From an uncultured Porphyromonadaceae bacterium (GTDB taxonomy: Bacteria; Bacteroidota; Bacteroidia; Bacteroidales; Muribaculaceae), in the NCBI GenBank assembly GCA_947175215.1, contig CAMWLR010000007.1, forward strand, positions 1 through 57,075: DNA of 57,075 nucleotides. The letters are read 5' to 3'. Position numbers and translations under genes: made by a program. Position 1 is the stretch's first letter, and every line of letters begins with the position of its first letter. Shown here in pieces: positions 1-57,075 of this stretch. The notes beneath the pieces were generated by a model, which saw nothing but the letters and a program-made list of their open reading frames with translations, had not been told where the DNA came from and ran no database searches.

Positions 1-212
1 GGGAATATCTCGGCGCTCCAGTCAGCAGTAGAGTTAAAAGCAACAGCACTCACCTCCATCACGTCAAGATAATCGAGCGTGACGGATGTCGGCGCACCGG
101 TCACGGGGTATACCTTTGGCTCAGATTCCGGTTCGTCAGATCCACAAGATGACACAGAGACGCCGGCCAAAATAATCACCAGCACGGCGATCAATGAATT
201 GAAATATTTCAT
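1..212 (-). CDS. Putative lipoprotein, N-terminal part only
   Basis: A reading frame starts with ATG at 212 and runs off the left edge of the window after about 70 codons. The N-terminus (MKYFNSLIAVLVIILAG) is followed by a VSSC lipobox and then an acidic GSDEPESEP stretch, so it should be a lipoprotein; an acidic stretch after the cysteine is often linked with surface export in Bacteroidetes. The visible mature part (VTLDYLDVMEVSAVAFNSTADW) shows no domain I can name. A TAnnTTTG promoter box lies about 40 nt upstream. The function is unknown and the C-terminal part is missing. Confidence 0.7.
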   Translation of the reverse strand, partial: MKYFNSLIAVLVIILAGVSVSSCGSDEPESEPKVYPVTGAPTSVTLDYLDVMEVSAVAFNSTADWSAEIF

Positions 213-251
213 ATTATAATGATAATTTATTATTATCTTTACTTGCGATTG

Positions 252-259
252 CAAAGATA
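252..259 (-). promoter_or_regulatory. Sigma-ABfr -7 box for the lipoprotein gene
   Basis: TATCTTTG on the minus strand, about 40 nt upstream of the ATG at 212. A GTTG stretch about 20 nt upstream could act as a weak -33 element. Confidence 0.55.
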
Positions 260-379
260 CAAAAAACATTCTGATTGGCATCAACAACCTTTCAAAACTC
301 TTTTCACCGTTTATGTATTCAAAGATATTTATTCTTATTGGATAACGCATCGGATTTTATGGATATTTACAGTTGGAGA

Positions 380-412
380 TTTGGCATAGTAACGGGATTT
401 TTCGTATCTTTG
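380..412 (+). promoter_or_regulatory. Promoter of the dCMP deaminase operon
   Basis: TTTG at 380-383, a 21-nt spacer, then TATCTTTG at 405-412. This fits the Bacteroidetes TTTG-N19-21-TAnnTTTG consensus and places transcription start near 419, about 15 nt before the ATG at 435. It is the only clear promoter ahead of the four close-packed genes up to 5125. Confidence 0.75.
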
Positions 413-434
413 CAAGCTATTTTTAAGCAGAGAA

Positions 435-890
435 ATGGAACAATCCCAAAAGCAAGAAACGCTCGACAGACGTTACCTCAGAATGGCTGCCATCTGGGCC
501 GAAAATTCCTATTGCCAACGCCGCAAGGTCGGTGCTATTATCGTCAAGGATTCCATGATAATCTCAGACGGTTTTAACGGTACTCCGTCAGGGTTTGAGA
601 ATGTGTGCGAAGATGAGTATGGAGTCACCAAACCATATGTGCTTCATGCCGAGGCCAACGCCATCACCAAGGTCGCCCGCAGCAATAACTCTTCGGAGGG
701 TGCTACGCTCTATATAACAGCGTCACCGTGCGTCGAATGTTCCAAACTTATTATCCAGGCCGGCATCCGTAGGGTCGTATTCAACGAACTTTACCGTATC
801 ACTGACGGTTTAGATCTCTTGCGCCGGGCCGATATAGAGTGCGTTCACATTCCTGATCTGGGCTTCGAACATGATGTAAATAAAGATTAA
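435..890 (+). CDS. dCMP deaminase (cytidine/deoxycytidylate deaminase family)
   Basis: This is a 151-aa zinc deaminase that should convert dCMP to dUMP, feeding dTMP synthesis in the cytosol. The zinc and catalytic site is complete: HAE at residues 71-73 (zinc His plus proton-shuttling Glu) and PCVEC at 98-102 (two zinc Cys). The N-terminal segment (RYLRMAAIWAENSYC...KVGAIIVKD) and FNGTPSGFENVCE are typical of the dCMP deaminase/ComEB branch rather than of tRNA or guanine deaminases. Length is normal. It is the first gene of an operon, 7 nt ahead of the S41 peptidase. The ATG at 435 is preferred over an overlapping upstream frame because it follows the promoter directly. Confidence 0.88.
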   Translation: MEQSQKQETLDRRYLRMAAIWAENSYCQRRKVGAIIVKDSMIISDGFNGTPSGFENVCEDEYGVTKPYVLHAEANAITKVARSNNSSEGATLYITASPCVECSKLIIQAGIRRVVFNELYRITDGLDLLRRADIECVHIPDLGFEHDVNKD

Positions 891-897
891 TCCTGAA

Positions 898-2526
898 ATG
901 TCTCAAAATAATAATCGTCTATCAAACTGGGTACCTCTTGTCGCTGCCCTGATGTTTGTGCTGGGATTTTTTGCAGGGGAGATGGTCAACCGCCACAACG
1001 GACCGACGGCTGCCCAGAAAAAATTTCAGACCATACTTAATATTATTCGTAATGAGTATGTCGACGAGGTCGACCTCGACAGCCTTATTGAGAAGACCAT
1101 CCCGAGCCTGCTAACCAATCTTGATCCTCACTCGGCATACATCCCCGCCAGTGACCTGCAGGCCGTCAATGATGATCTCGAGGGGTCATTCAGCGGCATC
1201 GGCATACAGTTTATGATCGACAACGACACCATCAAGGTGATAGAGGTGATCCCCGGTGGCCCGTCAGAAAAAGTCGGCATTCTCCCCGGTGACCGTATCG
1301 TCAAAGTCGACGGTGAAGATATCGCCGGCGTAGGCATCACAAACGAACAGGTGCTCAAACGGTTGCGTGGTGATAAAGGCTCAAAAGTGCAGTTACGGAT
1401 TAAACGCACCAACTCCAAGAAACTCCTGTCATTTGACATCATCCGCGGTGACATACCGGTAAATACTGTCGACGCCACTTACATCGCTTCGCCCGGCATC
1501 GGCTATATCAAGGTTAATAAATTCGGCCGCACGACCTATGATGAGTTTTATCAAGGATTGTCTAAGTTGCGCCGCGAGGGTGCCGAGGATTTCATCATCG
1601 ACCTCAGAGGTAACACCGGCGGATATATGGAGATAGCCTATCTTATGGCAAACGAGTTCCTCGATCCCGGTCAGACGATAGTCAGCACCCTGGGCCGCGA
1701 CTTCAACTCGAGCTCACACATCACTGCCGACGGCACCGGGTCATTCCGCGAGAGTCAGGTGGTTGTGCTTCTCGACGAATTCTCTGCGTCCTCATCAGAG
1801 ATTTTTGCCGGCGCGCTGCAAGACAACGACCGCGCGCTGATCATCGGCCGCCGGTCATTCGGCAAAGGATTGATACAACGTCAGTCGGTGCTACCTGACA
1901 GTTCGGCCATCCGTCTCACCATCGGTCGCTACTACACACCGTCAGGGCGCAGCATCCAGAAAGATTACTCAAATCTCTCAGTCTACGAGCATGAGATTCT
2001 CGACCGCTATCAGCGTGGCGAAATGTTCTCGGCAGATTCTATAAAACTCAATACCGATATCGAATACAAGACCCTGCATGGCCGCACCGTTTACGGTGGC
2101 GGTGGCATCATGCCTGACATCTTTGTTCCCAACGACACCTCGGGCATAAGTTCCTATTATATTAATGTGGCAAACGCCGGCCTGCTACAGCGCTACGCCT
2201 TTGAGTATGTAGATGACAACCGCGAGACCCTGTGCAAGGCGACGAATGTCGAGGAACTGCTTGAGCTACTGCCTAACGATGACGCCCTCTTGCGACAGTT
2301 TGTGTTGTACGCGTCTCGCAACGGTCATCCGGCCCGGTGGTATTACATCAACATTTCGCATGATTTGATTGTTAATCAACTGAAAGCATTAATCGCGCGC
2401 GACACGCTCGGTTACGGTGCTTACTTTGAGATCTCTAACGGTGACGACATAAATGTCAAACGGGCCATTGACGAACTGCTTGGCGGCAACGCCGCATTCC
2501 CGATAATGCCCGAGGGTAATCATTAA
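898..2526 (+). CDS. S41 family C-terminal processing peptidase (CtpA/Prc type)
   Basis: A 542-aa periplasmic serine protease with a single N-terminal signal-anchor helix (residues 11-27) and no lipobox. A PDZ domain covers about residues 90-175 (FSGIGIQF...GGPSEKVGILPGDRI). The S41 catalytic core follows, with the Ser in the FSASSSE motif at about 298 and the Lys in FGKG at about 323; the 25-residue spacing matches the Prc dyad. A C-terminal extension of about 180 residues has no motif I recognise. The family trims or degrades envelope proteins from their C-termini. The gene sits 7 nt after the dCMP deaminase, so it is probably co-transcribed with nucleotide and folate genes, a position that says little about substrate. 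Confidence 0.9.
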   Translation: MSQNNNRLSNWVPLVAALMFVLGFFAGEMVNRHNGPTAAQKKFQTILNIIRNEYVDEVDLDSLIEKTIPSLLTNLDPHSAYIPASDLQAVNDDLEGSFSGIGIQFMIDNDTIKVIEVIPGGPSEKVGILPGDRIVKVDGEDIAGVGITNEQVLKRLRGDKGSKVQLRIKRTNSKKLLSFDIIRGDIPVNTVDATYIASPGIGYIKVNKFGRTTYDEFYQGLSKLRREGAEDFIIDLRGNTGGYMEIAYLMANEFLDPGQTIVSTLGRDFNSSSHITADGTGSFRESQVVVLLDEFSASSSEIFAGALQDNDRALIIGRRSFGKGLIQRQSVLPDSSAIRLTIGRYYTPSGRSIQKDYSNLSVYEHEILDRYQRGEMFSADSIKLNTDIEYKTLHGRTVYGGGGIMPDIFVPNDTSGISSYYINVANAGLLQRYAFEYVDDNRETLCKATNVEELLELLPNDDALLRQFVLYASRNGHPARWYYINISHDLIVNQLKALIARDTLGYGAYFEISNGDDINVKRAIDELLGGNAAFPIMPEGNH

Positions 2527-2566
2527 GAGCAACGGCCCGCGTCAAGCGCCAAACAGAAGATTGACC

Positions 2567-3133
2567 ATGAATAAGGAAGATATACGCAGCCGCGTCAAAG
2601 CCCGCAAGAGCCTGTTGTCGGCACTCGAAAAGACCCGCGCAGCCATAGCTGTGTTCAGCCGTCTCGAACAATCGGCAGCCTTCGCTCTGGCAGACAACAT
2701 ATTATTATACCACTCTCTCCCCGATGAGTTGTCGACCCGTGAGTTCCTTGACCGTTGGAGCGGTCGCAAGAGATTCTACCTCCCCCGAGTCAACGGACTC
2801 AACCTCGAGATTCTCCCTTACGACCGGTCACATATGGCAATGGGGTCATTCCGTATCGAGGAGCCACAGGGTGACGATACCACTGATGTGTCGCAGATCG
2901 AACTGATCGTAGTCCCCGCCATCGCTTACGACACAAAAGGTAACCGTGTCGGCCGCGGCAAGGGGTATTATGACCGTCTGCTGGCCAACAGCCACGCTAC
3001 AAAAGTCGGAGTCGGATATGACTTCCAGCTTCTTGACGAGGATATTCCGGCCGAACCGCACGATGTAGCCGTGGATATGGTGATCACCGAGAACAGGCGC
3101 ATCGTCATACATCATTTGAAAAAGAAAAAGTAA
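2567..3133 (+). CDS. 5-formyltetrahydrofolate cyclo-ligase
   Basis: A 188-aa enzyme (counted from ATG 2567) that converts 5-formyl-THF to 5,10-methenyl-THF with ATP, returning this storage folate to the one-carbon pool. The hallmark C-terminal motif NRVGRGKGYYDR is present, preceded by LIVVPAIAYDTKGNR, and the N-terminal RSRVKARKSLLSALEKTRAA helix is typical. An upstream in-frame TTG at 2561 would add two residues; the ATG is preferred. It lies between the S41 peptidase and the ABC-F gene (6-nt gap) in the same operon. Folate supply links functionally with glyA elsewhere in the window. Confidence 0.88.
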   Translation: MNKEDIRSRVKARKSLLSALEKTRAAIAVFSRLEQSAAFALADNILLYHSLPDELSTREFLDRWSGRKRFYLPRVNGLNLEILPYDRSHMAMGSFRIEEPQGDDTTDVSQIELIVVPAIAYDTKGNRVGRGKGYYDRLLANSHATKVGVGYDFQLLDEDIPAEPHDVAVDMVITENRRIVIHHLKKKK

Positions 3134-3139
3134 ACAGCC

Positions 3140-5125
3140 TTGATTTCAATACAGAACCTCTCAGTCGAATTCAGCGCAAAATCATTATTTGACAATATCA
3201 GCTATGTCATCAACCGTCGTGACCGTATAGCCCTGGTGGGTAAAAACGGAGCGGGCAAGTCGACCATGCTGAAAATAATCGCGGGTTTGCAGCGCCCGAC
3301 CTCAGGTCAGGTGGCCGTGCCGCAAGACACCACTATCGGATACCTGCCCCAGCAGATGAAACTGACTGACACCCGCACGGTAGCCGAGGAGGTACGGGAG
3401 GCATTCTCGCATATTGACAAGATGCAGAGCCGGCTCGACAAGATGAATATCGAGTTGGCCGAGCGTACCGATTATGAATCGGCCGACTATCAGCGGTTGA
3501 TCGACGACATTGCCGATCTGTCGCAGCGTCTTGCTATGGAACAGAGCGAAAACGCCGAGGCAGAGATGGAGAAAACCCTCATCGGTCTGGGCTTTGTCAG
3601 ATCAGACTTTAACCGACTCACATCAGAGTTTTCGGGTGGTTGGCGTATGCGTATCGAGTTGGCCAAACTGTTGTTGCGTCGCCCCGACGTATTGTTGCTC
3701 GACGAGCCGACCAATCACCTCGACATTGAGTCTATACAGTGGCTCGAACAATTCCTCGCCACGAAGGCCAATGCCGTTGTGCTGGTCAGCCATGACCGCG
3801 CTTTTATAGATAATGTGACCAACCGCACAATAGAGATCTCGTGCGGCCGGATATATGATTACGCGGTCAATTACTCTAAGTTTGTCGAATTGCGCAAGGA
3901 GCGCGTCGAACAACAGATGAGGGCCTATCTCAACCAACAGAAAGAGATAGCTGATACAGAGGCTTTCATCGAGCGGTTCAGATATAAGGCCACAAAAGCT
4001 GTGCAGGTGCAAAGCCGCATGAAACAGCTCGCCAAAATCGAACGTATCGAGGTTGACGAGGTTGACAATTCACATATCAATCTGCGTTTTCCCCCGGCGC
4101 CCCGCTCGGGCGACTACCCCGTTATCGCCGATAATGTCGGTAAGGCATACGGCGATCATCAGGTATTTGACAATGCCACGTTCACCATCAAGCGTGGCGA
4201 GAAGGTCGCGTTTGTCGGTAAAAACGGCGAGGGTAAATCTACCCTCGTAAAATGTATAATGAATGAGATACCTTTCACCGGCAACCTGAAGATCGGCCAT
4301 AATGTCAAGATCGGTTATTTCGCACAAAACCAGGCTCAACTCCTCGATGAGGATATTACCGTATTTGACACAATAGACAGGGTGGCTGTCGGTGAGATTC
4401 GCACCAAGATACGCGACATACTCGGGGCGTTTATGTTTGGCGGGGAGGCATCGGATAAAAAGGTTAAGGTTCTCTCGGGAGGTGAGAAAACCCGTCTTGC
4501 CATGATCAGACTGCTGCTCGAACCAGTCAACCTGCTGATTCTCGACGAGCCGACCAACCACCTCGATATGGCCACCAAGGATATACTCAAACAGGCCATA
4601 AAGGACTTTACCGGCACGGTAATTGTCGTCAGCCATGACCGTGAGTTTCTTGATGGCCTTGTCGAAAAGGTCTATGAGTTTGGCAGCGGTAAAGTCAGGG
4701 AGTGTCTGGGCGGCATATATGAGTTCCTCGAGAAGAAAAAACTTGCGTCTTTACAGGAACTTGAGCGAAACAAGCCCTCGCAGAATACACCGGCTCAGGC
4801 AACCCCTCAACCTCAAAAGGTCCAACCACGTTCTGCTCAACCTGCTCCCAAAGCCCAACCGGCACAGAAACTCACATACGCCGAGCAGCGCGAAAGAGAC
4901 AAAATGCTCAAACGCGCTGCTAAAAAAGTAGATGAGGCCGAGGCCGAAATTTCACGTATCGAGGCCGAGATCGCCGACACCGAGGCCCGGATCGCTGCGG
5001 GAGAGGTGGAGGGTGACATCTTTGACCGTCATGCCCGTCTTAACCGCAACCTTGAGACGGCCATGTCTGTATGGGAACTCGCCTCTCAGGAGCATGACGA
5101 ACTGGCTACTCGCCTCGCGCGCTGA
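3140..5125 (+). CDS. ABC-F family ATPase (ribosome-associated type)
   Basis: A 661-aa soluble protein with two ABC cassettes and no membrane segments. Cassette 1 has GKNGAGKST, an FSGGW signature and LLLDEPTNHLD; cassette 2 has GKNGEGKST, LSGGEKTR and LILDEPTNHLD. Both Walker B glutamates are present, so both sites look hydrolysis-competent. A charged inter-domain linker is followed at the C-terminus by a Pro/Gln-rich tether (about residues 545-580) and an acidic coiled coil, as in Uup/YdiF-like members. The family acts on translating ribosomes (stalling rescue, assembly or antibiotic protection); which one applies here cannot be read off. The start is TTG, giving the classical MISIQNLSVEF beginning. 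The gene ends 6 nt from the convergent GH13 gene. Confidence 0.9.
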   Translation: MISIQNLSVEFSAKSLFDNISYVINRRDRIALVGKNGAGKSTMLKIIAGLQRPTSGQVAVPQDTTIGYLPQQMKLTDTRTVAEEVREAFSHIDKMQSRLDKMNIELAERTDYESADYQRLIDDIADLSQRLAMEQSENAEAEMEKTLIGLGFVRSDFNRLTSEFSGGWRMRIELAKLLLRRPDVLLLDEPTNHLDIESIQWLEQFLATKANAVVLVSHDRAFIDNVTNRTIEISCGRIYDYAVNYSKFVELRKERVEQQMRAYLNQQKEIADTEAFIERFRYKATKAVQVQSRMKQLAKIERIEVDEVDNSHINLRFPPAPRSGDYPVIADNVGKAYGDHQVFDNATFTIKRGEKVAFVGKNGEGKSTLVKCIMNEIPFTGNLKIGHNVKIGYFAQNQAQLLDEDITVFDTIDRVAVGEIRTKIRDILGAFMFGGEASDKKVKVLSGGEKTRLAMIRLLLEPVNLLILDEPTNHLDMATKDILKQAIKDFTGTVIVVSHDREFLDGLVEKVYEFGSGKVRECLGGIYEFLEKKKLASLQELERNKPSQNTPAQATPQPQKVQPRSAQPAPKAQPAQKLTYAEQRERDKMLKRAAKKVDEAEAEISRIEAEIADTEARIAAGEVEGDIFDRHARLNRNLETAMSVWELASQEHDELATRLAR

Positions 5126-5131
5126 CATACG

Positions 5132-6838
5132 TCAGTCGGCCCGGCGAAGGATAGCTACCCGATTTATATATTCCGGGGGATAGACATAGCCTCCCTCAGT
5201 GACGATAGCTTTATGACCGGTATACAGATCGGTCAACTTACTACCTGCCTTATATATCCCTCTGACATCTATCCCCCGGGACACATCAGGTTTGAGACAG
5301 ATCAACACCGTGTCAGTATCGTTATACCGCATAACTCTATGGGTATCCAACGTTTTCTGCCTGCCGGTTGCTATCACGCGGTGGTCACGGCGTATCCGGC
5401 CTAACCTGCGGTAATGTGCCAGCAACGTGCTGTCCGTACTAATCCAGTTCATGTCAGAGCGGAAAGCCTGCGCACTGTCAACGTTGTACTGCGCATCACT
5501 GAGCCCGCGCCCCGTCTCATCGCCATAAAAAATCTGTATCGTACCGGGCGACAACAGTAATGTAGTTGCGCAGTCTGTCATGTTAGACATATCGGCATCG
5601 CGGTGATAGGAGTTGTTGAGGTAGCTGAACGGATGCCAGTCATTATGGACGGCAATACTATCGGCGTATGCTTGCCATGTGTACACGATATTATCAAGGT
5701 CGCCATGCTTGGGGAAATAGAAGTTTACAAGACTTGCGAAACCTGCATCGGCATATTCTGCTTTGCGGTCTATTGAGGCATCCTCATAGTCACCTGTCAT
5801 ATAGAAAGGTTCTTCCCAATCAGCCGCAGGTTCACCCTTATGCTTTTCACGCCAATGATTGAGAGCATCATTGCAGGCACTATATAATTCTTTCCAACGG
5901 TCAAGATGCACATTCTCGACGATGTCGCATCTAAATCCATCGATACCGAACTCCTCGATCCAAGATGTTATCCACCTGATAAGGTACTCCGTCGGGGAGA
6001 GGTCACGATCAACGCGTAACTCTCTTGCCGAGGGGTTGACCCACGGATCGTTGCTGTCTCCCTCACTATCCCATTTGCGGTGCAGAAAGGCCGGGATTGC
6101 CACAGTGTCTCTGCTCTCATCCTTAAAATCGGGCATACCGTAAACGGTCGACTGCAACGGATCATTCTCATCCCAGCCCTCATCAGGCATACGTATCCAT
6201 CCCCTGTCATACCATCCTGACCAGTTAAGCCGATCGGCAAAGAAGTCATCATAACTCCACTGCTTGATATGTTCTACCGCCTGAGCCTCGGTCAGCCCCG
6301 TATCGGTAAACCGATATTGCACGGCATCAAGTAGTGTGGGATAACCCGGGTCGTTGAGATTTGCGCCGAGCATCACTCTGATACCCTGAGAATGTAATGT
6401 GTCGACCAGTACCCTGAACTCCTCTGCCGTACCATAGTTCTTATCAATCTGAGTATAGTCGAGCGGATAATAGCCATGATAGCCGTAATGAGGAAAATCG
6501 TTGACTGACCCCGATCCGGTCATCCATCCGTGAATCTGCTCGTAGACATCGGTCATCCACACCACATCTACCCCAAGATCGGTAAAGTACCCCTCACGGG
6601 CCTTTTGAAGCAGACCTTTGAAATCTCCTCCGTGAAAGGTCGCTGCATTGAGACGCTCACTACCGTAATCAGTCTTGCGACCGTAGTTCACGTCATTAAG
6701 CGAATCTCCATTGCAAAAGCGATCGGTAATGACAAAGTAAACGGTCGCTCCTCCTTGGTCAAACTCTCCCTTTCCTGACCCGGATAGCATGGACGCCAGA
6801 CTCAATAACCCGATAATGCTTAGACAAATTCTTTTCAT
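5132..6838 (-). CDS. GH13 (alpha-amylase superfamily) protein with altered catalytic motifs
   Basis: A 568-aa exported protein; the N-terminus (MKRICLSIIGLLSLASMLS) is a signal peptide. The GH13 barrel is clear: YFVITDRFCNGD near the N-terminus, GGDFKGL, DGFRCD (residues 299-305, nucleophile Asp305) and SPGTIQIFYGDE. Overall it resembles periplasmic MalS-type amylases. Key positions deviate: region I, normally DxxxNH, reads GANLND (158-163); region III, normally with the acid/base Glu, reads MTGDYED (Asp350); region IV, normally xNHD or SHD, reads YLNNSYHRD (406-414). It may therefore be non-catalytic, a glucan-binding protein, or an enzyme with altered chemistry. It has its own promoter and is not in a recognisable starch-utilisation locus. 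Confidence 0.82.
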   Translation of the reverse strand: MKRICLSIIGLLSLASMLSGSGKGEFDQGGATVYFVITDRFCNGDSLNDVNYGRKTDYGSERLNAATFHGGDFKGLLQKAREGYFTDLGVDVVWMTDVYEQIHGWMTGSGSVNDFPHYGYHGYYPLDYTQIDKNYGTAEEFRVLVDTLHSQGIRVMLGANLNDPGYPTLLDAVQYRFTDTGLTEAQAVEHIKQWSYDDFFADRLNWSGWYDRGWIRMPDEGWDENDPLQSTVYGMPDFKDESRDTVAIPAFLHRKWDSEGDSNDPWVNPSARELRVDRDLSPTEYLIRWITSWIEEFGIDGFRCDIVENVHLDRWKELYSACNDALNHWREKHKGEPAADWEEPFYMTGDYEDASIDRKAEYADAGFASLVNFYFPKHGDLDNIVYTWQAYADSIAVHNDWHPFSYLNNSYHRDADMSNMTDCATTLLLSPGTIQIFYGDETGRGLSDAQYNVDSAQAFRSDMNWISTDSTLLAHYRRLGRIRRDHRVIATGRQKTLDTHRVMRYNDTDTVLICLKPDVSRGIDVRGIYKAGSKLTDLYTGHKAIVTEGGYVYPPEYINRVAILRRAD

Positions 6839-6853
6839 TGCGATTTTTTATCG

Positions 6854-6885
6854 CAAAATTACACACCCCTCACCTACTCTGCAAT
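6854..6885 (-). promoter_or_regulatory. Promoter of the GH13 gene
   Basis: TAATTTTG box at 6854-6861 with ATTG at 6882-6885, spacer 20 nt. The short leader contains a small GCGAT/ATCGC hairpin directly before the start codon, which could influence initiation. Confidence 0.6.
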
Positions 6886-6944
6886 ACTGAAAATTAACCA
6901 ACTCACTGGCACAGCGTACACTAAAAGATTACTATTCTAACCTC

Positions 6945-7718
6945 TTACAAAAGCTTCATGGCAATGGCGGCTGACACCGCTTCAATGCTATTGCCAACAC
7001 TGAGTTTTGATATTATATTCTGACGATGGCGGTTGACTGTATAGACGCTTATACTTAAAGCATCGGCAATCTGTTTGCTGGGTTTACCGTCACTGATCAT
7101 CCGCAATATCTGTTTCTCTCTTGAGGTAAGTATATTGTTGATCTTATCATTGAATGAGAGGCGCGTGATTGTCCCCGTCGCGGTGTTAACGATATGCGGG
7201 CAGATACCCTTGCGGTCATTCTCACAAGGCGATAATACATATCGGCAAAGTATCAACCAGATTTTGCCAAACGGCGACAGGCCGATTATCTGCGTGGTAT
7301 TGTAGACAACCCTGTACACCCCGGCATTATCCCGCATACGGATGCGGCAGGTTGCCTTTATACATTTTTTCTCACTCTCGTCAAGTGAATCGACTATCTT
7401 GAAGAACTCATATTCAAGCATCCTCTTCTCGGCGAGATCCTCGGGATGCAGACGATAGTATATCTCATCTTCATCACTTGAGTCTACCGGCTTACCGTTG
7501 ACCGTGTCACCGTCAAGACCTATTATCTGCCCAAGATCACCTGAGTAAATATAGCAACGGTCAGATGAGGCATCGGTTACGACTGAAATTCCGCCGTCAG
7601 ACTCAGCGATTACGCTTGCAACACCCCTTGCCCTCTCCACCTCGGCGGGGTCGAGGGTCTCATAATCAAGGTGCTGCGCAGCGTAAATCTGGTTGAGTTC
7701 CTTACGAAGTATGTCCAT
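6945..7718 (-). CDS. LuxR-type transcriptional regulator with N-terminal sensor-like domain
   Basis: A 257-aa protein (counted from ATG 7718; a TTG at 7736 would add six residues). The C-terminal 60 residues are a GerE/LuxR helix-turn-helix (LTSREKQILRMISDGKPSKQIA followed by TVNRHRQNIISKL). The N-terminal about 190 residues contain IYSGDLGQIIGLDGD and a stretch compatible with a PAS-like fold, but no conserved phospho-acceptor Asp, so it is not a classical response regulator. It is probably a one-component regulator sensing an unknown input. It follows recQ by about 30 nt on the same strand and may be co-transcribed with clpP-clpX-recQ. Target genes cannot be inferred. Confidence 0.8.
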   Translation of the reverse strand: MDILRKELNQIYAAQHLDYETLDPAEVERARGVASVIAESDGGISVVTDASSDRCYIYSGDLGQIIGLDGDTVNGKPVDSSDEDEIYYRLHPEDLAEKRMLEYEFFKIVDSLDESEKKCIKATCRIRMRDNAGVYRVVYNTTQIIGLSPFGKIWLILCRYVLSPCENDRKGICPHIVNTATGTITRLSFNDKINNILTSREKQILRMISDGKPSKQIADALSISVYTVNRHRQNIISKLSVGNSIEAVSAAIAMKLL

Positions 7719-7748
7719 CGTACAGTTGACCGGCAATTGAGACTGACA

Positions 7749-9929
7749 TCAGTTGCCCATCTCTGAGAGAAACTTGATACGCATCAGGCGTATCTCCTCC
7801 TCAGAATAATCCTTGCCAAGTTCTTTGATCGCCTCGTTAAGCGAGTCGGTCTCGGCCTCCTTGAAGTACTCAAAGATATCCTCTTGATGATCGTCGTCGA
7901 TAACTTCGTTGATAAAATAGTTGATGTTGATCTTTGTGCCTGCATAGACGATCGCCTCAATCTCGTCGAGCAGTTCGCCAAACTCCATACACTTTGAGTT
8001 GGCAAGCTCATCAAGATCTATCTTGCGGTCGATAGCCTGGATGATCGAGATCTTTATACGGCTCTTGTTTGCCACAGATCTCACTCTCAGATCCTCGGGA
8101 CGCTCGATCTCGTTCTCATCAACATGGGTCTTGATGACCTTGACAAACTCCTCGCCATATCGTTTGGCCTTGCCGGCGCCGACACCGGTGATATTGGCAA
8201 GTTCCTCGATAGTGATGGGATAGGTGGTGGCCATCGCCTCGAGCGATGGATCCTGGAATATCACATACGGCGGGAGATTGAGATGCTTGGCAATCTTTTT
8301 ACGGAGATCTTTCAGGATTGAATATAGCTCGGGGTCAACGGCGCATGATGCACCGCTCTTGACTACAACTTCCTCCTCTACCTCCGAGAAGTCATTATCC
8401 TCGACTACCTTAAAGGCAACAGGTTTTTTAAGATACTTCTTACCCTTTTCGGTGAGTTTTATCTGTCCGAAGTTCTCTACGTCGCGATCTAGATAACCGG
8501 CGATGGTAGCCTGCCTGATAACCGCATTGAGAAATTTGCGGTCAGTACCTTGTCCGCACCCGAAAACTTCGAGTTCGTTATGTTTGTAGGTCTTGACATC
8601 ATTAGTCTCTCTACCGACTATGACGTCAATGATGTGATCAGCCTTAAATTTCTCTTTCAAAGCCACGATGGTCTCCATCACGGCACATAAGTCTTCTTTA
8701 GCGTCCACTTGTTTCTTTGGATTTAGACAATTGTCACAGTTCCCGCAGTTATCTTCAGTATACTCTTCGCCGAAATAATGCAGCAGGGTCTTGCGGCGGC
8801 ATACCGATGACTCGGCATATCCGGCAGTCTCCTGCAAGAGATGGCGCCCGATCTCCTGCTCGGTCACAGGCTTGCCCTGCATAAACTTCTCAAGTTTCTT
8901 GAGGTCTTTAGCCGAGTAGAAGGTCAGACAGGTGCCTTCACCTCCGTCGCGACCCGCGCGACCCGTCTCCTGGTAATATCCCTCGAGTGACTTGGGCATA
9001 TCATAATGTATCACATACCTTACATCCGGCTTATCGATACCCATGCCGAAAGCTATCGTGGCTACGATAACGTCGACCTGCTCGAGCAGGAAAGCATCCT
9101 GATTGGCCGAACGTGTAGCCGAGTCCATACCGGCATGGTAAGGCAAAGCTCTGATGTTGTTGACCTTTAGCAGTTCGGCCAACTCCTCGACCTTTTTACG
9201 GCTGAGGCAGTAAATAATACCCGACTTGCCCTCGCGAGTCTTGATATACTTGATAATATCCCGATCTATGTTGGCTGTCTTGGGGCGTATCTCATAATAG
9301 AGATTGGCGCGGTTAAACGATGATTTGAAGACCATGGCATCGGTCATGCCGAGATTCTTCTGGATATCGTGCTGCACCTTGGGGGTCGCGGTTGCCGTCA
9401 GTGCTATTACCGGTCGTGGCCTGATCTCATTGATGATCGGGCGGATACGGCGGTATTCGGGACGGAAATCATGACCCCACTCAGAGATACAGTGCGCCTC
9501 GTCGACAGCATAGAACGAGATAGGGACTGTCTTCAAAAATTCAATATTCTCTTCTTTTGTAAGTGATTCCGGTGCTACATAGAGCAACTTGGTCTTGCCT
9601 GATATTACATCTGACTTGACTTGATCGACAGCAGACTTATTTAGCGACGAATTAAGGAAATGAGCCACGCCGTCATCTGCCGAGAAGTTGCGCATGGCAT
9701 CGACCTGATTCTTCATCAGAGCGATCAACGGCGAAATCACGATAGCCGTTCCCTCGGTCAGTAACGAGGGCAGTTGGTAGCAGAGTGATTTTCCACCGCC
9801 GGTAGGCATCAGCACAAAGACGTCATTGCCCTCAAGAAGTGACAACATGATGTCTTCCTGGTTCCCTTTGAATTTATCGAAACCGAAGTGCTGTTTTAGC
9901 GCAGAGGCAAGTTGTTGCTTTGTAGTCAT
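7749..9929 (-). CDS. recQ: ATP-dependent DNA helicase RecQ (long form with HRDC)
   Basis: A 726-aa superfamily 2 DNA helicase for 3'-5' unwinding during recombination and fork repair. Visible in order: Walker A MPTGGGKS, VDEAHCISEWGHDFRPEYR, helicase C-terminal motifs (QETGRAGRDG), the RQC zinc site (CRRKTLLHYFGE then NCGNCDNC), a winged helix, and an HRDC domain (LYSILKDLRKKIAKHLNLPPYVIFQD). A further helical tail of about 100 residues follows the HRDC. Domain order and length fit full RecQ. It lies downstream of clpX with a 124-nt purine-rich gap. A second, shorter RecQ is at 22330-24291. Confidence 0.93.
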   Translation of the reverse strand: MTTKQQLASALKQHFGFDKFKGNQEDIMLSLLEGNDVFVLMPTGGGKSLCYQLPSLLTEGTAIVISPLIALMKNQVDAMRNFSADDGVAHFLNSSLNKSAVDQVKSDVISGKTKLLYVAPESLTKEENIEFLKTVPISFYAVDEAHCISEWGHDFRPEYRRIRPIINEIRPRPVIALTATATPKVQHDIQKNLGMTDAMVFKSSFNRANLYYEIRPKTANIDRDIIKYIKTREGKSGIIYCLSRKKVEELAELLKVNNIRALPYHAGMDSATRSANQDAFLLEQVDVIVATIAFGMGIDKPDVRYVIHYDMPKSLEGYYQETGRAGRDGGEGTCLTFYSAKDLKKLEKFMQGKPVTEQEIGRHLLQETAGYAESSVCRRKTLLHYFGEEYTEDNCGNCDNCLNPKKQVDAKEDLCAVMETIVALKEKFKADHIIDVIVGRETNDVKTYKHNELEVFGCGQGTDRKFLNAVIRQATIAGYLDRDVENFGQIKLTEKGKKYLKKPVAFKVVEDNDFSEVEEEVVVKSGASCAVDPELYSILKDLRKKIAKHLNLPPYVIFQDPSLEAMATTYPITIEELANITGVGAGKAKRYGEEFVKVIKTHVDENEIERPEDLRVRSVANKSRIKISIIQAIDRKIDLDELANSKCMEFGELLDEIEAIVYAGTKININYFINEVIDDDHQEDIFEYFKEAETDSLNEAIKELGKDYSEEEIRLMRIKFLSEMGN

Positions 9930-10053
9930 GGGGAATCTTAAGGTTAGAGAGAAAGAAAATCTTTAGGAGAGAGCCGGAGAGAGAATAATCGAGAGAGATC
10001 GGTCACGGCACGCGACTATGAGAGAGACTGCGGACGATGAGTATCACCCGGCA
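9930..10053. other. clpX-recQ intergenic region with GAGAGA tracts
   Basis: This 124-nt gap holds several GAGAGA-type tracts on the plus strand (CTCTCT in the mRNA sense of the flanking minus-strand genes). I see no promoter box, hairpin or ORF in it. Confidence 0.5.
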
Positions 10054-11355
10054 TCAGTCTTTGGTGGTAACCGTGTCCTTATTGAGTTCGAAATGAGACT
10101 TGCGCAGTTTGTCAAGAACATACTCACCTGTTACCTCAAACTTCTTCATCTTGCCTGACGGCACCTCATACATCGCGTCAATCATGACGGTCTCAACGAT
10201 CGCTCTCAGGCCACGCGCACCGAGCTTATACTCGATTGCCTTGTCTACAATCATGTCGAGGGCCTCGGGGGTGAATGTCAGCTTGACACCATCCATTGCA
10301 AAGAGCTTTACATACTGGCGGGTGATGGCATTCTTGGGCTCGGTCAGCACGCGGCGCAGTGCATCGCGGTCGAGCGGATCGAGATGGGTAAGTATCGGCA
10401 GACGGCCGATAATCTCGGGGATAAGTCCAAACGATTTGAGATCCTGCGGAGCAACGTATGTCAGATAATTGTCTCGATCGATGCGGTTACGGCTGTCTGT
10501 CGAGTAACCTACGACATGAGTGTTGAGTCGCTGTGCGATCTTACGCTCGATACCGTCAAATGCGCCACCGCAGATAAAGAGTATGTCTTTGGTGTCGACG
10601 GGTATCATCTTCTGCTCGGGATGCTTGCGACCTCCCTGCGGAGGAACGTTGACAACCGATCCCTCAAGCAGTTTGAGCAGACCCTGCTGCACACCCTCAC
10701 CTGATACGTCACGGGTGATCGTGGGGTTATCGCCCTTGCGTGCGATCTTGTCTATCTCATCAATAAAGACGATGCCACGCTGCGCTTTGCTGACATCATA
10801 GTCTGCAACCTGTAACAGTCGCGTGAGCAAGCTCTCGATATCCTCGCCGACATAACCGGCCTGTGTGAGGACAGTCGCATCGACGATCGTGAAAGGCACA
10901 TCGAGCATCCTGGCGATAGTTTTAGCCAGAAGAGTTTTACCCGTACCGGTCGGACCGACCATGATGATGTTACTCTTCTCGATATCTACATCGGCCATCT
11001 CGCCCTCATCTTGATGTTTCTGAGCGAGTCGTTTATAATGGTTGTAGACCGCCACCGAGAGATAACGTTTGGCGCTGTCCTGACCGATTACATACTGATC
11101 AAGAAAGGCGCATATTTCTTTGGGTTTTGGTAATGTTGCAATATTAATGGCGTCTTTGTCACCTCCCTTGGTCACCTTGCCGGTCGACCGGCCTCCGGCG
11201 ACCTCATGCCGGTATTCACCGAGCAGTTCGTGAATCTGGTCTGCACATTCGGCGCACAGAAAAACCCCGGGCTGGATACCAGAGGGAATCAGCACCTCTG
11301 ACGCCGAACCGGGACGGCCACAAAACGCACAGGTTTCTTCTTTCTTTTTTGCCAT
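10054..11355 (-). CDS. clpX: ATP-dependent Clp protease ATP-binding subunit ClpX
   Basis: A 433-aa AAA+ unfoldase that recognises tagged substrates and feeds them to ClpP. The N-terminal zinc-binding domain has CAFC and CAEC pairs (residues about 11-14 and 35-38), followed by [11 protein letters not shown] (Walker A), FIDEIDKIA (Walker B) and the C-terminal sensor region. The ClpP-docking IGF loop is represented by VGYS, a variant I believe is usual in Bacteroidetes. The gene is 81 nt downstream of clpP with a structured intergenic hairpin and shares the clpP promoter. Length and motif order are normal. Confidence 0.96.
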
Positions 11356-11380
11356 TTACGGAAATATACCTTCGTTTAAC

Positions 11381-11434
11381 TATAGTCGGGCGACAGACAT
11401 CCCCTGTCAAGGAGAGTCGGCCGCCCGATCTATA
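11381..11434 (-). promoter_or_regulatory. Stem-loop structure between clpP and clpX
   Basis: TCGGGCG (11386-11392) pairs with CGCCCGA (11422-11428), extended by TATAG/CTATA with a one-base bulge; a GACAG/CTGTC pair lies inside the loop. There is no T-run after it, so it looks like an mRNA processing or stability element, or a partial attenuator, rather than a full terminator. Confidence 0.45.
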
Positions 11435-11436
11435 TC

Positions 11437-12123
11437 TTAGTGTTTTGCTTTAATCAGCACTTCGTCAATCATTCCATATTCCTTAGCCTCCATGGCCGTC
11501 ATCCAGTAGTCGCGATCAGAGTCACGTTCAACTTTCTCAAGAGACTGGCCCGAATGGTCGGCTATAATCTGGTAGAGCTCTTTCTTGAGCTTGAGGATCT
11601 CGCGGGCTGTGATCTCGATATCCGAGGCCTGACCCTGCGCCCCACCCATCGGCTGGTGAATCATCACACGCGAATGTTTGAGGGCGAAACGCTTGCCGGT
11701 TGTACCGCTCACGAGCAGCACGGCTGCCATCGAGGCTGCCATACCGGTGCAGATGGTTGCGACATCGCTCGAGATATACTGCATGGTATCATAGATACCG
11801 AGGCCGGCATATACCGACCCGCCGGGCGAGTTGATATAGATCGACACATCCTTTCCGGGGTCGGCCGAGTCAAGATAGAGCAGCTGGGCCTGGATGACAT
11901 TGGCGGTGTAATCGTTTACCTCTGTGCCGAGGAAGATAATACGGTCCATCATCAGACGCGAGAAGACATCCATCTGGGCGACATTGAGCTGACGCTCCTC
12001 AATGATTGTGGGTGAGATATAGCTTGAACGGATGGCCGCGTCGGAGGCAGAGATGTATTTGTCAAGTGCCAGGGAGTTCATCCCGAGGTGCTTGACGGCA
12101 TAATTGCGGAAATCGTTATTCAT
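11437..12123 (-). CDS. clpP: ATP-dependent Clp protease proteolytic subunit ClpP
   Basis: A 228-aa serine protease forming the tetradecameric degradation chamber used by ClpX. The catalytic triad is visible as Ser131 (GMAASMAA), His156 (MIHQPMGG) and Asp205 (DRDYW), with the same spacings as E. coli ClpP. About 30 extra N-terminal residues compared with mature E. coli ClpP may be a propeptide. It starts the clpP-clpX transcription unit behind a near-perfect sigma-ABfr promoter. The trigger factor gene lies upstream as a separate unit with its own promoter and terminator, giving the classic tig-clpP-clpX order. Confidence 0.96.
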
Positions 12124-12154
12124 ATTCTAATAGCTTGTTTTTGGTTTTCTAATT

Positions 12155-12185
12155 CAAAGATACAACTTTTTTCCCGGTTTTCAAA
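12155..12185 (-). promoter_or_regulatory. Promoter of clpP-clpX
   Basis: TTTG (12182-12185), a 19-nt spacer and TATCTTTG (12155-12162) on the minus strand: a textbook sigma-ABfr promoter about 30 nt upstream of the clpP ATG. No heat-shock-type operator is apparent. Confidence 0.82.
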
Positions 12186-12232
12186 GGATGACGATAAAAA
12201 TTTTATATCCCGTAAGAAAATTGCAATAACAA

Positions 12233-12267
12233 GACCGCGCTCCGGTCATAAATCCGGCAGCGCGGTC
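12233..12267 (-). terminator. Terminator of trigger factor gene
   Basis: GACCGCGCTCCGG (12233-12245) pairs with CCGGCAGCGCGGTC (12254-12267) with one bulged base and an 8-nt loop. It lies just after the tig stop codon and before the clpP promoter; a weakly T-rich tail follows on the minus strand. Confidence 0.7.
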
Positions 12268-12304
12268 GTCTGTAATTTATCCTGTTGGATTTGCCGTGCG
12301 TAGA

Positions 12305-13663
12305 TTATTCTGCGCCGACAAGTTTCTTAAATTCGTCGAGAGTGACTGTCTTATCCTCTGTGTCAACCAGAGCACGGAGAGCGTTGAAAAGTTTGGTGTC
12401 TGATGCCTGCTCATAGAGCTGACGGGCAAACTTGCGGTCTTCGAGCATACGCTTTGCATAGTCGGTGATGACATCGTCGCCCATGTTGAGCATACCGTAC
12501 TGGGCAAACTGACGCATAGCGGTGGCCTTGGCGAAATTCAACAGGTCATCCTCAGATACCTTGATATCCTGTTTCCCGGCGATTTTACCCTTGATGAGCT
12601 CCCACTTGATCGAGGGGATCATCTTCTCGAACTCTTCGGCAGCTTTCTCAGGGGTAAGCTCGGGGTTGCGGACAACGAGCCATTTCTTGAGGAACTCTGC
12701 GGGGAGTTCAAAGTTACCGAACTTGTCGATCAGAGCCTTCTGCACATCGACATTAAAGAGATACTGAGAGTTGGGGGCGAGCTCGCGGGCGATCATAGCC
12801 TTGAGTCCCTCAAAGTACTCATCTTCGGTCTTGACCTCCTGACCGGGGAAGACCTCTTTATAGAACTCTTCGCCAAGTTCGGCAGGCTTCAGGACAATGA
12901 TCTCTGAGATAGCCATCTCGAAGTCTGAGGTAAGATTCTCCACACGGGCCTTGTCAACATTAAGCATCGATGCGAGGGCGGCTTTGTTATCACCCTCAGC
13001 CTTTGCGGGATTGAAGACAACCTTGTCGCCGACCTTCTTGCCCATAAATTTCTCAGTCTGTTCCTTGTCATGGAAATGCTGGGGAGAAACGATACCGGCA
13101 ATAACCTGGATAGCGTCTTCGGATGTCATAACATTGCCATCGGCATCAAGCTGCATGATAGCGCCCTTGACGAGAGCGGTAGCATTAACCTCATCACCGG
13201 GGATCTGGGCACCGAAACGGTTGCGGAGCGCCTTATCCTGCTCATCGATCATCTCTTTAGAGACCTCGATAGTATAATAAGGGACCTTGATATCCTTGTT
13301 TACCTCTACCTCGACAGCGGGTGCGAGAGCTACCTCGTATTCAAAGGTATAATCTTTCTGCTTGAGGTCGATCTCCTCAACCTTTTTGGGGAGGGGCTCG
13401 CCGAGGATATCGATTTTATTTTCGCGTAGGTACTCGATAACGGCATTAAAGACCATATCATTGAGCACGTGGCTCTTGACGTCGCGGCCAAAGAGGCGGC
13501 GCAGATGATCTATCGAAACGTGACCCTTACGGAAACCGGGGATCTGACGGGTACGGCCAAGTTCGCGGAGGTCGTTATCGACCTTCTTAGAGTAGTCTGA
13601 TTCAACAACCTCTACCTTAATGGTTGCATCGAGGTCGTTGGTCTTTTCGAGTGTGACTTGCAT
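12305..13663 (-). CDS. tig: Trigger factor, ribosome-associated chaperone
   Basis: A 452-aa chaperone that binds nascent chains at the ribosome exit tunnel. The N-terminal ribosome-binding domain carries the signature GFRKGHVS (about residues 44-51, equivalent to the GFRxGKxP loop, with the Lys kept but the following residues changed). A divergent PPIase-like middle section and a long helical C-terminal domain follow. The sequence is diverged in the Bacteroidetes manner, but length and order fit. It is transcribed alone between its own promoter and terminator, immediately upstream of clpP. Confidence 0.9.
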   Translation of the reverse strand: MQVTLEKTNDLDATIKVEVVESDYSKKVDNDLRELGRTRQIPGFRKGHVSIDHLRRLFGRDVKSHVLNDMVFNAVIEYLRENKIDILGEPLPKKVEEIDLKQKDYTFEYEVALAPAVEVEVNKDIKVPYYTIEVSKEMIDEQDKALRNRFGAQIPGDEVNATALVKGAIMQLDADGNVMTSEDAIQVIAGIVSPQHFHDKEQTEKFMGKKVGDKVVFNPAKAEGDNKAALASMLNVDKARVENLTSDFEMAISEIIVLKPAELGEEFYKEVFPGQEVKTEDEYFEGLKAMIARELAPNSQYLFNVDVQKALIDKFGNFELPAEFLKKWLVVRNPELTPEKAAEEFEKMIPSIKWELIKGKIAGKQDIKVSEDDLLNFAKATAMRQFAQYGMLNMGDDVITDYAKRMLEDRKFARQLYEQASDTKLFNALRALVDTEDKTVTLDEFKKLVGAE

Positions 13664-13717
13664 TGCTTGTGTCGGGTTATTTTGAGTTTGTTATTTTTGT
13701 ATTTGATTTTCAAATTG

Positions 13718-13749
13718 CAAAATTACACCTAAAAATCCGACTCCACAAT
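13718..13749 (-). promoter_or_regulatory. Promoter of tig
   Basis: TAATTTTG at 13718-13725 and ATTG at 13746-13749 on the minus strand, spacer 20 nt; about 55 nt of leader to the tig ATG. Confidence 0.6.
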
Positions 13750-13821
13750 ACCTAATCATTCAAAAGTGTTAAAATATTGTTAATAATCCCCCTCGTTCCC
13801 ATTCCTGTCTATAATATGGTG

Positions 13822-13829
13822 TAATTTTG
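13822..13829 (+). promoter_or_regulatory. Candidate -7 box for the ftsE-like gene
   Basis: TAATTTTG 26 nt upstream of the ATG at 13855. No convincing TTTG is found at the -33 distance. Confidence 0.5.
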
Positions 13830-13854
13830 TAATCCACAACGAGACTATTGTAAG

Positions 13855-14532
13855 ATGAGTATACTTAAATATAACGATGTCGAGATACTGCGTAAAGAGC
13901 TGGTCGTGCTTAAACACGTCAGTTTCGCACTCGATGAGGGGGAATTTGCCTACCTTATCGGACGCGTAGGCAGCGGTAAATCGAGCCTGATGAAATCTAT
14001 CTATGCCGAGATCCCCCTACTTACGGGCGAGGCCGAGGTGATGGGGACACAACTCGTCGGTATCAAGCGCAAGGAGATACCGATGTTGCGCCGCAATATC
14101 GGCATAGTGTTCCAGGATTTCCAGCTGCTGACCGACCGCACCGTTTATGACAATCTCAAGTTTGTACTTGATGCGACCGGCTGGCACAACCGCATTGAGA
14201 TCGATGACCGCATCGAGGAGGTGCTCAAACAGGTCGGGATGCAGAACAAGAGCTACAAGATGCCACACGAACTCTCTGGTGGCGAGCAGCAGCGTATCGT
14301 CATCGCACGCGCATTACTCAACCGTCCCAAACTGATCCTCGCAGATGAGCCTACCGGTAATCTTGACCCGGAGACCGGTCAGCAGATCGTCGATCATCTC
14401 AGGGAAATATCACGGGCCGGGACAGCTGTGCTTATGGCTACCCACAATCTGCAACTTGTCGAGCAATATCCTGCCAAAGTATTCCGTTGCGACAACAAAC
14501 ATCTCATCACCGAGAACAATATCACAGACTGA
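13855..14532 (+). CDS. ftsE: FtsE-like ABC transporter ATP-binding protein
   Basis: A 225-aa single ABC cassette with GRVGSGKSS (Walker A), LSGGEQQR (signature) and [12 protein letters not shown] (Walker B). The small size, [17 protein letters not shown] and TGNLD fit FtsE/LolD-type cassettes; FtsE is the commonest call in Bacteroidetes. FtsE works with the membrane protein FtsX to control division-site peptidoglycan hydrolysis. No ftsX is adjacent: the next gene is aspartate kinase, 17 nt downstream. A LolD-like role is the main alternative. Confidence 0.72.
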
Positions 14533-14549
14533 CAATTAGAGACACAAAG

Positions 14550-15896
14550 ATGAAGGTACTGAAATTCGGAGGTACATCTGTCGGCTCGGCCGAGCGTATC
14601 CGCAATGTTGCCAAGCTCATCACGGGCCGTGGCCGTAACATAGTTGTGCTGTCGGCAATGTCGGGCACTACCAATACGCTTGTCGAAATCTCCGACTATC
14701 TATATAAACATAATATTAACGGCGCCAAGGAGATAATAAATGACCTCGAGCGCAATTACCGTCGCGTGGTGGCTCTGCTCTTTACACGGGTAGACCTGCG
14801 CATGGAGGCTGACGAAGAGGTCGAGGCTGTCTTCTCGCTTATCCGCTCGCTCGCTCGCGATAACTTCACATCTTTTGAGGAGAAAGAGATACTTGCCCAG
14901 GGTGAGTTACTGTCGACCAAACTGATGCACCTCTACCTGCGTCAGACAGGTGTCAACTCAGGATTCCTCCCCGCACTTGAGTTTATGCGCACCGATAAGA
15001 ACGGTGAGGCTGACATGGACTACATCCGCGAACATCTCGAGGCTCTCCTTGAGGAAAATCCCACAGCCGATCTCTATATTACCCAGGGATTTATCTGCCG
15101 TAATGCTTATGGCGAGACTGATAACCTTAACCGCGGTGGCTCAGATCTGACCGCCTCGCTGATAGGCGCGGCAATGATGGCCAAAGAGATCGAGATCTGG
15201 ACCGATATTGACGGCATGCACAACAATGACCCGAGATTTGTCGAGGAGACCACACCCGTGGCTGAACTGCATTTTGACGAGGCTGCCGAACTTGCTTATT
15301 TCGGCGCAAAGATACTCCATCCTACCTGCGTGCTCCCCGCCAAGGTAAACAACATCCCCGTCAGGCTGCTCAACACTATGCAGCCCGAGGCCCGTGGAAC
15401 GCTCATCTATAACTCTGAGGTAACACGAGGCATCAAGGCTGTTGCCGCTAAAGATAACATCATCGCCATCAAAATCAAATCGTCGCGAATGATGCTGGCT
15501 TCGAGCTTTATGCACAGAGTTTTCGAGATTTTCGATAATTACAACCGACCCATTGATATGATCGCCACCAGTGAGGTCGGGGTGTCTGTCACCATCGACA
15601 ATCCTCTCAAACTCGAACATATCGTAGATGAACTTAAAGAGATCGGCACGGTCACCATCGACCGTGACATGGTCATCATCTGTGTCGTGGGTGACCTCGA
15701 GTGGCATAACAGCGGTTTTGAGGCAGAGGCACTTGCCGCACTACATGACATCCCGGTGAGAATGATTTCCTATGGCGGCAGCAACTACAACATCTCTTTC
15801 CTCGTAAGCAAGGATGATAAAGTAGCAGCCCTGCGCGCCTTACAGAAACAGCTCTTTGAGACCCCTCAAGGCAGCTGCGCCATTATCGAAAAATAA
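14550..15896 (+). CDS. lysC: Aspartate kinase
   Basis: A 448-aa monofunctional aspartokinase phosphorylating L-aspartate, the first step toward lysine, threonine and methionine. The start at ATG 14550 gives MKVLKFGGTSVG, the nucleotide-binding signature; a longer upstream reading overlaps ftsE and is rejected. RGGSDLTASLIGAA and WTDIDGMHNNDPR mark the kinase core; the last about 150 residues hold tandem ACT domains (IAIKIKSSRMM and SVTIDNPLKLE) for feedback control. No homoserine dehydrogenase is fused. It is co-transcribed with the upstream ATPase gene and probably with galM 35 nt downstream. Confidence 0.9.
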   Translation: MKVLKFGGTSVGSAERIRNVAKLITGRGRNIVVLSAMSGTTNTLVEISDYLYKHNINGAKEIINDLERNYRRVVALLFTRVDLRMEADEEVEAVFSLIRSLARDNFTSFEEKEILAQGELLSTKLMHLYLRQTGVNSGFLPALEFMRTDKNGEADMDYIREHLEALLEENPTADLYITQGFICRNAYGETDNLNRGGSDLTASLIGAAMMAKEIEIWTDIDGMHNNDPRFVEETTPVAELHFDEAAELAYFGAKILHPTCVLPAKVNNIPVRLLNTMQPEARGTLIYNSEVTRGIKAVAAKDNIIAIKIKSSRMMLASSFMHRVFEIFDNYNRPIDMIATSEVGVSVTIDNPLKLEHIVDELKEIGTVTIDRDMVIICVVGDLEWHNSGFEAEALAALHDIPVRMISYGGSNYNISFLVSKDDKVAALRALQKQLFETPQGSCAIIEK

Positions 15897-15931
15897 TCTT
15901 CTCAATCTCTCCGCAATAATCAACCATAACC

Positions 15932-17017
15932 ATGAAAACTGTCAAAGAAACTCAATCTACCCCCATCGGCCAGGTTACTCTGTTTACTCTCATTAACACA
16001 AAAGGGGCACAAGTCAAACTCTCTGCCCTCGGTGCCGGTATAGTTGAAATAATCGTGCCTGACCGTGACGGCAATATGGCAGATGTCGTTATCGGTTATC
16101 CCGAAGCATCGTCATATATCGCAGACGGCCCGTGTGCCGGAAAAACGCCCGGACGATATGCCAACCGCATCGCCAACGGTCGTTTCACACTCGGCTATAA
16201 AGAGTATAATCTCCCGATCAACAACGGTCCCAATCATCTGCACGGTGGCCCTGACGGATTCCAGAACCGCATCTGGGATGCCGAGGAACTCGCCCCCGGC
16301 AAAATCAGATTCACCCTCGAGAGCAAAGACGGCGATGCCGGCTATCCCGCCAACGTCAAAGCCTCGGTCACCTATACCTGGGATGACAACGACACGCTCA
16401 CGATCGACTATGACGCAACCTCAGACGCCCCCACAGTCATCAACCTCACCAACCATAGTTATTTCAACCTTGCAGGCCACAACGCCGGGCCCGTCAAAGC
16501 CATGAATCAGAAACTGACGCTCAACTGCACCAACTGGTTACCCACAGATGACACACTCGTCCCCACAGGAGAGATCGCACCCGTGGCAGGCACACCGATG
16601 GATTTCACCACTGCGCGTAAAGTAGGCGAAGCCATCTTTACTCCCGAGGCCGATCCCTCTACAGAGACATTGATCACCGACTTTGACGCAATCCGCTACG
16701 GCAAAGGATATGACAACTGCTGGGTCGCCGACATCTATGACGGCAAAGCACACCCCATCGCCACACTAAAAGAGCCAGAAAGCGGTCGTAAAGTCATCGT
16801 CTCGACAGACCAACCCGCAGTGCAGGTATATTGCGGCAACTGGCTCACAGGTTCACCCGCGGGTAAAGACGGAGCCATCTATACCGACTATTGTGCTGTA
16901 GCCATCGAGTGTCAGGGATGCCCCGATGCCCCCAACAAACCCGGCTTCCCATCACAACTCCTAACCCCTGCACTCCCCTATCACCGCACCATCCAATTCA
17001 CATTTACCACCGATTAA
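15932..17017 (+). CDS. galM: Aldose 1-epimerase (mutarotase)
   Basis: A 361-aa enzyme interconverting alpha and beta anomers of galactose or glucose. Motifs: GRYANRIANG near residue 70, PNHLHGG, NLTNHSYFNLAG with the catalytic His, and the C-terminal CAVAIECQGCPDAPNKPGFP with the catalytic Glu. No lipobox or signal peptide is visible, so it is probably cytoplasmic, unlike some Bacteroidetes homologues. It is last in the ftsE-lysC-galM run and ends about 95 nt ahead of a strong hairpin terminator. Confidence 0.92.
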   Translation: MKTVKETQSTPIGQVTLFTLINTKGAQVKLSALGAGIVEIIVPDRDGNMADVVIGYPEASSYIADGPCAGKTPGRYANRIANGRFTLGYKEYNLPINNGPNHLHGGPDGFQNRIWDAEELAPGKIRFTLESKDGDAGYPANVKASVTYTWDDNDTLTIDYDATSDAPTVINLTNHSYFNLAGHNAGPVKAMNQKLTLNCTNWLPTDDTLVPTGEIAPVAGTPMDFTTARKVGEAIFTPEADPSTETLITDFDAIRYGKGYDNCWVADIYDGKAHPIATLKEPESGRKVIVSTDQPAVQVYCGNWLTGSPAGKDGAIYTDYCAVAIECQGCPDAPNKPGFPSQLLTPALPYHRTIQFTFTTD

Positions 17018-17110
17018 CCGCCACGTCACATCACTCATTAAAAAGTGACTGATACTAATCTTAAATGTGACTGACTCTCATCAGCCGGCATTTGCCCCTT
17101 CATCACGAAT

Positions 17111-17152
17111 AAACAGTCAGGCCTCGGAATTTTTACCGAGGCCTGACTGTTT
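17111..17152 (+). terminator. Long perfect hairpin after galM
   Basis: A 17-bp uninterrupted inverted repeat (17111-17127 with 17136-17152) around an 8-nt AT-rich loop. The arms begin AAACAG and end CTGTTT, so it could end transcription in both directions. Confidence 0.85.
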
Positions 17153-17354
17153 ATTATCCTCTCATTGTCTGGACATTTATTCCGTAATTTCGATAATAAT
17201 ATTTTCAAAACCTCGGCTTTAAATCCTACACTAAAGGCAACCTGAGTACACCTGACATGAGCCTTTCAGGCTGACGTAGAGCCAATTCAGGCCGATTCAT
17301 CAATTCAAGTCCGCGCCCCCCTCAATACACCGCTATATGATCTATCTTCATAAT
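17153..17354. other. Gene-free spacer between terminators
   Basis: About 200 nt without an ORF or RNA gene I can support. It contains an imperfect direct repeat (GAGCCTTTCAGGCTGA and GAGCCAATTCAGGCCGA) and nothing else recognisable. Confidence 0.5.
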
Positions 17355-17400
17355 AAAAAATTCATCCTCAAAACCAGCCAACAGACTTATTTTGAGGATG
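17355..17400 (-). terminator. Rho-independent terminator of tRNA-Pro
   Basis: CATCCTCAAAA and TTTTGAGGATG form a perfect 11-bp stem (17363-17373 with 17390-17400); on the minus strand it is followed by AATTTTTTATT, a classical T-run. It starts 13 nt after the tRNA. Confidence 0.88.
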
Positions 17401-17412
17401 TTATATTCTTTG

Positions 17413-17486
17413 TCGGGGTGACTGGATTCGAACCAGCGACCACCTGGTCCCAAACCAGGTGCGCTACCGGACTGCGCTACGCCCCG
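17413..17486 (-). tRNA. tRNA-Pro (anticodon TGG)
   Basis: On the minus strand, the 5' acceptor CGGGGCG, D-arm GCGCAGTCCGGTAGCGC, anticodon arm CCTGG-TTTGGGA-CCAGG with anticodon TGG, and T-arm GCTGG-TTCGAAT-CCAGT form a cloverleaf. The acceptor 3' strand is CACCCCG plus discriminator A; CCA is not fully encoded (ACA follows). Pair 6-67 is a C-A mismatch. A promoter lies upstream and a terminator downstream, so it is a single-gene unit. Confidence 0.95.
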
Positions 17487-17525
17487 AGATGCTTTTGAGA
17501 GTATAGGATCGACTCAAAAGCAATG

Positions 17526-17557
17526 CAAAGTTAGATAATTTTTTTGGTAACTCCAAA
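17526..17557 (-). promoter_or_regulatory. Promoter of tRNA-Pro
   Basis: TTTG at 17554-17557, a 20-nt spacer and TAACTTTG at 17526-17533 on the minus strand, about 40 nt upstream of the mature tRNA 5' end. Confidence 0.75.
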
Positions 17558-17673
17558 ATTCCATAAGAGTTTTAACGAGAGTTTTTATCTGCACCGCACC
17601 TGCACCGTACTGCATCATAAATTATTTTGCAGGTATGATTGTGGTTAAAATCGCATATTCACCTTTTTTCGGG

Positions 17674-18294
17674 TTAACTAATCGGGGATTGGGTACGCAT
17701 AAGTCTTAGCCACTTGCGATAGCCTAAGATCGAGATGATGGTATAGATGGCGTAGAGGACGCAGTAAAAATCGAGGCCTTTATATAGGTAGAGCGCCGAG
17801 CATACTATGTCTACGAGAAGCCATACGAACCATTGCTCGATGTATTTGCGGGCCAACATCCACAATCCGACTATTGACAGTGAGGTGGTAAATGAGTCGG
17901 CTACCGGGACGGTAGAATCTGTAAAGGTAACAAGTATCCACCATATCGCTCCCCACAATGCCAAGCTGACTGCGGCTAATATGATCGCTGTGAGTCCGGG
18001 GATATGGGTTATCACTGAAACCGAATGTTGGTCTGAATCTGTATCGTTACGCCCGGTAGCTGTTTGATTAGCCGGTTTACGGGTCCAATGAATGAACCCG
18101 TAAACGGCAATCAGGAGGTAATAGATGTTAATACCGAAATCGGCATACAATCCTTTTGAGTAATAGATCCACATCGAAATCGCCGGCATTATGACCGAGG
18201 CGATCCAGACCTTGGCGTTGGCATGATATTCCCACCATAGATAGAGGAGGCCTATCATGAATCCTAATATTTCGAGTGCGAGATCTATCGTCAT
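17674..18294 (-). CDS. pnuC: PnuC/PnuT-type transporter, probably thiamine-specific
   Basis: A 206-aa inner-membrane protein with about seven hydrophobic segments and the PnuC-family motif YGFIHWTR (about residues 65-72). PnuC proteins carry nicotinamide riboside, but in Bacteroidetes those sitting behind a TPP riboswitch and TonB receptor are assigned to thiamine (PnuT); that is exactly the context here. It follows the receptor gene by about 60 nt. The thiamine pyrophosphokinase (thiN) that often completes such operons is absent: the next element is tRNA-Pro. Confidence 0.83.
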   Translation of the reverse strand: MTIDLALEILGFMIGLLYLWWEYHANAKVWIASVIMPAISMWIYYSKGLYADFGINIYYLLIAVYGFIHWTRKPANQTATGRNDTDSDQHSVSVITHIPGLTAIILAAVSLALWGAIWWILVTFTDSTVPVADSFTTSLSIVGLWMLARKYIEQWFVWLLVDIVCSALYLYKGLDFYCVLYAIYTIISILGYRKWLRLMRTQSPIS

Positions 18295-18353
18295 TACTCT
18301 ATCGTTTATCGGCTGGAGGCCGGTCGGTTGAACTCTGAAATTCTCGGGTTACA

Positions 18354-20612
18354 TCAGAATTTTAGGGAGATCGTTCCCATCACGTGAGTCGGAGCTTGAG
18401 CGGCATATCCAGCATATCGGTAGATGACTTTCTCACCGTCCTCGATCTCATATCCTGCACCGGTATATCCGTTGCTGAAATATTTTTTGTTAAAGAGGTT
18501 GTAGATCGAGAAGCCCAGATGCATCTCCTTGATACCCAAGAGATGTTTGAATGAGTAACCAAGATGGAGATCGCTAACGAAATATGAGTCAAGCAGAGCC
18601 TCGGCTGACCGGGCATTATTCATATACTGCTTAGACACGTAACGGCTCTGAAGTGAGGCATCGAATCCTCGCCATTTGAAATTAAATGAATTATTGAAGA
18701 TCAGGTCGGGAGAGAATGCAATCGGGGTGTCTCCCATCGGTATAGCCCATACCTCGCTGTCAACATCTTCGTAATAATAGAGGTATTCGACAAAATCGCG
18801 AATGCGGTTGCGTGACAGAGTCAAGTTAAATTGCCAGTCAAACCAGTCGCAGGGCTTGAGTGCGGTCTGCAACTCGATGCCCATACGATATGAATGGGGC
18901 ACGTTAACACTCAGTGGGTTACCGGTGTCTGACAGCTGTCCGGTCACGACCAGCTGATCTTTATAGAGCATATAATAGAGGTTGACGCCGACCGAGAAGA
19001 TTTTGTGAGTGAACGTATACCCTGCCTCAAAGTCGTCAAGCCGCTCTGACTCGGGATAGTTGGCGGGGTCGCCGTCAGTAAAGTTGTCACGTGTCGGTTC
19101 TTTCTGAGCAACGGCCCACGATATGAACGCACGGTGATCTCCTTTCTCAAAATTGACACCTAACTTGGGATTGAAGAAATCCCAACGGCGGTTAACATCG
19201 AGCAGAGCCAACGCACCTGTGGCCGAATCCCAGTTGTCAGACATACCTTTGATGGTATAATGGATATGTCTGTATTGTAGATCGGCAAAGGCAGAAAACA
19301 TATCATTGATGTCGTAATTTGCCCTCAGATAGACATTAGAGTCAAATTTACGGCCCCGGTTATCATAATATTTTTGCAAGGGATCTATCGCTCCTATATA
19401 GTTTCTCACCCATTTGATCTGCCCGAAGTGGTGACCGTCAAAGTCTGAGACACCGCCACCGAGAGTGACATTCCAACGGTCCTTGCGGAAATTAAGCGTA
19501 ACCTGACCGCCACCGAAACCATTCTGATTATATTTAAGACGTATCAGGTCTGATTTCTTGACAAGGTCTCCATCTTCATTATAATAAGGTGTGAGCCCAT
19601 ATTCTATCAGTTTGCGGTTCTTCTTATACTGGTCATAATAGCCGTCATCTTTGGTATAAAACATAGCGGCATTGATATGGAACATATCACTCAGGCGTTG
19701 TGACACCAGCAACTGGAAATGATGCTGTATAAAATTGTCATACTGATCAGGGTAATAAGCCCGTTTGCCGTCACTGTCGATATATTCGCCGCAAGGATTA
19801 TAACGGCGGCCGTATTCCTCCATATCCTCCTTTGAGGCATAATCCCAAGCCATATATGTTTTCTCTTTACCGCCGAATGCAAGCAGACGGATGTTGGTAT
19901 TGTAACTCTGGAAAGCCGCCTGGCCGAAATAGCTCCATAACTGTGACGAGGCGCGCTCGATATATCCGTCAGACCCCATGTGACTGAGCCGGGCATCAAA
20001 CGTCCAGTGGTCACCGAGCAAGCCCGAACCGACACGCAGAGTCTCACGGTTGGTGTTATACATACCGTAGGCGCCTGAGAGCTGTGCATACGGATCATCT
20101 GATGGAGCATCGGTAACCATGTTTACACTTGCTCCGAAAGCAGCCGCACCGTTGGCCGATGTACCGGCACCGCGCTGTATCTGGACATCGCGAAGCGATG
20201 AAGCCAAGTCGGGCATATTAACCCAGTATACGCTGTGACTCTCGGGATCGTTAAGGGGTAAACCATTGGCCATAACGTTGATACGTGTCGGGTCTGTACC
20301 GCGCACACGCATCGAGGTATACCCCATACCGCCACCTGCATCAGATGTCACGGTCACCGATGGTGTCATGCCCAACAGATAAGTCATGTCACGGCCGTCA
20401 TTATTGGCCAGCAACTGCTTTTTTGAAACGTTAGTAAATGCTACGGGAGTTTTGGCAGTGGCTCGGTTAGCTACGACATCGACCTGACTCAGCTCAACGG
20501 CCATTGAGTCAGACTCAGCTAAAAGTTCTGCACCTGCGTCGGCTGCAAACGCCGACTGCACCATGACACCCGCTCCGACAAGGAGGGCTGTCGATACGAT
20601 CTTTTTATTCAT
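18354..20612 (-). CDS. TonB-dependent outer-membrane receptor, probably for thiamine
   Basis: A 752-aa protein with a signal peptide (ending near AFAADA), a TonB-box-like SQVDVVA, a plug domain (about residues 65-175: GMGYTSMRVRGTDPTRINVMANG, RDVQIQRGAGTS) and a beta-barrel ending in aromatic-rich strands with a terminal Phe (MGTISLKF), the usual outer-membrane assembly signal. There is no N-terminal carboxypeptidase-like repeat and no SusD partner, so it is not a polysaccharide-utilisation receptor. The TPP riboswitch in its leader and the PnuC partner point to thiamine or a derivative as substrate. Confidence 0.88.
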   Translation of the reverse strand: MNKKIVSTALLVGAGVMVQSAFAADAGAELLAESDSMAVELSQVDVVANRATAKTPVAFTNVSKKQLLANNDGRDMTYLLGMTPSVTVTSDAGGGMGYTSMRVRGTDPTRINVMANGLPLNDPESHSVYWVNMPDLASSLRDVQIQRGAGTSANGAAAFGASVNMVTDAPSDDPYAQLSGAYGMYNTNRETLRVGSGLLGDHWTFDARLSHMGSDGYIERASSQLWSYFGQAAFQSYNTNIRLLAFGGKEKTYMAWDYASKEDMEEYGRRYNPCGEYIDSDGKRAYYPDQYDNFIQHHFQLLVSQRLSDMFHINAAMFYTKDDGYYDQYKKNRKLIEYGLTPYYNEDGDLVKKSDLIRLKYNQNGFGGGQVTLNFRKDRWNVTLGGGVSDFDGHHFGQIKWVRNYIGAIDPLQKYYDNRGRKFDSNVYLRANYDINDMFSAFADLQYRHIHYTIKGMSDNWDSATGALALLDVNRRWDFFNPKLGVNFEKGDHRAFISWAVAQKEPTRDNFTDGDPANYPESERLDDFEAGYTFTHKIFSVGVNLYYMLYKDQLVVTGQLSDTGNPLSVNVPHSYRMGIELQTALKPCDWFDWQFNLTLSRNRIRDFVEYLYYYEDVDSEVWAIPMGDTPIAFSPDLIFNNSFNFKWRGFDASLQSRYVSKQYMNNARSAEALLDSYFVSDLHLGYSFKHLLGIKEMHLGFSIYNLFNKKYFSNGYTGAGYEIEDGEKVIYRYAGYAAQAPTHVMGTISLKF

Positions 20613-20617
20613 AATTG

Positions 20618-20720
20618 TTTCACTACGCCGGTATTACCCGGATCAGGTTCAAAGGGTATGATCTCAGCTTGTCTCCGGCAATGCCGCTCTCGGCCAATGC
20701 CATGCGGGACTCGCACCCCT
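20618..20720 (-). promoter_or_regulatory. TPP (THI-box) riboswitch
   Basis: Read on the minus strand, GGGGTGC, the conserved CTGAGA, then ACCCTTTGAACCTGATC, CGGGTAATACCGGCGTAG and GAAAC follow in the order of the TPP aptamer. An additional GC-rich hairpin (GGCCGAGAGCGGCATTGCC) occupies the optional P3a position. The aptamer ends within about 10 nt of the receptor ATG, with no separate terminator hairpin, so control is probably by translation initiation: TPP binding should lower expression of the receptor and PnuC. Confidence 0.93.
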
Positions 20721-20775
20721 AAATAATATTAAAAAGATTGGTTACACCGGGAAATCCCGGCTGACCTTTCGGCTG

Positions 20776-20783
20776 CAAAGTTA
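20776..20783 (-). promoter_or_regulatory. -7 box for the TPP-riboswitch transcript
   Basis: TAACTTTG on the minus strand, about 55 nt before the aptamer. A CCGGGATTTCCCGG hairpin lies in the leader just before the aptamer. No clear -33 element. Confidence 0.6.
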
Positions 20784-20824
20784 CAAATTTTGAGTATAAT
20801 CTCACCATAAATTGTGATTCTTTT

Positions 20825-20856
20825 CTTGAAAAAATATTAGAAAAGATGTATCTTTG
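20825..20856 (+). promoter_or_regulatory. Promoter of cls
   Basis: CTTG at 20825-20828, a 20-nt spacer and TATCTTTG at 20849-20856. The predicted start of transcription falls on or next to the cls ATG at 20863. Confidence 0.65.
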
Positions 20857-20862
20857 CAGTAG

Positions 20863-22308
20863 ATGTGGACGCTCGTTGACTATATTAACACGACCTGGCT
20901 ATGGTGGACCGTCACTGTTGCCTATGTCGCTATAATCCTGGGGGTGATCGCGATTGTCATTTCAGAGAATCGCAATCCTGTGAAATCCCTGGCATGGATT
21001 ACGGTGCTGATGGTACTGCCGGCGGTGGGTCTCATTCTGTATATATTTTTCGGACGAAACATCCAGAACAAGCGCATCATCTCGCGCCGTAACCGTCGCA
21101 AGCTGCGCAAACTCGAGGAGCGCGCGGGGTTGCCGGCGTCAAAGGTCAAACGCTCTCCCCTATCCGTCAGGCACATAAAACTCGCTGAATCGTTACAGGG
21201 TTCACCATACTATGAAGGAAACAGTGTAGAGCTGTATCGTGACGGGCAAGCCAAATTTGATGCACTATTGCGCGACATACGCAATGCCCGCCACTATATC
21301 AATATCGAATATTATATCATCTCTGATGACCATATCGGGCGTCAAGTGGCGGATGCTCTGATTGAGCGTGCCCAAAACGGTGTTAAGGTCAGGATTATTT
21401 ATGACTCGGTAGGGTCATTCAAGACCTCCCGCAGATTTTTCAAAAAGCTCAAAAAGGCCGGTATAGAGGCCTTCCCGTTCTTTGAGGTCGTCTTTCCCCC
21501 GTTCGGCACACGAGTAAACTGGCGTAACCACCGTAAGATAACTGTCATAGACGGAGAGATCGGATATATCGGCGGCATGAATATCGCCGACCGGTATATC
21601 GATGGCGGGAAAGCATTCGCCATGTGGCGCGACCTGCACCTGAGAGTAATCGGCCCGGGAGTTGCCGCCTTGCAGCAATCATTTGCTACCGATTGGAATT
21701 TTATGGGGCAACCCTTGATTGAGGATAATATCGAGACTGAGAAACTGACGTTGCCGGGCACTACCGGAGTGCAGTTGCTTACCGGCGGCCCTGTCAACCA
21801 GTGGATGAATCTGACACTGCTCTTTCAGCAAATCATCTCAACAGCGCATAAACTCGTATGGTTACAGACCCCTTATTTCCTACCTACCGAGGGTCTGCTG
21901 CACGCATTACAAACAGCCTCGCTGGCCAAAGTCGATGTCAGGATAATGCTGCCGCGGCGCAGTGACAGCGATATGCTCAGATGGGCGTCGTTCAGCTACA
22001 TTCAGGAATGTCTGCGTGCCGGCATCAAGGTTTATCTTTATGACAAAGGGATGTTGCACAGCAAGGCGATAATGGTCGATGACGAGTTTGCGACCGTGGG
22101 GTCTACCAACTTCGACTTCCGCAGTTTCGAGCATAACTTCGAGGCCAACCTTCTTATCTATTCTAAAGAGTTTAACGCTACCCTTAGAAAGCATTTTCTC
22201 GAGGACCAACGCGACTGCGTGAGGGTCAATCCGGCCACTTGGCGCAAGCGCCCGTATCTCGAGAAAGCCCTCGAATCGGTCATGCGTCTTTTTGCCCCTA
22301 TTCTCTGA
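20863..22308 (+). CDS. cls: Cardiolipin synthase, phospholipase D family
   Basis: A 481-aa membrane enzyme condensing two phosphatidylglycerols, or PG with a related donor, to cardiolipin. Two N-terminal transmembrane helices (about residues 12-33 and 42-63) precede two PLD catalytic motifs, NHRKITVIDG and HSKAIMVDDE, each with the HxKx4D core. Size and arrangement match bacterial ClsA. The ATG lies only 6 nt after the promoter -7 box, suggesting a leaderless or nearly leaderless mRNA. recQ2 follows 21 nt downstream. Confidence 0.92.
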   Translation: MWTLVDYINTTWLWWTVTVAYVAIILGVIAIVISENRNPVKSLAWITVLMVLPAVGLILYIFFGRNIQNKRIISRRNRRKLRKLEERAGLPASKVKRSPLSVRHIKLAESLQGSPYYEGNSVELYRDGQAKFDALLRDIRNARHYINIEYYIISDDHIGRQVADALIERAQNGVKVRIIYDSVGSFKTSRRFFKKLKKAGIEAFPFFEVVFPPFGTRVNWRNHRKITVIDGEIGYIGGMNIADRYIDGGKAFAMWRDLHLRVIGPGVAALQQSFATDWNFMGQPLIEDNIETEKLTLPGTTGVQLLTGGPVNQWMNLTLLFQQIISTAHKLVWLQTPYFLPTEGLLHALQTASLAKVDVRIMLPRRSDSDMLRWASFSYIQECLRAGIKVYLYDKGMLHSKAIMVDDEFATVGSTNFDFRSFEHNFEANLLIYSKEFNATLRKHFLEDQRDCVRVNPATWRKRPYLEKALESVMRLFAPIL

Positions 22309-22329
22309 GATAGCACACAGTAATAATCT

Positions 22330-24291
22330 ATGTCAGGTAAGCACGCAGATATACATTCGGTACTCAAGCGTTACTGGGGCTACGACTCATTCCGCCCTCG
22401 ACAGGAAGAGATAATCCGATCGGTATTAGACGGCCATGATACTCTCGGTCTGTTACCGACCGGGGGTGGTAAATCTATTACATTCCAGGTGCCGGCGCTT
22501 GCGATGGAGAGCGGGCTGACGATAATCATCACCCCCCTGATTTCGCTGATGAAAGATCAGGTTGACAACCTGCTCAAACGAGGCATCAGGGCCGGGCAGC
22601 TCAACCACTCGATGAAATACTATCAGACCGAGACGGTACTCAAGCGCTGTCAGGCCGGCAAAATCAGGCTACTGTATATGTCGCCTGAAAAGTTGCGGTC
22701 GCCTTCTCTCGAGGCTTGGTGGAATGAGCTTGACGTGAAACTGATAGTTGTTGACGAGGCCCATTGTATCTCTCAATGGGGATATGATTTCAGACCGTCA
22801 TATCTGCTGATAGGTGAACTACGCGAAAGATTTCCGGGCGTACCGGTGCTTGCTCTTACTGCCTCGGCAACCCCGCGGGTGGTCGAGGATATTAAGGATA
22901 AACTGCGATTCAGACCGGGAAACCAAACGTTCAGACTTAGTTTCACCCGCGAGAATATATCGTATATTGTCAGGCATTGCGATTTTAAGGATGCCGAGCT
23001 GCTACATATCCTCTCACGCATATCCGGCAGCGGTATCGTATACACCCGCTCACGCAAGCGCACCCGCGAGCTGGCGGTTTTCCTCGCTGCCAACAATATT
23101 TCGGCTGACTTTTATCATGCAGGCTTGTCTCCCGAAGATAAAAACGAAAAGCAGAACAAATGGCAATCAGGCGAAACACGCATCATGGTTGCGACAAACG
23201 CATTCGGCATGGGTATTGACAAGCCCGACGTGAGGATAGTCATACATCACGACATCCCCTCATCGCTCGAAGAGTATTATCAGGAAGCCGGACGTGCCGG
23301 CCGCGATGGTAAACCATCATGGGCCGTCGTACTCGCCACCGCCAATGACAAAGGACTGCTTACCCGTCGTCTCTCTGAGGCGTACCCTGACAAAGAGCTG
23401 ATACGCGAGACTTATGATAAGCTGATGATTTTTCTCGACGTGGCGATGGGTGAAGGGTACGGCCGTAATATCGAATTTCAGTTTGAGAACTTCTGCCGCC
23501 GGTGGGAATTGCCGCCGGTTATCGCAGACAGCGCACTCAAGATACTCGCCCAGTCGGGATACTTTGATTACACTGAAATCCTCTCTACACCCTCGCGGTT
23601 GCTGATGACCATGACGCGAAGGTCACTGTATGATCTCAACAATCTCAGCGAAGAGACCGAGAAGGTACTTAACTTCATACTGCGTAACTATACCGGTATC
23701 TTTGCTGACTATGAGCATATCGACGAGGAGTATATCGCATCATCGCTCGAACTGACCGAGCGCACCGTCTATGAGGCACTCATCCGTCTGCGCGGTATGC
23801 ACGTGATAGATTATGTGCCGCGCCGTCGCTCGCCGTATATATTCATGCTCAAATCACGAGAACCCCAACGCGACATCATTTTGCCGAAATCTGTCTATGA
23901 AGACCGTCGCAAACTGATGGCGGAGAGACTCAACGCCATGAAGCAATTTGTCTTTGACGACTACACCTGCCGGGTAAAGACACTCCTTGAGTATTTCGGT
24001 GAAAAGAGTGAACCGTGTGGTACCTGTGATGTCTGCCGGGCAGAGCAGAAATATAAATCCGACCGGCAAAAGCACAATCGCAAAGCCGGCCGCGACATTG
24101 CCACAACCTCACCTGCTGTAATTGATAAAGCTATCCTTTATGTCGTTTCACTCAATCCCGAGGGTATTTCGATCGAGTCACTTGCCTTGCAGTTACAACT
24201 CGACTTCCCTACCCTCATCCCCTATATCCGCAATCTCGCCGACACAAGGCGTCTCCGCCTCTGTGACAAGCTCCTCTACCCCTGTCAATAA
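22330..24291 (+). CDS. RecQ-family helicase, short form without HRDC
   Basis: A 653-aa second RecQ paralogue. It shows LPTGGGKS (Walker A), VDEAHCISQWGYDFRPSY, QEAGRAGRDGKPSW and the RQC zinc site (CRVKTLLEYFG and PCGTCDVC). The winged-helix region is present but no HRDC domain can be seen; the C-terminus ends soon after a short helical segment. Compared with the RecQ at 7749-9929 it is about 70 residues shorter and clearly diverged, so this is an old paralogue rather than a recent duplication. It is probably co-transcribed with cls. Confidence 0.9.
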   Translation: MSGKHADIHSVLKRYWGYDSFRPRQEEIIRSVLDGHDTLGLLPTGGGKSITFQVPALAMESGLTIIITPLISLMKDQVDNLLKRGIRAGQLNHSMKYYQTETVLKRCQAGKIRLLYMSPEKLRSPSLEAWWNELDVKLIVVDEAHCISQWGYDFRPSYLLIGELRERFPGVPVLALTASATPRVVEDIKDKLRFRPGNQTFRLSFTRENISYIVRHCDFKDAELLHILSRISGSGIVYTRSRKRTRELAVFLAANNISADFYHAGLSPEDKNEKQNKWQSGETRIMVATNAFGMGIDKPDVRIVIHHDIPSSLEEYYQEAGRAGRDGKPSWAVVLATANDKGLLTRRLSEAYPDKELIRETYDKLMIFLDVAMGEGYGRNIEFQFENFCRRWELPPVIADSALKILAQSGYFDYTEILSTPSRLLMTMTRRSLYDLNNLSEETEKVLNFILRNYTGIFADYEHIDEEYIASSLELTERTVYEALIRLRGMHVIDYVPRRRSPYIFMLKSREPQRDIILPKSVYEDRRKLMAERLNAMKQFVFDDYTCRVKTLLEYFGEKSEPCGTCDVCRAEQKYKSDRQKHNRKAGRDIATTSPAVIDKAILYVVSLNPEGISIESLALQLQLDFPTLIPYIRNLADTRRLRLCDKLLYPCQ

Positions 24292-24343
24292 CACTCCTCA
24301 GCAACCATTCGCTTGACCAAATATCCGGTTGACGTAATGAATC

Positions 24344-24379
24344 GACAGCCGATCACTGTGGGTTGGGTGACCGGCTGTC
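24344..24379. terminator. Shared terminator between recQ2 and plsC
   Basis: A 13-bp stem with one mismatch (24344-24356 with 24367-24379, arms GACAGCCGATCAC and GTGACCGGCTGTC) in the 120-nt gap between two convergent genes; likely acts in both directions. Confidence 0.7.
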
Positions 24380-24411
24380 AGACTTATTTGGGGATTATTT
24401 ATGTCGGGTTG

Positions 24412-25149
24412 TCAACGTTGATTTGCGGGGAGGGCTGATTTGATTACTTCGGCCGAAAGGTCGGAGACCCTGCGGCGATCAGCTTCGTCTACCGGGGGAT
24501 CAATCGGGTCATGGATTGTCAGGATGATTTTTCCCCAGTGAGGTAACCATTGACCTCGCGGCAAGACCTTGAACGCGCCGTCGATGGTCAGAGGGACAAC
24601 GGGCAGCTTGAACTCCATCGCTAATTGGAAAGCTCCGGTATGAAAACGCCCCATGCGTCCGGTCAAAGTGCGTGAGCCTTCGGGGAAGACAACAACAGAC
24701 ATTCCGTTTTGCAATGTACGCTCAGCCTTGGCCATTGTGGATCTGATTGCCGCAGGCGATGAGTTGTCAACGAATATATGTCCGGCTGCCTGACAGCTTA
24801 CGCCGATGACGGGGAATTTACGCAGACCGATCTTCATCATCCACTTGAAGTTATGGTGGAGAAATCCGTAGATGGTGAAGATGTCATAAGCTCCCTGATG
24901 GTTGGCGACGAAGACATAAGAGGTCTTCTTGCGTATCTTATCTCTGCCTCTCACCTCTACCCTCACCAATGTAAGCCACATGCAAAGTTTGGCCCATATA
25001 TGAGCCGGCCAATAGCCCCATACACGACCACCGCCGAGCAGTGAGCCGATTATCGTGATGAGTCCGACGACAATGGTCAACACCACTATCAACGGTATCA
25101 TTATCACGAACTGATATATGCGATAGAGGATGAGAAGGAGCAGTTTCAT
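24412..25149 (-). CDS. plsC: 1-acyl-sn-glycerol-3-phosphate acyltransferase
   Basis: A 245-aa inner-membrane acyltransferase making phosphatidic acid from lysophosphatidic acid. A hydrophobic N-terminus (residues 3-38) anchors it; the catalytic motif NHQGAYD (83-89, Hx4D) and the substrate motif FPEGSR (155-160) are intact. It is the last gene of the minus-strand run pyrB - flavin reductase - glyA - plsC, 20 nt behind glyA. Confidence 0.9.
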   Translation of the reverse strand: MKLLLLILYRIYQFVIMIPLIVVLTIVVGLITIIGSLLGGGRVWGYWPAHIWAKLCMWLTLVRVEVRGRDKIRKKTSYVFVANHQGAYDIFTIYGFLHHNFKWMMKIGLRKFPVIGVSCQAAGHIFVDNSSPAAIRSTMAKAERTLQNGMSVVVFPEGSRTLTGRMGRFHTGAFQLAMEFKLPVVPLTIDGAFKVLPRGQWLPHWGKIILTIHDPIDPPVDEADRRRVSDLSAEVIKSALPANQR

Positions 25150-25169
25150 AATGACGTCTTATATTAAAC

Positions 25170-26450
25170 TTACCAGGCAAACATCGGGCGGTCAGCCATC
25201 ATGTTGTTGACCTTATCGCGGACAGCCTTGATTGTAGACTCGTTTTCAGGATCTGACAGTACGGTGTCGATCATCTCGACGATACCGCCCATCTCGTCGG
25301 CCTTGAGGCCACGGGTTGTGATGGCAGGTGTACCGAGTCGGATGCCTGATGTCTGGAAGGGTGAACGTGAGTCAAAGGGCACCATATTCTTGTTGGCGGT
25401 GATGTCGGCCTCAACGAGTACCTTCTCGGCAACCTTACCGGTCAGATCGGGGAACTTAGAGCGAAGGTCCACGAGGATGCAGTGGTTGTCAGTACCGCCT
25501 GACACTACGTTATATCCCTTGTCGATCAAGGCTGAGGCCATGGCTGCAGCATTCTCTTTAACCTGTTTCTGATACTCTTTGTATTCAGGCTGCAATGCTT
25601 CCCCGAAAGCGACGGCTTTGGCAGCGATGACATGTTCGAGCGGGCCACCCTGTACGCCGGGGAATACAGCTGAGTCAAGAAGCGAAGACATCTTGCGTAT
25701 CTCGCCTTTCTTGGTGGCCTTACCCCAGGGATTCTCAAAGTCCTTGCCTAAAAGGATAACACCGCCGCGAGGGCCGCGGAGGGTCTTGTGGGTAGTAGAT
25801 GTGACGATGTGAGCATGTTTTACTGGATTTTCGAGCAGACCGGCTGCGATAAGCCCGGCGGGGTGAGCCATATCCACCATAAAGATAGCGCCGACTTTAT
25901 CAGCGATCTGACGCATCCGCTCATAATCCCATTCTCGACTGTACGCGCTGGCACCACCGATAATCAGTTTTGGTTTCTTCTCGAGAGCGAGAGCCTCCAT
26001 ACCGTCATAATCGACACGGCCGGTCTCCTGATCTACATTATAACCGATAGCGTTGAACACCAGGCCCGAGAAATTGACGGGGCTACCGTGTGAGAGGTGG
26101 CCGCCATGGTCGAGATTCATACCCATAAAGGTATCGCCGGGATTGAGACAAGCCATGAAGACAGCCATATTGGCCTGTGCGCCCGAGTGGGGCTGCACAT
26201 TGACATACTCTGCCCCGAAGAGCTGTTTGAGACGATCCTGAGCCAATGTCTCGGCCTCATCGACCACCTGACAGCCGCCGTAATAGCGGTGGCCGGGATA
26301 ACCCTCGGCATACTTGTTGGTCAGGCATGACCCCATGGCTTCCATAACCTGGGGGGATACAAAGTTCTCCGAAGCAATCAGCTCTATACCTTTTTGCTGG
26401 CGCTGATGTTCGCGGTTGATAATGTCGAAAACGACGTTGTCGCGTTGCAT
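25170..26450 (-). CDS. glyA: Serine hydroxymethyltransferase
   Basis: A 426-aa PLP enzyme converting serine and THF to glycine and 5,10-methylene-THF. [32 protein letters not shown], the PLP-lysine region [14 protein letters not shown] and GTPAITTRG are all present. It is the main source of one-carbon units, complementing the 5-formyl-THF cyclo-ligase at 2567. It sits between the flavin reductase (13-nt gap) and plsC. Confidence 0.97.
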
Positions 26451-26463
26451 AACGATTGGTCTT

Positions 26464-27060
26464 TTATTTTGTGACTTTTTTCTTTTTTACTGAGAAACCG
26501 AATCGGCCGAGTTCTTCGCCTTGCGAATAATAGTGACCGTGTGTATAATTAAGCAAGCCTGCTCGACCGAGATCAAAACTGTCTGTCTCAGGATCGATAA
26601 ATCGCTCATCAGCCAATACGTTGACTACTTTGGCGATAAACATGTGATGTGAACCTAAGGGAACAATTGACTCTACCCTACACTCGATCGACAGGGGTGA
26701 TTCATTGATATACGGTGACCTGACCATCACACCAGGCACAGGTGTCAGACCGGTCTCACTCCACTTGTCATAATCACGACCTGATTTTACTCCGGCCCAA
26801 TCGGTCTGTCGAGCCATATCGGCGGTGGTGAGATTGATGGTGAACTCCATATTCTCCTTTATAATGCCGTATGAATATCTCTCGGGACGTACCGAGATAT
26901 AGCACATTGCAGGGTCAGTATTGATCGTGCCGACCCACGCTACGGTGAGCATATTGGAGTCCTCGACAGATAAGCCACAGGTCACCAATACCGCCGGCAA
27001 GGGGTAGATCATCGTACCCGGTTTCCAGCTACGTTTTATGTTGATGTCATGTTTACTCAT
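26464..27060 (-). CDS. Flavin reductase family protein (flavoredoxin-like)
   Basis: A 198-aa FMN-binding split-barrel protein. [37 protein letters not shown], and [23 protein letters not shown] follow the flavin reductase-like fold in order. It probably reduces or binds FMN; partner and substrate are unknown. It sits 21 nt after pyrB, in the position where Bacteroides-type operons, as I recall them, carry pyrI first. Confidence 0.85.
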
Positions 27061-27081
27061 CAGTCAGTTAATAATCGTCGA

Positions 27082-28023
27082 TTATTTTGATTCAGCTTTC
27101 TTTATATCCTCTACCGAGATCCCGAGCGCACGGCAGATAAGAGCCTGGCGGGCAAACAGACCGTTACGGGCCTGGTCAAAGTAATATGCCTTGGGATTGT
27201 CGTCAACATCCTCTGAAATCTCGTTAAGTCGGGGAAGCGGATGCAAAACCCTGAGATTATCCCTCGAGCCAGACAGCATGGCATTGTTGAGGCTGTAAAA
27301 ATCTTTTACACGCTCATACTCTGCCAGATCAGGGAAACGCTCGCGCTGCACACGAGTCATGTATAGGATATCGGTTGAATTGATAACCTCGGGCGACAGT
27401 TCGGTATGTATCTCATATTTGATGCCGAGTTTATCGCACAGATCGATATACTCCCGGGGCATAGCCAGTTCGGGGCAAGAGACAAATCTGAATTTGGGAT
27501 TGAAGAAACGCATGGCCATCAGCAACGAGTGTACTGTACGGCCATATTTCAAATCACCCACCATAGTGATCTCAAGATTGTCGAGGCCACCCTGAGTCTT
27601 CATTATCGAATAAAGGTCGAGCATCGTCTGAGACGGGTGCTGGTTTGAACCGTCACCGGCGTTGATGATTGGTGTCTCGGTGACCCCGGTGGCATATTCG
27701 GCTGCCCCCTCCTGATAATGACGCATAATGATGAGGTCGACATAATTAGACACCATCTTAATGGTATCCTTAAGAGACTCACCCTTTGATGATGAAGAAG
27801 TGTTGGCATCCGAGAAACCGATCACACGACCGCCCAGTCGGTTTACTGCAGTTTCAAAACTGAGCCTGGTACGTGTCGACGGCTCAAAAAACAGAGTAGC
27901 CACCACTTTACCGTCAAGAATCTTGTGATTGGGATTTTCTTCAAAGAAACGTGCATCCGCAAGGATATCAAGTAATTGTTCCTTGCTGAGATCGTCTATT
28001 GATACAAGTGAATTGGGATTCAT
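27082..28023 (-). CDS. pyrB: Aspartate carbamoyltransferase catalytic subunit
   Basis: A 313-aa enzyme committing carbamoyl phosphate and aspartate to pyrimidine synthesis. [12 protein letters not shown] (carbamoyl-phosphate loop), [27 protein letters not shown] and HPLPRLNEI are conserved. No regulatory subunit gene (pyrI) follows; only 21 nt separate its stop from the next gene. A clear promoter lies about 70 nt upstream; I see no attenuator or PyrR-type leader. Confidence 0.95.
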
Positions 28024-28089
28024 CTTTACCTGCGACTTTTAATTTTTTCAAGGCTTCACACTCTATTTGTGGACACCTGATTTTCTCTG

Positions 28090-28120
28090 CAAAGATAATA
28101 ACTTTTCCTTGACCCGCCAA
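28090..28120 (-). promoter_or_regulatory. Promoter of the pyrB operon
   Basis: TTGG (28117-28120), a 19-nt spacer and TATCTTTG (28090-28097) on the minus strand. Between this and the end of lptG there is an imperfect CTCACCG/CGGTGATGAG hairpin (about 28163-28190), a weak candidate terminator for lptG. Confidence 0.72.
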
Positions 28121-28217
28121 CTCCCTCGCCAATTATCTCACTCCACTTACCCCGTACATCCCCTCACCGCGTCATTTCGACGGTGATGAGATTTTATAAC
28201 CTATACAGATCGATTGA

Positions 28218-29345
28218 TTATCTTGAGGCTTTGAGGTAGAGGAGGACGGCGATGATGGTATAGATGATGTTGGGAATCCACATCGCTACCAAGGGGGAGG
28301 TGATACCCGAGACAGCAAATGATGAGGTCACGGTCATAAAAAGGATATATGAAAAACTCAGCAACAGCCCGATGCCGATGTTTACGCCCATGCCTCCTTT
28401 GACTTTTTTGGATGATAGTGACATACCTATGACCGTCAGGATAAAGGCAGCCGCACACATGGCATAACGTTTTTGATACTCGATCTCAAAGGCTTGTATA
28501 TTGGCGACTCCCCGCTGTTTCTGTCGCTCGATATATTGCTTTAACTGGGGGGTTGATAATGTCTCCTGATCATTACGCGAGATCAGGAAGTCACGCGGTT
28601 CAAAGGGGATTACCGTATCGAGTTGATATCCTTTTTTTATCTCTTCGCGGTTACCTTTGAAATCCCTGATGACGTAATCGCGCACTTGCCACTGATAGAG
28701 TGTATCCCATTTGATTGACTGGGCCTGCATCCTTGACACGAGTTTTTTATCCTTAAACAACTCGAGCGAAAATCTGTATCCGGTTTTTGTCGTGTTGTCA
28801 TATCGGCTCATATATGCTATCTGCCCCGGCGCAACTTGCATCATGATATTGTCACCATAATCCACCCTGCGATTTTTGACGTAGGTGTTTGTGTATGCGA
28901 TACGCTTGACGTTGGCCGGGGGGATGACATAGGCTGAGAGCACATAGGTAGCCACGGCTATGACAGCTGCCGAAATCAGATAAGGACGGAGTAGTCGCCT
29001 GAAACTCATTCCTGACGACAGCATTGCGATAATCTCTGAGTTATCGGCGAGTTTTGAGGTGAAGAATATCACCGCTATAAATACAAACAGCGGGCTGAAC
29101 TGATTGGCGAAATACGGTAGGAAATTCAGGAAATAGTCAAAAATCGTCGCTTTAAGCGGTGCCTGCATAAAAGCATCGAGTTTCTCATTAATATCAAAGA
29201 CAATCGTAATGGCAAGAATGAGCAGAATGGCGAAGATATACGTGCCGAGAAACTTCTTGATAATATACATATCAAGAAGAGACAGGGGCTTGCGTCCTGT
29301 GAATGGCCACATACGGCCGGTATTATTTTTCATATCTGATCTCAT
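28218..29345 (-). CDS. lptG: LptF/LptG family LPS export permease
   Basis: A 375-aa YjgP/YjgQ-family inner-membrane protein: six transmembrane helices split three and three around a periplasmic beta-jellyroll-like domain. LLDMYIIKKFLGTYIF at the N-terminus and the DNSEIIAMLSSGMSFRRLLRP coupling region that meets the LptB ATPase are typical. It is part of the LptBFG extractor that pulls lipopolysaccharide from the inner membrane; only one permease gene is here. It follows tgt by 13 nt, a pairing common in Bacteroidetes. The start may be ATG 29345 or ATG 29333. Confidence 0.87.
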   Translation of the reverse strand: MRSDMKNNTGRMWPFTGRKPLSLLDMYIIKKFLGTYIFAILLILAITIVFDINEKLDAFMQAPLKATIFDYFLNFLPYFANQFSPLFVFIAVIFFTSKLADNSEIIAMLSSGMSFRRLLRPYLISAAVIAVATYVLSAYVIPPANVKRIAYTNTYVKNRRVDYGDNIMMQVAPGQIAYMSRYDNTTKTGYRFSLELFKDKKLVSRMQAQSIKWDTLYQWQVRDYVIRDFKGNREEIKKGYQLDTVIPFEPRDFLISRNDQETLSTPQLKQYIERQKQRGVANIQAFEIEYQKRYAMCAAAFILTVIGMSLSSKKVKGGMGVNIGIGLLLSFSYILFMTVTSSFAVSGITSPLVAMWIPNIIYTIIAVLLYLKASR

Positions 29346-29358
29346 CCCGGCATCAAAA

Positions 29359-30489
29359 TCACAATCGGCGGGTCACCCGCTCGACCATCATAGGTTTCCA
29401 TGTCTTGAAGTCACCGGCCACGATATGCTTGCGCGCCTCTCCCGTGAGCCAGAGATAAAACGCGAGATTATGTATGGACGCGATCTGCATCGCCAGTAAT
29501 TCACCGGCGATAAACAGATGTCGCAGGTAAGCCTTTGTGTACACCTGATCGACAAAACAATCACTCTCGGGATCTATCGGTGTGAAATCATCGGCCCACT
29601 TGAGGTTGCGCATATTCATGATACCGTTGCGTGTAAAGAGCATACCGTTGCGACCGTTACGTGTCGGCATCACGCAATCCATCATATCCACTCCGCGGTC
29701 AATGGCCTCGAGGATATTGGCGGGTGTACCAACCCCCATAAGATATCGGGGACGATCTGTCGGGAGTATCTCGTTGACAACCTCGATCATTTCATACATC
29801 ACTTCTGCCGGCTCGCCTACGGCCAGACCGCCGATGGCGTTACCCTCGGCATTGAGATCGGCGACCTGCATGGCAGCTTCGCGCCGCAGATCGGGATAAG
29901 TACACCCCTGCACGATCGGGAAGAAAGCCTGAGAATAACCATACAAAGGCTCTGTCTCATTAAAGTGTTTCCACCCTCGGCGCAGCCATTTCATCGTCAG
30001 ATCAAGAGACTTGCGGGCATATCCCCACTCAGATGTACCCGGGGGACACTCATCAAGAGCCATCATTATATCAGACCCGATTTCTCGCTGGATATCCACA
30101 ACATTCTCCGGTGTAAAGAGATGCTTTGACCCGTCAATATGGCTGCGAAACCAAGCACCCTCCTCGGTCAGTTTGCGTCGCTCTGAGAGAGAAAATACCT
30201 GGAAACCGCCCGAGTCTGTCAATATCGGCTTCTCCCATCCCTCAAATTTATGCAGACCTCCGGCTTTACGCAGTATCTCAGTACCGGGTCTGAGATAGAG
30301 ATGATATGTGTTGCCAAGAATTATCTGTGCCTTTATATCGTCACGCAGTTCACGGGCGTGCACACCCTTGACAGCGCCGACCGTACCCACCGGCATAAAT
30401 ACGGGGGTAAGAATCTCGCCGTGAGCCGTCGTTATTCTGCCGGCCCGGGCCGCTGTGCATTCTGCATTAGCTTCGAGAGTAAAATTCAT
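29359..30489 (-). CDS. tgt: tRNA-guanine transglycosylase (queuine/preQ1 insertion)
   Basis: A 376-aa enzyme (from ATG 30489, giving MNFTLEANAE; a longer reading with 17 extra codons overlaps the promoter box and is rejected). It exchanges G34 for preQ1 in tRNAs for Tyr, His, Asn and Asp. Asp92 (TDSGG) and Asp271 (DCVMPTR) are the catalytic pair. The zinc-site segment, normally CxCx2C, reads SDCFVD at 309-314: one Cys (311) remains, the others are Ser and Asp; the distal His340 (SIHNL) is kept. So metal binding may be altered. lptG follows 13 nt downstream. Confidence 0.9.
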   Translation of the reverse strand: MNFTLEANAECTAARAGRITTAHGEILTPVFMPVGTVGAVKGVHARELRDDIKAQIILGNTYHLYLRPGTEILRKAGGLHKFEGWEKPILTDSGGFQVFSLSERRKLTEEGAWFRSHIDGSKHLFTPENVVDIQREIGSDIMMALDECPPGTSEWGYARKSLDLTMKWLRRGWKHFNETEPLYGYSQAFFPIVQGCTYPDLRREAAMQVADLNAEGNAIGGLAVGEPAEVMYEMIEVVNEILPTDRPRYLMGVGTPANILEAIDRGVDMMDCVMPTRNGRNGMLFTRNGIMNMRNLKWADDFTPIDPESDCFVDQVYTKAYLRHLFIAGELLAMQIASIHNLAFYLWLTGEARKHIVAGDFKTWKPMMVERVTRRL

Positions 30490-30513
30490 ATCGTATGATG
30501 GATAATCAGACTG

Positions 30514-30521
30514 CAAAGTTA
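30514..30521 (-). promoter_or_regulatory. -7 box for tgt-lptG
   Basis: TAACTTTG on the minus strand, about 25 nt upstream of the preferred tgt start at 30489, which supports that start. No clear TTTG at -33. Confidence 0.55.
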
Positions 30522-30561
30522 GTGATTTTTCACGAAACACAGCTATTTATCACCTGATGAG

Positions 30562-32280
30562 TCAGCACAGCAATGCCACCACCATACCGGCGAGTATCAG
30601 TATGACACTGCTGACGGCGTATGTCACCGTATATCCCATCACAGGTAGTGTGCTGTCAAGGCTATCCTGAATTGCGCCTAATGCCGCTACCGCATTTCGG
30701 CTGCCGGCCACACATCCTAACGAAACCGCTGCCGGGAATTTAAACAATTTATTGGCAACATAGATCGATATAACAAGAGGGATGGTCGTGCAGGCGACAC
30801 CGACAAGAAATAGTCCAGGTCCGACCTCCTGCAGACCGCTTATAAATGACGGGCCGGCAGAGAGACCTACCACTGCTATGAACAAGTTAAGCCCTGCATT
30901 GTCCATAAACCATATCACCGGACGGGGGATATGTCCGAATGAGGGCCGTTTTGACCTTAACCACCCCAATATCAAGCCCGAAATAATTGCTCCGCCGCTG
31001 GTGCTGAGTGAAAGCGGGATACCCCCGCATTTAATAACGATAGCACCCAATAGACACCCGATAGCTATACCCAAGCCGGTAAACACCATGTCTGTCTCAT
31101 AAGTCGGGCGGTCGCTGTAACCGATTTCGGGTACAGCCGAGTCTACATCCTCAGGCAAACCTACCAGAGTAATCACATCACCTTTCTCAAGTTTGAGCCT
31201 GCGCTTTAATGGCATCGGCATATCATTCCTGAGCAACTTATGTATCGTTACACCGTGCATAAACGACTTATTGCGCAATTCTCCTAACGTAATGCCGGCA
31301 GCCCCTGATTTTGAGACCACAACAGGGAGGTTCTCTGTACCGAAAGTCAGCAGCTCATGGTCTGAAACCTCACTGCCGATCCACCCGGCATCCTTAACAA
31401 TACTCTCGCGACGGCCACTCAGCACGATAATATCACCCTTATGCACACGCGTATCAGGATCAGGATCCATAATCTCGCCGTTGATTCTGAGACGTTCGAC
31501 AAAGTGCCGCAATTCGAGAGTCTTGAGATGACGTTCTATTTCTCTGACAGTACGCGGTTTATCGAAATACTCCGACTCTACCTTATAGGCGCGGAACGAC
31601 ACAGGGCGGTTTGCTATTATCTGCCCCGGCTCAGGGGTAAAATCGCCCGAGTCCAATTCCTCCTCAAGTTTTACCGTCTCAGCCTTTACTTTTTTCAGGC
31701 CTCCCAATAAGATCGGCCCGAGATTGGCAATTATCCATGCCGACCCGACAGTGCCAAACACGTAACACACAGCATAACAAGCCGGGATAATATCAATCAG
31801 CTTAGTCGCCTCATCACCGGGCAAGCCCAACGATCTGATAGTATCTGACCCCACACCGATCACGGCCGAGACCGTCTGAGCGCCGGCAAAGATTCCCACT
31901 GCGATCCCCTTGTTATAGCCTAAAAGCCGACATATCCCCACCGTGACGCCGATGATGATAACGCACTCGACCAAGGCAAAACAGATCTGTTTTAATCCGT
32001 CACCCCTGAGCGAACGAAAGAACTGCGGACCTACGCTATATCCGATAGCAAATAAAAAGAGCATAAAAGCAAGAGACTTGACAGTCTCCGAAATCGGTAT
32101 CACCACCTGCCCTATCAACACCCCCACAATCAGTGTCGATGTCACAGGGCCGAGAGAAAAAGATTTGAACTTCAAACCGCCTAACCAAAATCCCAATCCC
32201 AAAGTAAGAAAAATCGGGATAACCTGATTCTGACGGAAAACCTCTACAAACCATTCTGCTATCTCAGCAATCCATTCCAT
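30562..32280 (-). CDS. AspT/YidE-type transporter with two RCK_C domains
   Basis: A 572-aa inner-membrane protein of the aspartate:alanine exchanger family. Two hydrophobic halves (about residues 18-195 and 385-572), each bearing the AspT/YidE duplication (LFLFAIGYSVGPQFF and LFIAVVGLSAGPSFI), flank a cytosolic segment with two TrkA-C/RCK_C domains (about 215-300 and 305-385). The family exchanges carboxylates such as aspartate, alanine or succinate; the substrate here is unknown. It has its own promoter and is next to the AAA+/channel island. Confidence 0.85.
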   Translation of the reverse strand: MEWIAEIAEWFVEVFRQNQVIPIFLTLGLGFWLGGLKFKSFSLGPVTSTLIVGVLIGQVVIPISETVKSLAFMLFLFAIGYSVGPQFFRSLRGDGLKQICFALVECVIIIGVTVGICRLLGYNKGIAVGIFAGAQTVSAVIGVGSDTIRSLGLPGDEATKLIDIIPACYAVCYVFGTVGSAWIIANLGPILLGGLKKVKAETVKLEEELDSGDFTPEPGQIIANRPVSFRAYKVESEYFDKPRTVREIERHLKTLELRHFVERLRINGEIMDPDPDTRVHKGDIIVLSGRRESIVKDAGWIGSEVSDHELLTFGTENLPVVVSKSGAAGITLGELRNKSFMHGVTIHKLLRNDMPMPLKRRLKLEKGDVITLVGLPEDVDSAVPEIGYSDRPTYETDMVFTGLGIAIGCLLGAIVIKCGGIPLSLSTSGGAIISGLILGWLRSKRPSFGHIPRPVIWFMDNAGLNLFIAVVGLSAGPSFISGLQEVGPGLFLVGVACTTIPLVISIYVANKLFKFPAAVSLGCVAGSRNAVAALGAIQDSLDSTLPVMGYTVTYAVSSVILILAGMVVALLC

Positions 32281-32336
32281 TATCCAAATACATCTTAATA
32301 ATTTCCGATTAACAATCTAACTCAAAAATCCGGCTG

Positions 32337-32344
32337 CAAAGATA
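32337..32344 (-). promoter_or_regulatory. -7 box for the AspT-like transporter
   Basis: TATCTTTG on the minus strand, about 55 nt before the ATG at 32280 and just 17 nt beyond the stop of the AAA+ gene, so the transporter has separate transcription. Confidence 0.6.
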
Positions 32345-32361
32345 CAAATCTTTCAGGACAC

Positions 32362-35300
32362 TCACGGTATATCTTCTTTTGTGATTTCAGTGAGATCCTC
32401 TTCTGTCAGCGATGAAAGCTTAGATGAGGTGAGTCGCCGAGCCTGTCGTTCAAGAGTTTTCTCAAACAGATTACGGACAAATCTTGCGTTACCAAAGTGT
32501 TTATCTTTGTTGTCTACCGCTTCAGCTATAACCTCATTGATTGCCTCCCAGGCTTCGGGTGTCATCTTGTAATCATATTTTGCAAGATTAAACTTATATA
32601 TCGAAGCCAACTCATCTGCCGAGTAATCATCGAAATGGATATAGCGGCTAAATCGGGATTGTAGCCCGGGATTAGAATTGAGGAACTGTTGCATTTCATC
32701 GGAATACCCTGCCAGGATGACGACAAGTCGATCACGGTTATCTTCCATCCTTTTAAGTAGGGTCGCGATCGCTTCAACACCAAAATCGTTACCTGCTATA
32801 TTTTGAACAAGTGAATACGCCTCGTCTATGAACAGAACCCCGTCAAGCGCCGAGTCAATTATTTTATTAGTTTTAACTGCGGTCTGACCGACATACTCTG
32901 CCACCAGACCCGATCGATCGGTCTCGATAAGATGGCCTTTTCGGAGTATCCCCAGCCTCTTATATATTTGGGCTACCATGCGCGCGACGGTAGTTTTTCC
33001 CGTGCCGGGATTCCCTGTAAAAACGCAATGGTAAGAGATCTGCGGGACATTCAATCCTTTGGCAACACGCACCTTTTGAATTTTAACCAGATTATAAATA
33101 TTGGCAATGTCGATCTTGACCCCGGTCAACCCTATCAAGTCGTCCAACTCTTTCATAGGATCAGAGATATTTTTACGTTGTACTTTTTTGGGCGCTACCT
33201 TAGTAGTCTGTTCCCCATTATCTGATGCATCACGACTTTCGGACGGGTCTAATGTCAGGCTGCCCCGACTTAGCAAACTCTCCAATTTTAACGCATCTAT
33301 CAGTATGTCTCGTGGATTCCCTCCTTGTGCCGGTCCAATTATACCTGTTGTCTCAAGTTCATCCATTATTTTCCCGGCCCGATTGTACCCGATACAAAAA
33401 CGGCGTTGAATGCCAGACGTAGATGCAATCCCGGATGTAACGATGTATCGCGCCACATCAGCAAACAGATCGTCTGTCATCTGAGGAAGCTGAATCGTCT
33501 TTGAGCTCGGACAATAATCTGAGGTCTCACCGATACTACTATTCGTAAAACTAAGAATATTTGTTAGCCAATCCTGTTCGGTCTTTGAGATATGACCGTC
33601 AGCTTTGGCTATCAAGAGTGCATAACGATAAAGCAACACTGCCCACTTATTGACCGTTTCATCGTCCACACCCTCATGACGTAGCATTTCTATAAGCAGT
33701 AATCTATCCGGATCATATTCTATATGGAGATGATTCTTGACGAGATTATAGCATTCTTCAAGATGTTTAGTACCCTTTTCTGTCATAATAAGTGATTGAT
33801 CGTTGCAGACCATATTATCAGACAACAGTATGCGCGATAATATGATACCTATCGCGCGGCCCTCATCAGTTGACATATCGGGGCGATGACCTAATTTATT
33901 GAAACACTTGACAAGATCTGTTACGGCCACTACTGCCAGTCGCTTATCTATAACTCCTCCACCAATATTCAGTTCTAATGCCTTGTCGAGTTGCTTCTGA
34001 TCATCAAGAATCTCCAGGATTTGCTTATCAGATGACATCTCAACGAGACACAAATATAACTTCTCTGCAGCTTGAATAATTTCAGCAAGCGAAAAACAAT
34101 CACCACTAATCGGATTTGATGCAATAGCCTGCGTAGTGGTGGCGGGAATTACTTTTGACTCAGCAGTACTATCTCCTTTATCAAAGTCTCTGACTACACT
34201 TGAAAACTTATTGAAAAACAAACAGAACTGTCGTGTCGAGTTGGGGTTGCTCACCTGGAACGTAACAGACAGTTTACCTTTGATTATCAAGTTAATACCT
34301 CCATAGGACACAACAGAGATCTGTCGGTTGTTGGCATATCTGCGGTCGGGACTACCATCCTTGTTAACATACTCCCATGTCGTACCGATCTTCTCAGCAT
34401 CCGTGGGATACGCTCCGGGCTCTTGAAAACTTATTGGAGTATATTGTAAAGATATATCGGCATAATCTACGATTTCAAACTGTGCAGGTGTCGTGGATAA
34501 TATTCCATATTGAGGGTAAAGGTACAGCAGTTGATTGCCAATCGGAATGACCGGTACATCATATTTGGTTTGGATATAGTTGAATACCCCCACCCCAAAT
34601 ACTGTTTCCTGCAAGGATACTAATGAACCAGCCGAAGACTTGGCTACGGTATTCCGTAATTTGGATGCCTGAATCCATATTTTTTCTGCTGTCAGCAATT
34701 GCTCAAAAGATTGGCAGAGATGCTCATACAAAGGGACAACCTCTGCAGGCACAGACTCGTCAACATCATATTTTGTTGATTGGAGTTTGCGCCTGAGGGC
34801 GTTCAACTCCGTAATATGTTCACTTATTACCTCTGCATTCTTCCTTGGATTTTGGTTGAGTGACGCTAGTATCTTTTCTTCATCATCAATAGCGTCAATT
34901 ATCTCTACCGTATTGATGAAATTAGATAAAATCTTTTTTTCTCTCTCATTGGCCGAACGGGTAAAAGCCTCTTTTGCATCTGAGAGAAAAGAGAGAGACT
35001 CATTATGTTGAGTAGCATTCTTACCATAATATTTTTTACGGTTGGTGAGGTTTCCCCAGACACCCAGACCAAAAATAAATGTTCCGATAAGTCCGACTGG
35101 CGCGACCGCCAGACATGCAAGGGCTGTGACTCCACATAATACTGCTGTAAAAGTATATGTGCCCTTGGCATGGATTTTAGGCATATTAACCTGCTGAGCG
35201 GAATAACTTATATGTGGCATCGATGCGGCTCCCCCACGCTGACGGGTATAGAAGCCGGTCCCGGGCACACCTGTATTAATATATGTGCCGTTTTTGCCGA

Positions 35301-35409
35301 ATGTCATACTCGCCCCACGCACTCCAGCCGAAGTGTTGATACCGTTTTTACTAATATCCATATAAACGCCCGATGCGACCTTTACACGTTTTCTATATCG
35401 CGTTGCCAT
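32362..35409 (-). CDS. DUF4236 - TM - TerB-like - FtsK-gamma-like - AAA+ (CbbX/SpoVK class) protein
   Basis: A 1015-aa multidomain protein I cannot match to any named system. In order: DUF4236 at residues 1-55 (RKRVKVASGVYMDISKNG, NTGVPGTGFYT); a two-helix transmembrane hairpin at about 83-120; a charged helical region (140-260); a beta-rich module (about 265-405: TTWEYVNKDGSPDRRYANN); a helical segment with a TerB-like core at 590-620 (ALLIAKADGHISKTEQDWL); an FtsK-gamma-like winged helix at 647-706 (SGIQRRFCIGYNRAGKIMDE); and a complete AAA+ module of the CbbX/SpoVK/EccA class at 755-1000, with Walker A GNPGTGKTT (799-807), Walker B LFIDEA (859-864), sensor 1 around ILAGYSDE, an Arg finger in LQSRFSRY and sensor 2 GNARFVRNL. 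All ATPase residues look intact. It starts 4 nt after the channel gene, so the two are translationally close. Base composition looks AT-richer than the neighbours, suggesting transfer. Confidence 0.85.
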   Translation of the reverse strand: MATRYRKRVKVASGVYMDISKNGINTSAGVRGASMTFGKNGTYINTGVPGTGFYTRQRGGAASMPHISYSAQQVNMPKIHAKGTYTFTAVLCGVTALACLAVAPVGLIGTFIFGLGVWGNLTNRKKYYGKNATQHNESLSFLSDAKEAFTRSANEREKKILSNFINTVEIIDAIDDEEKILASLNQNPRKNAEVISEHITELNALRRKLQSTKYDVDESVPAEVVPLYEHLCQSFEQLLTAEKIWIQASKLRNTVAKSSAGSLVSLQETVFGVGVFNYIQTKYDVPVIPIGNQLLYLYPQYGILSTTPAQFEIVDYADISLQYTPISFQEPGAYPTDAEKIGTTWEYVNKDGSPDRRYANNRQISVVSYGGINLIIKGKLSVTFQVSNPNSTRQFCLFFNKFSSVVRDFDKGDSTAESKVIPATTTQAIASNPISGDCFSLAEIIQAAEKLYLCLVEMSSDKQILEILDDQKQLDKALELNIGGGVIDKRLAVVAVTDLVKCFNKLGHRPDMSTDEGRAIGIILSRILLSDNMVCNDQSLIMTEKGTKHLEECYNLVKNHLHIEYDPDRLLLIEMLRHEGVDDETVNKWAVLLYRYALLIAKADGHISKTEQDWLTNILSFTNSSIGETSDYCPSSKTIQLPQMTDDLFADVARYIVTSGIASTSGIQRRFCIGYNRAGKIMDELETTGIIGPAQGGNPRDILIDALKLESLLSRGSLTLDPSESRDASDNGEQTTKVAPKKVQRKNISDPMKELDDLIGLTGVKIDIANIYNLVKIQKVRVAKGLNVPQISYHCVFTGNPGTGKTTVARMVAQIYKRLGILRKGHLIETDRSGLVAEYVGQTAVKTNKIIDSALDGVLFIDEAYSLVQNIAGNDFGVEAIATLLKRMEDNRDRLVVILAGYSDEMQQFLNSNPGLQSRFSRYIHFDDYSADELASIYKFNLAKYDYKMTPEAWEAINEVIAEAVDNKDKHFGNARFVRNLFEKTLERQARRLTSSKLSSLTEEDLTEITKEDIP

Positions 35410-35413
35410 AATA

Positions 35414-36142
35414 TTATACCTCTATATTTTTATTCTTTATCTTTTCCACAGTCTGCAAATAACTTGCAGTGATAACGCCCGAGGGCAACGCTATGATAGC
35501 CACACCTACAAGCGACGACAGCATACTGATAACTTTTCCTACATCATTATGTGGATAAACGTCTCCATATCCTACTGTCGTCAATGCCGAGGTTGCCCAA
35601 TAAAGAGCATCAAAGAAGGTTTCAAACTTGTCATCAACGCTAAACATCAATAATGCCGTTAAGATGATGTAGAAAATTGCGAGAGTAAGTACAGACAAGA
35701 GAACCGATCGTTGCTGCCTGAGTACCTGCATGAAGATACCCAATTCCTTTGAGTATCTCCCAAATTTGAGAAGTCTGAATATTTTGAACAGGCGCGTAAT
35801 CCTGAACAGATGGAATGCCTCATTAATGACAGAGAATGTTGGCAATATCGATAGCATATCAATAATCGCCATCGGCGTCACGGGATATAGCAAAAAACTG
35901 ATCCATCCCTTTCGCATTTTGAAATCAGCTGTAAGCCAACGCAATACATAGTCAATAATAAACAGACAGACACAGGAATATTCGAGTCCCGCAAAGAACG
36001 GAGTATATTTTCTGAATGCCAGAGGCACAAGGCTCAAGACAATAGCAACGAGCTGGAAATAGTCATAAATGCGACTATCCCGTGAACTATTGTTATCATA
36101 CGGCGTAACGATCAAATATATCCGATGTCTAAAACTGTTCAT
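35414..36142 (-). CDS. Voltage-sensor-type potassium channel (6TM ion transporter)
   Basis: A 242-aa protein from ATG 36142 (a GTG at 36163 would add seven residues). It has six transmembrane segments; S4 (residues 111-129, HLFRITRLFKIFRLLKFGR) carries Arg or Lys at every third position six times (114, 117, 120, 123, 126, 129), a strong voltage-sensor pattern. The pore has the potassium selectivity filter TTVGYGD (188-194). No long cytosolic RCK or cyclic-nucleotide domain follows S6, only a short charged tail. It lies 4 nt upstream of the AAA+ gene and shares its promoter, so channel and ATPase probably act together. Confidence 0.88.
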   Translation of the reverse strand: MNSFRHRIYLIVTPYDNNSSRDSRIYDYFQLVAIVLSLVPLAFRKYTPFFAGLEYSCVCLFIIDYVLRWLTADFKMRKGWISFLLYPVTPMAIIDMLSILPTFSVINEAFHLFRITRLFKIFRLLKFGRYSKELGIFMQVLRQQRSVLLSVLTLAIFYIILTALLMFSVDDKFETFFDALYWATSALTTVGYGDVYPHNDVGKVISMLSSLVGVAIIALPSGVITASYLQTVEKIKNKNIEV

Positions 36143-36243
36143 TATATTCTTACAGGAAATCACAATATCGCCTGATAGTTAACTGCGGTGGCAGTGAGTA
36201 CTCATATTATATCAATATTTCATCATGGATAAAGAGAGGTTTG

Positions 36244-36251
36244 CAAAGTTA
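36244..36251 (-). promoter_or_regulatory. -7 box for the channel - AAA+ operon
   Basis: TAACTTTG on the minus strand, about 100 nt upstream of the channel ATG. The surrounding 295-nt gap between the divergent operons is strongly AT-rich and holds no ORF. Confidence 0.6.
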
Positions 36252-36369
36252 ATAAATTTTTTCATGACTCTGATTATACGCCGTCTATGACTGCTATAAC
36301 CCACCCATCAATTCTTTTATCATTATCATTTTATTGTGGTTTAATTTATGATTTTTTGAGAATTAGGGT

Positions 36370-36400
36370 TTTGGTGTTAAGTAAAAAGGTAGTAACTTTG
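36370..36400 (+). promoter_or_regulatory. Promoter of the rhomboid operon
   Basis: TTTG (36370-36373), a 19-nt spacer and TAACTTTG (36393-36400): a full sigma-ABfr consensus about 58 nt before the first rhomboid ATG. Confidence 0.8.
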
Positions 36401-36458
36401 TAGGATATAAATCACTTAAAGTGAATATTAAGAACCGATAAAAGGAGAATACTGCGAT

Positions 36459-37223
36459 ATGAGTTTCAAAGATAGATTCCTTAATCTGCCGCCGGTCACC
36501 AAGAATCTGTTGATAATCAACACGATTATCTTTATGATCATGGCTGTCGCACCTCGTGCCCGAGATGCTTTTGAGAGTTACGGGGCCCTCTATTACTTTA
36601 CTTCCGAGCAATTTTTACCGTGGCAGCTTATAAGCTATATGTTTATCCATGCCAACTTCTGGCATCTGTTTTTCAATATGTTCTCGCTGTGGATGTTCGG
36701 TGTGATAATTGAGCGTACCCTCGGGTCTCAGAAGTATCTGTTTTATTATATAAGCTGCGGTCTGGGGGCAGCCCTCATTCAGGAGGGGGTATTCGCACTG
36801 ATGATCAACCATTATGCGGGTCTGTTTGAAAACAGCGGAGCACTCTGCTCGCTACTGAGGGAAAACAGTGTCTCATACAGTGAGATCTACGCTTTGGGTT
36901 ATGCACCTAACGACCCGGCGATAATGTCAATATTCAACCTCTATCATACACCGACTGTCGGTGCATCAGGGGCAATATACGGTATCTTGTTAGCATTCGG
37001 ATTTCTATATCCACAGATGCGCATTTATCTCCTCTTCCCCCCGATACCGATGAAAGCCCGCACGGCCGTCATGGTATTCGCGGGTATCGAATTGCTGTTA
37101 GGTATCTATAACAATCAGGCCGATACGGTGGCACACTTCGCACATCTCGGCGGGATGCTCATCGGGTTGCTAATATTGTTGTGGTGGAAGAAGAACGGCA
37201 CCATCAGAATGATGTATTATTGA
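36459..37223 (+). CDS. Rhomboid family intramembrane serine protease (first copy)
   Basis: A 254-aa polytopic protease. The N-terminal LPPVTKNLLIINTIIF leads into TM1; the L1 loop has SYMFIHANFWHLFFNMFSLW (HxxxxHxxxN oxyanion motif); the catalytic Ser is in GASGAIYG (TM4) and the catalytic His in AHFAHLGGMLIG (TM6). The dyad is intact. It cleaves transmembrane substrates within the membrane; the substrate is unknown. It is the first of a run of two rhomboids and an EEP-family protein. Confidence 0.9.
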   Translation: MSFKDRFLNLPPVTKNLLIINTIIFMIMAVAPRARDAFESYGALYYFTSEQFLPWQLISYMFIHANFWHLFFNMFSLWMFGVIIERTLGSQKYLFYYISCGLGAALIQEGVFALMINHYAGLFENSGALCSLLRENSVSYSEIYALGYAPNDPAIMSIFNLYHTPTVGASGAIYGILLAFGFLYPQMRIYLLFPPIPMKARTAVMVFAGIELLLGIYNNQADTVAHFAHLGGMLIGLLILLWWKKNGTIRMMYY

Positions 37224-37241
37224 TAATAACGACCCATTGTT

Positions 37242-38012
37242 TTGACCTCATCAGCCCGCGCCACACTGACTCTGGTAATCGCCAACCTGGCGATCTACCT
37301 CGTCATGCTCGGTTGCTGGTTATCACGCGGATTATTCCCCGGTATGCCGGATTATCTTACATCCCTGCTATCGTTGCCGTCTGATCTCCATAGGGTAATG
37401 TCGCATCCGTGGACGATCTTAACATATATGTTTACCCATATCAGTTTTGTCCACCTCACGGTCAATATGCTATGGCTTGTCGGGTTCGGCCCAACGCTGA
37501 GAGGTAACGGGCGACTAACCATTCTGACATATCTTGCCGGAGGTCTCACAGGCGGACTGATGTTTATGCTCACACAGACTCTCTCTGACGATAAAGCAAG
37601 CATACTTGCCGGGGCATCGGCCTCGGTGATAGCCGTGACATTGACCGCTGCCGTGCTCTCTCCGTCTCGCCGACTTGATATGTTATTGTTTGGCAATGTC
37701 AAACTCAAATGGGTGGCATTGATAGCGGTCATCACAATGTTTGCCGGCAGCCGCACATTCTCGGCAAGTACAGCCGCACATTTAGGCGGGGTTATAGCCG
37801 GACTCGTTATAGCCGTAGTAGTAAAAATACGGGACCGCATTATCGTTGAGCGTGCCATGCAAAAAGCCAGAATCGTTACCCGTCAGCGGGCACTCATCAG
37901 CAAAGCCGGAAAGTCTGGTTTCGCCTCATTGTCAGAACCCGAACGACTCGAGCTTTTTAATCTTCACAAGAGTTTTAACAATCATTCCTCAAATAAAGTA
38001 TCATACCGGTGA
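37242..38012 (+). CDS. Rhomboid family intramembrane serine protease (second copy)
   Basis: A 256-aa rhomboid, diverged from its neighbour. THISFVHLTVNMLW matches the HxxxxHxxxN motif; the catalytic Ser is in GASASVIA, so the usual Gly after Ser is Ala; the His is in AAHLGGVIAG. A soluble C-terminal tail of about 60 residues (KARIVTRQRALISKAGKSGF) follows TM6. The start is probably TTG 37242, since the nearest in-frame ATG would remove the first helix and a stop lies at 37227-37229; ATT 37236 is the alternative. It overlaps the next gene by 4 nt (GTGA). Confidence 0.85.
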   Translation: MTSSARATLTLVIANLAIYLVMLGCWLSRGLFPGMPDYLTSLLSLPSDLHRVMSHPWTILTYMFTHISFVHLTVNMLWLVGFGPTLRGNGRLTILTYLAGGLTGGLMFMLTQTLSDDKASILAGASASVIAVTLTAAVLSPSRRLDMLLFGNVKLKWVALIAVITMFAGSRTFSASTAAHLGGVIAGLVIAVVVKIRDRIIVERAMQKARIVTRQRALISKAGKSGFASLSEPERLELFNLHKSFNNHSSNKVSYR

Positions 38013-39208
38013 CTAAACAGAGAATTAAGAAATTTATCGTGATATGCTGTTATATAGCACTATCTCTCTTAGGGATTGTCACGATAGTGTCAGGATACGG
38101 AGGTGTGGTCAATCCGGCGACATCATGCCTGCCGGCAATATTTGCCATGAGCTTCCCGATATGGCTTATGCTGGTACTGCTCGCACTCGGTGTTACAGTT
38201 ATCTTCGACCGAATCATGGCCATAATACCCGGTGTTACGATACTGATATGTCTGGGCCCGATCCTTAACTTCTGCCCGATCAACCTCTCCAAGACCAAGC
38301 TCACCACGGCCCAAGAAGATCGCAGTTTTACCATAATGAGCTATAACGTCTATGGTCTGTATGATTACCGCAAACCGATACTCGGTGTGAGTGACATAAC
38401 GGGGTTGACCAAAGAGGGAATCATCGGTACATCCAACCCCACGCTCTCATACATTCTCAAGAAAGACCCGGACATCGTCTGTATGCAGGAGTGTCACATA
38501 TCATTCGAGCCTACGCAACGTATTATCTCCAAAGCCCTGCTCGACTCGGTCAACTCACGCTACCATTACAACATCTATACCAAAGGTATAGTGATTTTCT
38601 CGAAATTCCCACTATATAAAGTCAACACCATCCCCCTCTCAGACAAGACGGCATATTATGTCGCTGCGATCGCTGAGATACAAGGCCATCGCACCCTGTT
38701 AGTTACCGCGCACCTTGAGTCTATCGGCCTCAACAGTTCGGATAAAGCTCTATATCAAGAAATCACCGAGGGGGAAGGAGGGCGTAAGGCTCTCGCCGGA
38801 GCAAAGACCCAATTGCTGTCAAAACTCTCGCGGGCCTTTATCACCCGAGCTCGTCAGGTCGACCTGATACGCAATCAGATCGACTCGCTCGGGGTCGATA
38901 ATGTGATCGTCACCGGCGATTTCAACGACATCCCCGACTCATACGCTTACCGGCAGATGTGTAAAGATGACTTCAAGAGCGCATTCGCCATGGCCGGTTG
39001 CGGGCCTGTGATCACCTATCACGCCAACCGGTTCTACTTTCAGATCGATCATATACTCTATCGTGGCGCGTTAGATGCCGTTGATTATTACCGGTACGGA
39101 TTTGACCGTTCAGACCATTACCCCATCGAGGCTCGGTTTCTCTGGTCAGAAAACGCCTCAAAGGTCGACCGTAATCTCAAAGGTATCGACCTTATTAACC
39201 GTAAATAA
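38009..39208 (+). CDS. Membrane-anchored endonuclease/exonuclease/phosphatase family protein
   Basis: A 399-aa protein starting with GTG inside the stop region of the second rhomboid. Three N-terminal transmembrane helices (within residues 8-90) are followed by an EEP domain with all key motifs: MSYNVYGL, CMQECH (metal Glu), TAHLES, TGDFNDIPDS (Asp, Asn) and SDHYPIEA (catalytic Asp-His). With the N-terminus in the membrane, the catalytic domain may be periplasmic, which would favour a phosphodiesterase or lipid-phosphatase role over DNA cleavage; topology is not certain. This trio with rhomboids is, as I recall, common in Bacteroidales. Confidence 0.85.
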   Translation: MTKQRIKKFIVICCYIALSLLGIVTIVSGYGGVVNPATSCLPAIFAMSFPIWLMLVLLALGVTVIFDRIMAIIPGVTILICLGPILNFCPINLSKTKLTTAQEDRSFTIMSYNVYGLYDYRKPILGVSDITGLTKEGIIGTSNPTLSYILKKDPDIVCMQECHISFEPTQRIISKALLDSVNSRYHYNIYTKGIVIFSKFPLYKVNTIPLSDKTAYYVAAIAEIQGHRTLLVTAHLESIGLNSSDKALYQEITEGEGGRKALAGAKTQLLSKLSRAFITRARQVDLIRNQIDSLGVDNVIVTGDFNDIPDSYAYRQMCKDDFKSAFAMAGCGPVITYHANRFYFQIDHILYRGALDAVDYYRYGFDRSDHYPIEARFLWSENASKVDRNLKGIDLINRK

Positions 39209-39251
39209 CACGAATATAACAATTATTCACCTATAAACCAACCTGTTGCTT

Positions 39252-41366
39252 ATGAAACCAATCATCTACGGATTCTGCTGCATGGCAGCTGCCGGAGCGG
39301 TTTTACTTTCGGGATGCGGAAAGCAAAATAGAGAGAACCCCTTTATGAAGGCTTACGACACCCCTTACGGAATCCCTCCGTTTGAAGATATTCAGATCTC
39401 GGATTATGAGCCCGCATTCGATGCCGGTATCGCCGAGGCAAAAGCGGCCATCGACTCTATCACATCAAACCCCGATGCGCCGACATTTGCAAACACCATT
39501 CTGCCTCTCGACAATCTCAGCCCCACACTCGACCGCGTGGTGTCGGTGATGTTTGCCCTCACCGAGGCCGACGGATCGCCCGAGTTAACCGAAGTCAACG
39601 AGAAGCTGATGCCCAGATATACAGCGTTCACCGACGAGATGATGATGAACCAGGCCCTGTTTGACCGTGTACGTGTCCTCTATGAAAACATTGACACAGT
39701 CAATCAACCCCTCGACGAACGTCGTGCCATCAACGATACTTATACCGCCTTTGTACGCCGCGGTGCCCTTCTCTCACCCGACAAGCAGAACGAACTCAAA
39801 GAGGTCAACACCAAACTCACCGACCTCTACCTCAAATATAACAAGAACCTGCTGGCCGCAAACAATGCCTTTGAGATCGTCGTCGACAACAAGGATGCCC
39901 TGGCCGGTCTCCCCTCGACAACAATCGACAACGCGGCTGCCGAGGCCAAAGCTCGCGGTAAAGAGGGTAAATGGGTGTTTACACTGCACGCTCCTAGCCG
40001 TCTGGCCGTACTGCAATATGCCGACAACCGCGACCTGCGCGAGAAAATGTGGAAAGGTTACACCACCAACGCCACCACCGGCGACAACGACAACCGTCCC
40101 GTCATCAACGACATCCTCAAACTCCGCGCCAAAAAGGCAGCTCTGCTCGGTTATAAGAACTTCGCCTCATATATGACCGCTGACAAGATGGCAAAGACCC
40201 CCGAAGCAGCCGAAGCCCTGCTGATGAAAATCTTCGTCCCCGCCAAGGCTAAGGTTGCCCAAGAGGTGGCAACCATGCAGCAGCTCAGCAATGACATGGG
40301 GAATACATTCTCTATCGAACCCTGGGATTACTATTACTTCGCCGAGAAGGTGCGTCAGCGCGACTTCGCCCTCAACGAAGCTGAGATCCGTCCCTACTTT
40401 GCAGTTGACTCGGTGCGCAATGGTATCTTTGCCATGGCCAACCGCCTCTATGGGCTTACTTTCGAGGAGATGCCCGATGCCCCCAAATATCACCCCGATG
40501 TCAAAGTCTATGACGTCAGGGATGAGAACGGCGAGCACCTGGCCGTGTTTATGACCGACTACTTTACCCGTGCCTCTAAACGTCAGGGCGCATGGATGGA
40601 AGAACTAAAAACCTCATGGGTCAATCCCGACGGCACCGTTGAGCGCCCAATCATCTATAACGTCGGCAACTTCGCGCCCCCCACAGCCGACGCCCCCGCA
40701 TTGCTTAGTATCGATGATGTGCAGACAATGTTCCATGAGTTCGGCCATGCCCTGCATGGTATGCTGTCACGCGTGCCTCTCAAGAGCCAGAGCGGCACAT
40801 CTGTCGACCGCGACTTTGTCGAGTTCCCCTCACAGTTCCACGAGCATTGGGCATTTGACCCAGAGATGCTTAAAGTTTACGCCCACCATTACAAGACGGG
40901 TGAACTTATCCCTGATTCACTCGTAACCAAGATCAATGCCGCATCTCAGCATAACATGGGCTTCATGACGACCGAATTGGCCGGGGCAGCCCTTCTTGAC
41001 CTCAACTGGGGTCGTCTCAATCCTGACGGAGATGTAGATGTTGATGCGTTCGAGAAACAGGTTGCCGAGAAACTGGGTATGCCCTCACAACTCACTTTCC
41101 GCTATCGTTCACCCTACTTCAAGCATATCTTTGGTGACGACGGTTACGCATCAGGCTACTACACCTATCTTTGGGCCGAAGTATTTGATGCGGATGCCTA
41201 TGAACTGTTCCGCGAGCAGGGAGTATTCAATCCCGAACTTGCCGGCAAGATCAAGCATATCCTCGAGAGCGGTGCATCACAAGATCCCATGGAGCTCTAT
41301 AAGAGCTTTGCCGGTCGCACCCCAACCCCTGACGCGCTCCTCCATCAGCGCGGTCTGGTCGACTGA
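39252..41366 (+). CDS. M3 family peptidase (Dcp/oligopeptidase-like) lipoprotein
   Basis: A 704-aa zinc peptidase from ATG 39252; the TTG two codons upstream is rejected. The signal ends in a lipobox (LLSGCGKQN), so it is membrane-anchored outside the cytoplasm, unlike cytosolic E. coli Dcp but like many Bacteroidetes homologues. The HEFGH motif sits in the conserved TMFHEFGHALHGMLS segment; a downstream Glu (FPSQFHEHW) completes the zinc site. It releases dipeptides from peptide C-termini. It is followed by a terminator hairpin. Confidence 0.92.
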   Translation: MKPIIYGFCCMAAAGAVLLSGCGKQNRENPFMKAYDTPYGIPPFEDIQISDYEPAFDAGIAEAKAAIDSITSNPDAPTFANTILPLDNLSPTLDRVVSVMFALTEADGSPELTEVNEKLMPRYTAFTDEMMMNQALFDRVRVLYENIDTVNQPLDERRAINDTYTAFVRRGALLSPDKQNELKEVNTKLTDLYLKYNKNLLAANNAFEIVVDNKDALAGLPSTTIDNAAAEAKARGKEGKWVFTLHAPSRLAVLQYADNRDLREKMWKGYTTNATTGDNDNRPVINDILKLRAKKAALLGYKNFASYMTADKMAKTPEAAEALLMKIFVPAKAKVAQEVATMQQLSNDMGNTFSIEPWDYYYFAEKVRQRDFALNEAEIRPYFAVDSVRNGIFAMANRLYGLTFEEMPDAPKYHPDVKVYDVRDENGEHLAVFMTDYFTRASKRQGAWMEELKTSWVNPDGTVERPIIYNVGNFAPPTADAPALLSIDDVQTMFHEFGHALHGMLSRVPLKSQSGTSVDRDFVEFPSQFHEHWAFDPEMLKVYAHHYKTGELIPDSLVTKINAASQHNMGFMTTELAGAALLDLNWGRLNPDGDVDVDAFEKQVAEKLGMPSQLTFRYRSPYFKHIFGDDGYASGYYTYLWAEVFDADAYELFREQGVFNPELAGKIKHILESGASQDPMELYKSFAGRTPTPDALLHQRGLVD

Positions 41367-41433
41367 TAATATACGACAATATTAATAGTAGACAATCTGA
41401 CTCAACCCGCTTTAACGGGTAACCATTATTCCT

Positions 41434-41474
41434 CTCCCGTGTAGATATTCACAATCTACGCGGGAGTGTTCTGT
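41434..41474 (+). terminator. Terminator after the M3 peptidase gene
   Basis: A 13-bp stem (CTCCCGTGTAGAT with ATCTACGCGGGAG, one G-T pair) followed by TGTTCTGTTTTT. A smaller ACCCG/CGGGT hairpin precedes it. Confidence 0.85.
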
Positions 41475-41545
41475 TTTTGGGTATATGGTGAACCTAACCG
41501 CCTCGCAAATCATTTATATAATAGCGGACAAAACCGTAAGATTTA

Positions 41546-42031
41546 ATGAACATAAGACCGACACATCCTTACCCTACCATTGACTTAATCGCCGTTACCG
41601 ACATTAATGATCTGATGCTTTGGCGAGCAGAAGTTATCGCCAATGTATTTGAGCAACCTGCGTCACAAACTTTGCTCGATGCCAACCGTCGCTATTATCT
41701 CACGCATATCGCCGACGGGACGCATTATGCAGTTAAGGCACTGTATGGCGGAGAGGAGGCAGGTTGCGGGTCAGTCTGCTTCAGTGACGAGCTCCCGTCA
41801 CCCGACAATCCCGATGGCAGGTGCGCCTATCTTATGAATATATATGTCCGCGAGCCATATCGCAACAATGGTATCGCTCATAAAATAATAGACAGGCTTA
41901 TTGCCGTGTCAAAACGACACAAAGCCGCAAAGATATATCTCGAAACTACCGATCAAGGTAAGCCGGTATATCAGTCGTCTGGATTCACGGCTATGCCAGA
42001 TATGATGAAATATTATGATACAGAGACTTAG
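41546..42031 (+). CDS. GNAT family N-acetyltransferase
   Basis: A 161-aa acetyl-CoA-dependent transferase. YLMNIYVREPYRNNGIAHKIIDRLI (residues about 93-117) contains the pyrophosphate-binding RxxGxA-type loop in the form RNNGIA, and LETTDQGKPVYQSSGF is the closing strand and helix. The substrate is unknown. The gene overlaps the following esterase by 17 nt, suggesting coupled translation. Confidence 0.85.
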   Translation: MNIRPTHPYPTIDLIAVTDINDLMLWRAEVIANVFEQPASQTLLDANRRYYLTHIADGTHYAVKALYGGEEAGCGSVCFSDELPSPDNPDGRCAYLMNIYVREPYRNNGIAHKIIDRLIAVSKRHKAAKIYLETTDQGKPVYQSSGFTAMPDMMKYYDTET

Positions 42032-42686
42032 CATCGCAAACCTCGACTGTCTGTGCAGTATTGCCAAGACTCCGGGGAACATCGCCTATATCCTATACCC
42101 GATGGATATGCTTGCCGACTGGATAGAGCAAGCATCTCTTAAATATGGTGTGAGCATTGTCGTGATAACCGGCATGGACTGGCAGAATGTTTTCAGCCCG
42201 TGGCCTGCAAAAGGTGTGCCACGCGGCACTGAGGACTTCAAAGGTCAATCTCCAGAGTTTCTCAACTTACTTCAGACAACCGTTACACCGGCAATCGAGT
42301 CTCACATCGGTATGAGTGAGAAACCTAACCGCTCACTCATCGGTGTATCTATGTCCGGTCTGTTTGCACTGTGGCAATGGATGGTTAGCGATACATTCCA
42401 CAACATAGCATCCCTATCGGGATCTTTCTGGTACGAGGGTTTTCTCGAATGGATGCAACGACTCGCCATCCCGCCTAAAACCGGCAGGGGATATTTTCTG
42501 CTCGGATCTAAGGAGTCTAAATCTAATGTCCGGGAGTTCAACACCGTCGGCCACAATACCGATGAAATCGTCACTCTGCTCAGTGATGCCGGGATAAAAG
42601 TTGGATTTCAGTCAGTTCCCGGCGACCACTATTCTGACCCTATCCCGCGCCTTGACAGAGCATTCACATCATTGTTTTTACCATAA
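42015..42686 (+). CDS. Alpha/beta hydrolase, putative esterase family
   Basis: A 223-aa cytosolic protein of the Fes/esterase-D-like superfamily. The nucleophile elbow is GVSMSG (about residues 109-114), followed by the SLSGSFWY motif typical of these esterases and a terminal GDHY carrying the catalytic His. The acid is probably the Asp/Glu near LLGSKES. It overlaps the GNAT gene by 17 nt. No signal peptide, so siderophore or other esters would be processed inside the cell; the actual substrate is unknown. Confidence 0.78.
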   Translation: MIQRLSIANLDCLCSIAKTPGNIAYILYPMDMLADWIEQASLKYGVSIVVITGMDWQNVFSPWPAKGVPRGTEDFKGQSPEFLNLLQTTVTPAIESHIGMSEKPNRSLIGVSMSGLFALWQWMVSDTFHNIASLSGSFWYEGFLEWMQRLAIPPKTGRGYFLLGSKESKSNVREFNTVGHNTDEIVTLLSDAGIKVGFQSVPGDHYSDPIPRLDRAFTSLFLP

Positions 42687-42739
42687 AGACTCTCTTAATC
42701 ATATAATTCATAAAGAATCGCTTTTCAACACATATCATT

Positions 42740-43381
42740 ATGACCGAAGGATATAAAGTATTGTTAGTTAACGGTAGCCCGCAACTCAAAGGATGCGTGG
42801 CACGCGCCTTTGACGAAGTCGAGAAAACATTCAAAGAGTGTGGTATAGAGACCGAACGCATAAATATCGGCAATAAAGACATCCGCGGATGTATCGCATG
42901 CAACTATTGCCGCTCGCACGGTAAGTGCGTGTTTAACGATGCTGTCAATGAGACATCCCCCAAACTGGCCGAAGCGGATGGTATCATTGTCGGCACACCG
43001 ACTTACTATGCCGGGAGCAACGGGCAGGTACTGTCATTTCTCGACCGCCTCTTTTACAGCTCGGCCACGACCGTACCCAAAGCGATGAAAGTCGGGGCAG
43101 CCGTCGTCTCATCACGCAGGGCCGGCAGTACATCTGCCTTTGAGGAGATAAACAAGTATTTCACCATAGCCTCAATGCCTGTGGCATCCTCGACATATTG
43201 GAATGAGGTACACGGCTTTACTGCCGCAGATGTCGAGGCCGACCTCGAGGGGTTGCAGACGATGCGTAACCTGGCCCGTAATATGGCTTTCCTCATCAAG
43301 GCTATCAGGACACAGAAAGAGGTTGAAGGTATTCCCGAACAGGAGCGCGACAGCTTCACATCATTCTTCACCGAGGCGTAA
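42740..43381 (+). CDS. Iron-sulfur flavoprotein-like NAD(P)H-dependent FMN reductase
   Basis: A 213-aa flavodoxin-fold protein: LLVNGSPQLKG is the FMN phosphate loop and GTPTYYAGSNGQVLSFLDRLFY the isoalloxazine region. Cys51, 54, 57 and 63 (GCIACNYCRSHGKC) make a CX2CX2CX5C motif like the compact [4Fe-4S] ligand set of archaeal and anaerobe iron-sulfur flavoproteins. It probably shuttles electrons or reduces quinones or oxygen species in an anaerobe. It has a separate upstream gap of 53 nt and a terminator downstream. Confidence 0.85.
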   Translation: MTEGYKVLLVNGSPQLKGCVARAFDEVEKTFKECGIETERINIGNKDIRGCIACNYCRSHGKCVFNDAVNETSPKLAEADGIIVGTPTYYAGSNGQVLSFLDRLFYSSATTVPKAMKVGAAVVSSRRAGSTSAFEEINKYFTIASMPVASSTYWNEVHGFTAADVEADLEGLQTMRNLARNMAFLIKAIRTQKEVEGIPEQERDSFTSFFTEA

Positions 43382-43423
43382 GCATCTTCAAAACAACCCG
43401 GCTAACTCACCTCATAAAAAAAA

Positions 43424-43460
43424 TCCGCAACGACTCAGACTGTTGTTGCGGAGCTTTTTT
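43424..43460. terminator. Bidirectional terminator between the flavoprotein and TPR genes
   Basis: TCCGCAACGAC (43424-43434) pairs with GTTGTTGCGGA (43442-43452) with one wobble; A-run before and T-run after, so it can serve the plus-strand reductase and the minus-strand TPR gene. Confidence 0.88.
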
Positions 43461-43484
43461 ATAATGCTTATTGTCAGGAGGAGA

Positions 43485-44960
43485 TTACTGACTGAAATCT
43501 ATCGCGAGCGGGTCGAAATTTTTAAGATTCTCGGGCAATTCATCACTTGCTGCAATCGCGCGTATCAGCCGCGCCGTCAGTTTTATACCACGCTGCTTAA
43601 AGAAATCATCAATAGAGTCTCCCGAATGCTTATCTGTCTCAATCTGCTTGCAGACCCTCACTGCATCATCCCGGCGCCCTAATCGCAAATAGATGCAGGC
43701 TAACAAGATATAATCGGTTGCAGTGAGGTAAGGTGGAGCAAGCGACAAATCAATCTTACCGCCTGACAGTTCCTCAAAGACTTCGACATAGCGCTCGTGC
43801 ATCCCCGAGTCATATAAAATATGCAGATAAAACTCGCGCCCCTCATCAGCGCCTGCCCGGGTGTAATAATAGTCTGCCACACGGCCTGCGAGTTTCAACT
43901 TATCCTTTTCCATTAGCCCCATTATCAGGGTACGCCAGTTAGCGGCAGGCACCTTTAGCCTGTGATAAGCCATCTCAAGATAATCATCAAGATTCTCAGG
44001 GGCGAGTTCGGCGATAACCGACATCGGGTCGATATTGCCGGCGGTGTTAATGCCGTTGCATAACATCACGGCATATATGTCACAAGCCTCCTTGATACGT
44101 TTATCTCTGATATAAGCCTCAGCAAGCCCCTCGAGGGCATAATTGTTGAGAGGATCTTTTGATAAGATCTCCTCAAGTATCTCTATTGACTCGCTGCGCT
44201 TGTCATCCATCACCACCATTATCACACCCTTGGTCAGACGGGCATTGAAATGATCCGGATCTATGGCAAGAGCATAGTCAACTGCAGCCAGGGCATCGTC
44301 GGTGTGCGACAGGCCAAACTCAATACGGGCCAGCAACAGCCAGGCCTCGATATTAAACGGTTCGAGCCGTGTCAACTCCTCGGCCACCCGGCGTGCCTCC
44401 TCGAGATATGCGTCATCCTCCTTAAGACTTTCGGCTACCTCAAAAGCAAGTCCTCGTGAATCCTCTGCCCTTTTGCTCAGCCGGGGATAATATTTGACAA
44501 GCAGATCACGACGATCAAGCTCACGCAGCAAGTCGATGATCTTTAAGACAGACTCACAATCGAGCTTATCATATTTTGTCAATATACGGTCAAGATCTCC
44601 CTCCGGGTCTCCCGAGGGATAATTCTTGACACCCATCTGCAAGACATCCCATAACGGAGTATCACGACGGCCACCGCGCATTGCCATATCAGAGGCTGCA
44701 TCTTGCGACACGTAAGATAAAAAGAAAGCCATACGCTCGTCAAACTCATGGTTGTCAGGATAGAGACGTGATGCTGTCAGGAATACAAACATCTGCACCA
44801 TCGCATCACCCTCGTCCTGAGCATAGTCATAGATGTCGAGCAGCTCGTTTATTTCGTAATAGTCAATAACAGCGCCGCTCTCGACCTCCTTGCGGAATCG
44901 GTCGTAGAGCGAGCGCATATATTCTTCGTCAGATTTACGGGCCTCGTCGTCGTTATACAT
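43485..44960 (-). CDS. TPR-repeat protein
   Basis: A 491-aa soluble protein, almost wholly helical, with TPR units recognisable around [27 protein letters not shown] and [26 protein letters not shown], and more diverged repeats on both sides. The very acidic N-terminus ([15 protein letters not shown]) has no signal peptide. It probably scaffolds protein interactions in the cytosol. It starts 8 nt inside the end of glnS, so its translation is likely coupled to the synthetase; a functional link is not otherwise known to me. Confidence 0.8.
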
Positions 44961-46665
44961 TCTTCTTCATAGCCTTCTCCCAGCTGTCCTTGAGTGCAAT
45001 AGTGCGGTTAAAGATCAACCGGTCGGGAGTAGAGTCTTTATCGGGGGTAAAGTAACCGATTCTCTGGAACTGGAATTTCTCACCGGGTCGGGCATTCTCG
45101 GCAATAAACGGCTCAACCTTGATACCCTCGATAACCTTAAGCGAATCGGGATTGAGCAGATCGCGGAAATCACCCTCCTCTGCCGAGGGATTCTCGACAT
45201 CAAACAATCTGTCATAGATACGGGCGGTAGCATCAACGGCATGCTGAGCAGATACCCAGTGGAGGGTTCCTTTGACCTTACGGGCTGCGCCGGCCATACC
45301 GCTACGGCTCTCGGGATCATAGGTGCAATGTATCTCAACGATATTGCCGTCGGCATCTTTGACCACATCCTCACACTTGATGATATATGCACCTTTGAGA
45401 CGTACCTCACCGCCGGGGGCGAGACGGAAGAACTTCTTGGGGGGATTCTCCATAAAGTCATCAGCCTCGATAAATATTTCGCGCGTGAACGGCATCTTGT
45501 GTGTCCCGGCTGCGGGATCTTCGGGATTATTCTCCATCTCGACCATTTCGGTCTGACCCTCGGGGTAATTGGTAATGACAACCTTGACAGGATTCATCAC
45601 GGCCATGGCTCGTGTAGCGATGGCGTTGAGATCCTCACGTACTGCATGCTCGAGCAGTGATACAGAGATCATCGCCTCCTCAATCTTGGTATAGCCGATA
45701 CGGTCGATAAAATTACGGATAGCTTTGGGTGTGAAACCTCGGCGACGCATACCCGATACGGTCGGCATACGCGGGTCGTCCCATCCGGCCACGAGTCCCT
45801 CCTTGACGAGCTGCAGCAGCTTGCGTTTGCTCATCACGGTGTAGGTAAGATTGAGACGGTTAAACTCTATCTGGCGCGGGCGGTAAGTGCCGTCTGAAAG
45901 GAAGTCGACAAAGTAGTCGTAGAGCGGACGGTGAGGCACAAACTCGAGAGTGCAGATCGAGTGGGTCACACCCTCAAAGAAGTCACTCTGACCGTGGGCG
46001 AAATCATACATCGGGTAGACCTTCCACTGCGTACCGGTGCGGTGATGAGGGGTCTTAATGATACGATACATGATCGGGTCACGGAAGTGCATATTTGACG
46101 ATGCCATATCGATCTTGGCTCGCAGCACGCGCGAGCCCTCCTCAAACTCACCCTTGTTCATCCGCTCAAACAGATCGAGATTCTCCTCGACCGAACGGTT
46201 ACGATAAGGGCTGTTGACGCCGGGAGTGGTGGGCGTACCCTTCTGTGCAGCGATCTCCTCTGAGGTTTGGTCATCGACATAAGCATGCCCCTCTTTGATC
46301 AGCCTTACGGCAAGATCATAGAGCTGAGGGAAATAGTCTGAGGCGTAACGCTCATTCTCTCCCCAGTCAAAACCGAGCCAGTGGATATCCTCGCGGATAG
46401 CATCGACATACTCGGTATCCTCTTTTATAGGGTTGGTGTCATCGAAACGCAGGAAACATTTCCCGCCGAATTTCTCGGCAGCTCCGAAGTCCATACATAT
46501 TGCTTTGGCGTGGCCGATATGCAGATAACCGTTAGGTTCGGGCGGAAAACGGGTCTGCAAGCGACCTCCGTTCTTACCCTCTTTGAGGTCATCTACAATC
46601 ATTTGCTCAACAAAACTCAGCCCTTTTTCCTCACGGGGCTTATCTGCTTCGATTTTTTCAGCCAT
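44953..46665 (-). CDS. glnS: Glutaminyl-tRNA synthetase
   Basis: A 570-aa class I synthetase (ATG 46665, [10 protein letters not shown]; a reading with 33 extra N-terminal codons crosses the promoter box and is rejected). [13 protein letters not shown] carries the HIGH motif and [11 protein letters not shown] the KMSKS-equivalent loop in the form usual for Gln[21 protein letters not shown] and the C-terminal anticodon-binding beta-barrels fit. Its presence means Gln-tRNA is charged directly here. It overlaps the TPR gene by 8 nt. Confidence 0.95.
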
Positions 46666-46690
46666 AACGAATGTTGTGATTTTTGAAATG

Positions 46691-46698
46691 CAAATATA
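46691..46698 (-). promoter_or_regulatory. -7 box for glnS
   Basis: TATATTTG on the minus strand, 25 nt before ATG 46665, which supports the shorter glnS start. No TTTG at -33. Confidence 0.6.
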
Positions 46699-46803
46699 AG
46701 GAGTTTTTTTTATTCCGCTTGCAGATTTCGTGATTATTTTAGAAATTTGCGCCATATTGCGCAAGCGCTGACTTGACGCATTCTTAACTTATCGTATATA
46801 AAT

Positions 46804-47379
46804 ATGTTGCAATTTGCCACTGTCACCTCACCGATCCATACTGTCAAAGAGCAGGTTGAGGTAGCCATAAATGCCGGATGCCGATGGATAAGACTCACCG
46901 GCACACCCGATGACGCCACTGTCGAGGAGGTGATCCCCGTGTGTCGCGACAACGATGTAATACTGATTCTCGATAACAATACCGAGCTGGTCGACCGTCT
47001 GCGTATTCACGGCCTGCATCTCACCTCATGGACACGCGGGTCTGTAATCGAGGCGCGCGAGAAACTCGGGCCTCACGCCATTCTCGGCGTAACCTGCGCA
47101 GACAGTTCTCTTGCCGGCGAACTGACCGGCCTCGATGTCGACTATATGGTGATACAGGCCCCGGCCGACGGTAATCTCGTCAACTTTTACATCTTATTTA
47201 TGGAGACACTAAAATCTCTCAAGACCGGGATTCATCCCGTTGCCTCAGGTAATATCCCCGTAGATCTTTACCCCTCGGTCATCGCTACCGGCATCGAGGG
47301 TATCGAAATCTCCGGGGCTATTCTCGATGCTCCCGACCCCTCATCTTTCATAACTCTCGCACTTGATACGCTAAAATGA
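46804..47379 (+). CDS. ThiE/TenI-like TIM-barrel protein, diverged
   Basis: A 191-aa protein with the outline of thiamine-phosphate synthase: GCRWIRLTGT where ThiE has QxRxK, GLHLTS where ThiE has HLGxxD, GVTCADS for the SthdleE segment, and a C-terminal GNIPVDLYPSVIATGIEGIEISGAI where ThiE has GGI...GxxGvAv. The phosphate-binding ends are kept loosely, but the Arg/Lys and Asp residues that bind HMP-PP and magnesium are changed. It may be a TenI-type or unrelated enzyme. Its stop overlaps the kdsB start by 4 nt (ATGA), so the two are coupled. Confidence 0.65.
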   Translation: MLQFATVTSPIHTVKEQVEVAINAGCRWIRLTGTPDDATVEEVIPVCRDNDVILILDNNTELVDRLRIHGLHLTSWTRGSVIEAREKLGPHAILGVTCADSSLAGELTGLDVDYMVIQAPADGNLVNFYILFMETLKSLKTGIHPVASGNIPVDLYPSVIATGIEGIEISGAILDAPDPSSFITLALDTLK

Positions 47380-48131
47380 AATTTATTGGTATCATCCCGG
47401 CCCGGTATGCCTCGACAAGATTTGAGGGTAAACCCCTCGCCGATCTCTGCGGCAAACCTGTAATCCAACGTGTTTACTCACGTGTCGCCTCTGTCCTTGA
47501 CAATCTCGCAGTAGCTACTGACGATAGGCGTATCTATGACGCGGTGACATCTTTTGGCGGTGTTGCCGTGATGACATCTGACCGCCATCGCAGTGGCACT
47601 GACCGTTGCCTTGAGGCGTATGACAACCTTATGAGCGATGCCGATGTCGTCATAAATATCCAGGGTGACGAGCCCTTTGTCGATCCCGGTCAGATCAGAC
47701 TCATTATGGATTGCTTCGCCGATGAGGAGACCGAAATCGCCACGCTCGCCCTCCCCTATCCGCACGACGGATCGTATGAGGGACTTGAGAATCCCAACAA
47801 GCCTAAAGTCATCATCGACAATAACAACAACGCGATGATGTTTAGCCGCTCGGTAATCCCGTATATGCGCGGCGTTGATCGTGCGGAATGGCCTGCAAAG
47901 GGGAGTTACTTCACCCACATCGGTATGTATGCGTTCCGCATCGGGATATTGCGCAAAATCACCTCACTGCCCCAGTCGTCACTCGAACTCGCCGAGTCGC
48001 TCGAACAATTGCGCTGGCTGCAAAACAGCTACAACATCCGCGTGGCGATAACAGACAGGCAAACCATCGGCATAGATACTCCCGCCGATCTCGAGGCTGC
48101 CCGCAAAATGTTTCTCTCAGATGAGAAGTGA
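47376..48131 (+). CDS. kdsB: 3-deoxy-manno-octulosonate cytidylyltransferase (CMP-Kdo synthetase)
   Basis: A 251-aa cytosolic enzyme activating Kdo with CTP for lipopolysaccharide core synthesis. IIPARYASTRFEGKPLADLCGKPVIQRVY is the nucleotide-binding start, followed by VINIQGDEPFVDP (catalytic metal Asp), FSRSVIPYMR and HIGMYAFR. Length and motifs are normal. It is translationally coupled to the ThiE-like gene and followed 33 nt later by the M16 homologue. Confidence 0.95.
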   Translation: MKFIGIIPARYASTRFEGKPLADLCGKPVIQRVYSRVASVLDNLAVATDDRRIYDAVTSFGGVAVMTSDRHRSGTDRCLEAYDNLMSDADVVINIQGDEPFVDPGQIRLIMDCFADEETEIATLALPYPHDGSYEGLENPNKPKVIIDNNNNAMMFSRSVIPYMRGVDRAEWPAKGSYFTHIGMYAFRIGILRKITSLPQSSLELAESLEQLRWLQNSYNIRVAITDRQTIGIDTPADLEAARKMFLSDEK

Positions 48132-48164
48132 TCAAGCCCTCCAATTCACTCAAAAACTATCTTC

Positions 48165-49460
48165 ATGCCTGATCGCCTTACCCCTCCTGCTATAACCGAT
48201 TTTACCTCACTTACATTGCCGACATTCACCGATACACGGCTACACGGTGATATACAGCTTTATATTCTCGACTCGGGCGAAGAGCCGGTGTCGCGTCTCA
48301 CATTGCTCTGGCCTGTCGGACAGGCAGATGTCGATAACCCTGCGCCATTTATGCTGCTCACTTATATGCTGTCAGAGGGATGCGAGGGACTGTCAGGTAA
48401 GGAGGTCTCAGACATACTCGAATCAAACGGCGCCTGGCTCAAAGTCACACCCTATCCTCACGCCTTGCTGGTTACACTCCATTTTCTCAACGACACTGCT
48501 GACAAAGTGATCCCTCTGTTGGGTAAGATCATAACCACGCCTACATTCCCGGCCGAAACACTTGAGAGCATCAAGAAGAAGTGTGCGGCAGAGAAAGAAG
48601 TATTGGCGCGGCGCACTGCATACCGTGCCAACATAATCGCTCGACAGGCTCTGTTTGGTAACGACCATCCGCAAGCCACAGACATCACCTCTGAGATGAT
48701 CAATAATATATCGCGCGATGATATGGTTAAAGTCTATTCATCAGCCGTGTTAACCAATAGACCGATCATCTTCTTATCAGGTAAGATTGAGCAGTCTATC
48801 ATTGAGTCTGTTAAGGGGCTCGCCTCACAGATTGCTTCTTACGAGACTACCGCGCATCAGGTCAGACGTCGTTTGGTCACACCCCTCGCTCCGACTGATA
48901 TTGTCGAGGTGTATGAGGAGATACCCGGCTCATTACAGACCGGTATCATATATCAGATACCGACCATCAACCCAGACCATCCTGACTACGAGGCATTACG
49001 CTTTGCTGTGGTCACACTCGGAGGATATTTCGGCAGCCGTCTCATGTCAAATATCCGTGAAGATAAAGGGTATACATACGGGATAAGGGCCGCGATGGTG
49101 CCCGAACCGGAGCTGACCGCCATCTCAATCTCATGTGAGTGTGACAACGCCTACACACCTGCCGTTATCGGCGAGATAAAAAAGGAGATTGACCGTCTTG
49201 CGACAGAGTTGATATCCTCAGAGGAAATGGAGATAGTCAGGAATATTATATTCTCGGGGCTCGCCGGAGTGCTTGACTCTCCGTTTTACATCTCTAACTT
49301 CAGGGAGCAGATCATCGCCGGGTCTCTCCCCCCTGAGACATACGCCAGACGTTTTGCTGAGGCACTCAAGATGACACCTCAACGTATACAGCAGGTAGCT
49401 GCCAAATACCTGCGCGACGTACCGGCAGTTGTGGCACTCGCGGGAACAAAGCCCGGTTAG
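48165..49460 (+). CDS. M16 peptidase-family protein lacking the zinc motif
   Basis: A 431-aa protein with the two-lobed M16 fold: SRLTLLWPVGQADVDNPAPFMLLTYMLSEG begins the first lobe and FGSRLMSNIREDKGYTYGIRAAM in the second lobe is the conserved M16C RY-type region. The inverted zinc motif HxxEH, expected where LLTYMLSEG (about residues 63-71) stands, is missing. It therefore looks like a non-catalytic partner subunit, as in alpha/beta M16 pairs; no catalytic mate is in this window. No signal peptide is seen. Confidence 0.82.
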   Translation: MPDRLTPPAITDFTSLTLPTFTDTRLHGDIQLYILDSGEEPVSRLTLLWPVGQADVDNPAPFMLLTYMLSEGCEGLSGKEVSDILESNGAWLKVTPYPHALLVTLHFLNDTADKVIPLLGKIITTPTFPAETLESIKKKCAAEKEVLARRTAYRANIIARQALFGNDHPQATDITSEMINNISRDDMVKVYSSAVLTNRPIIFLSGKIEQSIIESVKGLASQIASYETTAHQVRRRLVTPLAPTDIVEVYEEIPGSLQTGIIYQIPTINPDHPDYEALRFAVVTLGGYFGSRLMSNIREDKGYTYGIRAAMVPEPELTAISISCECDNAYTPAVIGEIKKEIDRLATELISSEEMEIVRNIIFSGLAGVLDSPFYISNFREQIIAGSLPPETYARRFAEALKMTPQRIQQVAAKYLRDVPAVVALAGTKPG

Positions 49461-49494
49461 GATATTTTAACAACCCTCTTTCCGTATTATTTCG

Positions 49495-49502
49495 TAACTT
49501 TG
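49495..49502 (+). promoter_or_regulatory. -7 box for PPi-phosphofructokinase
   Basis: TAACTTTG 41 nt upstream of ATG 49544; no clear TTTG at -33. Confidence 0.55.
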
Positions 49503-49543
49503 TAAGGTAGAATCAAATAATCCCAACAGATATATCCAAAACA

Positions 49544-51193
49544 ATGAAGAAAAGCGCATTGCAGAAAGCCCGTGCTGCTTACCAGCCCAAACTCCCTATC
49601 GTGCTTACCGGGGCAGTGAAGCCCGTTGAAGGCCACGCCACACAGTCGGTAGCCGACCAGGAAGAAATCAAGCAACTCTTCCCCAACACTTACGGTCTGC
49701 CCGAACTTAAATTCGAGAAGACCTCAGCCACAGCTCCCTCAAAACCCGTCCATGTAGGCGTGATCCTCTCAGGAGGCCAGGCCCCCGGCGGTCACAACGT
49801 GATCAGCGGTCTCTATGACGGTATAAAGAAAATTAATAAGGACTCTAAACTCTATGGCTTCCTCATGGGCCCCGGCGGTTTTGTAGACCATCAGTATGTC
49901 GAGCTGACATCAAAGATTATAGACGAGTTCCGCAACACCGGCGGTTTTGACATCATCGGGTCAGGCCGCACCAAACTCGAGACCAAAGAGCAGTTTGACA
50001 AAGGCCTCGAGATTCTTAAGGAGCTCAACATCTCGGCTCTCGTGATCATCGGCGGTGACGACTCTAATACCAACGCCGCCGTGCTTGCCGAGTACTACAA
50101 AGAAATCAACGCCGGCGTACAGGTGATCGGCTGTCCCAAGACTATCGACGGTGACCTCAAGAACGATGTGATCGAGACATCATTCGGTTTTGACACCGCC
50201 ACCAAGGTATACTCTGAGGTTATCGGTAACATCCAGCGCGACTGCAATTCGGCCAAGAAATACTGGCACTTTATCAAACTCATGGGCCGCTCGGCAAGTC
50301 ACATCGCCCTGGAGTGCGCCCTGCAGACCCAGCCCAACATCTGTATCATCTCTGAGGAGGTTGAGGAGAAAGATATGAGCCTGCAGCAGGTTGTCGATCA
50401 TATCGCAGACATTGTGGCCACACGCGCTGACCGCGGCATGAATTTCGGTACTGTCCTCGTACCCGAGGGTCTCATCGAGTTTATCCCTGCGATGAAACGT
50501 CTTATCGCCGAGCTCAATGATCTGCTGGCCAAGAACGCCGCAGAGTTTGCCGCCGTTGATCCCGCCGATCAGCGCGAATATATCATCAAGCATCTCTCTG
50601 ACGAGAATGCCGCTGTTTACGAGTCACTCCCTCTTGGCGTAGCCCGTCAGCTCAGCCTCGATCGCGACCCCCACGGCAACGTACAGGTTTCGCTCATCGA
50701 GACCGAGAAACTTCTCTCTGAGATGGTAGGCAAGCGTCTGGCACAGTGGGCTGCCGAGGGTAAATTCAACGGCAAGTTTGCCGCCCTGCACCACTTCTTC
50801 GGTTACGAAGGCCGCTGCGCAGACCCCTCTAACTTCGATGCCGATTATTGTTACGCACTGGGCTACAATGCCGCATGCCTGATTAAGGCCGGTGTGACCG
50901 GTTATATGTCATCTGTGCGTAACCTCACAAAACCCTCGGTGCAGTGGATCGCCGGCGGTATACCCATCACCATGATGATGAACATGGAGCGTCGCCACGG
51001 CAAGATGAAACCCGTTATTCAGAAAGCTCTCGTTCGCCTCAACGGTGCCCCCTTCCTGAAGTTCGCCTCTAAGCGTGACGACTGGGCAATCAATACCTCA
51101 TACGTTTATCCCGGCCCGATCCAGTACTTCGGCCCGGCAGAGGTTTGCGACCAGCCCACCATGACCCTCAAATATGAGCACCAGGGTAAATAA
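49544..51193 (+). CDS. pfp: Pyrophosphate-dependent fructose-6-phosphate 1-phosphotransferase
   Basis: A 549-aa long-form PFP using pyrophosphate instead of ATP for reversible phosphorylation of fructose 6-phosphate. GGDDSNTNA has the second Asp that marks PPi use, and [10 protein letters not shown] carries the Lys after the PPi site; [13 protein letters not shown] and GYEGRC contact the sugar phosphate. The size matches the plant/Bacteroidetes beta-type group. Codon use is strongly biased to C-ending codons, suggesting high expression. It is transcribed alone. Confidence 0.94.
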
Positions 51194-51243
51194 TCATACC
51201 CTTGTGCTGTTGATCTGACCCTTAATTCACAGCTTGCATAGAG

Positions 51244-51282
51244 AATGGAGCTGCTACCGGAAACTCCGGCGGTAGCTCCATT
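51244..51282 (+). terminator. Candidate hairpin after pfp
   Basis: AATGGAGCT (51244-51252) pairs with AGCTCCATT (51274-51282), with a further CTACCG/CGGTAG possibility inside. No T-run, so termination is only moderately supported. Confidence 0.5.
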
Positions 51283-51375
51283 GATTTAACGGTGAAACCA
51301 ACACCTGCTTTAAGAGCGAGCCGGCACTGATTTTAAGACAACCATTGTATATCCTTAAACGTTATAATTATAGAA

Positions 51376-52008
51376 ATGAAACTAAAAAAACTGCTGCTCG
51401 TAGCGGCACTTATAGCAACAGCAATAATCACTATGACCTCCTGTAACTCAAACGGCGGCACTAACGCCCACGGTATAGAGGACAACAATAACATAGCCCT
51501 CGAAAACATCATGACGCGCACCAGCATACGTCAGTATCAGCCTGATCGCGTTATTCCCAAAGATACCGTCGAACTGCTCCTTAAGGCCGCAATGTCAGCC
51601 CCCACGGCTGTCAACAAACAGCCCTGGCAGTTTATCGTTATAGACAATTGCGAATCGCTCGACTCTCTTGCAGAGGTACTCCCCTATGCCAAGATGTTAG
51701 AGCACGCCTCTCTTGCCATCGTCCCTTGCGGAGACTTGTCAAAGGCTTACCCCGAAGAACCCGCATATTGGATTCAAGACGTATCCGCAGCGACCGAGAA
51801 CCTGCTGCTTGCCGCACACTCGCTTGGTTTAGGCGCAGTCTGGACCGGTGTTTACCCAACCAAAGAACGTGTCGAGGCGGTGTCTGAGCGTCTTGGATTA
51901 CCTGCTCACATCATCCCGTTGGCCGTTGTACCTGTCGGCTATCCCGAGGGCGAGCATCAACCCAAAGATAAATGGAATCCTGAGGCCGTGCATTACAACC
52001 GATGGTAA
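51376..52008 (+). CDS. Nitroreductase family lipoprotein
   Basis: A 210-aa protein with a lipoprotein signal (MKLKKLLLVAALIATAI..., lipobox MTSC) ahead of a complete FMN-dependent nitroreductase domain: RTSIRQYQPDRV (FMN phosphate contacts), APTAVNKQPWQF, SAATENLLLAAHSLGLGAVWTG and VPVGYPEG. The enzymes are usually cytosolic; a lipid-anchored form outside the inner membrane is unusual. The flavin would have to be loaded before or after export. Substrate unknown. It is followed by a long hairpin. Confidence 0.87.
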   Translation: MKLKKLLLVAALIATAIITMTSCNSNGGTNAHGIEDNNNIALENIMTRTSIRQYQPDRVIPKDTVELLLKAAMSAPTAVNKQPWQFIVIDNCESLDSLAEVLPYAKMLEHASLAIVPCGDLSKAYPEEPAYWIQDVSAATENLLLAAHSLGLGAVWTGVYPTKERVEAVSERLGLPAHIIPLAVVPVGYPEGEHQPKDKWNPEAVHYNRW

Positions 52009-52051
52009 TGTCTCTTGCCTCTTGATTTAACCTCTCTGAGAGGTATCCCTC

Positions 52052-52104
52052 TATAACAGGCAACCGCCTCGCCGTATTATCAAGCGAGGCGGTTGCCTGT
52101 TATA
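52052..52104. terminator. Long perfect bidirectional hairpin
   Basis: A 21-bp perfect inverted repeat (52052-52072 with 52084-52104) with an 11-nt loop, lying between a plus-strand and a minus-strand gene; each arm starts with TATAACAGG. Confidence 0.88.
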
Positions 52105-52116
52105 TGTCGGGAATTT

Positions 52117-52449
52117 TCAAGGCATCTCGATGTCAGTATTGCGGGGATTATTGTTGAGCATGCGAGTATCCTGTTTTACCTCGCAATTATCTACCTTATT
52201 CTTATCGGCAGCATCAACAGCCGCACCGGGCAAATGGTCAATAGCCGAGGCAAACTTCTTGGCACCCTCGCCAACCTTATCTGCAACAGATTTTACACTG
52301 TCGATATTGACGCTTTTACCGATTTCGGCAGCCTTATCGGCAACTGTGTGTGCCACCTCACCGGCTTTATCCTTGAGAGAGGCTGCCTTATCCTTGAGAT
52401 CACCAAGTTTTTCGCTCGAAGCAAAGTTTTTGATATCGTTAAAGTCCAT
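52117..52449 (-). CDS. Small helical repeat protein, function unknown
   Basis: A 110-aa protein with no signal peptide. Residues 10-75 form a charged amphipathic helix built of loose about 11-residue repeats (LKDKAASLKDK, AGEVAHTVADK, AAEIGKSVNID, VKSVADKVGEG), like apolipoprotein, LEA or YtxH-like stress proteins. The C-terminal 25 residues are polar and Asn-rich. It could bind membranes or protect proteins. It lies 68 nt downstream of engB on the same strand; a bidirectional terminator follows. Confidence 0.7.
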   Translation of the reverse strand: MDFNDIKNFASSEKLGDLKDKAASLKDKAGEVAHTVADKAAEIGKSVNIDSVKSVADKVGEGAKKFASAIDHLPGAAVDAADKNKVDNCEVKQDTRMLNNNPRNTDIEMP

Positions 52450-52517
52450 CGTCGTAAGTTTTTTAGGTTAAATTTTTCTTTCGTTTATAACTTTAACGTC
52501 TGAGGTGGTCGTGTTGT

Positions 52518-53135
52518 TTACTCAGCGTCGGCAGTTTCGAGGGGAAGTTTTAACAGTTGATCGATATAATCAAGTATCTCGCTGCGGCCACGCTTATCAA
52601 CCGAACTGCTCTTGAAGATCGGCGGCAACTCTTCCCACTCCTCAAGTAATTGCGCGCAATAGTCGCCGGTAACCTTCTTTGCTGCAGATGATGACATCTT
52701 ATCAAGTTTGGTAAACACGATGCAAAACGGCACACCGTTTTCACCCAACCATCTCATAAACTCCATATCTATCTTCTGGGGCATGTGTCGACCGTCGATA
52801 AGAAGAAACAGACAGGTCATCTGCTGTCGGTTGAGGATATAATCCTTGATGATACGTGAGATCTCGGCCCTACCCTCTTTACTGCGGCGGGCAAAACCAT
52901 ATCCCGGCAAATCAACGAGATACCACTCATCATTGACAAGGAAATGGTTTATCAGCAAGGTTTTGCCCGGGGTAGCAGAAGTCATGGCAAGCCCCTTGTT
53001 GTTAGTCAGCATGTTTATCAGTGATGACTTGCCGACATTTGAGCGGCCGATAAAGGCAAACTCATGACGCATCTCATCAGGGCAACTTTTGGCCGTGGTG
53101 TTACTTATTACGAATCTGGCGGAATTGATTATCAT
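52518..53135 (-). CDS. engB: Ribosome biogenesis GTPase EngB/YsxC
   Basis: A 205-aa GTPase needed for large-subunit assembly. G1 [10 protein letters not shown]2 TPGKT, G3 DLPGYGFA, G4 TKLDK and G5 SSSVDKRG are all intact. It has a good promoter divergent from the trmN6-like gene and may share a transcript with the small helical protein. Confidence 0.95.
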
Positions 53136-53151
53136 TGTCTCTAATTTTGTT

Positions 53152-53183
53152 CAAATTTAACTATTCTCACCATGATAAACAAA
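53152..53183 (-). promoter_or_regulatory. Promoter of engB
   Basis: TTTG (53180-53183), a 20-nt spacer and TAAATTTG (53152-53159) on the minus strand, about 17 nt before the ATG. Confidence 0.75.
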
Positions 53184-53200
53184 TTTCCACCGATTTTGAC

Positions 53201-53208
53201 TAACTTTG
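53201..53208 (+). promoter_or_regulatory. -7 box for the trmN6-like gene
   Basis: TAACTTTG 35 nt upstream of ATG 53243, divergent from the engB promoter; no clear -33. Confidence 0.55.
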
Positions 53209-53242
53209 CAGGTGATTTTTAGCTGACCATCAGTTTTTAACC

Positions 53243-54004
53243 ATGCGTAATCCCGGACGCGAGACCTGTTTCCGCTTCAAGCAGTTTGACGTTGTCAACT
53301 GTCGCAGCGCCATGAAAGTCGGCACAGACGGTGTGCTGCTCGGGGCGTGGTGTAGGATACCTGACAGAGGAGACAAGAATACGGCCAAGCTGCGTGTTCT
53401 CGATGTGGGTTGCGGCACGGGCCTCATAGCATTGATGATTGCTCAACGTTGCGAAACAGCTATGATTGAGGCTATCGAGATTGATACCGATGCGGCGGCG
53501 GAAGCATCCGAAAACTTCGCCGCATCGCGTTGGAGTGACCGATTGAGACTCACAAACGGAGATTTTATCGAAATATGGCCTAAGATTAAGCCCGAGAGTA
53601 TTGACCTGATGGTTAGTAATCCGCCGTTTTTTACAAACGGGGAGCATGCACCTGACGCGCTACGCGATACAGCCCGACATGAGTCTGCACTGACCCTCGA
53701 CTCGCTCCTTGAGGTAGCCTGCAACCTGATGACATCCCATGGCATCCTCTCGCTGATCCTACCTGCCGAACGAGAGGAAGAGGTCATATATAAAGGCACG
53801 CTAAACGGCCTCACTTTAACGCGTCTGACACGTGTGACGACCGTCAGCCGTAAACCGCCACGCAGAATCCTGGTCGAGCTCTCACGTAGTGATCACTCTT
53901 CATGCGACCAATGTGTAACGGAGCATCTCTCACTCACCGACGGGGATGGCGCTTTTACCCCCCAATATTATTCTCTCGTCAAAGATTTTTATATCAAACT
54001 GTAA
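53243..54004 (+). CDS. trmN6: tRNA1(Val) (adenine37-N6)-methyltransferase, TrmN6/YfiC family
   Basis: A 253-aa SAM-dependent methyltransferase. FRFKQFDVVNCRSAMKVGTDGVLLG is the family N-terminus, LDVGCGTGLIALMIAQR the SAM-binding motif and SNPPFF the NPPF/Y motif for exocyclic amines of adenine. E. coli YfiC modifies A37 of tRNA1-Val. It is followed 8 nt later by the CPBP protease gene. Confidence 0.87.
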   Translation: MRNPGRETCFRFKQFDVVNCRSAMKVGTDGVLLGAWCRIPDRGDKNTAKLRVLDVGCGTGLIALMIAQRCETAMIEAIEIDTDAAAEASENFAASRWSDRLRLTNGDFIEIWPKIKPESIDLMVSNPPFFTNGEHAPDALRDTARHESALTLDSLLEVACNLMTSHGILSLILPAEREEEVIYKGTLNGLTLTRLTRVTTVSRKPPRRILVELSRSDHSSCDQCVTEHLSLTDGDGAFTPQYYSLVKDFYIKL

Positions 54005-54012
54005 TCAAATTT

Positions 54013-54948
54013 ATGATAGCTGACAGCAGAACTCGCGCCCCAGAAGGCGTATCAACATCGTTTAGATTGCAACGACCGGGTATGGCCCTGGCTCTGTTGG
54101 GTTGTTTCTTTATCTTCTTCCTGATCGTATCGGGGGTAATATTACCCTTTATTCCGAAGATTGTGAACAAGCCCGAGGCTGCGATAAAAATTTCGGTAGT
54201 GATACAGGATCTATTGATCTTTATCTGCCCGGCGATCGGTACGGCTATGATCGTGACCCGTTTGCCGGCACGCCTGCTGTGTGTCGATCGTTTCCCCGAC
54301 CTGCGCCCCATTCTTCTCAGCATTGCTACACTTATCTGCGCGATACCGGCAATGAATGCAGTCATACATTGGAATGAGAATTGGCAGTTGCCGGCATCAA
54401 TGGCCGGCCCCGAACAATATTTCCGTCAGCTCGAGGAAGCGGCACGTGCCACCACCTCGATACTGATGAACGGGGCGAGTATCACCTCGCTGATCGTCTC
54501 GGTGCTGATCGTCGGGGTATTAGCCGGATTCAGCGAAGAGCTGCTGTTTAGAGGAGCATTTCAACGTATACTCGGTCAGACCGGGATGAATATGCATGTG
54601 GTCATCTGGCTGGTGGCGTTTATATTTAGCGCATTCCATTTTCAGCTCTTCGGACTCGTGCCACGAATATTGCTCGGCGCGTTTTTCGGATACCTGCTGT
54701 GGTGGAGCAAATCACTTTGGTTACCAATAATACTGCATGTCTGCAACAACTCGATTGTCGTTATTTCGGAGTATATCAGCAACAACCGCTCCGGCCAGGC
54801 GATCGAGGCGGCATCTGCCACAGGTATAGATACCTTTGGTGCCGATATGACTTCGGGTATTGAAGTCACCGGGGTAATCATCAGCATTATCCTAACTGCA
54901 GCGGGTATATATATGCTCAGACGTTTTTTTGCGACACAGACAAGATGA
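54013..54948 (+). CDS. CPBP family intramembrane metalloprotease
   Basis: A 311-aa polytopic membrane protein starting at ATG 54013; longer readings overlap the methyltransferase gene and are rejected. About eight hydrophobic segments; the CPBP/Abi signature motifs are present: SEELLFRGAFQ (EExxxR), FSAFHFQ (FxxxH) and LHVCNN (HxxxN). Homologues include CAAX-prenyl proteases and bacteriocin-immunity proteins; the role here is unknown. Confidence 0.88.
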   Translation: MIADSRTRAPEGVSTSFRLQRPGMALALLGCFFIFFLIVSGVILPFIPKIVNKPEAAIKISVVIQDLLIFICPAIGTAMIVTRLPARLLCVDRFPDLRPILLSIATLICAIPAMNAVIHWNENWQLPASMAGPEQYFRQLEEAARATTSILMNGASITSLIVSVLIVGVLAGFSEELLFRGAFQRILGQTGMNMHVVIWLVAFIFSAFHFQLFGLVPRILLGAFFGYLLWWSKSLWLPIILHVCNNSIVVISEYISNNRSGQAIEAASATGIDTFGADMTSGIEVTGVIISIILTAAGIYMLRRFFATQTR

Positions 54949-54969
54949 CTCCGCAATATTCCCTCATGA

Positions 54970-55001
54970 TTTGACGTATTACCTTATATTTATTATCTTT
55001 G
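54970..55001 (+). promoter_or_regulatory. Promoter of the DUF1349 gene
   Basis: TTTG (54970-54973), a 20-nt spacer and TATCTTTG (54994-55001), 21 nt before ATG 55023. Confidence 0.78.
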
Positions 55002-55022
55002 CAATATATAACAAAAACTCTC

Positions 55023-55673
55023 ATGAAGAATATATTGATTGTCGGTCTGCTTATCCTCACAGTCAACACTGTCGGCGCACAGACTCTCGAAAAAATGAAT
55101 TGGTTTAACGAACCTGCCAACTGGGAGATAAAGGATAACGCTCTGATAATGGACGTCACTCCAAAAAGTGATTACTGGCGGATCTCACACTATGGGTTCA
55201 CTGTCGATGACGCACCGTTTTATTACGCCGAGTATGGTGGCGAATTTGAGGCCAAAGTCAAAATTTCGGGCGACTACAAGGTACGATTTGATCAGGCGGG
55301 AATGATGATCCGCCTTGATCACGAAAACTATATCAAGACAGGCATAGAGTTTGTCGACGGTAAATATAATCTGAGCACCGTTGTCACACACAAGACATCA
55401 GACTGGAGTGTCATAGCACTTGACCGCCCGGTAGAGGCCATCTGGATCAAAGCGGTGCGCAGACTTGATGCAGTCGAGATTTTCTACTCTTTTGATGACA
55501 AAGACTATATCATGATGCGCAACGCCTGGGTCGAGGCCAACCACCCGGTAAAGATCGGTATGTTTGCCGCCTGTCCTGACGGAGAGGGTTTCAAAGCCCG
55601 TTTCTCAGATTTTAAGGTAACTCATCTCCCCGACAAAGTGCGCACCGACTGGCTTAAAGCCAACGCCGAGTAA
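55023..55673 (+). CDS. Exported DUF1349 domain protein
   Basis: A 216-aa protein from ATG 55023; a TTG eight codons upstream lies in the promoter and is rejected. A signal peptide (MKNILIVGLLILTVNTVGAQ) precedes a concanavalin-like DUF1349 domain: WFNEPANWEIKDNALIMDV, FDQAGMMIRLD, NYIKTGIEFVDGK and GMFAACPDGEGF are typical. The fold resembles beta-sandwich carbohydrate-binding or glycosidase-like domains; biochemical activity is not established. A histidine kinase gene follows 45 nt downstream, possibly co-transcribed. Confidence 0.85.
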   Translation: MKNILIVGLLILTVNTVGAQTLEKMNWFNEPANWEIKDNALIMDVTPKSDYWRISHYGFTVDDAPFYYAEYGGEFEAKVKISGDYKVRFDQAGMMIRLDHENYIKTGIEFVDGKYNLSTVVTHKTSDWSVIALDRPVEAIWIKAVRRLDAVEIFYSFDDKDYIMMRNAWVEANHPVKIGMFAACPDGEGFKARFSDFKVTHLPDKVRTDWLKANAE

Positions 55674-55717
55674 CTCCGACCTATCCTTTATCCTGAATTA
55701 CCTCAAGTTTATTACCG

Positions 55718-57075
55718 ATGGCAGTAGCTCTCAAGAAACTACACTGGAAACTTTTCATTCCGCTGATAACCCTTCTGTGGATCATCATCGGCATCACTAT
55801 CTGCTATTTTGTCACGCATGAGAAACAGCGCCAGAGAGATAATCTTGAGAATCGTCTGCTTAATGTAAATAACACTGTCATAGAGGCGTATGAGCGTGGT
55901 GTAGACTTACAGAGTACGGTCGAATTCATACGCCTGTTTACCGATAACACGACCCTGACTCCACTGCGTATAACAGTCTATGATGCCAATGGCAATATAA
56001 TAGCTGACAATCCGGCAAAAACCATCGACATCTATGACGAGGATGGCAAGCCGATACCCGACCTGATGAATCTCATATCTGTTAATGACCCGTATGAGAT
56101 CAAAGATCTCGTCTATGACCATGACTTGAATATGATCGGGTCAAGGACGAGCACTGACAAACAGATCATCTCGCTGGCCGCCCTGCCGTATGAAGGTGAG
56201 GTTCTGACTTTTTTAAGTATCGACCCTACTATCTGGATCGTTGTCATCATCCTCGGTCTGCTGACATCATTGCTGGCATATTTAGGGGTCAAAGCCGTGT
56301 GCCGCAATGTCTACATGCTACGTGATTTTGCCAATGATATAGCCAATGACAATGCCCCCGATAAAACAGATACTTCAAGGTTCTCTAACGATGAGCTGGG
56401 CGATGTATCACGTAACCTGCTGAGGGTCTATCAAGAGAAGATGGATGCTATCAATGAGAAAGTCTTCCATGAGAAACAGATCACAATGAATATCCGCCAT
56501 GAGCTAAACACACCCGTGGGGATTATCAAAGGGTATATCGACACAGTGCTCAATAACCAAGATATGCCCCCTGAGATAACTCATCGTTTCTTGCAACGGA
56601 TTCAGGAAAATGCTGACCGTCTTGCCGGCCTGGTGACCGATATTAATGCCGTAATGCAGCTTGACGAAAATCAGGTTCAACTCGACTGCTCAGAGATAAA
56701 TATGCGGCAGTTAGCCGAGAAACTCATCGAGGATATGCGCCAGGGTCATATCGTCAACACTATGAAAGTCAACATCGATATACCCGCAGACTGTCACGTT
56801 AACGCCCATCAGTCGCTGCTGACCATAGCGTTAATGAATCTGGTCAACAATGCTCTTAAATATTCAGAGGGTGATGAGATTTCACTCAGATGGATCGACA
56901 GTAAAGACGGCAAGCATATTTTCTCTTTTGCCGACAATGGTGTAGGTGTACCCCCTGAGCATATCAAACGGATATTTGACCTTTTTTATCGCGTAGACAC
57001 CGGCCGTGCCCGCAAGAACGGTGGTACGGGTCTCGGACTCCCTCTGGTCAACCGCATCATCACCGCCATGGGCGG
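55718..57075 (+). CDS. Sensor histidine kinase, C-terminus cut by window end
   Basis: An open frame from ATG 55718 to the window end (452 codons, no stop). An N-terminal transmembrane helix (about residues 12-32), a periplasmic sensor domain (about 33-165), a second helix (about 170-190) and a HAMP-like linker lead to the kinase core: H-box NIRHELNTPVG (the phospho-accepting His in RHELN), N-box NLVNNALKYSEG, G1 FADNGVGVP, F-box IFDLFYRV and G2 GGTGLGLPLV. Only the last strands are missing. The response regulator is presumably next door but is not in the window. Signal unknown. Confidence 0.88.
   Translation, partial: MAVALKKLHWKLFIPLITLLWIIIGITICYFVTHEKQRQRDNLENRLLNVNNTVIEAYERGVDLQSTVEFIRLFTDNTTLTPLRITVYDANGNIIADNPAKTIDIYDEDGKPIPDLMNLISVNDPYEIKDLVYDHDLNMIGSRTSTDKQIISLAALPYEGEVLTFLSIDPTIWIVVIILGLLTSLLAYLGVKAVCRNVYMLRDFANDIANDNAPDKTDTSRFSNDELGDVSRNLLRVYQEKMDAINEKVFHEKQITMNIRHELNTPVGIIKGYIDTVLNNQDMPPEITHRFLQRIQENADRLAGLVTDINAVMQLDENQVQLDCSEINMRQLAEKLIEDMRQGHIVNTMKVNIDIPADCHVNAHQSLLTIALMNLVNNALKYSEGDEISLRWIDSKDGKHIFSFADNGVGVPPEHIKRIFDLFYRVDTGRARKNGGTGLGLPLVNRIITAMG

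Follow-up and report, generated by a model that had tools for sequence, protein, structure and literature searches.

We report that, in an uncultured gut bacterium of the Porphyromonadaceae (Muribaculaceae), a gene for a predicted voltage-gated K+ channel is paired with a gene for a 1015-aa protein ending in an AAA+ ATPase. The pair looks acquired, and sequence comparison with relatives gives good support to the pairing. As relatives keep this partnership with shuffled parts, the two proteins probably work together. The window analysed is the whole 57,075-nt stretch of contig CAMWLR010000007.1; Table 1 gives the positions of its relevant features.

Table 1. Positions of the gene pair, its domains and its surroundings in the window.
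Feature	Position	Strand	Details
Predicted Kv-type six-helix voltage-sensor channel	35414..36163	-	249 aa from GTG; Ion_trans, Kv relatives, family relatives
S4 voltage-sensor helix	35747..35803	-	seven basic residues, every third position
K+ selectivity filter TVGYGD	35561..35578	-	sequence motif
1015-aa DUF4236 / membrane stretch / mid / TerB-like / FtsK-gamma / AAA+ protein	32362..35409	-	
DUF4236 domain, residues 4-56	35242..35400	-	PF14020 E 1e-15; second scan 5e-17
Hydrophobic stretch, residues 86-120, one or two membrane passes	35050..35154	-	
'Mid' domain, residues 227-400	34210..34731	-	motif W..VNKDGSPDrR...N
TerB-like segment, residues 458-619	33553..34038	-	motif AKADGHISKTEQDWL
FtsK-gamma winged helix, residues 645-704	33298..33477	-	PF09397 E 5e-23; IGYNRA helix kept
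AAA+ core	32629..33024	-	Walker A GNPGTGKTT, Walker B LFIDEAY; AAA 796-927, E 1.5e-18
AAA_lid_6, residues 951-1014	32368..32559	-	E 1e-18
TAACTTTG upstream of channel	36243..36250	-	read from sequence
TATCTTTG between AAA+ gene and next gene	32337..32344	-	read from sequence
5.9-kb block: transporter + AAA+ + channel	30541..36458	.	missing at matching site, three congeners
Transporter gene within 5.9-kb block	30562..32280	-	

The operon-like layout described in the first-pass annotation is present: 4 nt separate the channel TAA from the ATG that opens the 1015-aa ORF. Both ORFs are downstream of a single element resembling the Bacteroidetes -7 consensus, and we infer that they are co-transcribed. 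A second -7-like element lies in the gap that follows the AAA+ gene. The likely start of the channel is the ATG at 36142, giving about 242 aa.

The channel matches Ion_trans with an E-value of 3e-26 in a Pfam scan, which detected no extra cytosolic domain. Its closest solved structures in a PDB search were the animal Kv2.1, Kv4 and KQT channels, and the prokaryotic entries 2a0l/1orq (KvAP) matched at about 1e-11. The TTVGYGD filter was found as announced, but seven S4 basic residues were counted (R121, R124, K127, R130, K133, R136 and K139) instead of six. With an Ion_trans domain, a TVGYGD filter and regularly spaced S4 charges, it is predicted to be a voltage-gated K+ channel of the Kv type. 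These three features are shared with prokaryotic Kv channels (KvAP-like), from which it differs in adjoining a DUF4236/AAA+ gene.

In the 1015-aa protein, DUF4236, the FtsK-gamma domain and the CbbX/SpoVK-type AAA+ domain were all significant (Table 1), in agreement with the initial reading. Two of its other parts had to be reworded. Of the transmembrane hairpin, one long hydrophobic stretch at about residues 86-120 was recovered, and the hairpin itself is only possible. The segment read as TerB had no Pfam TerB match in the window protein; among 15 relatives 3 matched, with a best E-value of only 0.029. An hhalign comparison gave 87% across 27 columns only, that is half a domain, and PDB entry 2ou3 came up at E 0.11. 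Nevertheless, TerB is fused to or beside DUF4236 in relatives. We therefore dropped the strong TerB claim and call the segment TerB-like, its homology being partial and weak.

A conserved domain between the membrane stretch and the TerB-like segment, which we call mid, had been overlooked. A PDB search gave it no identity. It is common to DUF4236 proteins of about 375 aa (phrog_17982) and to one TerB_N-annotated protein. The former align with residues 1-430 of the window protein at 25-28% identity but have no TerB-like segment, gamma domain or AAA+ domain, and the 1.5-kb flanks examined around them showed no channel.

At the C-terminus, the NCBIfam models for SpoVK, EccA and CbbX match residues 742-1014 at 1e-77 to 1e-88. 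Their scores are all below the equivalog cut-offs (293.8 bits for 423, 279.3 for 467 and 260.4 for 459, respectively), which excludes a plain orthologue of any of the three. The fold is nevertheless of their type: AAA core and AAA_lid_6 are both present, and the solved CbbX and EccA1 structures match. What differs is the N-terminal DUF4236, membrane, mid, TerB-like and gamma parts, which lie outside these matches. The gamma domain shares 57% identity with its counterpart in the host FtsK, whose motor was confirmed, and the IGYNRA helix is common to both. However, the Pfam scan detected neither FtsK_SpoIIIE nor FtsK_alpha in the 1015-aa protein; the alpha/beta motor of the translocase is absent, and an FtsK paralogue is excluded. 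One relative locus (L070) encodes a DUF4236-FtsK motor-gamma protein. Of 70 genomes sampled from the phylum, 11 had DUF4236, the window genome being one of them.

The proposal that the pair is acquired cargo found support. GC content is 0.434 in the AAA+ gene and 0.401 in the channel gene versus 0.492 in the window, and the GC3 of the pair is the lowest among 44 window ORFs. Neither the channel (0/13, E 1e-25) nor the N-terminal piece of the AAA+ protein (0/13, E 1e-5) was found in the 13 other congeners, some of whose genomes are incomplete. Three congeners have the two genes that flank the 5.9-kb block but not the block between them. Low GC3 and an empty site indicate acquisition; the AT-richness and the congener counts go against core composition and universal vertical conservation, and a universal core operon was rejected on these 13 genomes, not all complete. 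The transporter inside the block, presumably AspT/YidE-like, is probably separate from the pair, given its ordinary GC3 and its own -7-like element. As a third partner it was rejected, since only one distant match was found among the scanned ORFs (L142), and we regard it as a passenger.

To what extent the two genes travel together was read from two censuses, made mostly on MAG contigs. The AAA+ census comprised 80 named loci, those scoring best among at least 571 confirmed relatives. Among these, a Kv channel lies at most two genes away from 9 of the 16 relatives having DUF4236, mid or gamma, and in the examined flanks of none of the 64 lacking all three (Fisher p 4.9e-8). No Kv channel was seen at the remaining 71 of these 80 loci, 7 of the 16 domain-rich ones included, 16 of the 80 AAA+ genes being near an end of the examined DNA. 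A Na/Ca-type channel occurs at 2 of the 64 plain loci, L193, where it sits in an operon-like run, and L224, not counted since the channel is encoded on the opposite strand, some 1.5 kb away from the AAA+ gene. In the channel census, a DUF4236/mid/TerB-like/AAA gene adjoins the channel in 6 of 42 readable family loci, window counted, two of which recur among the nine AAA+ loci (L061 = L183, L063 = L176). TerY_C is near the channel in 4 of the 42, and 32 have neither these genes nor TerY_C. Three rows (L145, L155 and L395) were left out of the counts, their channel genes having been lost in mechanical ORF calling. Some loci were present in two collections, namely L176/L063, L183/L061, L193/L067, L227/L071 and some others. 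The paired channels fall mostly in one clade and the firm branches of the tree require no more than one change, which means that some of the linkages are not independent. In L136, which carries a sister of the window channel, no DUF4236 start was found in the 115 nt before the contig edge.

Gene order varies among the paired loci. The channel comes first in the window, L174, L181 and L229, and last in L179 and L183/L061, as well as in L175 with one gene between; the two genes are convergent in L176/L063. In L192 and L199 the channel is first and a TerB-like gene stands between, and in L074-L076 a short DUF4236 protein is paired with the channel. A Na/Ca-type channel follows a TerB-like/AAA gene and a TerB-like gene in L067. 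L229 has a tight run in which no gap exceeds 12 nt: a Na/Ca-type channel, a TerB-like gene, a Kv channel, a DUF4236/TerB-like/AAA gene and an Endonuclease_NS gene. The nuclease gene follows in L174 and L175 too, which makes three operons in all; a nuclease in L163/L164 was not counted, being three genes away among sugar-type genes (labels by eye). DUF4236 is also near Kv channels outside Bacteroidia, and such proximity was found in G560, a Hymenobacter plasmid and a Clostridia plasmid, ten plasmid stretches having been rescanned with the DUF4236 profile because their annotation was incomplete.

The idea that the pair belongs together thus holds, on the census contrast and the adjacency in the channel census, and it is not the case that AAA+ homologues never neighbour a channel. 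Pairing is optional: in the samples, relatives of each gene mostly stand unpaired. This is what one would expect if two independently mobile genes had landed together by coincidence. We hold that explanation, already disfavoured, to be highly improbable, in view of the recurring adjacency (p rounded to 5e-8), the shuffled order, the short gaps and the DUF4236-channel proximity in distant taxa. Chance adjacency was rejected on the 9/16 versus 0/64 contrast and the changing gene order.

The proposal of the first-pass annotation, that an ATPase tethered to the membrane would sense DNA or stress and gate the channel, stays plausible. Building on the observed domain content, operon-like layout, recurring linkage, rearranged order and accessory status, we propose, with about an even chance of being right, that the pair is a mobile membrane response module of the Ter type, one of the two, AAA+ machine or channel, controlling the other. 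For its physical interaction, direction of control, signal and outcome, we infer the following. The DUF4236/hydrophobic N-terminus would hold the 1015-aa protein in the inner membrane beside the co-encoded channel, and the mid and TerB-like domains would pick up a signal of stress or of an invader. Through its FtsK-gamma winged helix the protein would dock on DNA, probably at the motif read by host FtsK. The C-terminal AAA+ ring may then spend ATP remodelling the channel or a nearby partner, which would alter K+ flux and membrane potential. Control could run either way, the AAA+ protein gating the channel or channel voltage informing the AAA+ protein. The outcome may be growth arrest, protection against the invader, or relief of membrane or osmotic stress.

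Several likenesses to TerB/TerY-P systems were found: the TerB-like segment, the mid domain in a TerB_N-annotated protein, TerB genes near DUF4236, and TerB-like genes beside channels in relatives. A related channel, in L149, has TerY_C nearby together with genes for a kinase, a vWA protein and a PP2C protein, an arrangement like the TerY-P triad. The window differs from these systems in its voltage-gated channel and its DUF4236/FtsK-gamma/AAA+ fusion, and its TerB similarity is weak.

The earlier suggestion of an abortive defence is thinly supported. Under it, phage DNA or a phage signal would be recognised and the channel opened, with loss of K+ and membrane potential, a nuclease destroying DNA in some loci. 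Consistent with this are the sporadic, acquired distribution, the nuclease in three operons and the TerY-P-like triad, a related form of which is reported as anti-phage in PMC11090510. Some PADLOC candidate families also occur among the neighbours of paired loci. A Schlafen-type gene adjoins the L180 relative, and both DUF4236-mid proteins and Kv channels were found on phage contigs too. However, PADLOC gave only generic AAA matches for the window AAA+ protein and none for the channel, and for the proteins of the system its matches were limited to generic AAA or kinase ones; with no specific match, a named defence system was rejected. Neighbours were scanned as well (72 of 78 prepared proteins, 11 paired loci). 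Their 25 commonest Pfam families are largely housekeeping, whereas 28 PADLOC families, mad3 and mad8 among the tallies, match one or two proteins each; the flanks are therefore mixed, not clear defence islands. Ten large neighbours (four of L176, six others) gave no defence gene at 1e-10. Moreover, a gamma domain resembling that of the host's own FtsK is an odd choice for foreign DNA, and the L229 nuclease starts with a signal-peptide-like stretch, which suggests that it is exported. We consider an anti-phage role possible, if unlikely.

A phage-unrelated module for stress or homeostasis, in which a voltage- or K+-triggered channel and a membrane remodelling ATPase would respond to osmotic, envelope or membrane-potential stress, seems rather improbable to us. 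In its favour, the channel usually occurs without these partners, and Ter proteins are described in PMC7824862 as ligand-sensing and membrane-response components; against it, the DNA-reading domain and the nuclease are hard to explain in this way, and the distribution in the family is sporadic. A broader form of the Ter-type proposal is quite a long shot: a bacterial excitability module, in which a DNA-aware AAA+ machine would govern voltage-gated channels, damage or invasion being sensed and a change in membrane potential driving the response. L229 would be its fullest version and the window a reduced, K+-only one.

In the open-access literature, searched partly by best matches only and with most subscription journals and preprints outside PubMed Central beyond its scope, we found no precedent for the pair or for a link between DUF4236, TerB and Kv channels. 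In several lineages, DUF4236, a domain of unknown function, now turns up close to TerB and to Kv channels. What makes bacteria retain voltage-gated channels is for the most part an open question. In the recurring pair, such a channel gains a testable partner, a membrane-anchored AAA+ protein whose domains include Ter-like and DNA-reading ones, and with it comes the hypothesis that membrane potential may be under ATP-driven or DNA-informed control.

The first-pass annotation had described a channel gene ending just upstream of a gene that combines DUF4236, an FtsK-gamma domain and an intact AAA+ ATPase, and both the sequence and the domain matches bore this out; the AAA+ module is of the CbbX/SpoVK type, with intact Walker motifs. 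The TTVGYGD filter of the channel was also found as described, but its S4 carries seven basic residues, one every third position by our reading of the sequence, and not six. The top solved relatives of the channel are animal Kv2.1, Kv4 and KQT. One element resembling the -7 consensus precedes the channel gene and a second one stands between the AAA+ gene and the gene after it, an arrangement suggestive of an operon of two genes.

Positions of the gene pair, of its 5.9-kb block and of the domains of the 1015-aa protein
Feature	Position	Strand	Remark
Kv-type channel gene	35414-36163	minus	Ion_trans domain
1015-codon AAA+ gene	32362-35409	minus	starts 4 nt after channel gene
Transporter gene	30562-32280		ordinary GC3
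Block (transporter, AAA+ gene, channel)	30541-36458
DUF4236	residues 4-56
Hydrophobic stretch	residues 86-120
Mid domain	residues 227-400		motif W..VNKDGSPDrR...N
TerB-like segment	residues 458-619
FtsK-gamma	residues 645-704
AAA+ module	residues about 750-1014

The recurrence of the pairing was examined in a census of the AAA+ protein, a scan of named genomes taking the best 80 of 571 confirmed relatives. Sixteen of these 80 carry DUF4236, mid or gamma, and a Kv channel lies at most two genes away in 9 of the 16, versus none anywhere in the examined flanks of the 64 loci devoid of these domains (Fisher p 4.9e-8, not a strict probability since the rows are related). At two of these 64 loci, L193 and L224, a Na/Ca-type channel is found in place of a Kv channel. 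The partnership proposed in the first-pass annotation recurs in relatives, and we consider a functional link between channel and AAA+ protein well supported. The finding is real, and broader than the earlier reader could see.

Starting from the channel, 43 of 397 genomes of the window's family were positive, at 44 places. Among the 42 with readable ORFs, window included, a DUF4236/mid/TerB-like/AAA gene directly adjoins the channel in 6, a TerY_C gene is close to it in 4, and 32 have neither. At the scale of the phylum, the channel was found in 24 of 296 genomes; of the 23 loci besides the window's, 22 were readable, and DUF4236 adjoins the channel in one (G560). Plasmid records matching the channel numbered 94, of which 10 neighbourhoods were opened: DUF4236 lies within three genes of the channel in two, from Hymenobacter and Aristaeella (Clostridia), and its profile detected none in the other 8. 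Conversely, the majority of the DUF4236 loci examined have no channel within 1.5 kb.

Gene order varies among paired loci: the channel is first, last or convergent, or a TerB-like or small zinc-type gene stands between. In L229, a Paludibacteraceae MAG, a tight run (6022-10997) contains Na/Ca-type channel, TerB-like, Kv channel, DUF4236/TerB-like/AAA and Endonuclease_NS genes, the last also present in loci L174 and L175. In locus L067, a TerB-like/AAA gene is accompanied by a TerB-like one, and a Na/Ca-type channel comes next. In L149, a TerY_C gene lies about 470 nt from the channel, with kinase, vWA and PP2C genes after it, an arrangement that L158 resembles by eye; TerY_C is also near the channel in L147 and L150, the former additionally having a mid protein. 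The gap between channel and TerY_C genes is about 400-470 nt in L149 and L158, as well as in L147 and L150. Triads of this type have been hypothesised to act as switches that sense metals, and for a related form an anti-phage role is reported (PMC11090510). Paired channels mostly cluster in the channel tree: one starred clade of 14 rows contains 10 of them, L061 and L179 lie nearby, and L063 falls elsewhere. Because the firm branches require only one change and several branches are long, these loci may stem from a single ancient pairing followed by losses.

Other combinations were seen as well. L070:432-2309 (minus strand, window's family) encodes a 625-aa protein with an N-terminal DUF4236, a complete FtsK alpha/beta motor and gamma. 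On the gut phage Dulem virus 33 (L473:5007-5714), a 46%-identical Kv channel lies beside Xre-type HTH genes, with an integrase near. Locus L390 has DUF4236 and Kv channel genes, then a gene with a segment that we read as TIR/SEFIR-looking. In the isolate Leyella stercorea An906 (L180:3667-7891), the DUF4236/gamma/AAA+ gene adjoins a Schlafen AlbA_2 gene, not a channel.

The conserved mid domain had been overlooked in the first pass. Its invariant columns among 15 aligned relatives are P72, G125, D128 and N134 of the aligned window segment. Residues 1-430 are 25-28% identical to a separate family of ~375-aa DUF4236-mid proteins, present on phage contigs too, and a plasmid-encoded Arthrobacter protein that bears the annotation 'TerB N-terminal domain-containing' was matched by both profiles (mid profile, E 1.5e-31; own TerB profile, E 2.5e-14). 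Pfam gave no match for one mid protein (that of L147), and a PDB search with the domain nothing convincing. The TerB-like segment recurs, ahead of the AAA+ module, in 35 relatives of the 80-member census. Its direct homology to TerB is weak: Pfam TerB matched 3 of 15 members (best 0.029), the TerB-type structure 2ou3 gave E 0.11, and profile-profile comparison gave 87% across 27 columns (0.4% for the control mid profile). Gene context supports the name all the same. In L192 and L199, channel and AAA+ gene are parted by an additional gene that matches Pfam TerB below threshold (E 3.5e-4 and 0.01, respectively), a single protein of viral contig L254 joins DUF4236, mid and TerB (1.8e-5), and one small ORF separates DUF4236 and TerB genes in L490 and L493. 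We accordingly call the segment TerB-like.

The pair had been proposed to be acquired cargo, and the composition check agreed: GC3 of the AAA+ gene (0.411) and of the channel gene (0.452) are the lowest of the 44 window ORFs of at least 150 aa (mean 0.570, SD 0.051). Neither the channel nor the N-terminal piece of the 1015-aa protein was found in any of the 13 other congeners searched. Ten congeners were examined for the block: in three, the two genes bordering it are direct neighbours, i.e. the site is empty, and in the remaining 7, two of which are cut short by contig ends, the neighbourhood differs. The transporter of the block, which has a 54%-identical paralogue on C13 of the same genome, is probably a passenger.

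Possibly, the pair is an anti-phage system. A scan of 72 of the 78 neighbour proteins from 11 paired loci gave 28 PADLOC families (including mad3, mad8 and candidate families), each in one or two proteins, but the 25 commonest of the 96 Pfam families in these neighbours were largely housekeeping and ten large neighbours had no PADLOC match at 1e-10. Support for this role is thin.

For the pair itself, we infer the following mechanism. DUF4236 and the membrane segment would form an anchor at the membrane or channel side, as they are found with the channel alone (L074-L076, G560) or in fusion. Mid and the TerB-like parts would be the likely receivers of a signal, since TerB and TerD are described (PMC7824862) as ligand-binding and as possible sensors in systems with responding membrane parts. 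The gamma domain could plausibly dock the protein onto the chromosome, because it keeps the FtsK IGYNRA helix and resembles the gamma of the host's own FtsK. The AAA+ ring would be the remodeller, and control could run either way: the ring may gate the channel, or the voltage response of the channel may inform the ring. We place the pair among the Ter-type modular response systems, within which it stands out by its voltage-gated channel partners.
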